Shown one piece after another: positions 1-64,000 of a stretch of DNA of 64,000 nt; the stretch's first letter is position 1, and every line of letters begins with the position of its first letter. The stretch lies in the NCBI GenBank assembly GCA_018343915.1, contig JABRWF010000001.1, positions 2,728,001 through 2,792,000 of the forward strand. Direction: 5' to 3'. The notes beneath the pieces were generated by a model that had not been told where the DNA came from, ran no database searches, and saw nothing but the letters and a program-made list of their open reading frames with translations. This stretch comes from Agroathelia rolfsii (lineage: Eukaryota; Basidiomycota; Agaricomycetes; Amylocorticiales; Amylocorticiaceae). Made by a program: the position numbers and the translations under genes.

Positions 1-1669
1 CAAAAAGAGTAGGCGTCGAAATGACACCAGACACCCGGTTGGTGTTGTCGACAAAATCAATAATTCTGCAATCTGTCTTGTTTGTATCTGGAGATAACCG
101 CATGCCGCGTCCAATCTAAAAGAGTGCATTGTTAGTGCCTGAAAAGCGGCACATGTTGGACGGACAAACCATCTGAGCAAACAAGTTGCGTGAGCGTGTG
201 GGACGGGCAAGTATCACACAGTCTATACTGGGTATGTCGGCACCTTCTGTTAAAATGCCTAGAGAAGGAACAGACTTTAACACGTCTGGGATTTTGATAG
301 CCACAAGATTGAAATATATACTGACCACAGTTAATCAGCACGGGGAAAGTCCCCTCCTTGAATGAGCTGATTAAGGCCCTTCGTTCCGAGGCTGGCGTGC
401 CGGCAAAGATGTATCGCGCATCTATGCCAAAACTACGGAACATCTGTGTCAAGTCGCGGACGTGTGCGAGGTTCACACAGAAGATCAACGTCGATCTACG
501 TCCCGCTGTTGAATGTGAGCATAGTCTAACCAGATGACATAAACAATGTCTTACAAGCTCGGTCGAGCCAAGTTTGGACAAGAAGTTTGTTGATCGTGTA
601 GGTATTGACAACATGAGCCAAGCTAGTAGCGTTGAAATCACCAGATCTTGAATTAAGAGTGACATTGCCTAGGTCAAGCTGGGCACGAACGGTAGTGAAT
701 CGTACATCACATAACCTAACGAAAACGGAATATTCTTCTCAGTCGTGAGAATCAAAGTGTACGGAGTCAAATGGACAGACCATTGGTCTTTGATCATTTG
801 CAAGAAGTCCCGATGATAAACGATACGCTCGAAGACAGAGCCGAGCGCTAATCCATCATGACGATTGAAAGTTGCGGAAAAGCCAATAATGGGAATTGAG
901 TGGCTCCTGGGTAAGACCCCTATGGCTTCTGCATCTTTTGGAGCCTTGATACTCGGTTCGAAATGAGATAATAGGCGCCGATAACTGAGGTGTTCGTGAG
1001 GACATAAAGGACAGTGAAATGAACACTTTGAACGCGTACGAAGGGGCAGCGGCATGATGAGCTTCATCCACAATAATAGCTTTCAGCCACCGGGGGTCGA
1101 ACTTGGATAGTCGCTGTGATTGAATTAGGGTTTGATAGGTCGCGACAGTTCTAAAGAGCAAAACAAGGAACATGAGGAAATGCAGGAGTAAAATATGGAC
1201 GATGTTAACATGTCTGCTGATCCCGTAGCTTGATGTTTCGCTCCTTGCTCGATTTCTACAGACCAATGAGGAAATAGTTTCTCGGCTTGTGCAGCCGCTT
1301 GCAGCGCAAGCTCAATACTATTCACAATGATCAAGGCCCGGTTCGCTTGTGTGTTGGCTCTCGGGGGTGCCATGCGTGAGAGCAAGGATAGGAAAACGGT
1401 CGTCTGTAGATTTTTCATGCATGAGTTAGAACCAAGGGATTGACGATACTCAAAGACATGACAACCTTCCCGGAGCCGGTGGGCAAAGAAATACCAAGGC
1501 GAGTACAGCCTGAGCCCAGAGCCTCCAGGCATGAGTCCAAACACGCCTCTTGGTATGGCCTCAATGTTACGGTGGCCGGAGATAGTTTTGCAAATGTGCT
1601 CAGGCTAGCATATCGCCATGACTTTCGTAGATAGCTGGCAGGCAGAAGACTATAGATACGCCATATCAT
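1..1669 (-). CDS. IRC3: Irc3-type mitochondrial ATP-dependent helicase (5' part; cut by window edge)
   Basis: Superfamily 2 DEAD/DEAH-box helicase of the Irc3 type, which in yeast acts on branched DNA in mitochondria. Read on the minus strand from the ATG at 1669, the first exon gives a basic, acid-free start (MIWRIYSLL, then Arg/Lys/Ser-rich) that fits a mitochondrial presequence. It continues into LRPYQEACL (Q-motif region) and Walker A PTGSGK; an intron follows and the next exon opens TTVFLSLL. Later exons show motif II DEAHH (near 1070), motif III GFSATF (near 880), the second RecA domain ([15 protein letters not shown], near 480), motif [12 protein letters not shown] (near 240) and motif VI IGRGMR (near 110). 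Several short introns interrupt it. The C-terminal end lies beyond position 1. An earlier in-frame start is TTG only, so I chose the ATG. Family assignment is strong; the mitochondrial location is inferred. Confidence 0.85.
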
Positions 1670-2121
1670 GGGATAGTACAATATTGGCTGACCAGGGAGT
1701 GAAAGAGGGGGAGTCAAAGTCAGCAATGAGATTGATCGTCAAGCGGAACGTCTTCAGGTTCTACCAGGCTACTTCAAGCCTGAGTTCAAGTGATCCCGAC
1801 GTCACTGGCAGACTCAGAATTACATGGGTAGCTTCTTACATGTACATGCTTGTACCAAGTACAAAGCACGTGACCGTTATCTCACACAGCCACGGGCAGA
1901 GGACCAATCACAGCATTCCAACTCAGTGCCCCTGGAATCAGAGAATGCCCCAAAGCTGGCTGAACCCACTCATATCTTGCTTATAATCACTCCAATAATG
2001 TGGTCTAGTAGGATGTATAATTTTGGGCTCCCAAAATGAAGTGAATAATGGTAGTCTATGAAAGGTAGAGGTATATCGTGCAATAGTGTATAGACACCAT
2101 CCCCCAGTCTGAGGAAGGCGT
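1670..2121. other. Intergenic, helicase 5' flank and carrier 3' flank
   Basis: About 450 bp between the helicase start and the carrier stop. The short open frames here have no family resemblance and no intron pattern. It should hold the helicase promoter and the carrier 3' UTR. No distinct TATA box was picked out. Confidence 0.5.
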
Positions 2122-3347
2122 TTAGCCAGATCCACCAGAGTAGACCTTGCCGAACAGGACTTCCTGGAGCTTGTCGTACAGCGACAAGACACCAGCACCA
2201 GCAACACCACGGAGGATGTTGGCACCAGCACCCTTGAAGAGGGACTTGGTGCCCTCCTTGGCAATGATCTGGGAGCCAGCATCGAACATGGACTTGTAGT
2301 GAACAGCCGAGCCGGAAGTCATCATCATGCGACGACGGATGGTGTCCAGAGGGTACGAAGCAAGACCAGCACCAATGGTGACACCCCAGCCAAGAGCAAA
2401 GGAGGCCAAGAAGGAGCCCTGGAGAGCACCAACAAGAACGACGGGCTCTGCATGAAAATGTTAGGACAGCTCCAATTTAAGAAAGTAGTATTGCTTACTA
2501 AGCGAGTCGTAGACACCGAAGTAGAGACCACGGTAGACGATGATACCGACGACCGAGGGAACGAAGCCACGGTAGAGACCGGCAATACCGTCGGAAGCAA
2601 GGGTCTTCTTGTAGACGTCGACGAGACCGTTGAACTGGCGGGCTCCTCCACCCTTGGAGGACTTGGCGTCGTTAGCCAGACGCGTACGGGCGTAGTCAAG
2701 CGAGTACACGAAGAGGAGAGAAGAAGCACCAGCAGCTCCACCAGAGGCGACGTTGCCAGCGAACCACTTCCAGTAGCCCTCGTTCTTCTTGAAGCCGAAC
2801 AAGGACTTGAAGTAGTCCTCTAAACATATGGTTAGCCCCTCACTTGAAGCGGAAATATTAAAGTGAAGGCTTACTGAATGCGAAGTTGAGCGCCTGCGTG
2901 GGGAAGTAACGGATGACGTTGGCGGTGTTTCCACGCCAGAGGGAGACGAGACCCTCATCCTTGTATGTACGGATGAAAGCATCAGAAACACCCTTGTAGG
3001 GGGTGCTGAGACGGCCCTGCTTGATCTGGAAGACGTGTCAGTCTCGGAATAAGACTAAACGCGTGTAAAGGTGCCTACCATCTCATCCTGGTTCTGGACG
3101 AGGAGCTTAATACGCTCAATGGGGGCAGCAGAAGTCTTAGCGACGGCCTGTAAAAGGATACAGTTGAGTTTTCCGCACAAATAATTTTTCAGGAATAGAG
3201 AGGACATACAGCAGAGACACCACCCATCAAGAAGTCGACTGTAGAACAGAGCGCACACGACCGTTAATTGTGGGGTAGGGTGAATAAAAGCCGTAGCGAC
3301 TGACCAGCAAACTCCTTGGGAGTCTTAGCCTTTTTAGCGTCAGCCAT
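2122..3347 (-). CDS. AAC: Mitochondrial ADP/ATP carrier (adenine nucleotide translocase)
   Basis: Exchanges cytosolic ADP for matrix ATP across the inner mitochondrial membrane. I resolved six exons: 3305-3347, 3210-3238, 3079-3147, 2875-3025, 2499-2819 and 2122-2447. All junctions are GT-AG, they sum to 939 nt and give 312 residues, the usual family length. The protein starts [14 protein letters not shown] and then runs into [20 protein letters not shown]. It has three mitochondrial-carrier repeats, each with a P-x-[DE]-x-x-[KR] signature (PIERIK, SLDYAR in the second repeat, PLDTIRRR). The hexapeptide RRRMMM, diagnostic of ADP/ATP carriers, is present. The end is Gly-rich. The very small second and third exons are easily missed by gene finders. 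The gene faces the helicase and shares its upstream side with the SUMO ligase 3' end. Confidence 0.97.
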
Positions 3348-3824
3348 AGTTACGGCAAGTAAAGGAAGAAAAGAAAGGACTGAGTGGAGGAAGTGGAGGA
3401 AGGTGAAGAAGAGGTATAATCCAAAATTTCGCGGTTTAAGTAGCCTATTCGGAGTAGATCGGAGCCAAAAGTCACGTGGGCATACACCGACAAGGGAACC
3501 AGTCGCGCGGCCCAGTAAGGGGCCGAGGGCAGAACTCCCCTCCGCTTGCCACCTCGTTCCATCTCCCGACACTGTCGTTTTTACGCGATCGGTCCGAGCA
3601 GCCAATCATCATCGATGCATCACCTTGCGCGTTTTGATGGGGACGGCTTTTAGTCTAAGTCCACGCATCTGTTATTGACAGTGTTTCAGCATTATTTACA
3701 TACACCAGTAGTAAACATTAATTATATAGTAACTCATACAGCAGGATATCGCCACGACACCAGAGATGTAAAAAAAAAAAAAAAAAAAAAAAAAACAATT
3801 ATCAAACTATATGAAACACAGCAT
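3348..3824. promoter_or_regulatory. Carrier promoter region and SUMO-ligase 3' flank
   Basis: About 480 bp upstream of the ADP/ATP carrier. It holds a CT-rich stretch on the minus strand just before the carrier ATG (about 3350-3420), typical of highly expressed fungal genes, and a CCAAT (plus strand) near 3601. The distal part carries the 26-nt A run listed separately. No coding signal was seen. Confidence 0.45.
3770..3795. repeat. A26 homopolymer (T26 on the minus strand)
   Basis: An uninterrupted run of 26 A on the plus strand, 30 bp beyond the SUMO-ligase stop codon, so a poly-T in that gene's 3' region. It may be a slippage-prone microsatellite. Confidence 0.95.
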
Positions 3825-6472
3825 TTACCATGAGCCACCATGATGACCATTCTGGCTTTGGTATGAATAATTAGGAGGCAATGACTCCTCGCTCCCATTA
3901 GGAGGATACGGTCCCGACGATGGCATGAGGCCGTAATAGTTGGGATAGCCATTCAACGGTGAATGGTGGTATATAGGAGACCTTGGGCCATTTCCATGAT
4001 ATGGAGGTGTAGCTCCATAGCCTGGGTGAATCGGGGACATGGGATTTGGCGGCAATGAGGAAGAGGGAGTAGATAAGGGAGACATCTGGGCAGGTGGGCG
4101 GGACGAGTAATCAGGCCTAACAGCCGGCGCAGCACTGGATGTATGGCTGGCATGCGAGTGAGCATGAGGAGGCGGAACCGACGCCTGAGGGGGAATGCTA
4201 GATGGGCGGGAGGTGGCGAGGCCGGAACCAGAAGTTGGATGTACAGGTGATGAGGTGGTTGCTGGTGTCCCAACTCGGGATTTCTTCCAAATCTGTTCAG
4301 TAGGCGACTCTGTGCCATTGGCCTTTCTTTTGCCTAGTGTTGGTGCTGGTACAGGCGCCGGTGCTGCAGGTTCCTCATCGTCGGAATCCACAGTCAAATC
4401 AATGAAGCTAGCGACTGTCCTGTCTACTTGGATTGAATTCGCACGGGGCAGGGGCTGAGAGTCTCGTGTAGAAGTACTCGAGGGAGCGTTGGATATTGAT
4501 AGTTCTCGGTTTACCTCATCCTCATCATCGGAATCTACCAACACAATTTCATCCGCACTACCGTTTTCTACGGGTGCTGGTGCCGATTTCTTAGGGGCTA
4601 GTGACACTGGCGTTGGACTCCGGTAAGGGTGCTGTTGTTTCCATTGCGCTGATGCATACTTGTTGTCCGATGTATGCCATTGTCCATCTGATTCAACAAT
4701 CACATCTTCTACATCCTCTGAGGTTTTCTTTAAGATATCATCGAAATAACTGTGTTTCATGTTATTATAATTCCGCAAGAGAAGAAATGAGAGGCTTACC
4801 CGTCAATGATCAATTCGTCGGGGTTCAGTACTCGGTCACAGACAGGGCAAACATATGTTGTTGTTTGTTCCATAACAGAAAACCAAGAAGTCGCATCAAA
4901 GCAGGATGGATGAACACATGCCGACGACCGCGATGGTAATTGTATGCGCATAAAGCTCAACTAAAAAATACATTTGAGTCTTAAAAGCAAAATATGATAT
5001 AGAAAAGCGGCTTACGGGACATTTTAGAGATATCTTTGAGGGACCGGATATAATATCGTCATCCTCGTTGACGGAAGCGGCCACTATGTTACAGTAAGGT
5101 GAGAGAAGCTTTAGGTAGAGACGAGCCTGAGGTCGCTTACTCTTTTGCATGATTTCAGAACCACTTTTGTATTTTCCTTTTTTCAGTCGGTCCACCAATT
5201 CCTCGACTGAGGTGACCTCGACAAGTTGGATTAACATGTAATACTTCTGAAAAATGGTCAGCCTGGGGTCGAATGTCATTTCAGCACAAACAAACCTTGA
5301 GAACGACCGGTTGTTGACTATTGACATAAACAAGTTCCACCCGATTGCTGGCGGGACCGCTCATGCGAACATACTTGGTAATATCTGGAGGCGGAGCAGT
5401 CCCGGGCTTTTTCTTCAGCCCTTTGAGACTGACTTGAAGGACCTGACCATTCACCCTGACCTCGCATGTGGTAGGGAATTCAATGGGGCATGGTCCTGAG
5501 ATATTAGGTCTAAAAAAATCCGCATTTGGAGTGTAAAACATTGATGAAGTACAGTACAGCCGTAGTTGGTATTTTGTTCTGAGGTGGCATCAGGTAAGTA
5601 GTCGTCGGCGTTTTCAAAGTAGTGATACGAACCCTGGCTCTGTCAATTTGCGAATGTGCTCGTCCCTGAGCTGGAAGGTAAGTGACTGTGATTTGCGATC
5701 AGAGGCACCGCTGGACTCTATGTAATTGGTTAGAAGAATGACAGCTCGAAAGGGGGGGGGGGGGAGGCTTACCAGGGCACTCCACAACAGTTGAAACGGC
5801 CTGATCTGCGCGAACAAATGGCGATGGCTTGAAACGTATTGCTACACATTCATAAGGTCACGGCCATTAAAATTACTCAGCATAGAACCGTGCCACCTAC
5901 AAGTACTTATCGGCGGGCGCGCTGATGGTACAGGAGTCGATACTTGCGCCACAACCGAAGGCCGCCTAGGAGGTGCGTATGGGTCGTATCTTCCTATCGA
6001 ACTAGTCCCGGTGGTGGTAGGAACACTGAAGTTTGGCCTCTGTGCTGGGATCGTATGACTAGTACTGCTGCCCTGAACCGACGAAAATCTGCCCATAACA
6101 CAATGTTGAGAGGAGCCACGAGATGTATGTGTGTTTTGACTATTGGTAATAGAATCTTTATATAAGCTACTCACGTTATTTGTATCACTCTTTTGGCTTC
6201 TGACCATTGCCTTGTGTCATTGCGAGCGCGCAAGCCGGTTAGGTGGTTATGAATACGGGCAATGAGATCAGCTTTCTTGAGGTTCTTTGATATGCTGGCT
6301 CCTGCCCTCTCGTTAAGTCCTGTTACAATGGACTGTAGCTGAGGTACTTTCAGTTGTTGACCAACGGACGACCGTACGTCCTAGCAGTGAAGAGAGCCTG
6401 AGTACAGAGAGGAACTTGCAGATCAAAGGTAGGTAGTCTCACCTCGAAGTCAGACCATTCTTGGCCATTCAT
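3825..6472 (-). CDS. Siz/PIAS-family SUMO E3 ligase
   Basis: Nuclear E3 that brings SUMO-charged Ubc9 to substrates. The ATG at 6472 opens MNGQEWSDFE; the next exon holds a SAP-type DNA-binding helix pair (NLKKADLIARIHNHL). The middle has a PINIT domain, with YTPNADFFRPNISGPCPIEF and the run-on VRVNGQVLQVSLKGL. The SP-RING zinc finger is split by an intron exactly after KISLKCP (near 5010), and the next exon opens LSFMRIQLPSRS followed by CVHPSCFDA and YVCPVCDRVL. This gives the expected C-x-x-C-x-H-C-C-C spacing of SP-RINGs. The tail of about 310 residues is Ser/Pro-rich and has two SUMO-interacting motifs next to acidic runs (EIVLVDSDDEDE and FIDLTVDSDDEE). The closest characterised relatives are yeast Siz1/Siz2 and fission yeast Pli1. 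About eight introns; exact borders were not all checked. Confidence 0.92.
5752..5764. repeat. G13 homopolymer in an intron
   Basis: Thirteen consecutive G on the plus strand (C13 in the sense of the SUMO ligase), placed in an intron just upstream of a splice junction. It is a possible slippage or sequencing-error hotspot and, read as C13, a strong polypyrimidine tract near the branch region. Confidence 0.9.
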
Positions 6473-6885
6473 CGCTGGTACTATTATCTAGTGTAATATG
6501 TCGATGTAAGGAGATCTAGGAGCGAGGGCCAGCTTGCAGTGCGCCTTAGTTCAGAACTGACCAAGTGGGCCACGGGTGACACAGAACTGGCATTCGCCTG
6601 CCTGATCTTCAGCACAGCCACAGTCCCCAACTAGTCTGACTGGCGTCAGTGGATGTAACTTGAACATGGCTCCGAGCGGTAGTACGTCTTCAAGTTTATA
6701 ACGTATTACATGATGCTTAATGAATTCTACTCCACACTCATATATTTTCTGTACTTGATGCTAGCAGTAGTAACAAGCGCTGCTTAGCCCACGTATATTC
6801 ATTATTTCTTCCCCTACTAGTGCGGTCCTAATCACTTGAAGACACTAAATCCGCTGCCTTTACGTGCCTGCAGCCTATAGGGAAT
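6473..6885. other. Intergenic region upstream of the SUMO ligase
   Basis: About 410 bp between the SUMO-ligase start and the stop of the next minus-strand gene. It must hold that promoter and the downstream gene's 3' UTR. I see no coding exon and no clear box motif. Confidence 0.5.
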
Positions 6886-9204
6886 CTACGGCTTTTCTTC
6901 AACCTGACATTCTGTCTTCCCCGGTCGGATTACCATCTTCGACCTCGCTTTCTTTCTGCCTTCTAAGATATCTTTCTTCCATGAAGACGCATTCAGACTG
7001 TCATGAAGTGTGGATGGTTGAGCCTTGGAAGCTGTGTTCTTGACTTCCAGCTTTAAAGCCTTCAATAACTTGGAAGGCGCCTTCTCAATTTTCTTCATGG
7101 TTGCAACACTAGGCAAAAACAGGTTAGTAATAAAGCCCTACACTATTCAGATTACTTACCCCCATAGAGAGACTTCAGCCTTGCTGATTTCGGCACGATG
7201 CATGTCTACTCCTCGCTTCTCCAGTACATCGATAAAAACTTTGAAGTTCTATACCGGTAAGGCGGTTAATATTAGTTTATTATATCACAGCATAGAGATG
7301 ACGGACATCAAGATTTGTCCTGCAAGCATGTTCAGCTTTGATAGCGTAGATGCTAGTTTTTCTAATTGAACATACCGATAGTGTCCAGAGAGTGGCGATA
7401 ATGTGTGAATGACACCTTCTTTCACAGTGATTAATCCTGCCGACGTGACGAGTCCGCCAGATAGAAATGAGGAATGTTGGAAAGTTCCTGTCACTATACA
7501 CCATTGAGTAAATTGAGGAGCGACACCGTATTCAGTAATCAAAGTCGACGTGCACGTCAGCACTTACACTTGATTCCAACAAAAATGTTGACTATCTTTG
7601 TCGTCAGTGGTTTTTAACGGAATGATACTGCTCAGATTCTTACAGTTTTTGTCCTGCACGATTACTGCTCATTGGGAGATTGTTTTAACGAGCTCATCGC
7701 AATTTGAAGACTCACCGAAACATAAATCCATGTATTCTTTCGAACTGTCTTCTTCAATAATTTTTCCGCCACACCATGGGAAGTGAAGTGATCTTTGATG
7801 GTCTTGATGAAGCTTGATCTTTTGCCGGGGTGATCATTGATATAATGCATAGCAACATTGCCCTCGGCTGAATCAATAGATCCGGGAGAAATGGACGCTG
7901 AAGATATACTGCCGGTTTCCACCGTGTTTTGTTGATCATCGTCGCTGACAATACCTCGATCCGGACCGCCATCTCTCCATTTTCCAGCAGATGTATCAAC
8001 TAGATCGGGTTTGAGCAACATGGCTGGTGAGTAAGCAAAGTCGATTCTGTAAGTAGACAGCCTGAACCCACCTAATTTATGACTCTTGGCCCATCGTAGT
8101 TTTCCTTCTTGGTCAATTTCTACAAGGTAATTTAGACCTGGGTGGACGTCAACACATTTTATCATGTTAGGGAGTGAAGATACGACTCACGTTGCTCAGC
8201 GGAGAGATATCTGATAAATATATCAGTATGCACTCCGAACAAGGATCAGCAAGTTATTCACGTGATTCTCTGTGACAGTATTCAGATTTAGGCACTGAGC
8301 GGTTTCCGTAGAGGGGGCCAACCTGCTTCTCCAATTGTTCTCTTGAACATTCTTCAAGTGACAAATCTTTTCCACCTCCTCGATCCAGCCTTAAAATATT
8401 TGAAATTCTGGCAGTGAACCTTGATCGCATGTACATTAAACATACCACCGAAAGAAGTTCTCTTCGGTATCCTCTTCAAGCCAACGGCGATGATAATACT
8501 GTGTTCCTCTGAAAAAGGCCGAGACGCTGGACATGAAGCATATGCCATACCTTGACTAATTGAAGATAGTTGAGTCAAGATCTTCAAGTGAAGGTATGAG
8601 TTCACTCAACGATTGGATCCATATCTGTGCTTTCTTAAGCAGTAAAAGATCAGATTAGCAAGGTGACTCAGGATATTCAAAGAAGGAAAAGGTTCACACC
8701 CATCTACCAGTTCTAGCCAATGCTGTGTTTCCAAATTTTTACTCAATCTCGTTTGATCCTGTACACCCATTGGTTTAAGGGCTGCATTGTCATCTGCAAT
8801 CTGCTATGAGAAATCAATATACAAAGCGTCGAAAATCGATTTAAGCACTTGTGAGTTGTTTCGTCATGAAAACAGCACGTCTCCAGCGCGCTTTGGCATC
8901 ATTGCGTCCCTCGTCTTGCGCCTTACGTACGACCTGCCATCATATTAGTTGAGTTCTTGATCAAAATAGAGTATCTTATTGGTGTTATCACAACATTATA
9001 CCGGATGTCGTTGGCAGCCTCTGACCAACGAACTTCAGGACTCATAGGACCCGTACTATTATCTTGTTGCAGTTTGTGTGCTGGCTCGCCGCCTAAGGCT
9101 ACATCGCCCTGTGTTTTTGCATTTGAATCACTAGCATGAGTCTTTGAGTCATCCGCAGACTCCAAGTCGTGTGGTATATTATGATTGATCTCTGTCGCGG
9201 ACAT
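6886..9204 (-). CDS. IQM-like protein (IQ calmodulin-binding family) with degenerate IQ region
   Basis: It resembles the fungal/plant IQM family (IQ calmodulin-binding-motif proteins, cytosolic or nuclear, function poorly known in fungi). Conserved blocks in order: SPEVRWSEA near the N-terminus, LETQHWLELVD, QYYHRRWLEEDTEENFFRW, LDRGGGKDLSLEEC, RYLSAEQRLNYLVEIDQEG, LRWAKSHKLVDTSAGKW, GHYR and IENFKVFIDVLEKRGVDM followed by HRAEISKAEVSLWG. The C-terminus is Lys-rich. The start is the ATG at 9204 (MSATEINHNIPHDLE), an acidic, polar leader. In the relatives I know, an IQ helix precedes the RWxEA block; here that place holds a polar stretch (AHKLQQDNSTGPM) with no IQxxxRGxxxR pattern. About ten small exons; several borders are approximate. 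Family call from remembered motifs, fairly sure; function unknown. Confidence 0.72.
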
Positions 9205-9534
9205 CCTAACGCAAGGAGTTGAGCCACGCTGAGCGCAAATTGCAAGATACTGCTGCCTTATACTAGCAAAATTCTAAGTTTCCGAAATTCAGGGTATCAA
9301 GCAAGTTGTGGTATAGCTGAAAGTTCCAATATCAGTCTTTGGAAATGCATCATGCATCATCATTACTTTGGCTTGGCTATGAATGCATGTGAATGCATCA
9401 CTCATCACGCGCACTCGGTTGTTCGGGCCAGTGGCACAGGATCCGATAGATATGCATAGTCCATTCTGGAATCGCGACAACTCATCAATATCACTTCGGC
9501 ACCCACAAAGTAACACATCTCTTGTCATCTAACC
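9205..9534. promoter_or_regulatory. Shared divergent promoter, IQM-like gene / NudC
   Basis: About 330 bp between two divergent start codons. It contains a cluster of ATGCATnn/TGATGCAT-like words (about 9343-9402), including near-direct repeats of gaatgcat. No canonical TATA box is evident. Confidence 0.45.
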
Positions 9535-10456
9535 ATGCCTATCCCTGACGAGGAATACGACAAGCTCTCCGAGGAAGAGCGCAAGGCCATAGATCAGGCC
9601 GATCGCGAGCGCGAGAGGCAAGAACAGGCTTGTATGGAGTGATTGATCAAGCATACCCTAATATGCACATGGGTAATCATCGTGATTTACAGCTTTGCCC
9701 TATACCTGGCGACAGGAGCTCGGTGAAGTGGACCTCGTTGTTCCTGTTCCTAAAGGAACCCGAGCACGCGATCTGCAAGTTGTTATTCAAAAGAAGAAGC
9801 TCAGTGTTGGCCTCAAGGGACAAGAGAAAATCCTCGATGGAGAACTGTGCAAAGAGATCAAATTGGAGGATAGCACCTGGACGATCGGTCAGCTTTCTTT
9901 AGGGCTCAGCCACTCAGGACTCCATGGCTCATATTATCTCAAACAGAGGATCAGGAGAAAGTATGCATTCATCTTGAGAAACTTAACAAACAACAGTGGT
10001 GGGAGAACGTCCTCACCCATCACCCCAAGATTAACACGAGGAAGATCGAGCCTGAGAATAGCAAGCTGAGCGATCTCGATGGCGAGACAAGGTAAGCTCT
10101 TTCCCTTCGTCTATATGGCCAACAATACAAACATTTGCTTCAGGGGCATGGTCGAAAAGATGATGGTGCGTTTTTTTCGTAGATTAACAAATAAACACGC
10201 TACTTATCTTCTACATTTAGTTTGATAACCAACAGAGGGTAAGCATGCTCGAATATATTTGCCCGGTAGGAGATTTTAACTGATTTGTCTGCTTAGCAAA
10301 TGGGCAAACCTACATCGGATGAGCTAAAAAAACAAGAGGTTCGCAGGTTCTTATTTTCTTACATCGAATAACAGATTGCTGATCATCACTCAGACGCTCA
10401 AGAAATTCATGGCCTCGCATCCGGAGATGGACTTTTCCAAAGCCAAAATATCATAA
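9535..10456 (+). CDS. nudC: NudC nuclear-movement protein
   Basis: Co-chaperone for Hsp90 clients and dynein/LIS1-dependent nuclear migration. The ATG at 9535 opens MPIPDEEYDKLSEEERKAID, a charged helical leader. After an intron of about 75 bp the CS domain (p23-like fold) follows: YTWRQELGEVDLVVPVPKGT, RARDLQVVIQKKKLSVGLKG, EILDGELCKEIKLEDSTW (K before the I in this copy) and, after another intron, KVCIHLEKLNKQQWWENVL. The tail carries the family block with LDGETR, GMVEKMMFDNQQ and QMGKPTSDELKKQE split by several very small exons. It ends KKFMASHPEMDFSKAKIS, the typical NudC C-terminus. The tiny 3' exons (10-25 nt) make this gene difficult for automatic prediction. Confidence 0.93.
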
Positions 10457-10593
10457 ACATAGGTTTCGTGGGTCTTTTGGATTGTTTCAAGGAAATCATT
10501 TCAAGGCCTTATCTAGGCCATCCAATCAATCATCTATGAGAAATATTTTTGCGTGTACAACAAAATGAAAAATCTATAAAACACCGAATGCTA

Positions 10594-12998
10594 TCATAAT
10601 TTTTGGCGTTTGCCATGACCACGACCACTCATTACTTGGCTCTTCCTCTTGACACTTTCTACCAAGCTCTGTAAATTGCGATCTCCGCCAGAATCAGACT
10701 TTGATGCTTTCGATTCCTCCTGAACAGGTCGCTCTTGTTTTTGGCGCTTGGATCGTTCTTCCAGGAGAGCAGCCATGCTTTTTGTTTTCTTGAACCTGTA
10801 ACATAGTCAGTCAACTGCTCCAGGAGAAAAGGGCCAGAGAGTCGTACTGTGGATGGCTTGGATCAATCGCGAATGTATGATCTTCATGGATGGCTTTGAA
10901 CCGATCGTCCTTGGTGTCAATGACGAAGTCCTCCTGCAGCCCTTCACCATCACCTTCGCCTTGCTTCTTGCCTTTCTTGCCTTTGAGTTTCTTCTTTCCA
11001 CCTTTCTCGGCCTTCAAGACTGCCTTCATGTCGAAGTGCTTTACTTGTTGCTCGGCCTGGTCCGGTGCTACGAGCAATTCTAGCTCTTCCTTCGTCGAGA
11101 CCACCCTTTCTTTGGGTTCCTCGCTGCGCTTCTCGCTCTTTTTTCTTCTGTTCAAAGATGATTCGTCATTATCTTGCTCATCCTCACTCGAGTCACTCGA
11201 GTTGTCAAAGAATTCGTCCTTGGCCTTCTTGGATTCCTTGTCCGTCCCCAATGACTCCTTCGCTGCTTTGGCTTCCTCCTTCCTTTTCTTTCTCTTCTCT
11301 CGTAACTTTCTTTGGTACCTCTCCAGCGTTGTTTCGTATTGTTCTTCATTAGTTTCCGTGAGGCCTGGAGTAAATGTCACTTCCATGTCCACGTCATCCG
11401 CGTTATCGTCCTTCCCCCACCCCTCCGGCAGCTCCTCATTATTACCACTGAGAAGTAGAGCACGCAACTTGTCCCTCGAAGAAGAGGTCCTTTTGGATGA
11501 TTTTGATTTTTGCTCTCCCTCCGATTCAGACTCGGAGCCAGAGGCAATGTATGCGCGAAAATCAGCTTCCTCAATCTCTTTTTTGCTCAGAGTTCTTCGT
11601 GTTAATTGATTTCGTGCAGTGTCATCTTCGTCCCAAGTTAGTTTGACTTTTGAATGTCGGAGTGCCTGAAAAATGAAAGTAAGAAATAGGGGATTGGGTG
11701 ATGAAGAAGATGACAAACGTCAGTAACAAAATCGAGCCCTTTATTTAATTGGCTTATATTTTCGGTTGCTTCATCCCTGAAGAAAGAAACTGTTCCGTCA
11801 CCTGCCATTGAACCCTATATCCTTTTCATAAAACTCACCGGCACTCATCATCGAAAGTCATGTCATCAGGAACGAAGCTTAGGTCAAAAACATTCGCAGA
11901 CCGCTCGAGCTCAGTGCCGTCCAATTCCTCATAGATATGTGATGCCGCATCGACCGAATCCAAGGTGACGATAGCGTAGTAGTATCTGTATGATCCATGA
12001 GGACTGCTTACATAGAATGAATAAGATCAGAGCTTGCCGTAAACGCTCCAACTGATATTTCCTGAGAGCATCTTCATCGTAGACGTTCTCATCGCCCACG
12101 TCGTAGACGTTCCTCTCATTTACGTCTTCTTCTACATCGTCCTTCTTTGCGAAAATTTCTGCGGGAGGACCCTCTTTTTCCTCCCGCGCGAGCCGTTCCT
12201 TGCCAAATTCGCTGGGGTAGATGACCACACGCAGTACTTTTCCGCGCACGACCGAGCTGGCTTTGGAGACGGCCTGACCGTGCTTGCCCTTTTTCTCAGT
12301 TGTTGTATCGCGGGCAGCTGGAGGGACGTAGGGTGGTGCAGTGGGAGAGACCAGAGATGAGAATATTCGAAAGAGGTGAGCGGCACGGACATGATCCCAG
12401 TCAAGATTGACAACGGCCAAGCGTCTTGTGTGTTCAGTGTCTCTTTTGCCTTCCTCTTCCGGCTGTTCTTGTGCATAAGCAGCAACTTGAGCGTCTAGAT
12501 CCGCGAAGTTATCCTCGTCAAGGTCGATCTCAGCCTCCTCCTCGTTGAGGGTGGATTTTTTACGTGACGAATCGCCGCCTAATGTGATAACATTGTCATC
12601 TTCATCACTGTCATCGGTGACGACTTGCTCGTCTTCCTCTTCATCAGAAGACTCAAGGGTGACCTCCCCTCGAGCATAGTCTATGATGGTCTTGGGTTCC
12701 TCGGATTCATCCTCCAGTCGGTAGAAGCGACGGAGGTTATCCTGTTCATGGGTCTTTGATAAGGGCCGCCCGTACTTGTCAACGAGTGCGCCTGGGCATC
12801 AGAACAGTCAATGCATATGTGATGGAGAGGGCATAGCATCTGCAGCGATGGCATACCTTGGCCCTTTTTGGTAGACTTCTTTTTACTGGTGTCAAATATG
12901 TCCTTGAAACGCTCGTCGACGACGACCTTGTTCTGCTGCCGTCTGCGTTTGCGAAAGCGAGGATCAGTCTTGAGACGGGCAAATCTGGGGTCGGACAT
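10594..12998 (-). CDS. ESF1: Esf1 pre-rRNA processing factor
   Basis: Nucleolar protein needed for 18S rRNA maturation in the small-subunit processome. The ATG at 12998 gives MSDPRFARLKTDPRFRKRR, the family N-terminus; after the first intron comes LVDKYGRPLSKTHEQDNLRR. A long acidic stretch follows, then RLAVVNLDWDHVRAAHLFRI, the RRM-like ESF1 core (VLRVVIYPSEFGKERL; YEEDALRKYQLERLRYYYAI region) and ATLDSVDAA/ELDGTELE. The second half holds KVKLTWDEDD, several Lys/Glu-rich low-complexity blocks, and the C-terminal NUC153 domain (DDRFKAIHEDHTFAIDPSHP, then FKKTKSMAALLEERSKRQK). It ends in a basic nucleolar tail. About six short introns. The gene is divergent from the repeat-peptide gene. Confidence 0.94.
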
Positions 12999-13349
12999 GA
13001 TGATGCAAGGACAAAAAATTGGGTGCACGCGATCACGTGCATCGCGGCTGCCCTTAACGACGGGTCAATAGCGACGGACCAATCAAAGATGGCCAGTAGT
13101 ATATATACCCTCGCATGTGGTATCAGTTGCCAGTCTCGTTCCCGAACCCTCGTCTTTCTCTCCCTTCAGTCAGTATCCCCGTCCCCCTCCAGTGTCTTAG
13201 CCTGACTAACTCTCTTCCAACAGCTTTCTTTCTTGTCGCTGTGCGACTTTCCTTGCTTTCAATTTCCATTCAGCTTTCCTCTGCGTCTGGTCTACGTCGA
13301 CCCAGCCACTTCCATCTATCCATTTCGTAGCATTGTTATTCAAATCGCC
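12999..13349 (+). promoter_or_regulatory. Strong promoter of the repeat-peptide gene (shared with ESF1)
   Basis: 351 bp between divergent ATGs. On the plus strand: a CCAAT at 13079-13083, a clear TATA box (tatatata) at 13100-13107, and a long pyrimidine-rich leader from about 13140 to 13330. A TATA box plus CT-rich leader is the usual mark of highly expressed secreted-protein genes in fungi. No counterpart TATA is seen on the ESF1 side. Confidence 0.7.
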
Positions 13350-14223
13350 ATGTTTTCCCGTCGTATCACGGCTTTTGCTGCTGCCGCTGCCCTTTTTGCT
13401 GGCCAGGTTCTGTCTGTGCCTTTGCCCATGCCTATGGAGGTATGTATATGCGCTGTTAGATGATCTATAGTACTAATGTCAATGTTCACAAATCAACTTA
13501 TAGAGAGCATTTGAGGCCCGGAATGAGCTCGATTTCATTCCCGTTCGCCGAACACTGAACTACTTTGAGGCGCGCGCCATCAACACCATCCCCGCTCAGG
13601 ATCCTACCATGTCTCCGGATGGCACGATCGTTCCTTACAGCAACAACCAGAAACGTGCCATTAATAACATCCCTGCAGAGGATCCCACCATGTCGTTGGA
13701 CGGCACAATTGTTCCTTACAGCAACAACCAGAAGCGGGCTATCAACAACATTCCTGCCGAGGATCCTACGATGTCGCTAGATGGTACTATTGTTCCTTAT
13801 AGCAATAACCAGAAGCGTGCCATCAATACAATTCCTGCTCAGGACCCAACCATGTCTCCGGATGGCACGATTGTCCCCTATAGTAATAACCAGAAGCGGG
13901 CTATCAACACAATTCCTGCTGAAGATCCCACTATGTCTCTAGACGGCACGATCGTTCCTTACAGCAACAATCAGAAGCGGGCTATCAACAACATTCCTGC
14001 CGAGGATCCTACGATGTCGCTAGATGGTACTATTGTTCCCTATAGCAATAATCAGAAGCGTGCCATCAATACGATTCCTGCTCAGGACCCAACCATGTCC
14101 CCGGATGGCACAATCGTCCCCTACAGTAACAACCAGAAGAGGGCAATCAACACCGTCCCTGCTCAGGATGCTACCATGTCGTTGGATGGCACCATTGTTC
14201 CCTATAGCAACAATCAGGCTTAA
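13350..14223 (+). CDS. Secreted repeat precursor, kexin-processed peptide (KEP-type)
   Basis: Two exons, 13350-13439 and 13504-14223, with a GT-AG intron (branch-point actaat visible), encode 269 residues. Residues 1-22 form a signal peptide (MFSRRITAF, then an Ala-rich core, LSV). A short pro-region contains Arg-Arg (PVRRTLNYF) and ends EAR. The rest is eight tandem 27-residue units beginning AIN[NT]IPA[EQ]DPTMS, then [PL], ending DGTIVPYSNNQKR. Seven units end in Lys-Arg, the Kex2 site; the last ends QA and stop. Cleavage at KR and trimming would release eight near-identical 25-residue peptides, each with one Tyr and no Cys. Such KR-punctuated repeats are known for alpha-factor pheromones, Ustilago Rep1 repellents and dikaritin RiPP precursors; I cannot assign it to any of these by sequence. 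No tailoring enzyme was found beside it. The secretion and cleavage are inferred. Confidence 0.88.
13576..14223 (+). repeat. Eight 81-bp in-frame tandem repeats
   Basis: Units start at 13576, 13657, 13738, 13819, 13900, 13981, 14062 and 14143. Each is exactly 81 bp, with no length variation. Subtypes by residues 4/8/14 run T-Q-P, N-E-L, N-E-L, T-Q-P, T-E-L, N-E-L, T-Q-P, T-Q-L. Units 3-4 and 6-7 are almost identical in DNA, which points to duplication of a 243-bp (three-unit) block. Confidence 0.95.
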
Positions 14224-15271
14224 GGGAGTGAGGTGAATGATGATACTATAGTCGTGAAACATGATTGGCCCATTTTTTTTTCTCACTGAAAAGCGACTTG
14301 ATGGTTTCCAGAAATCACATATGGCGGTGTGATATGTGATGTTACTTGATGGATTAATGGATATATTACGTCGGCCATTTCACTCTTTTTTTGCTCCATT
14401 ATTTTTGTAGTAGAGTAGTATCGCTGAATGAAGTTGGAATTCTTTCATATTTTGTACGCCATAGGAGCATCAATGCAACTTGTGATCTTGAGAGGTTCCG
14501 TCATCTCTAGACATTGAGAGGATTTTTGTCACCGAGAATCATCAGGTGTCGTGTTTTTGATGGCATCAAGCGATTTACATGATCAACATGAAATGGTCAG
14601 CGTAAGGCAGTAAGCCTTTTGCGAAACTGGCGACAGTCACAATGGAAGTCGTGATCAAACGCAAGAATGATGTTAGCTCCCGGAACCTCATTTGTTTAAG
14701 CTTACTGCATTCATGACTCTTGACAAACCCGAATTCGTCGGAGGCAACAAAAGATGAATATTATTGAATCAAATCGTCGGTACTATGACATATGACCTAC
14801 GCATAGAAATAAACTCCCTCTGTCACAAGTACGAAGAGGACAATCAGAAAGTGACCCCTAGTATGGCTCGTAGATACTAGTACTACTAATATTCTGGGGG
14901 GTATTCGTCCTCAAAGTTTCGAGATTGATGGTGTAGCTCTGTTGCTAATAGCAAGCTCTCAAATCATGTATAGATTGAGATGATCCGCATTGCGATGCGA
15001 CACAGCGATTCGCAGCCAACAGATACAGATGACCGTACTCATCTATACAGAACAAGAAATTACATACTCATCATGAAGTAAAATCAATTTCGGCAACGAA
15101 AGAGTATCGAATAATAATTGTTAACATCATGATACTCTGTTCATTCGCATGAGCTGATCAACAAAAACAGTTTATCTTTGTGATTCCAAAGAAAACATAC
15201 AAACTTTTGTAAAAATGCAAAGATTATTTGATTGATTGATTACCCAAGCTTGGAAATAGGGAGATAGGCCC
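14224..15271. other. Gene-free region downstream of the repeat-peptide gene
   Basis: About 1 kb containing the 3' UTR of the repeat-peptide gene; AT-rich, with a T9 run near 14273-14281. Numerous stops in all frames; I see no exon. Confidence 0.5.
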
Positions 15272-15466
15272 TCAATTGGTGGCCGTGAGAAACACCAACG
15301 CCCAATCACGGAAGTGCATCTCGGGGCCGTAGATGGAAATGCCGTTGGCCTCAACAACAGTGGCATGATTGGCGATTGTAGTTGCCAAGGCGGCCAGACC
15401 GAGAATTGTTGGAAAGACGAACCGGAACTTTGCCCAGCGAATGGAGGTGGTTGATATTGGCTGCAT
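15272..15466 (-). CDS. Possible small one-TM protein (64 aa), uncertain
   Basis: A short minus-strand frame starting MQPISTTSIRWAKFRF, with one hydrophobic stretch (FVFPTILGLAALATTIA, residues about 16-32) and a polar end (FRDWALVFLTATN). No family is recognised. There is a possible splice acceptor just upstream, so it could be the last exon of a small membrane-protein gene or a relic. It stands alone in a 2.4 kb region without other genes. Confidence 0.2.
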   Translation of the reverse strand: MQPISTTSIRWAKFRFVFPTILGLAALATTIANHATVVEANGISIYGPEMHFRDWALVFLTATN

Positions 15467-18079
<2,613 letters not shown>

Positions 18080-18536
18080 TTTTTATTCTATCGTTATTGG
18101 ATTCAACTTGGTCCACCTATTTATTATCTTATGGTTTATTCTTTCATTCCCTTTCTTTCTTTTATTTCTACTCGATCGTATATGCCCAAGCACACAACCC
18201 TCTAACTATGTATTTTATCTTCATGTTTCCCTGGAAATCCAAAATTCAAAATATATGTCAAATTGAAAGAAGAAAGTGAACAAACTAAACCGCAAGGTAG
18301 GTACTGTAAAGGTGTTCTTGATAATATACAAGAGGTTGTATTTCGAGGAACTGTTCAAAGGATACAAACAAATCCATATGGAGAGGAGCGCGGAGGAAAG
18401 CCCAAGGGGTGAAGGAGAATGCTGAAATTACGGAATAAGTCAACGGAGGAGGGTGGCGCGATCAATGGTTGAAGGTTTCAAGAGAAAATGCAGATATCTG
18501 AGAGGCATAACAAGGTATGATGGATAAAAAATGCTG
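18080..18536. other. Convergent 3' region, MAP kinase / SAP protein
   Basis: About 460 bp between two convergent stops. AT-rich just after the MAP kinase stop (18080-18260). It may contain the true last MAP kinase exon if the intron starting at 18056 is real; no other coding signal. Confidence 0.45.
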
Positions 18537-21111
18537 TTAAAATCTCCCCCCAGTCCAAAACCCAGAAGCAACGCCCTCAACACCAAAGTCGCCAAAGCGG
18601 GAGTCGTTCTCGAGCTCGGTGCCATAAAGTGTTCGCGTAATGGGCAAGTTGTCATGGGTTTCTCCCTCTCGGATAGGGACAGGGATCATCCCCATCTGAG
18701 TACCGATTTCGGTGCTGGACAGCGTGCGGCCAACCACGGGTGCTTTCTTGGCCTTCGCCTTTTTGCGCGAGGGCTTGGAGGCAGATGCACTGTCTTTCTG
18801 TTTGCTACCAGCACCTCCCTCGTCGTCCTCCGAAACGTCATCACTATCATCATCGCTGTCGTCATCAGATATAGAGCCTGGCTTGATACCACCACCATCT
18901 CTAGGTTGTGATTTCGGCCGGCGTGATGGCAACCCGGGGTAATGTCTAGCAGGCCCAACAGGAGAGGGCGACTGAGGCGCCTGAGGAAAGGGAAATGGCC
19001 CCAAATTACTTGGGAAGAAAGAGTGCGCAGGGGTTGAAGTGGGCATAAACGGGTATCCAAAGGGTTCAGGATTACTTGGTGCGTCATCACTAGGGGGCAT
19101 TGGCGCTCGTATTAGAGGTCCATCATGAGTCATGTCTGGTGACATCCCAAAACCAGGGCCGAAAAGCTGTAGATGATCCGTGCGTGGAGGTGAATCGAAG
19201 CCAGTGCTAGGTGGGGGTGGACGCGGCTCTACGTCGGTATAGATCGAATAGCCAGCCCGAGCGGACACATGAAAATTGGTAGGTGCCTTAGCCGCTGGGG
19301 GTTCACTGGTTTCCGTGTCAGCTGTAAGTTTAGGGCGTTTCTTGTCCGGAAGAGCATCGCTTTGGCTAGCCCCCAGTTCAGAAGTTTGGTCGTCATCATG
19401 CACCTCAACGAAACCACCAATGTCACTCATGGAGTCATGGGACCGCTTTAAGTGTCTCGGAGCAAATCCTGGGTGAGGCGCAATAGCTGGTGGTTGTGAC
19501 GGAATACCGGACATGCCAATAGGAGTTACAAAGTTTTCTCTGCTTTGAATGTTAGGATACTGTCATGCATGAATGAATTTAGGCATCTTACTTTGCAGGG
19601 GGGTTTTTCTTGAGTTCTTCAGGTGTAGATGTATGTGGCACCTCAGCTAATGAAATTGAGCCGGTCGTAACCATTGTCTTCAACTCCAAGAACTGAGTCT
19701 TGAGGGAACCAATCGCATTTAATTCGCTCTGAAGCTGCTGTACTTGGTTGCTAAGGGTAGCTATTTTTTCTTGTGCTGCACTCCAATGAGCTTCCAAGAG
19801 TTTAAGCCGAGAGAGTTCGATATTCATCGCCTCAATTTGATCTCGCAAGGGTTGCGTCTGTCGTGAAGTGAGATAGGAGGATGAAATTGATAAAGATAGT
19901 CACTTACAGCTATCTGAATCCTTTCGTCCAGCGGGTCGGCAGAGGATAACGCCACCTGAGCATTGTCAGGTCTTGCAATTTGCTCCAGAGCTGTCTGCTG
20001 GTCTCCTATGGGTGAGAGTTGATCTGCATGAATGGTATTGAGCTGGGATGATGAGAAGGGGAATGAGTAATACAAACCACTGGGCTCTGCCTCCGGCAAC
20101 ACTTCTAAATAGCACTGAATATAGATTCATCAAGTGAAGTGAGTAAGACACACCTTCTTCAATCGTAGCCTCCACGGTTTTGACTGTTTTGCTTGGTCTG
20201 ATTCGGCTTGGTTTCGGAATACTGCTGGATTTACGTGCCCCGGTCCCGCCTGCAATCACAGGTCGCCCAACCCCAAGCCTAGTTTGCATTTCCTTCGCTT
20301 TGCGTGTGCGAGGAGTAGGGGCAACCACTACCGGCTCACTGACTGGAGGCGGCGGCACAGGTTGATAATTAACATTATTGTCATCATCATCGTCGTCGTC
20401 ATCTGTATCATGAATAATAACAGATCCTGTCGACACGCCGCGTGCCCGAGCAGACGATCTGCTAGACACACGACGAGAAACCGGCTTGTTCGAATTAGGT
20501 TGGCCCAACTTTGATGCTTGGTGTTGTTGGTCGGGTACAGGTGCCACAACAGGGGCGTCTCTGGAAGAGGTCGCTGTTGGTTGTATGGTTGCCTGGAACA
20601 AGAATGCGCTTGGTTGGGCTTGTTGCGAGGGTGGCGGACGTCTTGAAGAAGGTGGTGGCTGGGATTGTCTGGTTATCGTTGGCCTAGGGAGTCGGGCAGT
20701 GGAGGGCGGGGGCTGAGATTGTCTCGCGGGTGGCGCTATTGTCCCAGGACGGTTGTTATAGGAAGACGCTGGTCGATGTATAGGATGTGGGTGACTGGTG
20801 TGTGCCAACATGAGTGACAAAGTAGCATATATGCTGGGTGCAACGCACTGTACTGAGTCCAGAAGGAGGTCAATGATAGCTTCCGTCTTGAGATTTGCCT
20901 TGACACCGTAATCCTGGATGCCGCATTTGATCCGTTAGAACGCCTCCTGATCATTTACATGTTTGTTAGGTAAGGAAATGCACCTTGCACAGTTTCTGGA
21001 GGTCAGAGCGCTTCATCGCCTGTGGGAGAGCAAGAGGAGTCAGACTGTAGCACAGAGGGAGCGCGGAGATTGTATGCAGACCTCAAGGGCGGCGCGATCT
21101 GGCGCAGGCAT
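18537..21111 (-). CDS. SAP-domain nuclear protein of unknown function with a coiled coil
   Basis: The ATG at 21111 opens MPAPDRAALE; the next two small exons complete a SAP-type helix pair (AMKRSDLQKLCK joined to DYGVKANLKTEAIIDLLLDS), suggesting chromatin or nucleic-acid binding. A Pro/Ser/Gln-rich region follows, with an AT-hook-like GVGRPVIAG and a short acidic D-run. Then comes a coiled coil of about 60 residues (RDQIEAMNIELSRLK, ATLSNQVQQLQSEL). The last exon, about 325 residues, is disordered, with acidic (SDDDSDDDSDD) and basic (KPSRKKAKAKKAP) stretches. It closes with an unusually orderly segment (IPVPIREGETHDNLPITRTL, YGTELENDSRFGDFGVEGVA). That C-terminal block looks like a conserved domain, but I cannot name it. 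Divergent from the lactate dehydrogenase gene (228 bp apart). Confidence 0.75.
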
Positions 21112-21339
21112 TGGTGGCAATTAAGTCCAGTCTGGATGATGACGGTCAAGGTTCAAGTTCTTTACGCCCAACAAACGCGTCCGCCCGGAGACACGTGAGC
21201 AGCCACGTGACCTAATGGACATGAATCCAGCCTCGGCTCTCCCGGACCGGCACTGTACACGGGGTCCTCGCCTGTATTTTGATGAGCATATATAGCGACC
21301 CAAAGCGGACATGCGTTCAAGTAAGTACTCTATTCTACC

Positions 21340-23447
21340 ATGTCACTCACCCTCCAGCAAGTTGCTCAGCACAATAACGAAAAGTACGAGTCGAGCTCGT
21401 TTTTTGTGCAAATTGACTTATCATGATATTGCCTAGGTCCTGCTGGGTCATCATAGAAAATAAGGTCTATGATGTCACGGAGTTTCTTTCCGTACGGGGT
21501 AATATCTTTGTTGTCATATTCTAACCGTTCTGAATTCAGGTGTACTAGGAACACCCCGGAGGGGCCAAAATCATTCTCAAGTATGCAGGGCGAGATGCTA
21601 CTTCCGCCTATAAGCCCATACATCCTTCCGATGCACTCGACAAAAATCTACCTGCGGACAAGCACCTTGGTTCATTGGACGCCTCGTCGTCTACGAAGCT
21701 GCAAGAGCAGCAGCGCAATGTACCAAAGACAAAGGATCAACTCAGGGTTGAGAAGGCTAGGAAGGAGCTCCCACCGCTATCGCACATGATCAGCATAAAA
21801 GATCTCACGGTACGTTGTTACTCTTGCTAACCCCCACATTAGAGTTTTCATATTTAAAACTGTCCAGCAAACCGCTATCAAAGTGATGTCTTACAAAGCT
21901 CATGCTTACTACTCGTCTGCTGCAGACGATGAAATTGGTACGTTGGCCCAGTTCCGTGCAAACGTGATTGGCGTTGAACATATTTTTTGCAGCCGCTGAC
22001 GAAAATGCCCGCGCCTTCTCTCGTTTCTTCTTCAATGCTCGGGTTATGCGACCCGTTTCTACAGCGGATATATCAACAACCATCCTCGGATTCAAATCTA
22101 GCATCCCCGTGTTTGTTAGTGGTGCTGCTCTTGCCAAGCTTGGACATCCCAATGGTAGGTACTTCATTCAAGGTACTCTACTTTCTGCTGACTTCTGTGG
22201 TGTTAGGCGAAGCCAACATTACCGTAGGCGCACATCATACGGGCATCATCCAGATGGTTTCTTCCAACGCTTCTCTGTCCTATGCCGAGATTGCTGCTGC
22301 GAGGCCGTCCCCAGACCAAGTGTTGTTTTTCCAGTTGTATAAGCAAAAGGACGACGCCGCAGCCTTGGATCGTGTCCACACCGCAGAAGAGCTGGGATAC
22401 AAGGCCATTTTTCTTACTGTTGACGCCCTGGTTGCTGGTTCACGTGAGCGAGACATTAAGGCTCCCTGGGTGGAAGAAGAATTAGAACGCGCGGGAACGG
22501 AGGAAGGCAAGAAGGAACATACTGCTGGCGAAACACCCAAGACGTTTGATGATTTGAGTAAGATTGAAGATGACACGGATAATACCAATGGCACAGCGGG
22601 AGCGCTAATAGCGAACACTGATATGGATATGACATGGGAACGTACTGTCCCCTGGCTGAGAAGTGTAACAAAGTTGCCCATAGTCATCAAGGGTATTCAG
22701 TGTGTAGAGGACGCTGTGTTGGCTGCAGAAGCAGGCGTTGACGGCATTCTTATCTCAAACCACGGAGGTGAGCTATCATATATTATATCTATGTCCAGTT
22801 ACTAATATATCTTAATTTAGGTCGTCAACTCGATTAGTACGGACAGCTCTTATATATATCTAAACCAGAAGCTCATCAAACCTAGCTCTATGCCAAGCCT
22901 TGAGGTTCTATACAAACTTCGCAAACAACGTCCAGACGTATTTGATAAAGTCGAAGGTAAGCCCCTCAATTCCGACCGCCTTGTTTACACATTAACCATT
23001 TTGAAAACCAGTTTACATGGATGGCGGCGTCAGACGTGGAACTGGTGAGTAAATCACTACTATATTAAGATATACGCTATTGAGCTTAGGCCTGTTGATA
23101 GATGTTCTCAAGGCCCTCTGTCTCGGTGCCACCGCCGTTGGCATGGGACGTCCATTCCTTTATGCACAAAGCGTACGTCCGATCTCTAAAAAGCTCTCAA
23201 TTTCACGCCCCATGACAATGAAAACCATAATCATTTAGGCCTACGGCTCTTCTGGCGTCGTCAAATTGGTCCGCATCCTAGAGCGAGAAATCAAGACGGC
23301 TATGCAACTAATTGGTGCGAAGAATGTCAAGGAACTTGTTCCAGAAATGGTGAGTGGTTTTCCCTTTAGGTCAAGACACAAGCATCAACTCATACAATCA
23401 CTCAGATCGAACGTGTCGACTGGCAGCCTTTACCATCCAAGTTGTAA
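21340..23447 (+). CDS. Flavocytochrome b2-type L-lactate dehydrogenase (FMN + cytochrome b5 domains)
   Basis: Oxidises L-lactate (or a related 2-hydroxy acid) to the keto acid, passing electrons from FMN through heme b to cytochrome c. Exon 1 (21340-21383) and exon 2 (21437-21491) give MSLTLQQVAQHNNEKSCWVI then ENKVYDVTEFLS; exon 3 opens EHPGGAKIILKYAGRDA, with the heme-ligand His of HPGG. The FMN barrel shows AKLGHPNGEANIT, FQLYKQKDD, AIFLTVDALVAGSRERDIK, PIVIKGIQCVEDA, the catalytic His in ISNHGGRQLDYS, YMDGGVRRGTDVLKALCLGA and VGMGRPFLYA. It ends IERVDWQPLPSKL. The HGG exon needs two closely spaced introns (near 22770-22820 and 22842-22888) to avoid a stop. No mitochondrial presequence precedes the heme domain, unlike yeast Cyb2. 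Confidence 0.93.
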
Positions 23448-23662
23448 AACAACACAGAACAATTTGTTATATCTTTTTTTTTGTAGCCGTAGAAACATAT
23501 CGGTGTTTATGTAGAGCATTTTCAATTGGATTAAAGGATACAGACGGAAATACCGTTCAGTGAGCGTAATTTACAAAAGGTGCTAGATATTACACGCTTT
23601 AACGGCTCCAAAGAAATGAAAAAAGTTAATGTATGATATTAAGAAACTAGCAGAAATCCTAT

Positions 23663-24590
23663 TCACATGGCAGAGCCCAGGACCTTAAATGCGAGGGCAC
23701 GTAATATCTGAAAAAAGACCGAAGAATGGAGTCAATCATGTGAGAAAATTCGTTTCTTCAAGGCTGTACTAGTACACACCTGGGCCTTCTCCTGTCCCCC
23801 GAGCTGGTTAAATACGGCAGCAACACTCTTACCTTTCGCATCGCGAATGGCACCGAGTCTATTTCCGGCATACGCACCAACCATAAGTCCAGGTACATTG
23901 GCAATAATAAATCCTATTCCAGCGCCGCTGACGGCACCCACATAACTCCACCAAGGGACAACACGGTGTACCTCTGGTCTTAAGAGCTACAAAGAATTGC
24001 CACATAATCAACATCAAACGCAGCAGAAACCAAGTAACATAGATAGCAACACACCTCCTCAAAAACATCAGCAAACACGCCATTTGCATCAGGCTGGCCG
24101 GATGGTGCTTCGGGATTAGCGGCAGCGCCCGTTCCGGCACCAGCACCAAACATGCTGGCAAAAGTGGAAAAGAAGCTTGACGATGCATTGGGGTTATCAG
24201 ACTTCTCGCTGGATGGTCTGGAAGCGTAGAGGCTATCGTATTCTTTCCGTCTCTTAGAGTCGGACAGGACGTAATATGCGTCCGCAATTGCCTGCCAGTG
24301 AAGATCGAATGAGGACTTGAATGATAGCTAGAGAGATAGGAATAAGTACCTGGAATTTCTCTGTGGCAGCTTTCTTCTCAGCAGGCGTAGCTTTCGTCAG
24401 TCTATGAGGCGGTGCTTTGAGTACATGACGGCATTACGCTGCCATGATGAATATGACCGTCAAGTTGGATCAAGTTGTACCTATCAGGATGAGTCTTCAA
24501 AGATTCTTTCTTGTAGGCTTGTCGTATCTCATCAGCCGTTGCATTACGAGGGATACCAAGGAGCGCATAATAGTCAGGAAATTGAGACAT
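23663..24590 (-). CDS. DnaJ (J-domain) protein with C-terminal glycine-rich membrane segment
   Basis: Hsp40 co-chaperone that stimulates an Hsp70. The ATG at 24590 opens the J-domain: [37 protein letters not shown] (HPD present), then after an intron [17 protein letters not shown] and [21 protein letters not shown] Ser/Ala/Gly linker (about 70 residues) follows. The next exons give [20 protein letters not shown] and a glycine-zipper-like hydrophobic hairpin ([20 protein letters not shown]), then a basic exit and a last small exon ([14 protein letters not shown]). The J-domain is at the N-terminus and there is no Cys-rich zinc region, so it is a type III J-protein, probably anchored in an internal membrane. 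The organelle cannot be told. Confidence 0.88.
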
Positions 24591-24875
24591 GGTGGTTGTA
24601 GTGAATCAAGAGTATAAACAGGCGATGCATAGCACACTCGCGCCAGTTCCCCTTCATAGCTCACAGGCACATGGATCCAGCGACGTCATCAATGCATACA
24701 TCACTGCTTCTGGTATCAACAAGACAATGTTACAGCAACAACAAAACAAATTGACCCTAACGAATGACGAAATGTCTAATGTACAAAGATTGAGTAAAGA
24801 ATACATGAATGTGCCAGCCAGTCACATTAAAAGAATAAAAGAATGTCAAATTATAAGATGCGCTGTAGACACTGT

Positions 24876-27802
24876 TCAAGATCGGTTCAGTACAAGAGGC
24901 GGAGGACGCGGTTTCCCTGGTCCTGAAGGAGCTAGCCTCGGGCCAGCAGGAAGCCCAATGGCTGGGCGGCCATTGAGTCGCCGTGGTCTTCCTGTCCATG
25001 ATCGCGGACTTAGAGGTGCAACAGGGGGGCTAGTTGGCTCATCCACATGCGTCCTTGCAGCGGATACGGGCACAGTTTGAGAAGGTGCATCTATATTTTC
25101 CTGCGGCATCGGCGGTAGTGAAGGGTTAGTGCTACCTTCAGGATACCATGGATGACCTTTGCCAGAGTGCACCCCACTAGATGCAGATGCAGGAAGGACG
25201 TTATTTGTAGAAGCTGAGGCGGGTGGGGCGTTCTCAACAGCGGCAACGATGTCAAATTCTTGCCCATCCTCAGAGATAATTTGTGTTATTCGACCCCGAG
25301 CGGTTGAAGACGGTTGGGCATAATCTGAGATATCTAGCATTGAATGACATGCCATTTCGAAGCAACAGAAGACTCACTGCCTATAAAAGAAGTCACATCG
25401 TAGGACCTCCCTGAAGATTCAAAGAACGCGCGCGATCCTTCTCGTCTTACGGGTAATGTACTAGTTACCTGTAAACTTGACTGCTGCAATCTAAACGTCT
25501 CTTGTTTGAACGTCTCTTGTGAGGCCGCTGACTTGAGCATTAGCTCCTTCGGAGCCCATGGTGGCGTTGGGAAGTTGCTCAACGAGAAATCGCTCTTGAC
25601 AGATGTGTGCTCCTTTGTGCCTCCACTTCCAGAGGATATTAAAGACCTGGAACGGAATTGCCGAAGCGCCTCGTCCATATCGATGATCGAGTCTCTAGCC
25701 TCTGAGTCCTTCGTTTCGGTAATCGACGGGTTGGAAATGAGCTTCAGCATGGCTATGCTCTTATCAAGCTCCTTCTGTTGTCGGAATAATTCGCCTATGG
25801 TAGACAAACTTGGGTTGGCAGAGTTGTAAGTGTTCCGTGACGTGGTATCCACACTTGATGTGGTGTCGTCGTATTGCCTCTGCCAGGTCAGAGGTGGTGT
25901 GAGCTCCCCGTCCTCTGGCAAAGGAACTACACCATTCAACCCGAAAACAGGCGAGGTTCGGCGCGCGGAGGTGGGAACCGTCAACATAGAAGAATCAACA
26001 TCGTTGGGTGGAAGTGTTGAAGGCAAGGCCGCTTCTGCAGGTTCAGGAGAAAATTGCATCCGAGTATAGGGGGGATTCAGATGCTGCTGGCGCGAGGGAG
26101 GGGCAACAGGACCGGCTATGCTCCTGTGGGATTGATTCGATGACTGTCGAGTGACGGTGATGTAGGGCTGCACGATATCTGCTGCAGTCTCGGGTTCGGG
26201 AGTACTCGAAGGCCAAATAGACGGAGATTGCCGTGATGTGCCTTCTTCAGACGCAGGTATATCTTGGATCGGGGAACGCATGCTCGCTGAATCTTCAGGA
26301 CGAATGTCGACTACGGGAGACATTTGCTGTTGATTCATACCATTTTTGTCGTCAGAATGTAGATATACCTGAGCCATATTGTTCCACGGAACAGAGGGTT
26401 CCTCTTGGTGCACCTGGGGCTCTCCGCTTCGTTTGATGTCTACCGCGGCATCGATTCCAGATGGAGGCATAGCCGTGTTACCCTTTTCAAGCTCGCCATG
26501 ATCCCAGGGGCGCACTTGAGACTCGCTTTCTGGCGATCGAACACCTCTCAACCAGGATGAAAGACGAGAAGGCATAGATCCTCTGGACATCCGAGAGACA
26601 TGGACCGGAGCGGGGTTGGATACGACCAGATTGGTGGACACGTTTTGTATATTAGGAGGCACACTGGTCACCATCACACGTGGTTGAGGCGAATAGGGAT
26701 CCGATTTCTCTTCTTGATGCACCTTGGCACACATCTCAGACGAAATACCCAAATCTAGAATCACAGGGCGTCTCTCTTGTCCACGAAGGTGGTAGAAGGA
26801 CGAAGTCAAGAGAAAGACGAGAAGCATGTACATCTCTGCTGACTGCAAGACTCTGCCAACCGTTGATTCGGAGAATGCGACTGCATGAAAGGCACATATT
26901 TAGATATCAATTTCAATCGAAATTCATGAAGGCACTGACATATTGAAAGATTCACTGTAGATATTATTGCACCGATGATAAGGGCCAGGATAGGTGTGAG
27001 ATAGTACAGCAATACGCGACGACGCGGCTCCACCGGTGTGATAGACATGTTGAGGAATATTTTGAGGATGAAAACGATGGAAAGTATAACTTCTAGGATG
27101 GAGTCCAGGATGTAAACAATGCCTCCTGAGGTATGCGCCCCTTGGACAAGACGCCATACTATTTGTAGGATCGTGATAAGCACAACTAATCCAAGAGTCG
27201 CGAATTTGAGAACATGGCCAATTAAACCCCAGCGTCTCCAACGACCGCTATGGGATTCTTCGCTCATTAGACTGACAGTGCTTCCTCCTTCTCCATAAGG
27301 TCGTTCGGCAACAAATTCCCAAAAGAACAAATAGAGAAAGCCGGCAGAGAATGCAAAACCAAGTTCGCGAATGATAATCAGAGCGGTGACTTCATTAAGG
27401 CCTGTGTCCGCTTCGACTTCGAACGTACCACGAACGAGGAGCTGGCTGATATCGAAGATAGCGGATACAAAAGAGAGAAAAACAGACATGTACAGGAATA
27501 GCGACAACCTATTGTTTCTTTTGTTGAGACGCATGGGATAAGATGGAAAACAATTAAACGCACCTGTTCACCTTCTGCATCATAAAAAAGAAAGTGAAGA
27601 CACCGAAAGACAACAATCCAACAGCAAAAAGCGGGACATCCGTCAAAATAGCTTCAATCTAAAATGCTCAGCACTCGAGATAAGCGAATTTGAAGCGGCT
27701 AACCGCAAGAACTAGAATACTTGCTGATGCATTAGGGCTAAACTGCAAGGACGAGGGAAACTTGAATGTCCCAGGCACCCAGTGTAGTTCATGCTGGCGC
27801 AT
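24876..27802 (-). CDS. Multi-pass membrane protein with long disordered cytoplasmic tail (orphan)
   Basis: The first exons encode an N-terminal stretch (MRQHELHWVPGTFKFPSSLQ) followed by about seven hydrophobic segments: ILTDVPLFAVGLLSFGVFTF, LSLFLYMSVFLSFVSAIF, ELGFAFSAGFLYLFFWEF, GLVVLITILQIVWRLV, GGIVYILDSILEVILSIVFI, VLLYYLTPILALIIGAII and, after an intron, AEMYMLLVFLLTSSFYHL. The remaining 600 or so residues are Ser/Pro/Gln-rich with no fold I recognise (short amphipathic stretch GELFRQQKELDKSIAMLKLI). It ends Gly/Pro/Arg-rich. A 47-nt intron near 25331-25377 joins the last exon. The topology recalls fungal 7-TM membrane proteins, but no family signature was recognised. The 5' end could lie farther upstream (27.8-28.15 kb has hydrophobic reading frames that may be one more exon). 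Confidence 0.72.
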
Positions 27803-28784
27803 AATCTACTAGTATTGGAGAAATCCAGGTTGTCAATGGCCTCAGGCCTGAAAAAATGAGAAATAGCCAACGAAAGACCGGCTCGTCACGGCGCTGGAGA
27901 ACTGAAGGAAGAAAAAGAGAGACAGGGTCCAGAGTGACCAGCACACAGAGTAAGATACGAGAACGGAAACAGGAGTTTTCCAAAGCCCAGCTCTTGGGTG
28001 AAGCAAGAGGCAAGAAGCGGAGTGTAACACCATTGCGAGTGTGCGCTTAGAACCACTGGAATCAATGAGCATAGCGACAGTAGCGATCTCAGGACGCCTT
28101 ACTTGGCCCAGTACTAATGTTACTTCCTTATCCCGATTGCTGTGATCACAACAGTGCAAGGTCCATTCTAAAGTAAATCAATTGCCCATCATGAGATAAT
28201 CATTACTTTTAGTCCTTGCGGTATAAAGTGAATATGGGTTTAGTCCTGTGTAGTCGATTTGGGGAATGGGGAGCATCATGATGCATGATGACTCGGATGC
28301 CATCTGTAAGATCGTAGTTACCGGAAGAAATATTGAACACAGAATTGATTACTTCATGGTTACTGTAATTAATGTACCTCTCGCAGTGATTCAGCCCATA
28401 GTTAAATTGAAGCCATCACATTTCTTCGTTTGTTTATTTGATCTGTAGCTTTGTTCATGGGGATTTGACTTGATCTCTTGTATCATTTATTCGTAAACAA
28501 TATATATTCCAAGCTACGGATCCATGTACACATTTGCTCGACAGAAGTAGCTAGTAGGTAGTCAGCAGATACCAATGAGGTGAGATTATATGGAGAGAAA
28601 AACTCGCAAACATGATGGAAAGTGCATAGTATACAAATGTCTATATGTGCCCAAATCGTTTCGCGTCAGTAAATGCACGTCTCACTTCGTCAAGGTAAAG
28701 AAAAGAGAAAGAAAAGGAGGGGTGAATCGGGTCAGGTCAGTAAGTAACATTCTTTAAAATTCGTCATTCATCATCGCGGTCATA
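27803..28784. other. Intergenic region between membrane protein and LIM gene
   Basis: About 980 bp. The part 27840-28160 has minus-strand frames with a hydrophobic stretch (VLVSYSVCWSLWTLSLFFFL) that might be a 5' exon of the membrane-protein gene or just its leader. The part 28270-28290 has the near-palindrome catcatgatgcatgatg. The rest is 3' region of the LIM gene. Nothing else is supported. Confidence 0.4.
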
Positions 28785-31700
28785 TCATAGGCCACCGCCC
28801 GTCATCTGGCGGACGAGAAACATGCCCCTGCCTTCGTCCATACTCTTGCCTCGCATACCAACAACGCTCTTGGGCCTTGGACGTCGTCCAGCAGAGGAGC
28901 CTGGGAACAGGTTAGAGCTTCCACCGAGAGGAGATGTCATCTGTTTCGTAGGACTACTGGACAACGATCGCGTCGGATTGAGCCCCCCACCTGTCGTCTG
29001 TCTGTCGACGCCACCAGGCATACTAGTATATTGCCGGGAAGTAGTATGTGTCGACGCAGACTGAGCTGTGTTATATGACGATAAAGATGTCGCAGGACGC
29101 GTCGGCGAAGTCTGAGGTTCGAGACGTTTCGTGGCAGGAAGGAGCAGCTGTAGGCACATATACAGTTTGTAAGCAAAACAACGCAGCAGTAAAGAATGAT
29201 GGGGAGAAAATACATACCAGGCATTCACGGCACCAGATACCTCCCTCACCATCGCTCTTAGCAGCACTATCCAACTTCTTGCCACAACCAGGTTTGCCCT
29301 GAACCTCCTCCTTGCCCCATACAGAGGAGCGCTTGAGGGCCTTGTCCTTGACCCGATCCGTCTTGCCAATACCACCGCCACACACCAAGCATGATGCATG
29401 CCACCTTGATCCACCTGGGCCGGGGACAACGCCAAACTCCATCATCGACACAGCCTTGGAGCACCCAGGGCAGGTCAAGCCACCTCCAAAGCGCGGTGTC
29501 GATGTCGCGCTCGCGCTCGTGCTCGTGCTCGTGCCCATACTCATGCTCATGCTCGTGCTCGTTGTCTGAGGCAGTGCAGTGAGCGGCGGCCGTTCGTATC
29601 GACTCGAGAAGCTGCCGCCTGGCGTGGTATTGATGGGTGCTGGCGTCGGGCGAGAAGTAGAGGCGGCCAGGGAGGATGAACTGGAAATGTAAGTCGATGC
29701 AGGCCTAGCCTTGGCCTTCTTCGTTGGTGCGCAATCGATATGCACAGCTCCCAGCTCCCTGTCGCGCACAAACACAGTACGACCAGCCCCATCGTCCTTG
29801 AACTCGTTTCCACACACCGCACAGGTGAAACAATAGGTGTGGAATCGGATAGACTCCCCATCAGGTGTCACCTCATCAGGCAGCGTCACGTATCGGCTCC
29901 CGTTACGGGTCGGGATCATGATACCGCACTTGGCACAAAGATGTTGAGAGCCTGTCGTCTGAGGCCTCAACGCGATACGAGTGCCTGTCATCTGGGGCTT
30001 GATGGGCGTATGCGAGCCAGTATGCTGAGGTTTAACGGATGTTCCGGTCGTTTGCGACCTAAGAGGTGCATGCCCTCCCGTATTCTGTGGTTTCACAGGA
30101 GCGTAACCGCCGCCGCCGGTAGTCTGTGATTTGATAGGAGCGTAGCTACCACCGGTGTTCTGAGATTTCATAGGAGCATAGCTACCACCCGTGTTCTGTG
30201 GTTTAATAGGAGCGTAGCCGCCGCCCGTATTCTGTGATCTGAGGGGGGCATAACCACCGCCTGTAGTCTGCGGCTTGATAGGCGTGTAGCCACCACCAGT
30301 ATGCTGAGGCTGGAGAGGTGCCCCATACGAGCCCGTATATTGAGGCTTGATCTGCTGCGGTCCAGTGTGTTGAGGCCTGAGCGGCTCCTGTGAGCCTGTG
30401 TACTGGATATCCAGAGCGCGTTCCAGCGCTGAGCGACCCCCCGTGTTCTGTGGCTCAAGCGGACGGGTTCCTCCCGTATACTGCGGCTTTATCGGGCGGG
30501 CCTCTCCCGTGTATTGTGGCTTCAACATAGGAGACTCGCCAGTGTTGTGGGTCTTGATACCCCGCCCTTCGCCGGTGTACTGAGGCTTGATGGCGCGGGA
30601 CTCGCCGCCAGTATACTGGGGTTGCAAAGCGCGCGACTCGCCCGTATACTGCGGCCTCAGAGGGCGCGATTCTCCTGTGTACTGAGCCTTGAGAGGGCGT
30701 GAATCTCCGGTATATTGAGCCTTGATAGCGTGACCCCCTCCGGTATACTGAGACCTCAACATTTGATCCTCTCCCGTATTCTGTGCCACCAAGGGATGAG
30801 TCCCGCCAGTGTGTTGCGGCCTCATGGGACGCGTTTCCCCCGTGTACTGGGGGATCAATGGACGAGCTTCCCCGGTGCGCTGAGAAACCAGAGGACGGGT
30901 GTCCCCCGTACGCTGAGGCTGAACTGTAGTCGCCGTCTCTCCCGTGTACTGCGACCTTAACGCCTGCATTTCTCCGGTATGTTGTGCCCTCATCGGCCGC
31001 GTGCCACCAGTCAACTGGGGCTGCAAAACGGCCACAGGAGTGGCAGCCGTAGTCTGAGTGTCGATTGTGTTGCGTCGGCTGCCGTATTCCCTCACGGGTG
31101 CAGGAGTAGAGACGGGAGAGGCGTGGGATTCCATGAATCTCTGTCTTAGAGCGCTGACGTTTCCGACTCCCTCAAATGGACGCGGCTTGGTAGCGTTGTT
31201 GGTTTCTGATCTCCATGTCTTCACGTCGGTTTGTTTGACTGTGTTCATTGGAGTGGTCGGGTCCGATAGCACCTCCTTCAACGTCGTCCGTCCCCGGCCT
31301 TCATAACCTAAATAGTCGCCAAACACATCGTACTTCTTCCGAGGAGAGGAATTCGACTCGGGAACGCCCGCATCAGATAGCAAGTCGGGCGTGGAAGGAG
31401 CAGTATTTGGTGTATTGCTTAGTTGATGCAGACCGATGGTATGTCCACGCAGGAGGGAAAGGCTAGACAGGCTGCTGGTCGGTGATGCAGAGCTGTCTTC
31501 TGCGCTGCTACCCAGCTCGGGGGATGATGAGAGGTTGGAAGACGAACGGGTCGAGAGGACACCCGATTCGCCTACTTCCGTACGCCGCATGTCACTCCTG
31601 GAATTGCTTCGGCTTCGCATTCGCGCAGGGAGCGTACCCAGATCGGAGACACGCCCAATAGATCGATGGGTGGCGGGGGAGGCAGACATGGAAGCCATAC

Positions 31701-33485
31701 TCTGAGGGGGAGACTGTATAGGCGACGGCACAGGTGATTCACGAGAGGGTGTGGCATTGCGCAAGAAACGCATCTTCATCTCTTCAACGGCCTCTTCCGT
31801 CACTGGCCGTGGAGTCCCACTCTGACTACGAATACCTGGGCTCCTTGTCGGCGTGGAGCTGCGGGGGTAATCTGTCGTGGTACGCGAGGAAAAGGGGCTG
31901 CTGTCACCAACAGATCCGGCACCTGTACTGAGGGTCCTTCGGCGTCGGTCTATAGCAGGTGTACTACTGCGGCTTCCAGAGTCCACCGTAGACATCCCGG
32001 TCGCAGGTGATGAAGCGCGTGCTTGCATCGAACTGAGACGCGCCGTAAGCTCCTCCATGGCAGGGCTGGCTTCACGACTACGGCTTCGATTCCTAAGTGG
32101 TCTTGCTGTATCGCGGCTCTGACTCTGACTACGAGGCCTGGAAATGCCGAGGCGCTCTTCCAACTCTTCTAGAGCGTTATTAGACCTTTCTGGACGTGCA
32201 TCCCGTCGCATGCCACCTAAACGGTTCTCTTCTACCTGCGTCTTGTGTGGTGTGGCTGGCTTGCTCCCACCATTGTGCGCGTATGAGGATCCGAAACAAT
32301 CAACGCAGCAAGGTCTGCCAAGGAGATCAACCATGGGGGCACCACCTATGTTCTTGTTGCATGACTGTAAAACAAAATAAATCGCGCTGTTGCATAATAC
32401 ACGAGATAGATGGACGAACATTGCAATTGAAGCATCGCTTATGCCACACCTGGCCAGCATTCTCCACAAATCCACCGTCGGATTTCAAGATGAGTACGTC
32501 CCGAGAGCAGGTCATGCATTGTCCACGAGATCCGCCATTGACAGTAAAACATGGTCTACATAGGAATCGCGGCGTGTTTGAGGCCGGAGAAGCTGGTGTG
32601 CCAGACGGATCAGGATAGATGGTAGCGTCCGGAGGGAATGGGGTGGCGCAGATGGCACAGGAGTGGGTTGCTAGCGTTTCCTTTGGTTGTAGAATGCTGC
32701 CATATACCTTGGCCAGCTCTCCACCTTTGACTGGGGAAGGTAGGATGCCAGCAGCGGCTGCAGCCATTGGCGATCCCGGGATGGAGGTCGAGGGATTCTT
32801 GACTGGAGATGAAGGACGTGAAGCGGTAGCAGATGCGATATGTGAAGATATACGGTTTGATATGTTGGAGGAACGAGAGAGAGGCTGAGGGAATCGACGT
32901 CCTGAGCTTGGCAAGGACGATGGTGGTTGTGGTGAAGAGGAGTTTTCTTGACGAGAGGGAGATCGTGAAGGGGACTTTTCGCGAGAGACATACGTCTGCT
33001 GCCACTTGTCGTTATCATTGTCTCGATCACGAGCAGCAGCCTGCGTCCAAGGAACAACGGGAGCTGGTGAGCAAGCAAGATGAGCACGGCACATGGTTCG
33101 AGTTTTTTCTATAAGCGATAATGCAAAAACATTAACGGCCAAAAATCAAGGACATACCGACTGGGAAGCCCCCACATTTGCACCTGGGACCGGAGACAAT
33201 ATCACCACAGCGTCTGCAGAAACCCATCAGAGGCCAACGAGAAACAAGTTGCGCTTGCGGCAGTGGCTGCAGCGGCGGCACTTGAGCCTGCGAGCAAGTG
33301 CGTGACCGTGGTTGGTTCTTGCCGTGGCTGTGCACTTCCCAATACGGATAGGACCCCAGAGGGGTCAGAGGGGTGCCAGCAGATCGCGATCGGCTGCTTA
33401 CGCTAGCAGACTCTGGGCCGAGGGTCGCTAAGAAGCCCACGCTTGAGCCGGCTATCCCGTTGTCGCTGTTGTTCTGTATATGCAT
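28785..33485 (-). CDS. Large LIM-domain protein with an LxxQxTG motif array (actin/cell-polarity candidate)
   Basis: About 1500 residues in four or more exons, ATG at 33485. Order: an N-terminal zinc-ribbon-like block (GFCRRCGDIVSGPRCKCGG), a Ser/Arg-rich linker, a first LIM domain (HSCAICATPFPPDA, GQCMTCSRDVLILKSDGGF, VWHKRCFNCNSCNKNIGG, GRPCCVDCF), a disordered region of about 450 residues, then 32 copies of [LIVM]xxQxTG, a second LIM (HLCAKCGIMIPTRNGSRY, FHTYCFTCAVCGNEF, HIDCAP), a third LIM-like unit (LTCPGCSKAVSMMEFGV, RWHASCLVCGGGIGK, GGIWCRECL), and a disordered end with two more motifs (VDRQTTG, LVRQMTG). The LxxQxTG motif is the phosphorylation consensus of the Ark1/Prk1 actin-regulating kinases and is found in Sla1 and Pan1. 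This suggests a cortical actin or endocytic scaffold in the paxillin-like LIM group; the role is inferred. Confidence 0.85.
29950..31027 (-). repeat. Array of 32 LxxQxTG-type motifs inside the LIM gene
   Basis: Reading on minus from 31027: LQPQLTG, MRAQHTG, LRSQYTG, VQPQRTG, LVSQRTG, LIPQYTG, MRPQHTG and so on to LRPQTTG at 29950-29970. Thirty-one carry Gln at the fourth position and one has His (IKTHNTG). Units are 10-14 residues apart; the DNA is degenerate, with indels of 3-6 nt, so this is an old and diversified repeat rather than a recent one. Confidence 0.93.
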
Positions 33486-33662
33486 TCCATCCCTTTATTC
33501 TCATCCTCATTTCTGATTCCCACAAGGTATTTAAGACCAGTCTGATCCCATCCCTTCTCGCTCTTCCCATCTCGCTCTTCTGCTTGTTTTTGTCCTCACA
33601 CCACCTGGGTGGTAGTCCTGTCGTTCACTTTCTCTGCTCTATAGCTTCATCCTAGTACAGTA
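33486..33662 (+). promoter_or_regulatory. Short divergent promoter, LIM gene / PriA-like gene
   Basis: Only 177 bp separate two start codons. A TATA-like tatttaa lies at 33528-33534, about 130 bp upstream of the plus-strand ATG, followed by a CT-rich leader (33540-33620). The elements point to the secreted-protein side. Confidence 0.6.
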
Positions 33663-34798
33663 ATGGCTCTCTTCACTCGTCTCGCAACCGCCTTGGTCCT
33701 CGTCTCGGCCGTCGCTCCTCTTGCCACGGCCAGCGTCCTTGCTGAGCGCTCTCAGTCATGTGCCAGCAACGAGTTCTTCTATGCTAGCAAGAGCTGCTGT
33801 GTTCCTTCTGGTGGTAGCAGCAACGCTTCCCCTCCGTGCGCATATACCCTTGTCGCTGAGGCGCATACGTCCACTAACAAAGTTCTCTTAACTTTAGTTC
33901 CGGCAAGTCCTGCCCGACTTCTGACAGCTGGTACTGGAGCACCGGTACATACAGTTTTCCTTGTTCTGTAACTTGAACACAAAAGCTCAACTTCTTCTCC
34001 TTAGACAAGGAATGCTGTATTCCTTCGAACCCCACCTCCACATCCACGCCAACCTGCCGTAGTGGTCACAGTTGGTTCGAGAACGACTCTTGCTGCTCTG
34101 GCTCCTCTACGACCACTGCTCATACCACTTCTCACGTATCCACTCCGACCCCGTCTGCTTCTACCTCGACGGGTCAGTGCTCTTCCACTGAGTGGTGGTG
34201 GACAGGCACCAGCTGCTGTGTTCCCAACGGTGGCTCGAGTGGTTCCACCCCTCCCTCGGGCAAGTCGTGCCCCACCTCGGACTCCTGGTACTGGCACACT
34301 GGTCAGTCATTCAGTTTCCCGTACATGCCTCTCGTGAATCCTGACAGTTTCTGTTAGGCAAGCAATGCTGTATTCCTTCGACCCCTCCCAGGTCTCCTAG
34401 CCCCGTTTGTTCGTCTGACCACTCCTGGTTCGGCGACGAGAACTGCTGCAAGCCCGGCTCTACCACTACCACAACGCCCACGGCTCCCACCACCAGGCCT
34501 TCTGGCGGTGTTCGCAGCCACAAGCGCGCCGTTCTAAACCGCAGCCCTGAGCTCTGCCCGAGCAGCCTCTCCGCTTGCCCCATCACTGGCACCAGCCTGA
34601 CTGGCGACAACTATGAGTGTATTGACGGCACTGACCTCAAGAACTGTGGTGGCTGCACCGCTCTAAACCTCGGCAAGGACTGTACCATCCTGGGTAGCAA
34701 CGCCAGTTGCGTTGCGGGCAAATGTATTGGTAGGATGGAAAAACTTGTTCCGATTTCCGGCGATATCTGATCATTCAATTCAATCCTCTGTAGCCTAA
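33663..34798 (+). CDS. Secreted Cys-rich PriA/CPL1-like protein, short C-terminus
   Basis: The signal peptide is MALFTRLATALVLVSAVAPL plus ATAS. Two similar Cys-rich modules follow: SKSCCVPSGGSSN with SGKSCPTSDSWYWSTDKECC and SGHSWFENDSCC; then TSCCVPNGGSSGS with SGKSCPTSDSWYWHTGKQCC and SDHSWFGDENCC. They are joined by Thr/Ser-rich linkers, probably O-glycosylated, and split by short introns at matching places, so the module was duplicated with its introns. After SHKRAVLNR comes the CPL1-like domain: ELCPSSLSACPITGTSLTG, NYECIDGTDLKNCGGC, GKDCTILGSNASCVAGKC. In PriA/CPL1 proteins another Cys-rich segment normally follows; here the last exon adds one residue and stops. An alternative acceptor near 34814 gives 15 more residues, also without Cys. 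The family is linked to fruiting (PriA) and virulence (CPL1); the function here is unknown. Confidence 0.87.
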
Positions 34799-37278
34799 AC
34801 ACACACTCTCAGGGCTGAGCGGCGAGCTCTCGCCGAATTACTTAGATAAAGCAGTCCAAATACCCTGACCGCTCGTTTTGCCCTACGAACACGGACTCTC
34901 TGGCCTCTTTCGGACATTTTATTGCAGACTCTTCTCTCTTTCTGAACGATTGGACATTTGGCTTAAGAGCTATACAACTCTAGCATACGCTTACGCTACT
35001 TGAAACCCCACCCGGACTGATTCACCTGCTGCCTTGTTTTTTTTTTCATAACAAGCGGCGGTTATCACCTACGCTCTCTTCATACTCTCGCTCGCTTTAC
35101 TGGTCCTGCACCTACTTGTACCGCCTGATTCCAAAGGCAATCCTCTTCTTGGAGAAGGGGTTAAGTCTACGACAGTACGATGTATATGCATTCATGTATG
35201 TAGATACCGTACACCGTATTTTATTTGCACAAAATCTTATTATTTGGTCATCTGCGGATTCATCCATGTGTATGCGGGGGGTTTGACACTTATCCGCCGG
35301 TCCTGCGTCCTGCGATGGTTACGATAATTTGTCAAAAATTGAAATAGCTGATAGAACAACAAGCAGGGAGGGTAAATTTTTGGAATGGAATGGCAACGAG
35401 ACACGAGTTTCGGAAGAAGAATGATCAAAAATTCGAAAAGAGTTCTCCCTCTTGTCAGCCAGCAGTATCATGCCCTGTGTTTGCAAGGATGATGGATGCG
35501 TTGATCAACGGGGCTGGCGAGAGAGAGCGACTATCGCTGAAATTCAAGTTCTCGGCCTCCATGATGTTGATGTCAATCATTCGACAACCCTCTCCCCGGG
35601 CCATGTTGAGAATGATTCGATTCTTCTCGTGTGTAAACCCTTCCCGACAATCGGAACGGTGGAATACGTACAGGACTCTATGCTACCTACCATTTTGAAG
35701 GATAAACACAATATGTCATACATAGTATATTAGCCTGTCACCGACTCATCGCCTCGCTCCCGCGAATAGGCTATCAGGACATGATGATATATACTTTGAT
35801 CCTGATGTATTTCTGATGGCCCGAGTGAGCTAGCTGGTCAGGCCCGGGGCCCGCCGCGACGACCAAAACCCATACAATCATGAATTACTACACATATGTT
35901 AGCCCCATTAGCGCCTCTTCACACATCAGATTACATTCATCTATTCTGTCTTACTCGTGCGCGGTATGAGGCCTTGGAGCTAGTCTCGGGCCAGACAAAT
36001 TGAAAATGATGTATATGATTATGCTGAGACACGCATCACTGATATCGGACTCCCGGAAGTCCCTAGTAACTATGCACAAGTGTGGCGACTGAGTGACAAC
36101 ATCAACGCGGTCATCCATCAGTCGCTAAAACAGAAAAAAGAAAAGAAGAAAATAGAAATACTGGATACTAACGTCCAATAGCGTTGTATAGTCCGTGCCT
36201 GGTTAATACTTGTGCGCATTCATTTTCACTCGTACTAATATATATTTTATATGAATGACATTATATGCCTTGGATAGCATTTTATATGAGCATGGTTAAA
36301 CCTTATGATATTGGTTCCTTTTCCACACCAGTACAGGCTTGAATGTACCGAAATTCATAATGGTAGAAAGAGAGCTCTGGCACCTGGATCAGACAGTGTA
36401 CATGTAGCTGTCAAGGTTATAGTGATCAATTCTATTTTTCTCTTCCAACGTAAGAAATCGGCGGAAGTGTGTGGGATGGTGGGGCGGAGATTTGTGTATC
36501 GATCGACGGCACGGTGCCGGGAGAGCAGTGCCGACTAGCGGCATACATTGAGGCTGTCCGGGGTCCTACCTGCTACGTCAGCACGATCGATCATCATCTC
36601 TTCGATCTTGCCATACTGAGCGGTGGGCCGTCTCTCAAACACTCTCTGACAAGTGTACACAGCCAGCCTGTAGTCTCATTTCAAGGTGTTTGTCCCTTAT
36701 GCTAATGGCGAGTTATCTGATGCAAGTAAGGGGAGTGTATTAGAGCCGCCTGTATTCAAAAGATTCTTGTCTAGGTTCTCACGGCATATAATAAGCCCCA
36801 GTCGGTCCATGAACCGGTTCGAGAGCTGTATCCACGCGTATTTCGCGGCTTTTAACTGCCACTTAGGCCGAAGTTCTAGAAACATTACAAAACACGACGC
36901 TCTCTCCTTACAACAGCGAACCTGTGGTAACAACGGCAAGCAATTCAGAAGTATTGTTTTGTTCCTGAGGGTATACATATCATGCGACACAGCTCATCCT
37001 ATATGTTTACCGCTAGACTTATGTACTCATACCTTCACTGAAACTTGCATTCTACGAGGCCTTTTGACTATCACCCGGGTCATTGGTGTGGTGATAGTGA
37101 TTATGGAAGATGTTGCGCCTGACGTAACTATAAACGCGGCCCTGTGACCAAAGTGGCGTCGAAGCAGTGTGAAATAATGCTACTCTCCAGAGGCAGGGGA
37201 GCAGCCTCCGAGTGTATCATCATACTCTAACCACACCCACCATCAGCTACCCACGAGCAATCACATATTCGTTTATTT
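34799..37278. other. Gene-poor 2.5 kb
   Basis: It holds the 3' region of the PriA-like gene, then about 2 kb with frequent stops on both strands. The open frame at 35452-35733 (plus; TIGTVEYVQDSMLPTILKD) has no intron support and no family. The T-loop-like word at 36818 lacks the rest of a tRNA cloverleaf. No transposon ends or long repeats were recognised. Confidence 0.45.
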
Positions 37279-38483
37279 ATGAATCCACTGAGTCCGCGAG
37301 CGAAGTCATCACACAAGAAATCTGTCTGTTTATCCAGCGTAGTACCCTCAGTAATCGCTACTACTACCAACTCAAAGAGATATCACAATTGTCGATCTGC
37401 TAGCCCTCAAGCCATCTTCCATAAAAGAGATGAAAATAAACGGAGAAAGCTGAGCAACCACCTCCTGTTGGACGTGCCGCCGGTATGTCAAACCAATTTT
37501 TTTTCATTCGTTGATGGTCAAGGATAGCTCATTATGTTTCTATACCAATTTCAATATTCCAGCACAGCAAGTCAACTGACTTGTTCCATCATGGCCAATA
37601 CATCTCAGGTGCACCTCATCCGCCCTCAAAGCTCCCATCTACGGCCGCTGCGTTCAATCTTTTCCCCCGTCGCCGAAAGACCAGAGTCAAGGCGCATCAG
37701 ATTTCCCGCACTTCTTCGCAGAATTTACAAGTCGAACATGACCTGGAGCGTTTACACTCTAATGCATTCTCACATCTAAGGAAAGACCTTGCAAGGAAAC
37801 AGGAGGCCTTCGTGCACAAAATGCGTTCTCATGAAGAATCCTATTCTAACTCAATACCCAAATCCTTGTCGCGCGAGTCCTACGACCCGGTCTTCGACGA
37901 TCCACAACAAGAGGACGTTGACATCATATTGCCCACAAGCGACCCACACCTCTCATCGTTTGCCTATCATCCCCGCCACCCCAAACCTCTCAATGATGCG
38001 GCTGAAGAAGACTGGGCTATGGTTGACATCGAATCGTCATCAGTTTCCCATACGGACAGCGATAGTGCAGATACATTTTCATCTCCATGCATTAGCCCAC
38101 ATCCTTCAAGCCCCTTGCTTCATAAAGACAGCGACAGCGTCACGATCGAACAAAGTGAAAATGAACTCCCCAGCGGTAGCGCCTCCGTAACCACCTGCGA
38201 TGCCTCCCTGCTTACTCCACAAATATCCCACGACTCGGCTATCCATGGTTTTGACCCTTATCGTCATCATCACGAATATAATGCCTCTGTATCATCACAT
38301 TATCATCACGCTCATACGCCTTCTGTGAACTCCGAGGAGGAACTTGCAGCTGTCAGCCTTGCTCTTGCGAACGGCGCCTGCGAACTAAACGACTATGGAC
38401 ATGCGCGCCTATACGCGTCTAATCTACCGCTGTCAGGGACGTCCCTGGAAGATGAGGGCTTCACCGGGGAGCTCTGGCATTAA
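37279..38483 (+). CDS. Hypothetical Ser/His-rich protein
   Basis: Two exons, 37279-37482 and 37563-38483, joined by a GT-AG intron, give one frame of 374 residues from the ATG at 37279 (MNPLSPRAKSSHKKSVCL). The first part is basic (RDENKRRKLSNHLLL; NLFPRRRKTRVKAHQ), with a possible nuclear-localisation cluster. A short helical, charged stretch follows (EHDLERLHSNAFSHLRKDLA). The rest is acidic and Ser/Pro/His-rich (EEDWAMVDIESSSVSHTDSD; HHHEYNASVSSHYHHAH). It ends GYxHARLY-like DYGHARLYASNLPLSGTS and GFTGELWH. No known domain. It could be a lineage-specific regulatory protein. The exon 1 choice rests on the in-frame splice. Confidence 0.6.
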
Positions 38484-39155
38484 TACATCGTGCGCGTTTA
38501 CCCCTGCTTCATTTCTGTTACAAAGCATAGTCATTCCTTGGGTCATAAGGACTTCATAATGCATCACCACACTATATAATTTGATAACTATTGTACTCTC
38601 ATCATTCATCGATATCGTTTTTTTATCTTTCTCTCTTCCTTCCAGTCATGGCTTCAGAAATTCATATATTATAAATTGTATACTATATATCATACACGCA
38701 TCAACACAACATCGCCATAACTCCTGTTTGTTTATTTGTTTTTTCAAAAAAAAAAAAATTCTTCTCAAACAATTATACTCTATACATGTTATGATTTTTA
38801 TGTGTGTATAAAACGTTTCATCTGGTCTGTTTCTTTTTTTTTACTCTGTAGCAACACGCGACTTATTGTAGGGACGTTTTTACGGTACACTAGATCATCC
38901 GTTTGGTGCCCGTGTATCTTTGAAGATTCAGTTAAGCAGAGCGTACCTCCATCGAATATTCGCTCCCCGGATTAGGCAAAAGATCTGGCGAAAGTCTTTG
39001 TCACAAAAAGAAGATGAGAACTATCATCATCTGTACGCAGGAACCAAAGGCGCCTGGATGGCATGTCCATAGTGGATTTCTATGGTGGCAGCTACTCAAA
39101 TATCATTCTTGAATGCATACATATGAGCGCTGTACTTGCCTTTTTTGAGAGAGTG
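38484..39155. other. AT-rich convergent 3' region
   Basis: About 670 bp between convergent genes, very AT-rich, with A12 at 38747-38758 and T-runs. No exon was seen. The 3' end of the next minus-strand gene may extend into it. Confidence 0.45.
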
Positions 39156-42100
39156 CTAGATTCCCCAGGGAGTGCGGAAGAATTTAGCTGTAAACATAGT
39201 TTCAGTCAGCCGATATACCAGAGTATGCGCGTGAATTTGTCTACACACATGTTGAAGGAGCTCTCGCCCGGGGATTTCAAGTTCTTTTTGCAATACCTGA
39301 AAGTACGAAACAAGCTCTTTGTTTGTATCAGGGATGTAATCTTCAATTTTCCCATTTAGAAGACGGTCCAGCCGTGAGTTTAATTGGGCGGTCCATGGCG
39401 AATCGAGTAGGAGCGGCATTACTATTCAATTGACGAAATGATCCGGAATGAGCTAATTGCATGGATGAGTGATCGCTGCTTACAGTTTTGTGGAGTCTTA
39501 GAGGCCACAAGGGTTAATGCAGCAGAACAAATAGCGGTTGAAGCTAGTAATGCCAAGGTTTCATCATCGCCGATGAACTGCCTATCAAGAAGCATCAAAA
39601 GTCCTTCGATAAGGTATTCCCAGGTTTCGAGATAGGATATAGAATCTGGAAATGTATCGCTAGGCATTATGCAAAGCAGCTCCGCAATAGAACCTGGTGA
39701 ATTCCACTCTTAAGTACTTGGTTTGGGAGTAGGAATCGTGTGGCTTTGCTATACCGTAGAATGTAGGAGTTCGACAACATCGCAGATGGAAGGTATGCCA
39801 GAATGAAGTCGTTTTGATGATCTTCCTCAGGCCCTGGTAATCGACATGAAACAGTGAGCTACCCAGAGATGCTACTGCTACCACGAATGCTTCCAGGGCA
39901 TCTAAGATGTATGCTAAGTTGTTTCAATGTTTCATCCGTAACACATCATCAGAGCATCTAAGAAAGAATACCTCTTTTAGGAGAAAATAATTTGGAAGAA
40001 AGACAGGGAAATATGTCGCCGAGGGAACCGAGAAATGGGAACCGATCTTGGATGCCTGAGCATAAGATAGCAGAAATGCGAAGCGTGTGTTTCATAGAAA
40101 TGATATCGTTTATCTGCACATCTGGTGTGCTAAGGCGACTAAAGCAATGACTAAGCGTGGTAGGTTCGTTTTCCTTTCAAACAGCAGACCTTGTATGTAG
40201 ATGATAAACTAGGAGAAATATTAGAGACTACCGAAGAACTTAGCCTAAGAGAACCAACCGTTCCCAATATTCTTTTGGAAGTTATCTTTCCATGATTGAG
40301 GCGCAAGGTGTAACGCGTCGACGATCATCGACGATGAGCAAAGCAAAATGGCTTCAACTATCAAGTCCTTCACTGACATTAGATCAGATTCTCCATTCAT
40401 GCGGACCGATGTTCACCACAAACCAGAATTATCTGCTTCTGAGTAACCTAGACCGAAAAATAAGTCACACAAACATCGACATGTTATCGCTGACAGGCTA
40501 GTATCATAGACTCTTCGAATGTGGACAATGCCCCAGAGACATCTATAAAGCATTGGTAGCGACGTCTGGACCAGCTCTGTTGAAGGGAGTACACCATCAA
40601 TTATGCGCTAAAAATGAATGCGATATAGGTTGCTTAGACTATGAAAATACTCAAATAAATAGAAATTTGAAGCTCACTAGGAGAGCTTTCCAAGCTGGCA
40701 AATACCCTTTACGAATGTTATGTGCCAGACAGTTCCTCCATTCTGTTTCATCCCATTGCGACGGTACATGATGTAGCCATATGCAAGTCTATAGAAGGGG
40801 AACAAGTCAGTACTAGTAAATGCAAAAAATTGACTCTAGAAAGAAAGTGGCAGTGACGAACAAGTTGTGTGATTGTTTCGATGTTTATCGCTCGGTCGTC
40901 ATCCCACATTTTCCAGCACCAAGGCATAAACTGTCCCCATTTCAGTAGAATTGAAAGGCAATCACCTAGTTCTAATAACGGCATCTCTAGTTTATTGTTC
41001 GGGTCTACACGCATTATGTATTGAAGAAATCGCATAATGTTGGCCGTAGTTTGTGGATGAAATGATAGTAACGGAACGGCACCATCGACGGAGGAACGAA
41101 TTAAGGTGTCTATGGTCTAATATTTGTTTAGCCAACACATGTTTAAATCATTTTGCCACTTACTACATGTAAATTTAACATCATAGCTATGGACAAGGCT
41201 GACGCCCCTTGTAATATTGAGACATCAGACTTGTTATCCCATTCTTCATTGAGGTATTCGAACGCCTGATCAAGAAGACACTCCAGGCAGTGTGTGGAGT
41301 GTTGAAGATCCGACCTATCGACTAGTAAGCTCTAAATAACGTGATAGATCTTGTAAAGTGCTCACAGCATGAATATTTTACTGTCATAATTGCCTAGCTC
41401 AGGCGCCATGATATAAGCGCCAAATAGCAGATTGGATGCTAAGCGTCGGGCAGCAGGTGAAACCTCTTTAACGGATACAACATCTGCAACGGTCTCCCAT
41501 AGTTCTGGAGGGTTCTCTCAGTTCGCGAGCCTGATAAACAAAGGACCCACAACTTACGGGGCAATTGCGTTGCAGCACGAACGGCCGCACTCATTTGTTG
41601 TTTTTGCATGCCTGTATTCTTACTGTGAAACGAAGCCGTGGATCCACTGGCAATAGTGTATATGACAAGCCCAAGGTATGCTAAGACGTGATCAACCCAG
41701 CAGGTGATAGTGACGCCAAGGGGTGTATCTGTGGCTGCAATAGTATAGAATGTTGCTCTGTAACGGAAAAGAAGTTGCAAAGTTGTGGCATCAACTAGCC
41801 ATGTATCTACCATCAGTGACTATATGCGCATTCATTGAGCTAAAATCTCACAAAACCTGGCCAATGTAATTCTCATGATAGAATCTGACACGCTCTGCGG
41901 CTTAGAAAGAAAAAAGCGCGCAAATCTCTGCATACATGCAGACGCTTCAGAAATATCCTCATGCAGTTCAGAATTCTAATGAAAATGAAATAATTGTAAG
42001 AACTCTGGTGCTGGTTTACATACCATCAAAATAGCGTTGTGGTCAAGATCTTGGAGTTTATCAAATGCAGCGTGCAAATCCTGCGCCAGTGCTCCGGGTG

Positions 42101-42224
42101 GCCTTGGCGGGTCTTCCAAGAGGAAGCACGGAAGCTGCTTAGTGGTGTGGGACGAAAAAGGCTCCTGGTCTGACTCCGACTCGGTGGACGAGGACGTCGA
42201 TGAAGTCCTCCGGCTGAGCAGCAT
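39156..42224 (-). CDS. Hypothetical multi-exon helical-repeat-like protein
   Basis: The ATG at 42224 opens MLLSRRTSSTSSSTESESDQ, acidic and Ser-rich, then LEDPPRPPGALAQDLHAAFD. Later exons join in frame: NSELHEDISEASACMQRFAR, MVDTWLVDATTLQLLFRYRA, HVLAYLGLVIYTIASGST, QLPQLWETVADVVSVKE with AARRLASNLLFGAYIM, HCLECLLDQAFEYLNEEW, SILQGASALSIAMMLNLHTI, ANIMRFLQYIMRVDP, ELGDCLSILLKWGQFMPW, LETWEYLIEGLLMLLDRQFI and ELVSYFQVLQKELEIPGREL. The succession of amphipathic and hydrophobic helices without Gly/Pro suggests a HEAT/ARM-like solenoid, but no family was recognised. About a dozen introns; the middle (39.7-40.8 kb) is poorly resolved and could hide a frameshift, so the model may be two genes or a decaying one. 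Confidence 0.5.
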
Positions 42225-42431
42225 GTCTTCGTGAAAGCAGTTGGTCGCTCTGGAAAGAGAGGTAGGACAAGTGCAGATAATTCGGTGACCTGTCAAACCC
42301 TAAGTCTAACTGGGCGCGATCACATGACGAGAAGCATTTCAAACTAAGCACAAAAAATACAATACCATTAGTGTCAACAAAGAATTGTCTATTATGAAGA
42401 AAAGACAGTATAGTACTAGAGATACAGTGAG

Positions 42432-43427
42432 CTACTTTGACACATTTTCGCCGACCGTATTGAGAAATGCAGTCATGTTTGTCGTAGTCGCCAGGACTTC
42501 GCTTCTCTGTGAAAACAGAGAATCAAACGCCGCTTGCGCTTCATCACTCTAACAAAAAAAACTCATTAGCCATAAGAGGTCAGAGATGTTGTACTATACA
42601 TACCTCGAGATCATAGTACTCTAGATCCTGCCACATCTCATCCTCTTCTGCTCTCATTTTCAATAGCATCTCCCGTCTTGCAGTACTTAAGCCGCCTAAA
42701 GTCTGTAGACCATTTTTGTCTTCGACCCTTCGCGATGTCGTTTGCAGCTCTTTAATTTCTACAGCCTTTTTTTCTTTTTTCGGCGGTGATGGTACAGGTG
42801 CCACTGGTTCGTCAGGATCAGGAGGCGGGCCATCATCTGAATCTGAATCGTCTCCGGCACGACGTGAACGCTTATCTTTTCGTGATAAGTGGTCCAAATA
42901 AGTGAGTGTGGGCCTAAATTGATGCGTCTCCTGTATTGGGTGCAGGTGCAGCTTTCCTATAAGCGATTAGCCCTACGCACATAAGGGTATATATTTTAGT
43001 ACATACCATCTCTCACCACTCCTAATATATAAACGCCAACATGGGGAACCCTTTCACTGGCCAACCTCACTTCACTCAGCCGCACATCGTCGCCTTCCCT
43101 GTGCTTAGCAAAACCTATGTCTTGATTTCGTTCTCGATCATCTGCTAAACGGGCCTGTCCGAGATCGCTTCCTTTCTCGATATTCCAGACATCCGGTCGA
43201 GTGTCCACGGGCACATGGATTTCAGTTCTATGTACTCCAGGTTTAACGCGAGCACGAATGCGTTTTCCACTTGCGGCAGCTTTTGGAGGCACCATGAGCC
43301 GTCGTGTAAGCAGAGGGAATTGATGTAGGTGAATATGAGGGTCCATGGAGGTCGAGTAATGAATCGGCATGGTCCCGATTATTTCGTCATCGTCATTATT
43401 TTCGTTTTGATAAGAAGCTTCAGCCAT
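42432..43427 (-). CDS. RPC37: RNA polymerase III subunit RPC5/Rpc37
   Basis: Subunit of the Rpc37-Rpc53 pair of RNA polymerase III, which acts in termination and reinitiation at tRNA and 5S genes. The ATG at 43427 opens MAEASYQNENNDDDEIIGTM and continues PIHYSTSMDPHIHLHQFPLL, the family motif (short N-terminal strand before HxxQFPL). Then RARVKPGVHRTEIHVPVDTR, YxxEKG-like NIEKGSDLGQARLADD and VGVYILGVVRDG follow. The second exon opens KLHLHPIQETHQFRPTLTYL, the second conserved block. The remainder is charged (DDSDSDDGPPPDP) and ends, after one more intron, AFDSLFSQRSEVLATTTNMT and GENVSK. About 260 residues, close to the fungal length. It starts 238 bp from the divergent FAP7-like gene. Confidence 0.88.
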
Positions 43428-43665
43428 GAGAACTCGTAGGCTTTATAGGTACTGATACGTGTAGCGTGAAGTAGTAGCAAGTGAGATTCGAAGAATGTTG
43501 TCAATATACTTCCGCGGACAACTTCGAAGAAATCTGAATGCATCCGAGATTACCATGACCGTGAGATTTATTCTGACTACAACCAAGTCACTGGCTTTTT
43601 TTTCACAACCAACTTGAAATCTAGCTCCCACTCAACTTCGCATTAGACACATAACAAAGGACGTC

Positions 43666-44325
43666 ATGACTCGGAAAGCTCCTATCATCATCTTGACCGG
43701 CACGCCAGGAACAGGCAAAACGACACACGCTCAGCTCCTTGCACAAGAGTCCCCAATACCACTCCAGCATATTAACGTAGGCGAATGGGTGAAAGAAAAG
43801 GGTTTACATGAAGGATTTGATAAAGAATGGCAAAGTTATACGGTAGACGAAGACAAGGTTTGTAAATATACTCATCTCATACATTCTTCTATATCAGCAA
43901 CCCACGTCAGATTGCAGCTTTTGGATGAGATTGAACCACTGGTGGAAGAGGGCGGTCTGATACTTGATTGGCATACATGCGAAGCATTCCCAGAGCGCTG
44001 GGCAGATCTTGTTGTGGTTCTCAGATGCGATCACTCGAAACTATGGGACCGTCTTGAAGCAAGGTAGATTATCACTACATTAATACCAGTTCTATAATGC
44101 TTATCAGCAGTATTTCTCAGAGGCTATCCCCTAAAGAAAATCCAAGAAAACAATGAAGCCGAGATCATGCAAGTCGTTGCTGAAGAAGCTCGCTCGTCAT
44201 ATCCCGCGGAGATTGTGGTTGAACTCCAAAGCGAAACAACCGAAGATCTCGAAAGTAACGTAGCTCGCGTAGTCGAATGGATTAAGACATGGCGGAAAGA
44301 TAATGAAGTGGAAGACGACTCATGA
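43666..44325 (+). CDS. FAP7: Adenylate kinase isoenzyme 6 (Fap7 homologue)
   Basis: Small nuclear/nucleolar P-loop NMP kinase needed for the last steps of 18S rRNA and 40S maturation. The ATG at 43666 opens MTRKAPIIILTGTPGTGKTT, with Walker A GTPGTGKT. Then HINVGEWVKEKGLHEGFDKE (the Fap7 block), YTVDEDK, an intron of about 60 bp, LLDEIEPLVEEGGLILDWHT (the D-x-H motif), CEAFPERWADLVVVLRCD and KLWDRLEAR. After another intron come GYPLKKIQENNEAEIMQVV, EEARSSYPAEIVVELQSET and WIKTWRKD. About 185 residues, as expected. With Esf1 and mitochondrial uS17m it is one of three ribosome-related genes in the window. Confidence 0.95.
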
Positions 44326-44622
44326 AAACGAGTTTTAATCGGTTACTGCGCCCGTAGAACAGTAAGTTGCTAATCTTGACCCCAGATGTTTATTAACTCC
44401 TCCAACAGACATTAATCTGCAGGCAGTAAACCAGCACCAGAAATCATGGCGTCAGCATAATCTCTCAGACATCTTTTTACGGCCGATATCAACACCAAAA
44501 CAGCCTTCGTGACTCGGATGATTCAGACTAGATGTCTGTATTAATGCCGTTCGCCATGTAAAATAAGCATTGTAAATTGTGCCGATCTATTATCCGTAAA
44601 ATTATATGTTAATACGTAAACT

Positions 44623-45613
44623 CTATACCCAGTATAGAGATGCAGCGGCTGTAGTGATCCCCATGAAAAGAGTGGACCACGCAAACATTTCTCTAGCTGC
44701 AGAACTGGCTGCTGCTGCCGTACTAGTTGGCATCACGCTACCCGACCAGATTGCACTTGGGGTACCGCTTAGTTCCGCTGCGAAAGGACTCTGCGTTAGG
44801 GAAGAATCCGACTGTGGCTGGGCCTCAAGCGTGTTCAAGTTGCTACACGAGCCGGACTGCTTGGGATTTAAGAAGTTGATCGGGATCGACGAGATAGTAT
44901 AGTAACTCTTGGAGTTGACATTGGAACTCTCGTAAAAAGTCAACTGTGAGATAAATGAGCTAATACCTAAAAATCAGATATGATGCATGTGAGTCGCATA
45001 CGTTATAGGATCCGGCAGGCAAGCAAGTCGACATGTTGAAGTTAACATGCTTTACGGTGCTCCCGGATTCTTGTTGAAGAAGCTGGTTCCCGTCGGAGAC
45101 AGTCATGTTGATTTTAGTATCAGACGAGACCAAGAAAATGTCGAGACTGTTGTACGAGGTCGATAGTCCCGAACCTGGTTCGGCGGCCTTGGGCCACTGC
45201 AAATGACCATCACCAGAGACCTGTAATGTGTTGTTGAGTATTTCAGAAAATTGTATGTGCTATTGAGAAAGTTCGGTGTTATCGTTATCGTACATCAACA
45301 GCAATGGCAAGCGTGCCTCCTGCATTGTATGTACTGGAGTAGGATGTAAGTCTGAAAAATGGCTCGAGACAGAACTATTCGACGTACGAGCGAGGATTGG
45401 GGGCATCAATGATGCTCAGCTGAAACCCGTATCATTTTGAGTACTGCTCCGAGGCTCAAGATTACAGCGAATCAAGCATACCCCGTACGTGAAAGTTTGT
45501 CCATTCACAAGTACTTGTCCCTGAGCCTCAGAAACAATACTAAAGGATGTTAAGAGAGTAGAGATGAAAAGAGCGTGGAGGTAGTAAAGGAACGAGTGCC
45601 GTTGAATGAACAT
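44623..45613 (-). CDS. Secreted GPI-anchored protein of unknown function
   Basis: The ATG at 45613 opens MFIQRHSFLYYLHALFISTL, a signal peptide ending near SEAQG. The following exons give GQVLVNGQTFTYG, LSIIDAPNPRSYLTSYSS, TYNAGGTLAIAVDVSGDGHL, NSLDIFLVSSDTKINMTVSD and KHVNFNMSTCLPAGSYNLTF, a beta-rich domain with two Cys and several N-glycosylation sequons. The end is Ser/Ala/Thr-rich, with a hydrophobic C-terminus (FMGITTAAASLYWV) after small residues (STAAAASSAAREM), fitting a GPI-attachment signal. Four exons with short introns. Many agaricomycetes have such cell-surface proteins; no enzyme motif is seen. The codon that looks like an earlier Met (45616) is GTG. Confidence 0.75.
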
Positions 45614-46396
45614 CACTTGAGGCTTTGCAAGGTGCTATAGCCTGAGTTAGTTGGTCAACGTAGGTGTTTTTGCAATATAATGAAGTGTATGGGGGAGAGA
45701 CATGTGTTCCATGTTCCCATCCTTATATGCCGTGATCCAAATGGGAACCGGGGAGATCTCGCAACAATCCTTGGCACGGCACCAATAGGCAAACAACCAT
45801 GACGACGACGACGACGGACTCTCACGATGCTCAGGAACAACGAGAAAGGTGTCGGGCTTCAATTTCTTGTACTTGTTATGAGAGTGAGGAAAGTGCAGAG
45901 TTTTAGATGTCAGAGAGGTCGAGTACTGAGTACTGAGTTGTTGACGATATTGGTTGCGAAATGAAGTTCACAAACACCGAGGTAGTCTTGTCGGTATTTG
46001 AGTTCCAAAGCCGTAAAACTGCTCTTCACACGTTTCACATCTCGAAACTGACAGGCTCGGAACGGAACATTTGAATTAATATGAGAGCGTGGATCAATGA
46101 CATCAAGCCGGGGTGCATACCAGTGGAAGAGTGATATTCGCGCCACCACTGAACTTGCTGGTGTGGCTACCTACGGTGTCTTGAGTCTGGCTTGAAATCA
46201 ACAGATTCTTTCGATTGGATGTTTTTCCAAAACGTGATTACTATATGTAGCCAGCAGAAATATGTTGAATGATCATTGTGGCTCAGTCGTTTGATCATAA
46301 TGAAATAGTGCAGACAATTTAGTAGGGCAGATAGTGCAATAGAGACTTTTCACACTACTAGTATAATACAGAGGAATATGTAGTATATACATGGTT
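45614..46396. other. Intergenic region without supported genes
   Basis: About 780 bp between the GPI-protein start and the stop of the Faxc-like gene. A (GAC)n-like stretch near 45799-45815 gives spurious Ser-rich minus-strand frames. No exon was recognised. Confidence 0.45.
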
Positions 46397-47182
46397 TCAA
46401 GAATGGTTCCTATCTTCACTTTCTACCATCTTCAATAAATCCTTGTACTCCGGGAACCATCGTTTTGTTAACATAGCCACGAAAATACGCGTATGTTTCC
46501 CACTCAGAATCATTTCCGTAACCTTCGGGTTAGCAGCCTCCCCCAACATGTTAGATAAGAAACCATAAATCACGATATCCAACATTGTCGGCTCTCCGTC
46601 TTTGGTCTGGTAAAACAGCCCGTTCGGTGACTCGGCTAGCCTGGCTTCGACGGCATCTGTCCAGCCTTGGATGATGATGTCGATATCGGCATCAGAGTGT
46701 CTACCTACGCCTTGCGCCCACATAGCGTTGGCAACAGAGCGACGCATGAAATATGCCTCAAGATATTTGAATATCCAGGGCAAGGGAATTCTTGAACGAA
46801 TGATATCAAAGTTTTCCGGCCGCATAAATCGTGTGTGGACCACAGCGGGGTAGATGTGGTTTTCCGTCCATCCCTGGAAGGCGAGCGAGTCTGCGCGCTG
46901 CGATGGCGTCAGGCCCGCGTCGGGGTCCTGGACGTGACCGTTTTCGATCAGGTGGCGGACAATGAAGAACGAGTCGGGGATGGTGTGGATGGTACTCGGG
47001 TTGTTTACGTCTGGGATGGTGATATACGGCAGTTTGCCCTTGGGAGCCGTCATGGGCCGTTGAAATACATGAGTATAGTCGGTGTAGTTCCCGGCACGAA
47101 GAAATGTCTCGAGTTTCTGACAATAGCCAGATAGAGAAGGTTCCTCGTATTTTTTTTGGAAGCAAAAGAGTTGAAGAGACAT
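46397..47182 (-). CDS. Faxc/metaxin-like GST-fold protein
   Basis: A single uninterrupted frame of 261 residues from the ATG at 47182. The N-terminal part is thioredoxin-fold-like, with the Faxc pattern: LQLFCFQKKYEEPSLSGYCQ, KLETFLRAGNYTDY, APKGKLPYITIPD and IPDSFFIVRHLIENG. The C-terminal part is all-helical GST_C-like, with RADSLAFQGWTENHIYPAVV, FMRRSVANAMWAQGVGRHSD and the domain end MLDIVIYGFLSNMLG. It lacks the transmembrane end of mitochondrial metaxins. The relatives (Failed axon connections, cadmium-responsive CDR-1 of worms) are GST-like proteins with uncertain chemistry; detoxification is a guess. It is intronless, in contrast to nearly all its neighbours. Confidence 0.8.
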   Translation of the reverse strand: MSLQLFCFQKKYEEPSLSGYCQKLETFLRAGNYTDYTHVFQRPMTAPKGKLPYITIPDVNNPSTIHTIPDSFFIVRHLIENGHVQDPDAGLTPSQRADSLAFQGWTENHIYPAVVHTRFMRPENFDIIRSRIPLPWIFKYLEAYFMRRSVANAMWAQGVGRHSDADIDIIIQGWTDAVEARLAESPNGLFYQTKDGEPTMLDIVIYGFLSNMLGEAANPKVTEMILSGKHTRIFVAMLTKRWFPEYKDLLKMVESEDRNHS

Positions 47183-48113
47183 GTTGATAATAATATGTAG
47201 ATGATGATGGGCAGTGTGGTGATAGATCACAAGAAGTCCGAGTCGTTGGGGTTACTCGAATGAGAATTATGCTCGACATAAGAATATCACTATCACACTT
47301 TATATGACATTTATCTCTGAGAAATAAAGCAACAATAGCCTCTTGCAACTGCTGCGGATGGTGTTTAGAGGGAGTACCATGGTAAAGCGGGGAAAAGTGG
47401 TGTCAGTTGAAGTTGCCCTGCTAAAGGGGATGCCGTAGGTTTGCGCAATACGGTTTGCTCTTAGTAAGAGTTCTCAATAGTCAGCATGACAAAGCACGGT
47501 CCTAATATAAATGAATAAGCAACCATGAAGCGGAAGCCCGAAGGCCCGGGTCACCAGTCACTAATGGGAATGCGTTGCAGGTATGCCAGTGAATTCAAGT
47601 TAGTCTGACACCACTGCCGCGGCGGCCGCAGCTATTCAGTTTGCTTGGTATTACGCACGCTCACCCGCAAGCGTGCATATTAACTGTTGCAATAATAATA
47701 ATAAAACAACAGACTAACATCATGAGATTTTGAAGGGGCCCGACTCGGAATCCCAGAGCAACCGTGACTTCAAGTTCGTAGTTTTATGTGTAAAAAGGAA
47801 ATTACCAGTGCGGTCAGTGTTTATCCTAACACCCAACTCGTTTGCACGGCATTCATGGATCTTGAAATGGGATGTAAAGTCTCAACAAAATAAAAACATC
47901 TATGATTCTTGACGGATCCGGACTCATGCAATGGGCTCATAACTGCCTCTGTTTGGCGCAAAACAAAACACTGTCTAATAACATTCAAATTTCGTAGATA
48001 AATTCAGTACAATAATCTTTTCAAAGTTCATTCGTCCATTCGTTGCCCAGCCACTGATTTATTTATTTTTTAGAAAAAATAGCCAGGCTTTTGGACATAA
48101 GGAAAGAGACACT
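47183..48113. other. Intergenic region upstream of the Faxc-like gene
   Basis: About 930 bp holding the Faxc-like promoter (minus strand) and the 3' region of the first phosphatase gene. A short GC-rich word (gcggcggccgc) sits near 47620. No exon was recognised. Confidence 0.45.
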
Positions 48114-50319
48114 TTAGGACGAGTTCCTCAGCCAGGCAGGGTACCTCCCATCCGTAATATCATCAGGGTTAGGTACTGTATAGTTGGCAAGACAGTCAAA
48201 GTTGTAGTCAATTTCGCCAATACGCTCCTTGATACCGCTGATGAAGCTATCGAGCTCGCAAAGGCCGTCCTTGTCCCACTTGCAGCCTTTGAGGCCGGTG
48301 AGGGGAACTACAGCATCGTTGAGGGCAAAGCGGATGTGCGTAGGTGTGTCAGAAGCCGGGCAGGAGAGCACCTGGGCAACGAGGGTGGATGCCATTGGCG
48401 CGATTTGGTTGATGTGGTAGGTCTGAAGAGAATATGTTAATTCAAAGAACGCTACTGAGATGGATATTAAAATACCTGGTTCTTGGGCTTGTGAGTGGCA
48501 GGGAGTGGTCCATTGGCAGCCAAGAACGTGAAGTTCAAGGCGGTCACAACTATGTTTGCATGTTAGCTCCGCAAAGAGAGAATACAAAATAAGGTAGTTG
48601 TAACATACTGTTGGAGATGACAACATCATGAGTTGCGTCGACAAAGATGGGCTGCTCAAGGGGGAACGTCGTGGGGTTGTTGTCGAGAGTACTGTTCGTA
48701 GTTGAATTCCATTCGGTGATGTAAGTCTTTGTCAAGCGCGCGAGGAGCTCCTGCACCCATCCAAGGCCTTGAGCAGCAGATGTGGGGTTACCAGGACCTT
48801 CATTGTACCAGAACTCTAAATCTTTATCGGGTGTGAGGATGATTCAATTAGTACAATATAAGAACAAACTCTACCGAAGGTGTATGCAAAGTTCTCCCAC
48901 TCTTCCTTAGTGAAGACGTCACAGAAGGCCGAATACCCAATAGCAGCAGTCTAGAAACCATGTCTTAGCATGACCCTTGCTATAGAGGAATGAGTGATTA
49001 CCTCATATGCGCAAAGCGATTGCATGTTAGCTAGGAGGCCTGTGGTCAGATTCAGTCCCTGAGCATGGGGTTGCAAACGCTTGACTGCATCAGCAAGGTA
49101 AACGCTCTCCCATTTGCTGACGAATGAATCTCCGTAGTAGCCGATAGAGTTCACATTGGAGTTCGTGCAGGTATCATATGGTGCGAGTGTGTTATCTAAA
49201 TGAAGAATAAGACATTGTGACAAAGCAGGAAGGAGTTCGACGACATACTGAAGCCATCCGCCTCTATGATGATAACCTGATGATAATCTTCCGTGAAGGT
49301 TGAAACATCGAAGAAGCCGGCGGCAAAGTTCAGAGCGGAAGCAACCATGCGATCTAACGCAAAAGATGGGTTTAATTCATGCTTAGATTTCAAGTTGCGT
49401 TGAAATCCCACCTTCTGAGGTTGTGCGGAAGACAGGAATATCCTTGAATTCGTCGAGCAAATATCCGTATCGTGTACGATGAGCAACGCCTGAAAGTAAG
49501 TGTCAGCAAAATCAGGGGAAAGACGTATTAGGCCATCTGATCAGGCCCACCCAAATCGAACCTAAATGAATGGATTAGATTCGACGATACCATCAATAAT
49601 TAAGGTCGAGCGTACACTTCTTTACGACCAAAGGGGGTCAGAATTTCAGCTCCCAGCTTGTATGTCCAGGTGTTGAGGAACGAGAGTGGACCTGTGGCAT
49701 TGAAACCAGTGGCACTGTTGGCGGCAGCATTCACTGCTGCAGCAAACTGGGAGGGTCCACTGCCCGTCGTGGGGTAGCGGTGGCCGTGGCGGTGAAGGAG
49801 ATGGACCTGATTCAGTTCGCAGCCACTGGGAATAAGCAGAGACGACTCTGGAAGTCCGAAAGCGCCGGCATCAAGGGATTGTGCGGGAGCAAGGTTGCCC
49901 CAGGTGGTGTAGATGTCGAACTTGGAAGTCTCCAGATCAGCGGGCACAATCAGAGGATATGCACCTTCGAGTTTCGCGAAGGCAGGTGCCGTCACAATGG
50001 CAGCAGGCTCTGCGCCAGCTATGAAATCACAAATTGTCAGACAATGCGTCAAGATCTATATCATGTCTACGTACTCGGTGTGGGACCAGCATAGCCAACT
50101 GTTCCGCATATCAGTCACAGCCATAGCATGGATTTACAGAACGAACAAACCTTCACTCTCATTCGGAAACGCTGACGTCGCGGTGTTGGTCGCATTAGGA
50201 GGAGGCCAGACAGCACTCTGACTCACTCCAGCCCAGGTTGACGCCTTTGACGCCGGGATTGCTGACGCTTGGACAAATGGCAGTACGGCGGCAGTCAGAG
50301 CAAAGAAAGCGTTAACCAT
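48114..50319 (-). CDS. Secreted histidine acid phosphatase (phytase-like), copy 1
   Basis: Extracellular phosphomonoesterase releasing phosphate, possibly from phytate. The ATG at 50319 opens a signal peptide (MVNAFFALTAAVLPFVQASA). Later exons give AYPLIVPADLETSKFDIYTT, then the catalytic block CELNQVHLLHRHGHRYPTTG (phospho-accepting His in RHGxRxP), TWTYKLGAEILTPFGRKEL, GVAHRTRYGYLLDEF, FRTTSEDRMVASALNFAAGF, EDYHQVIIIEADGFNNTLAP and CDVFTKEEWENFAYTF. The His-Asp proton-donor motif appears in FVDATHDVVIS. The C-terminal domain has HIRFALNDAVVPLTGLKGC, GLCELDSFISG and YPAWLRNSS. About ten introns. The paired Cys and Asn-x-Ser/Thr sites fit a secreted enzyme. It is highly similar throughout to the copy at 51454-53637. 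Confidence 0.92.
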
Positions 50320-50380
50320 GGCTGGTGGGATCGTCTCGGGGTCGTGGGCACAAGACGCAAGGAAAAGCGAACATGAAATT

Positions 50381-50397
50381 GGAGCCTTAAATATATG
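50381..50397 (-). promoter_or_regulatory. Core promoter of phosphatase copy 1
   Basis: The plus-strand word ggagccttaaatatatg, read on the minus strand, gives a TATA-type box 62-78 bp upstream of the ATG. The identical 17 bases occur at the same place before copy 2. Confidence 0.75.
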
Positions 50398-51453
50398 CGC
50401 AAAGAGGACCGCATGACGAGGATGATAGTGCGCTTAAAAAGGAGCATGATTGCCGCCAGTGCCGTTATTGACATTCCGCGCTATAGGTCTCGCTATATGC
50501 TTCATAGCCATAACATAATTAGACTGAGCCAAACGTCCCATTGACCAGATCAGTTAGAATATGGACTGGGACCAAATCCAGCAGAGAGGTAAGCTGATGC
50601 AGGACTTCTCCTTTCTTGGCGGCCACTCTGTCATCCTCGAATGTTGTTGTGGCTGGCTTCCTATTACTTCCGACGCGTGCGTTATCAGTCAAGCGGCTCT
50701 GTATGGAGCTGTATCATTTTGCTAATGATTCCGTTTGTTTTCTCATCTCTGGTTAACTCTCCTCTTATCTCTATTCAAACGGTACCAGTCAGTGTCACTT
50801 GTTTCCCTTACTGAATTGCTTGATTTCATCAAGACGTCTCGCGGGGAGCGGTACTGATGGCTATGGCTTAAGATCGTTTGAGGTTCAAATTTGTCCTACA
50901 AAACGCTCGATAGGCCAAGGCACAACTTCATCATCGAGAGGCTCCGCATCATTCCAGTAGAAACGTGCCTGAGGAAACATGTGATCACAAACTCCCCCGT
51001 TTTTGAGCTCGCTGCTGATTCAGATTTGGCTTCTGAGCTCGAGAAGGCGTTGGTGTAACGGCTGCATCCGAAAATCAAATGGCTAGTTCATTTTATAGTT
51101 TCGAATGAGGTGCTCATATGAATTGCGTATAGATGTACATGTACATCAAGGTTGTGCATACATGCTAGCTATCGACCATCTTGTACCCGAGTGAAACCTC
51201 GCTTGGACTTGAATACAAAAAGCGGACAATAGATAAGCGTTAAACTGTCAAGGCACCTTGTCAATCGAACCATTCGATTGATGTGAAATCTGCCCTTTCC
51301 ATATGCTCGTGTCACATTGATTTTGGTTTCCGAAATCATCCAAGTGCAGATGCATTTTATTGAGCATGCTCGTGGGTCATAAATGTTACAAATCTTGTTA
51401 ATATAGTCGTTCATTATCCATCATGAGGAATAACAAAACATTTGGCCACAGAC
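50398..51453. other. Region between the two phosphatase genes
   Basis: About 1.06 kb. It includes an open plus-strand stretch (50885-51058, listed separately) and the 3' region of copy 2. No transposon ends were recognised. Confidence 0.45.
50885..51058 (+). pseudogene. Possible relic exon of an unknown gene
   Basis: A plus-strand frame with protein-like composition: RHNFIIERLRIIPVETCLRK, HVITNSPVFELAADSDLA and SELEKALV, then a stop. An in-frame stop lies just upstream, but an AG there could act as an acceptor. It looks like the last exon of a globular protein whose remainder is not found in the inter-gene space. The family is unknown; chance remains possible. Confidence 0.25.
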
Positions 51454-53637
51454 TCAGGACGAGTTCCTGAGCCAAGCAGGGTACCTGCCGTCGGTGATAT
51501 TATCCGGACTAGGTATTGTGTAATTGGCGTTGCAGTCATAGTTGAAATCAATCTCGCCGATGCGTTCCTTAAGACCACTAACAAAACTATCCAGCTCGCA
51601 AAGACCATCCTTGTCATATTCACACCCCTTGAGACCCGTAAGAGGAATTATAGCATCGTTGAGAGCAAAGCGTATATGCGTGGGCGTGTCGGAGGCAGGA
51701 CAGGACAACACTTGAGCGACAAGAGTGGATGCAAAGGGTGCTATCTCGTTAACGTGATATGTCTAGAGTGGTCATATGGTAAGAAAAAAGAGCTAGTTTT
51801 AGAGGCGCTGTAGACTTAGCATACCTGATTCTCAGGAACGTGAGTGGCAGGAAGTGGCCCGTTGGTAGCCAATGAAGTGAAGTTGAGTGTGGTCGCAACT
51901 ATACACCTCAATTAGTCACTCAAACGAGCAACGATACAAAGCCGAAAACATACCCATGGAGATAATGGTATCGTGTGTGGCATCAACGAAGATGGGTTGG
52001 TCAAGCGGGAATGTTGTGGGATTATTATCGAGAGTGCTATTAGTGGTCGAGTTCCATTCGGTGATGTAAGTCTTGGTTAGGCGTGAAACGAGCTCCTGCA
52101 CCCATCCAAGGCCCTGAGCGGCAGCTGTTGGATTTCCTGGACCAAAATTGTACCAAAAATCTAGATCTTTAATATGCATTAGATAAACCATCAAACTTGT
52201 TGAAGTCTTGGCCTTCATACCGAAGGTATATTCAAAGTTCTCCCACTCTTTCTGTGTGAAGAGAGGGCAAAAATCTGAGTAGCCCAGAGAGACCGTCTGT
52301 GAACACAGTTTAGCGTAAGTCGAATTGGACACTAAGTCATATTTTCACCTCGTAGGCACATAGCTGCTGCATATCGGCCAAGAGTCCAGTCGTGAGGTTC
52401 AATCCCTTGACATGGCTTTGCAAGCGCTTGACGGCGTCGGCGAGATATATGTTCTCCCAATCAGTGATATAAGTCCCGGCGTAGTTAATAAAAGAATTTG
52501 GACATATTTCGTAAGGAGAGAGTGTGTTGTCTAAATAGATAATAAGTTATCGAAATATGGAAAGAGATGGACAAACATACTAAATCCTAGACTCTCAGGT
52601 ATGATGAGTTGATGATAATCCTCGGTAAAAGACGAGATATCAAAGAAACCGGCGGCGAAGTTCAGGGCGGAGGCAACCATGCGATCTGGCGAGGAAGTTC
52701 GGAATCATGACAACCCAAGAAAATGTGGGATTTTACCCTCAGAAGTTGTCCGGAAGACTGGTATCTGCTCGAAGTTGTCAAGCAAATATCCGTATCGCAT
52801 ACGATGAGCAACGCCTGGTTAGAAATTCCGTTGTGAGTTTGTTGTGGCTATAGACGAACAATCAAACCTAAATCAAATCTGTTCCGATTTCTTAGTGTTA
52901 ACATAATGATTATAACCAAATCAACACCTACAACTGTTTGCGGCCAAAGGGGGTCAGAATTTCCGCTCCCAGCTTGTACGTCCAGTTGTTGAGGAATGAA
53001 AGTGGGCCAGTGGCGTCCAAACCCTGAGCACTATTAGTGGCCGCGTTCACTGCGGCGGCAAACTGAGATGGACCAGCTCCCGTAGTCGGGTAACGAGCAC
53101 CGTGACGATGAAGGAGATGAACTTGGTTCAGTTCGCACCCACTTGGGATCAGTAAGGACGAATTGGGTAAGCCGAAGGTACCAGCGTCCAGAGACTTGGC
53201 AGGTGCAAGATTACCCCAAGTACTGTAAATATCGAATTTGGAGGTGTCCAGATCGGCAGGAACAATGAGGGGATACACATCATTGAGCTCAGAAAGTGCT
53301 GGTGCCGTTTCAATTGCGCCAGGCTGCGCGCCGGCTGGAATGACGAGAATATGTTCAAAACGGCGATAGTGTCATAGCCTAGCTAGTATGTTAACATACT
53401 TGGAGTAGGGCCAGCATAACCAACTATTTGACGTGTTAGACTAGGCTCAGTAACAAATATATTATATATACCTTGGTTTTCATTGGGGAATGCTGAGGTC
53501 GCGGTGTTTGTCGCGTCAGGAGGCGGGAAAACGGCGCTTTGGCTCGTTCCGGCCCAGGTGGACGCCTTCGTATGGATTGCAGACGCTTTTACAATGGGTA
53601 GCGCTGCAGCAGTTAGGATCAGAAAGGCGTTGACCAT
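51454..53637 (-). CDS. Secreted histidine acid phosphatase (phytase-like), copy 2
   Basis: Tandem paralogue of the copy at 48114-50319, with the same exon layout. The ATG at 53637 opens MVNAFLILTAAALPIVKASA, a signal peptide. Catalytic block: CELNQVHLLHRHGARYPTTG, with Ala where copy 1 has His, which is the commoner RHGARYPT form of phytases. Then NWTYKLGAEILTPFGRKQL, FRTTSEG-type exon junctions, the HD motif in FVDATHDTIIS, HIRFALNDAIIPLTGLKGC and YPAWLRNSS. Conservation is strong at intron-separated blocks, whereas introns differ, so the duplication is not recent. No stop or frameshift was seen; both copies look functional. Fungal phytases are usually phosphate-repressed; regulation here is unknown. 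Confidence 0.92.
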
Positions 53638-53702
53638 GGTTAATTACACAGTCTCCTGGGCGGTAAGCACGAGGTGCTGGGAAATAATAAAGCATAACGC
53701 CG

Positions 53703-53719
53703 GGAGCCTTAAATATATG
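53703..53719 (-). promoter_or_regulatory. Core promoter of phosphatase copy 2
   Basis: The same 17 bases (ggagccttaaatatatg on plus) as before copy 1, here 66-82 bp upstream of the ATG. The match extends little beyond the word. Confidence 0.75.
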
Positions 53720-54276
53720 TGTGGTTCGCTATCGAAGCTTGAAGGGCGGTAACGCGCCCCATGGAGATCATGAATTTGATTCACAATGGTCCGGGGTGCA
53801 TTGCCGTCACTGAAGAGCGCACGTGTACCCAATAGAAATCCGCGAAAGAGGGTTACTCAGACCAGCGATGTTCGTTATTATCATCCGAGTATTAGTAGGA
53901 CCTCAGGCAACCTCAAGCTGAAATGATGACCGAGTCCTCCAAGACCTATTCCTGATTTCTTATGGACGTTTCAGCTTAAGCACAATCTCGATAGTGGCAC
54001 GATGATGTGTTATATTAGTCCTAATGTATATCAATAATCATGTCTGTTCATAATTTTTCACTCTAATAGTACTAAGGCGCCTAATACTTCCAGAGAACAT
54101 ATTCGGCGCTAATCACGTGCTGAGGCGGTAGCAGCGGCCCGGTGACCACTCGGCAACTCAACGGAGAGAGACTCGGAACAGGTCATAACATCTTGTACTC
54201 GACTCGGAGCTGAGTACGATCCTCTTCGCAAGGCAGATGCTGGTCACCGTCTATTTCGGCACCCACATCTCTGCGA
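53720..54276. promoter_or_regulatory. Distal region between phosphatase copy 2 and PP2C gene
   Basis: About 560 bp between divergent genes, holding the PP2C promoter. cacgtg-containing tcacgtgct occurs at 54114-54122 and CCGGTGACCACT-like GC-rich sequence follows. No exon was seen. Confidence 0.4.
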
Positions 54277-56043
54277 ATGGCCGCCTACACTCGAGCTCAC
54301 CCATCCATATCGTGGCTAGCTAGACACCATCGCTTTCCTGCGTATGTGTCGTCATTCAAGCGACCAGTCAATATCCATCGGGCTGCGTATCATGATTACG
54401 TTCGTTTCCCCACTCCTGGTCGGTTTTATTGATATCAAAAAATTCCGAGCCCACTCTCAACCCCACTGAAACGTCTCAGGTGGTAGCATCCGTCTCCCTC
54501 TAAATTCACCCAAGCTTATTGGGGTTGCCAATTCCCGTGGAGAACGAGAGTATGGGCGTCTTCTTTCTTGAAGCGAATGAAGTCATTGATGATTAAAGGC
54601 TTGTAGTTACCAAGAGGACTACTATGCATTCGCCTCTCTCTCGCTGGACCCTGAAGAGCTGAGACTCAGTGTCAAAAAACATCATGGCATAGATTGGAAT
54701 CCATTAGCGGTTGGTGAAGCCTTCGCTAAGCAGGTCGTATTTGTTGGCATATATGACGGGTAGGTTTCCATTACTGAGCGCCCCAGCGGTGTCTGACCAT
54801 TTTTTCCTAGACATGGGGGCTCTGCTGTAGCGCAATATCTTCGTCAGGAGCTTCATGGTCTCTTCGAGTCTGTAGACAAAACCAATATTCCCGAACTCTA
54901 CTTATGGATTAAAGAGGTTGGCGGGTATTTCAAACGCTATCGCGGTGGTGTACTTGAGCCATGGGTCGATGACCCAAACCAAGACCAGAATTTCGATTTG
55001 GAGGCGCGTGCCACGCAAGCATTCTTCGAAGTGAGCAAAAAACTCTTGCCTCCTTACACCGGTTTCAAAGATACTGAATTTGTCTGCCCAGGTTGACAGA
55101 TCTCTTGCTGAAGACAAAGACGCCGCACGATCTGGTGCAACAGCTTCTGTCGCCTTGTTGCATTCACTCGACATACCTGCAACACCGTTTTTCTCTGCCC
55201 AGAAATTGGCACTAACCATAGCACATTGCGGGTAAGTGAATCAAGACCTGCTATATTGTATGCTTGCTTATGGTTAGTATAGAGACACGAGAATTTTGCT
55301 TTGCGCCACCGACGGGGGTACTGTCCTACCAATGACTGAAAAACATCATGCCGATAGTGTTACGGAGTCTGAAAGGTTGCGTCGCATTAAGGGGTCTGCC
55401 CTTGTAACCGACTCCTTTGGTGAATCACGGTATGAGGCTTTGTCAGTCTTTAAAAATACACTTCTCATTTGTATCATTTCAGGTGGATGGGTGCTCTTGA
55501 AAACACGCGATCGTGGGTGTATGATGCTTGACTTAGCCTCCCCCGTATCTGATGAACTGTGCTGCAGGCTTGGTGATCTTCAATACAAAAGGTTTGGAGT
55601 CACCGCTGAACCAGAAGTGCGCTCCAAACTACTAAATGGTATGGATACAACATTTTATGGAACTCGGGAGCCGAATATTGATGCAATAGCGACTTCTAGG
55701 ACCTGAATGGGCTTACATGGTTTTAATCTCCGATGGTGTTGCACATCTTGTATCAGACGAAGAAGTTGTCGCCCTTGCACGAGAGGCACGCGATCCTAAG
55801 ACCGCTGCCCAAAACATCCTTTCTTACACTGAAGACCTTGGTGGCGTCGACAACATGACCGCGATTGTTGTCCCTTTAGCTGGCTGGGGCAAGATTACAG
55901 GCCCGAATCCAACAAAGGAGTTGATTGAATATAGGAGAAGAAACGCAGGTAAGTGTATACTTTGATTAATTGTCTTTCCACCCAGTATTCCTTGACCTTA
56001 ACAAATCATTATAGCTGGTACTGAGCGACAAAGAAGGATGTAA
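54277..56043 (+). CDS. PP2C-family protein phosphatase, mitochondrial type (Ptc6-like)
   Basis: Mg/Mn-dependent Ser/Thr phosphatase. The ATG at 54277 opens MAAYTRAHPSISWLARHHRF, an Arg/His-rich acid-free start fitting a mitochondrial presequence. Exon 2 gives GGSIRLPLNSPKLIGVANSR, and a splice at gtatgg restores ERDYQEDYYAF, the first metal site. Later blocks: VVFVGIYDGHGGSAVAQYLR (metal-binding DG), SGATASVALLHSLDIPATPF, LTIAHCGDTRILLCATDGG, the docking ESRWMGALENTRSLGDLQYK, EWAYMVLISDGVAHLVSDEE and GGVDNMTAIVVPLAGWGK (metal Asp-Asn). It ends TERQRRM. About nine exons with short introns; stops in the raw frames are all intronic. The closest characterised relative by pattern is yeast Ptc6 (mitochondrial, acts on pyruvate dehydrogenase and mitophagy). 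The assignment is a recollection, not a search. Confidence 0.87.
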
Positions 56044-56159
56044 AGGGGAGAGAGAAGGAGGCGCGGTGGACGTTTGGAGGGTATTTATTGTCTTGGACTC
56101 TTACTCAGACTTTATTCGGAATATTAGCTTATCTACTAGTACACATTTTTTTTCATGCA

Positions 56160-58766
56160 TCATATCTGGGCGGCTGCATGCCCGTCTGCCCTTGGATCAG
56201 ATCCTGCAGCCCACACTATCCTCCCAGAATGAACAGTCTTTTGTATAACCTGGCCACGCCCAAACATGGCTCTGGAAGGACCCGTGAGTAGCGTGACGTC
56301 ATGTCCCATATCTATCGTAACGTATGAGTCAACAAACAACATGATTTTTCAAGTTGAAGCAGTAACGAACCGCGTAGTTTCTGCACCGTATCATCGGATA
56401 TGCCTTCTTCGATGAAAACCCCAGTGTCGATATTCCCAGATTTATCCGTGGTCTCTGCGTCTATGCAGAAGCGAGGTGCGTCGAGTGCAGCCTGCACGGT
56501 GAATCCTCGAAGAATATTCAAAAGGACTTGGATGTGGCCCTGAGGCTTTATACGAGGTATAAAAGTCAGCATGAGTCCAATGCATATACCCGCTTCCGAA
56601 GACGAACCTGCATAAAGCCTCCCATGACGCCGAAAGAAAGGAAGAGATCATCGCCTCGCATGGCCATGCCAGGGATGATGGTGTGGTAAGGCCGTTTACC
56701 CCCTGTGAGGGCGTTGAAATGGCCCTCCTGTAGCACAAAACCGGAGCCTCTATTTTGTAATGTAAAACCGCATCCCTTGGGTACGGCTGAGAATGGATAT
56801 CAGATTGGTGGCGATTACACAAGCACTGAAAGATATGACGTACCACCAGTCCCAAAACCTAACACATTGAATTAGATAAAACCTATAGCATGAAGGATAA
56901 TCAACTAACCAGCATAATTACTTTGTATGTAGCTGCAGGCGTTGCCCCATTGGTCGGTTACTATTGTGGTTTCAAACCCTTTTCTTATGCCCAACAGTAG
57001 AACCGAGATTTACCAGTGAAGTATACGGTATCCGATGAGTGTACAGGACTTCCCTAGGTGTTCGTGTTTGTGAGAAAAAAGTGGTTCATAACCTCAAAAT
57101 TGCATTAGAGACGCACATGCACTGCTTGCCTATTGACTTTGATCGGATCGATTAGACTTGCACGTTGTGATAAATATTCCTGAAAATAGGATTAAAAAGA
57201 AATTAGAGCAGACGTTGGTTTTATTCTTACTTTTCCGAGCAACTCGGCGATAGGAATATTGGATTTGTGTGGATCCGAAATATAATATTGACTGTCTGTA
57301 GCAAGTGGCCATTAACAAGTTTAAATCTCAGAGACTCTACACGTTCGAGCCCTTACCTGCAAAGGCAAGTCTGAAACTTTTTGTTAGATCCAAATCCCGA
57401 GCATTTATGGAACCTGATTGCCTACCGAAGTGATTCAATGAGGATGTGAAGATATTCCGCCGAGTTGTGTTCGATTTCTAATAATTGTTTAATTTTCCCG
57501 CTCTCTTGGAGTTGCTCGAGGATGCCCAGAGCGATAAGGGCAGTGAGACCTGGTTCATGACGTGATCAGTCGTAGGTTATGATCATCGGTGCAGTCTTGA
57601 AATAAACCTTGACCGTTAGGTGGGCACTGTTGTTGGAATCAATACAGGGACGCTTAGGAAGATCAACACAACCCACTTCATACAATGTTACTTCCCCGCC
57701 ATATGTGTACTTGATTGGCTCAACTAGTTCTGATTTATGCCGGGCTAAATCTTCCAGCTCCATTACGCCTCCTTTACTTTGAATGAGCTCTACGATAGCC
57801 TCTGCAATCCTCCCCCTGTAAAATCCATCATGACCTTCTTCTGCTAAGGTCCTGAACGTTTTTGCAAGATTAGGGAATTGCATTATCTGTCCGGGAAGAG
57901 GTGCCTTGTGACCCAAAAGCATATCATGGGCATTCAAAGAGGCATTTCTGATCAGTTCTTCGGATCGTTGCCACTGAAATAGCAAGGTTAATAATGTAGA
58001 CACAGGAAATAAGTCCGGCAAGAACACACGGCATGACTATGAATTTCTGAGACTGGGACACTGCAAAAATATTTATGACGTCAGGATCTCGATTTGATCG
58101 ACAACATAGCCTACCCTTCCTCAGCTAATCGAATTGCAGGGGCCAGCGCATCCGATATGCTGATATTTCCACTTCCAAAATGCTGGATCGTGTCCAGCCA
58201 CGCAGCAGCGCAGCCTGATCGATAGTCAGTAAGTGATATGGGTCGAGCCTATTGTAAACTGTTTACCAGGAACAGTAACGGCATTCATGTCGCTATTTGG
58301 TAGTCTATGACCCGTAACCCCACGCGAGCGGGCGTGCTCGATGGTAAGTTTTTGAGGTGAACGCCCAGATCCATTCAATGCTCTGACAGTCTTCACTTTG
58401 GCATCATAGAAGAGGCAAAATGCGTCACTGAGAAGTAGAACCACGATGAGCGAGTGCAATATTTTTCATAGCAGCCTTACCCTCCAATGCCACAAGAGCT
58501 TGGTTCCGTTACATTTAAAGCAGCAGATGTTGCCACCGCCGCATCAGCTGGGTTAGATCTTAGAAAGACGCTCGTAGCAATGTTTTAAGCATGAAACTAC
58601 CTGCATTGCCTCCCTTTCGAAGGATCTCCAGGCCTGCCTCGACTGCCAAGGGCTGGGATGCTGCCACGATACCTTTGGTCCCATAAACCACAGATCGACG
58701 ACTAGCAAAACGCTGGAAGACGGGCGTGGGGTTGTCAACTCTGTCCCAATGAAAGGCAATACTCAT
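56160..58766 (-). CDS. Gamma-glutamyltransferase family protein without signal peptide
   Basis: Ntn-hydrolase of the gamma-glutamyltranspeptidase family, which self-cleaves and acts on glutathione or related gamma-glutamyl compounds. The ATG at 58766 opens [20 protein letters not shown], then [52 protein letters not shown] and [13 protein letters not shown] (the GIGGD block). Later [55 protein letters not shown], and the autocleavage region [20 protein letters not shown], where the Thr of SDT would be the new N-terminus. Then [31 protein letters not shown] and [20 protein letters not shown], ending [12 protein letters not shown]. About a dozen introns. It has no signal peptide or membrane anchor; this pattern is closest to the bacterial YwrD-like branch rather than yeast Ecm38. 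Confidence 0.92.
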
Positions 58767-58987
58767 GGTGGTTCAAATGGTAGCAAAGGAATAATCACGG
58801 CGTTTCATCATTATTACAGACGATATCTTTGGCCCACCTGACGCCTGACCCAAGAAAGTTGAGTCATAGTGTCACGGTATGATTTCCGGAAGATAAGATA
58901 AGTTACCTAACGGCATCAGCCACCGCCACAGCGGCACTATCCACAGGTGAAATCACTGGCGCTGGTACTGACATCGTGAAGGCTGAA

Positions 58988-59538
58988 ATGTCTCTTGCAC
59001 AACTCCAAGACCGACTGCAAATAGCATCGAGGGAGTTCCAAAAGATCCAGGAGGAGCTTCAGACGGCCATCGATGCTAGGCAAAAGCTTGACGCTCAGCA
59101 GACGGAAAATGAAGAAGTGAAGAAGGTGCCAAGATCACTGCGATTACGATGATACATCAGTCTAAGAAAGGCTTGCAGGAGTTTGCTCAGTTGAAAGAGA
59201 AGAGTGTTGTGTACAAGATGATTGGACCTGTTTTGGTTAAACAGGATCAAGCCGAAGCCAAAAACAATGTGAATACTCGTCTAGAGTTCATAGGAAGTGA
59301 AATGTAAGTCGTATTGCTTACAACTATTAACAAGATGATAATTATACTTGTGTTAGTCGCCGTATCGAGGATAAGCTGAAGACCATTGAAACCAAATCTA
59401 ACAAAAAGAGGGACGAGGTGCGTCCACATGTAATACCTCTTCTACATTCATTGATCCGACATCTTTCAGCTCGTGGAAATTCAAACCGCCATTCAACAAC
59501 AGCAAGCATCCTCGGGTAATGAAACCGCCTCTGCATGA
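58988..59538 (+). CDS. YKE2: Prefoldin subunit 6
   Basis: Beta-type subunit of the prefoldin hexamer, which hands nascent actin and tubulin to the CCT chaperonin in the cytosol. The ATG at 58988 gives MSLAQLQDRLQIASREFQKI, QEELQTAIDARQKLDAQQTE and NEEVKK; an intron of about 50 bp is followed by EFAQLKEKSVVYKMIGPVLV, KQDQAEAKNNVNTRLEFIGS, RRIEDKLKTIETKSNKKRDE and LVEIQTAIQQQQASSGNE. This is helix - beta hairpin (VYKMIGPVLVKQD) - helix, the family fold, at about 125 residues. The stop lies 35 bp from the convergent uS17m stop. Confidence 0.94.
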
Positions 59539-59573
59539 GCGAAATATTCGTCGACCCAGATCGTCCTCTTCAC

Positions 59574-60042
59574 TCATGACGAATGAGACGGTTGTTGAGC
59601 AGCGTCGTGGACATTTTGTTGAAGCTGAAGCTCTCGTAGTCTCTCAGCCTGTTTGACACGTTCACGTTCGACGGCACGCTCGTCTGCAGGACTCTTAATA
59701 ATCTTCTCAAGGACAAAGCGTTTGCGTGCAGAGACGGGTGGGCAGTTGCGGATTACTACACTGTCTTCGAGCTGCAGCTCTGAGTAATATAATATTAATA
59801 AAACGTGGGATAGACGAGCTAATGAGTAGACAAACTGTTGTCCGGGTCATGAACAAGGAACTTCTTCCCTCTTTCAAGTTTCTGAGGAAGACGGTTGAGC
59901 ATGAGCATTCATTAAGAACTTTGTAAATGTTGCTTACCTTGCCTGTACGAGGGTGGGTCCAAAGCTTGGAGACAATGACAGTAGCCGTCTTATTCATGAA
60001 GCCAACTTTAGAAACGATGCCATTGAGAGAAATAGGAGGCAT
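59574..60042 (-). CDS. Mitochondrial ribosomal protein uS17m
   Basis: Small-subunit ribosomal protein of the mitoribosome that contacts 12S/15S rRNA. The ATG at 60042 opens MPPISLNGIVSKVGFMNKTA, TVIVSKLWTHPRTGK, the OB-fold start. Splicing to a small second exon gives KLERGKKFLVHDPDNK, and the third exon LQLEDSVVIRNCPPVSARKR with FVLEKIIKSP, the conserved S17 end. A charged, predicted helical extension of about 40 residues follows (ERAVERERVKQAERLRELQL). About 139 residues. The intron positions were followed base by base; both are GT-AG. Divergent from Trs85 (261 bp). Confidence 0.92.
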
Positions 60043-60303
60043 GGTGAGCTAGTCAAGTGGCCAAGGGAGTACAGCAGCTGCAGTGGGGGTCACGGTGGAC
60101 TGAAATGAACGAGCTGAATGTGGTCGGGAGAAAGGTCTCGGATGTCCATTTGTTGGTTTGTCTGTATCACACTTTCGGTTGGTGCCAGTGATGATGCCGC
60201 AGTCGTGATCACTCGTCCATCTCCTGCACACCGCGGTCAATCATCTAGACATTGCTAAAATACTGGGTATTGGAACTAGGCTTCCTATCAGCGAGAGTTT
60301 CCA

Positions 60304-63300
60304 ATGGCCAGAGTGTTGCCGTGGTCTCTTAGCCCACATGTCTGTATAATATCTTCTGATGACCTGAATGATGTCTTGGTTTCGTCTTCCTTGCCTCCAC
60401 TACATCAAGTCCTACAGTCGTTTTCCCCATTATCTCAAGGCAATACCAGATCAAACCATGTGCATAACCCGGGTCTAATACAAGTACTCTGTAGTGACAA
60501 CTAGAACATCGGCTCTCACCTCTGTGCCCCATCCCTCTTTCGCCTTGAGGTTTTCGGATTTGACGGATATTGAAGAGGCCTGCAAAGAAGATGAAGAACA
60601 ACGTGCTCTACGAACTATCGACTGGATTGGGGCACGTGTGAGTCGTAGGTCTGCAAAATGGGCAGAAGAAATGGAGAAGGCACGATCACTCGACATGACA
60701 CATACTCCATGGTGGGAAGAGGTAAAGCGCTGTGTCGATTCAGATCATGTACCCTCCCGGCACGAAGGCTGGAATCATCCAATATCGAGTAGGCGGTTAG
60801 ATTTCTATCCCTTGATGTACCAGCGGCGTTGACAACTTGACCAGTCATTTATGCAGTTTCTACCACGACGCCAAATCCACTGCAGGCCATCAGTGCACTA
60901 CATGCACGAGGGACCGACCTACCACCATGGGTAGATACCACCCGTTTACCTTATATAGTGATCATACATCCACATAATTCATCCCTATCTGATGAAGAGT
61001 AAGTTCCCATTCTGCTTTCGTGGTTTCAGTACAACTCATCATTCCAAGAGCCGGTGCCCTTTTCAACGCAGTTAAGAAACAATATGGACTACATAGCTAT
61101 TTGCTCCCTCTGGAGCTACCCAAACCACTTCCTGCTCCTGTACCAGTCCCAACAATACACCCTCGATTACCCCCACCACTTCGTGACTCGGACTTAATAC
61201 CACCATCCACCCCGCAAAGTGCACTACTATCTCCAGTCATGAGTCCTTCAGCTCCCAAATCTCCAACCTTAGCGCCTCCTCCATCATCTGCCCTTCATTT
61301 GAGCCAACAGGATATACAACAAATTGCTCGCTTCGTTAGAGAGTTTGTTACCATGAGTCTGGTTCCTTGGATGGAAAAATATGTAATGGAGTGGAACGAA
61401 GCTGTACGCATAGCCTTATCCCTATAAACTATAAAATTCTTGACAACCTTGCTTAGTATTCCTCGTCGAGGCGAATTACTTCCAGGGTCTTTTCCTCAAC
61501 CCGTCGCCTATTTGGCAGCTCCTCCCCTGCAACATCTTCAGTACCGTTGCCAGGATCACCCGCATCATCAAGGCATGGACACACATCATCTATGTCGTCG
61601 TCTATGCATATGAGCACAGACGGTGGTTATGGCGCACTGTCCCAACAACGTCGTCTGGCAGAATTTGCAACTATTTTGGGTGATTACAAATTAGCGATGA
61701 CTATTTGGGAGACCCTGAGGAAAGAGAGTAAAGGAGGATCCGTACGTTACTCGATTATATGCTGTCAATAGAACCTAACTATACTGTGGTACAGGACATG
61801 CTACCCCTTCTTTCTTCCCCCTCCCCAGCTATTCCTTTATACGTATCTAACGCACTTCTCGCACTTCATCCGTCTGCAAATGAAACTCCGCCATCTGCTC
61901 AATTGCGCGCATTGGTTTATGTTAACCGATGGGAGACTGGAATCAGCAGTGACGATTTCCTAGGAAATGTTTTGGAAGGAGATCGCTGGATGGTTTGGGC
62001 TGCAGGCGCGGTGACTATGTCTCTTTCGGGAAGATAATTGTCGTTCTAATGGCTCTTTTGAAGGCTGAAGAAGCCCCTATGGCAATTCTACTTGGACATG
62101 CCGCTCTCCTGAGTGTGCAACGAGGAGCATACCGCCGTGCTGCTCTTTGGTATTTGCTAGCCGCGAATCATCTCGAGAAGTGCGGAATAGTGAGCCTTCC
62201 TGCTGTCGACTAAAGGCCCAATCAATTTATAATCGATAATGTCGTTTAACAGAAACCACTGACGATGTATTTCCTTCGGCGCGCCCATGAGTTGTACAAA
62301 TCGCCACCTGAAAAAAGCCTTTCACCTTCATTTTGGGAAGCAGAAGGAAAATCCCCAAAGGACTTCGCTGGATTCGACGCTGTTGCGTCAGGGATAGAAC
62401 AACCGCTAGGTATGTTAAGACGTCATTCTAGTATATAGCAACTTACATGTGCACTATAGGTCGACTACTATACACTACAGGAGATGTGTCCGGTGCTGTA
62501 AGCCTTTTCTTAGGCCTACTTCGTGGTATAGAGCGGCCTGTGGTGTTTCCCGAAGTTTTATCCTCGCCAAATGCCGACCCCAAGAATACAGATAACACAC
62601 TCCTCGAGGACTTCCGGGTGGCATTCAAACATCTACTCAAGATCGATGATAAGCATGGCAAAGAAACTGACCTAAAACTGCCATTCAAATTTTGCGATGC
62701 CCGAGCTTCAAAAATTCGTATACCACGGGCATCATCGGATGACGATCTTAGCGAATGGGAAAGACGTACGGAGGAATGGCAAACCTTTTGGAAAACACGC
62801 GGAAATGAAAGGCTGGAAACAGATCAGAAAGCCGTAGTCAATGGTGATGATTTGACTTGTACGTCTGAGTGTTTTGTACTAACAGGATAGATAGAGACAT
62901 TCTGGATCGACCTTGTCCTTAGGAACCCGCTTGATGCAGATGTGACGCTCTCGGATTTATCAGTAAATATCTCAGCAGAGTCCGAGGACCCACTCTCCTA
63001 TACTGAGATCGAGAGTCTGGATGAGATTAGACTCGGTCCAAAGGAACAGAGAACTGTGAGTCATAGCCGATTCATTGCGTTTTTGTTTGGTTTTAATATT
63101 AATCGGCGTCAAAGATCCCGATTGCCTTGCGCTGCTCTCGTCCAGCCTCATTTACCGTGTCCGAGGCCACATTCAAGTTCCTCTCTCTGCTTCCCTGCAG
63201 TGAATCACTTGCCTCCCGTGGAAAGAGATTACATGCAACACCACAGCAGAGACAAAATGTAGTATACGGCCCTGACGTCGCGATCAAAGTGAACGTAGTG

Positions 63301-64000
63301 GAGACCACCCACAGACTGCTAGGTGCTTTCGTGGATGATACCAGGCTCGTGGCCATGGAGGGAGAATATCGTTCCCTTGACATATGGATGTCTAATCAAG
63401 GGAATAAGCCTATCGACGAGGCATGGATTGTTACTGGCCCCTTGGATGACGTGTTTATTGAGGGAGAAAGCAACGATTCAGAAGGTACCTGGCCACAAGT
63501 GTCATAGTTTAAACATGCTATTATTAACCCATTTAAACATTTGTAGGATCACTCTCTACAGAAAATGGCATCGTTACCCTGAATTCATCTAACTCATTAG
63601 CAATACAACCACCTCGTCTTATTAGGCTGGGTAAATCGGAACAATCGTTGAGTTTGGAGCCTGAGGAAAGCATAACAATTAAGATGCGGATGCATTGCAG
63701 AAACACTGGCCAGGGTGTCTTGCGACTCCTACTTGTCTATCTTGATGTTCGTATAACATTTTTAATATGCTCGTGGGATAGGCGCCATTCTGATGATGTT
63801 CTCCCAGAGGGACTCGGGATCGTTCAGACCCGTGCAAATATCAAGATACTACGCAGTTAGCCCTGCGCTGCGTATCTCGGCAACTTCACGGCCAAGTTAT
63901 GCTGTGGATCATCCGTTCATGCTCCATTTGAACGTTGAAAATGCCACCTCATCGACCCCGATCAATATAGGAGATATCATGGTGGTCAGTCCAACTTGGA
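60304..64000 (+). CDS. TRS85: TRAPPIII subunit Trs85 / TRAPPC8 (3' end beyond the window)
   Basis: Specific subunit of the TRAPPIII complex, the Ypt1/Rab1 exchange factor at pre-autophagosomal and Golgi membranes. The ATG at 60304 gives MARVLPWSLSPHVCIISSDD and LNDVLVSSSLPPLHQVLQSF; then RTIDWIGARVSRRSAKWAEE, EGWNHPIS, and, after an intron, TTPNPLQAISALHARGTDLP. Later exons: GALFNAVKKQYGLHSYLLPL, QDIQQIARFVREFVTMSLVP, the family block QQRRLAEFATILGDYKLAMT followed by IWETLRKES, APMAILLGHAALLSVQRGAY, RRAALWYLLAANHLEKCGI, LGRLLYTTGDVSGAVSLFLG, FWIDLVLRNPLDADVTLSDL and SLDIWMSNQGNKPIDEAWIV. The last two form the Ig-like region of TRAPPC8. Over a dozen introns, one apparently GC-AG (60440-60494). 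Partial at the right edge. Confidence 0.9.

Follow-up and report, generated by a model that had tools for sequence, protein, structure and literature searches.

A two-exon gene lies on the forward strand of the 64,000-nucleotide stretch of contig C1 analyzed here (the window), and its product has 269 amino acids (Table 1). The precursor starts with a signal-peptide-like segment, followed by a short pro-region that contains Arg-Arg and ends in LDFIPVRRTLNYFEAR, and then by eight in-register units with seven Lys-Arg pairs between them. A sequence-only reading of this DNA had described a secreted Lys-Arg-repeat precursor, and its coordinates, frame and counts all hold; the signal peptide that it claimed is predicted from hydropathy, and the pro-region with Arg-Arg is present as well. 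Two features by which the KEP class is recognized can be found in the protein: a predicted N-terminal signal peptide, here a hydrophobic stretch with a 12-residue mean hydropathy of up to 1.74, and at least three similar repeats with dibasic separators.

The same reading had pointed to a TATA box and a CT-rich leader, from which it predicted strong expression; sequences of both kinds precede the gene. The pyrimidine content of the leader was compared with 2552 overlapping windows of equal size on both strands. CCAAT and TATATATACCC likewise lie upstream of a second copy of the gene on contig C2, and the relative KEP 497993 of Coprinopsis cinerea has been described as highly transcribed (PMC9769878). 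The upstream neighbor is a minus-strand gene with matches to the ESF1 and NUC153 domains, and a downstream kinase-like reading frame has a Pkinase match that is under the cut-off of that model. Elsewhere in the window, a large reading frame (29071-32484, minus strand) has a LIM-domain match, a DUF1720 match and many tandem repeats of the PQYTGE/PQNTGG type (within 30080-30752).

Table 1. Positions of the gene, its putative upstream elements, its repeat units and its second copy
Feature	Location	Strand	Sequence or remark
CCAAT, putative promoter element	13079-13083	+	
TATA-type putative promoter element	13100-13107	+	TATATATA
Pyrimidine-rich stretch preceding ATG	13132..13349	+	72% C+T; 2 of 2552 windows as rich
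Gene	13350-14223	+	ATG 13350, stop 14221-14223
Exon 1	13350..13439	+	MFSRRITAFAAAAALFAGQVLSVPLPMPME
Putative signal peptide	13350..13415	+	about 22 aa; cleavage site by eye; 12-residue mean hydropathy <=1.74
Intron (predicted from sequence)	13440..13503	+	64 nt, phase 0, GTATGT...TAG
Exon 2	13504..14223	+	239 codons and stop
Pro-region	13504..13575	+	RAFEARNELDFIPVRRTLNYFEAR; dibasic RR, single Arg preceding unit 1; first part resembles leaders of relatives
Unit 1	13576..13656	+	AINTIPAQDPTMSPDGTIVPYSNNQ-KR
Unit 2	13657..13737	+	AINNIPAEDPTMSLDGTIVPYSNNQ-KR
Unit 3	13738..13818	+	peptide as unit 2
Unit 4	13819..13899	+	peptide as unit 1
Unit 5	13900..13980	+	AINTIPAEDPTMSLDGTIVPYSNNQ-KR
Unit 6	13981..14061	+	peptide as unit 2; 2/75 nt differ from unit 3
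Unit 7	14062..14142	+	peptide as unit 1; 6/75 nt differ from unit 4
Unit 8	14143..14223	+	AINTVPAQDATMSLDGTIVPYSNNQA-stop; ends NNQA-stop
Gene on C2	L008 3990-4941		296 residues, nine units, 8/8 Lys-Arg, 61-nt intron at same place

Repeat units and constraint on the peptide

Each unit is 27 residues long (26 in the last) and begins with Ala-Ile-Asn. Translation and Tandem Repeats Finder (period 81, 8.0 copies, 13572-14217) bear out the description of eight 81-bp units, seven ending in NNQKR and the last in NNQA-stop. The program also reports a higher-order period of 243, which fits near-duplicate units three apart (3/6 and 4/7); units 2 and 5 differ at 15 nucleotides and units 5 and 8 at 17, neither pair being close. 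Lys-Arg is found at 7/7 junctions and is written with four different codon pairs. Positions 4, 8 and 14 are, as had been noted, the sole variable sites in units 1-7, and unit 8 adds I5V and P10A. The statement that every unit keeps Asn-Asn is correct for the window and fails in the C2 copy, where one unit reads SNSQ. The two main peptides are acidic (-2 and -3) and Cys-free, with GRAVY values of -0.52 and -0.42 and 3-4 Pro each.

The suggestion that the mature peptide is under selection is supported by comparisons among the units, which also put numbers to it. When each of the eight C1 units is compared with every other over its 25 codons, pS comes to 0.72 and pN to 0.041; the same comparison among the nine C2 units gives 0.69 and 0.062. 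The resulting ratios (0.018 for C1 and 0.033 for C2) can be read as orders of magnitude only, because the unit pairs lack independence and dS approaches saturation. The fraction of same-residue codon pairs that differ is 0.497 in C1, against 0.512 (sd 0.030) when codons are redrawn at random from the units' own codon use, and 0.492 against 0.515 (sd 0.025) in C2; about 4-6% of the amino-acid-changing sites differ among units. Thus, silent sites are essentially randomized while the peptide is kept, which indicates strong purifying selection and adds a clear sign of constraint on the mature peptide itself. Between the C1 and C2 copies, the 54-codon leader has a pS of 0.146 and a pN of 0.041. Judged against this leader value, the silent divergence among units suggests that the units, near-duplicates apart, arose before the two copies diverged.

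The counterpart on contig C2

A search of the genome itself found one further locus, on contig C2. This copy keeps the frame, the place of the intron and all eight Lys-Arg junctions of its nine units, which shows that the arrangement is not due to chance. With BLASTN, the window and C2:2629001-2698000 give collinear matches that span all 64000 window bases at a length-weighted identity of 88.3%, a figure that takes in one overlapping match of 68.5%. Such collinearity over 64 kb indicates that C2 holds the chromosome counterpart of the region. Most simply, the C2 region would be the other nuclear haplotype, and a duplicated chromosome is a possible alternative for the C1/C2 pair. Among RNA-polymerase loci, one is paired on C1 and C2 and two lie on C3 without a partner; the unpaired loci show that the assembly does not hold a second copy of every chromosome. 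The assembly may therefore be partly two-haplotype, or the chromosome may be duplicated. Searches of the genome for further family loci, with protein queries that included two relatives, gave no locus besides those on C1 and C2; an extra match at E 0.14 contains four stops and was set aside. The two copies add to the family a member with many near-identical units, the number of which differs between the two chromosome copies (8 vs nine).

Membership in the KEP 497993 family

The sequence-only reading had proposed a new peptide family. This claim does not hold, as the unit IPA[EQ]DPTMS.DGTIVPY matches the core of C. cinerea KEP 497993, and the published peptides, the homologues and a model of the core place the gene with this agaricomycete family. 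From C. cinerea, peptides of the form pyro-QIPAELPTKSINGNIEPY(K) have been detected by mass spectrometry; premature caps contain native forms ending in EPY and EPYK that are gone in the deletion strain, and expression of KEP 497993 in Pichia yields QIPAELPTKSINGNIEPYKV and trimmed forms (PMC9769878). The authors' BLAST recovered at least 13 homologues (PMC9769878). The gene in the window is thereby tied to a family with mass-spectrometry precedent, of which it is very probably a further member.

Relatives with Lys-Arg spacing had been suggested as a search target, and homologues were found, mostly agaricomycete among those that bear names. As a query, the window protein alone recovered one homologue, from Sparassis crispa (E 1.1e-15; scoring covered the 7998 candidates with the most words in common). 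A profile that contains part of the window protein (A1) listed at least 8 proteins with E up to 3.5e-3. A second profile, built from P0003, P0007, P0009, P0010 and the published C. cinerea peptide but not from the window (A3), listed at least 37 with E up to 4.4e-3, the four proteins in the profile being there by construction. Together, the two profiles give at least 40 distinct proteins, 12 of which bear organism names: Sparassis, Trametes, Hermanssonia, Somion, Polyporus (two), Neolentinus, Termitomyces, Hymenopellis, Serendipita and two Sordariales, the last two being weak (E 4.8e-5 and 5.6e-4). Orders are available for eight of the names (Polyporales, Gloeophyllales, Agaricales, Sebacinales and Sordariales), and the nearest named matches among those listed are from Polyporales. 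The Sordariales proteins (P0038 and P0041) are short and secreted-looking, with IPAEV-type cores ending in PF between dibasic sites, and possibly represent an ascomycete branch of the family.

A loose core pattern gives 130 core-like matches in 36 of the 40 listed proteins, some of them inside leaders; two of the four proteins that lack it are bare leader fragments (P0039 and P0040). A C-terminal Tyr is found in 23/40, and in 18/40 this Tyr closes a loose-pattern core, which fits the Tyr end of the natural C. cinerea product. For scoring, a matrix was made from 54 distinct cores (72 strict) of 21 proteins, the window being excluded together with 11 proteins judged Polyporales-like by eye; the remaining 29 comprise these 21 with strict cores and 8 without. 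Under this matrix, units 1-8 score 22.5, 30.6, 30.6, 22.5, 30.6, 30.6, 22.5 and 16.1 bits and the C. cinerea peptide 46.1 bits. The absolute values are inflated, since the strict pattern fixed several letters, and the controls were scored by the same matrix: none of 100000 shuffles of unit 1, the only unit shuffled, reaches 22.5 bits, the top value being 10.6, and no score above -8.4 comes from the 1306 other reading frames in the window. Thus, the family core IPA..(P/A)T.S..G.I.PY can be recognized in the window units with a matrix that is free of the window.

The leader gives a second line of comparison. When residues 19-54 of the window protein were aligned with the leaders of 12 relatives picked from the 40, none of 500 shuffles was as good for seven of them, including the Neolentinus, Somion, Trametes and Sparassis proteins, and one was for P0042; matches to P0007, P0011, P0015 and P0022 are unconvincing (39, 36, 112 and 307 of 500 shuffles as good). 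A shared leader (PMPMP..R..EAR, then IPAY.KR) can thus be traced in 8/12 of the relatives compared, although the alignments span PMPMP..EAR and at most reach IP, IPAY.KR being reduced to FIPVRR in the window protein. An element like (L/F)EVIPAY.KR with a dibasic end recurs in several relatives, reads LDFIPVRR in the window protein and may be a further product.

The family likeness with KEP 497993 and its homologues lies in the secreted repeat precursor and the core IPA..PT.S..G.I.PY (PMC9769878), the comparison resting on the published C. cinerea peptides rather than on the precursor or leader. Conversely, the window protein differs in its eight near-identical units, their Ala-Ile-Asn start and the Ser-Asn-Asn-Gln tail after Tyr, which is outside the family core. 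Since the units start with Ala rather than Gln, a pyroglutamate cap as on the C. cinerea peptides cannot form. Of the relatives' cores near KR or RR, 54/102 start with Gln, which makes this residue a mark of a subgroup and not of the family. Sparassis crispa SCP_0108910 (P0003) is similar in its leader, PMPMPLRR, and in cores like NTIPAEVPTMSP.G, and it has three divergent cores in place of eight near-identical units.

An earlier survey had grouped 64 KEPs from 49 genera as type G-1/P-2 (#7), the most widespread type, which is Tyr-rich, listed with a DUF2188 match and found near DUF3328 genes in 0/64 cases (Umemura 2020; PMC7329392). Its genera include Coprinopsis, Trametes, Pleurotus, Panaeolus, Termitomyces, Neolentinus and Polyporus, and P0011 also shows a DUF2188 match, an artefact. 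The overlapping genus names and this artefact suggest that type #7 is the KEP 497993 family, an equation by genus list and description rather than by logo; against it, the published genus list has no Lentinula, Sparassis, Serendipita or Hymenopellis (PMC7329392). A literature text search for the core words found PMC9769878 only, and in Le Marquer 2019 (PMC6339444) none of these words occurs in the main text. Two further leads on the identity of the window protein were discarded: two Pfam matches, both under cut-offs and of the kind that repeats give by chance, and one solved-structure match (E 0.089), a designed cytokine that is taken as chance.

Processing, role and competing explanations

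The gene very probably encodes a KEP of the 497993 family that gives rise to linear peptides processed by Kex2 and Kex1. The sequence and a relative with detected peptides support the kexin-type precursor that had been proposed, cleavage and secretion being predicted for this species. The signal peptide would send the precursor into the secretory pathway, a late-Golgi kexin would cut behind each Lys-Arg and behind the VRR of the pro-region, and a Kex1-type carboxypeptidase would then trim off the basic residues. The secreted products would be linear peptides some 25 residues long, acidic and cysteine-free, in two main kinds (AINTIPAQDPTMSPDGTIVPYSNNQ and AINNIPAEDPTMSLDGTIVPYSNNQ), and the repeats would raise the peptide dose. 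The genome contains kexin P-domain matches on C6 and C7 and at least 24 S10 carboxypeptidase matches (in both cases model matches, not whole genes), which makes the processing enzymes plausible.

The conserved core IPA(E/Q).(P/A)T(M/K)S..G.I.PY most likely would act outside the cell. That the peptides serve as a linear extracellular signal between hyphae or as a factor in biotic interaction is a tentative reading. In C. cinerea, deletions had no visible phenotype in axenic culture, synthetic KEP peptides (not specified further) did not inhibit five bacterial strains, and the authors favor a role in biotic interaction (PMC9769878). No function for the KEP 497993 family was found in the literature available. 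Somewhat more speculatively, the IPAE-type peptide, which has relatives in Sordariales, could be a signal that mushroom-forming fungi have used outside the cell since ancient times and conserved under strong purifying selection, delivered from tandem multi-copy precursors whose copy number differs between chromosome copies, and serving hyphal or inter-organism communication through a receptor. As a conserved peptide of unassigned role, it is a good target for work on receptors and interactions.

A different function, considered unlikely, is that of Rep1-like structural peptides, in which repeats freed by cleavage would come together on the surface of the hyphae as a repellent or fibril. Many copies of one secreted repeat would suit such a function, and growth and fruiting were the only traits assessed in the C. 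cinerea deletion, which leaves room for a surface role (PMC9769878). The short relatives carry only two or three cores. Fibril formers are amphipathic, unlike the window peptides, whose acidic, hydrophilic, Pro-containing and Cys-free composition argues against fibril and membrane-lytic roles alike.

It is very improbable that the product is an unprocessed wall repeat protein with incidental Lys-Arg pairs, as Lys-Arg is kept at every junction of both copies while its codons change and the peptides of the C. cinerea relative are detected natively (PMC9769878), even though cleavage here is a prediction and P0031 repeats its core without dibasic sites. Loss of Lys-Arg from otherwise kept repeats had been named as the finding that would speak for a structural wall protein, and P0031 comes part of the way towards it. 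In P0031, the core is repeated four times with single Arg only, at which it is possibly processed.

The likeness to alpha-factor, Rep1 and dikaritin precursors that had been drawn holds for the shared architecture and does not extend to membership. For the ascomycete alpha-factor and Ustilago Rep1, it is a likeness of architecture (partly from the introduction of PMC9769878), not a letter-by-letter comparison. An alpha-factor-like mating pheromone, for which the secreted Kex2 repeats would speak, is rejected as scarcely credible: the units, each starting with Ala-Ile-Asn, have no XA/XP STE13 dipeptide behind Lys-Arg (DPPIV matches of the STE13 type are present in the genome), Pfam matches up to E 0.1 include no pheromone family, and basidiomycete mating pheromones are of the a-type (PMC6339444).

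Dikaritins such as ustiloxin and phomopsin are likewise secreted Kex2-cleaved repeats with Tyr, and a RiPP of this type, in which UstYa-type oxidases would cross-link the conserved Tyr of every unit into a cyclic product, might draw on at least 36 UstYa-model matches in the genome. This identity has very little probability and is rejected on linkage, since C1, the contig of the window, carries 0/36 of the listed matches (E up to 0.001). There is also no sign of cyclization, Phe replaces Tyr in some relatives, agaricomycete KEP peptides are reported as linear and minimally modified (PMC9769878), and type #7, thought to be the same family, has the DUF3328 record given above (PMC7329392). Separately, the UstYa matches at G000:C2:1966834-1994645 and C2:2092135-2188514 are arranged as mirror-image pairs, whose members have the same score and lie on opposite strands, which suggests inverted duplications on C2.
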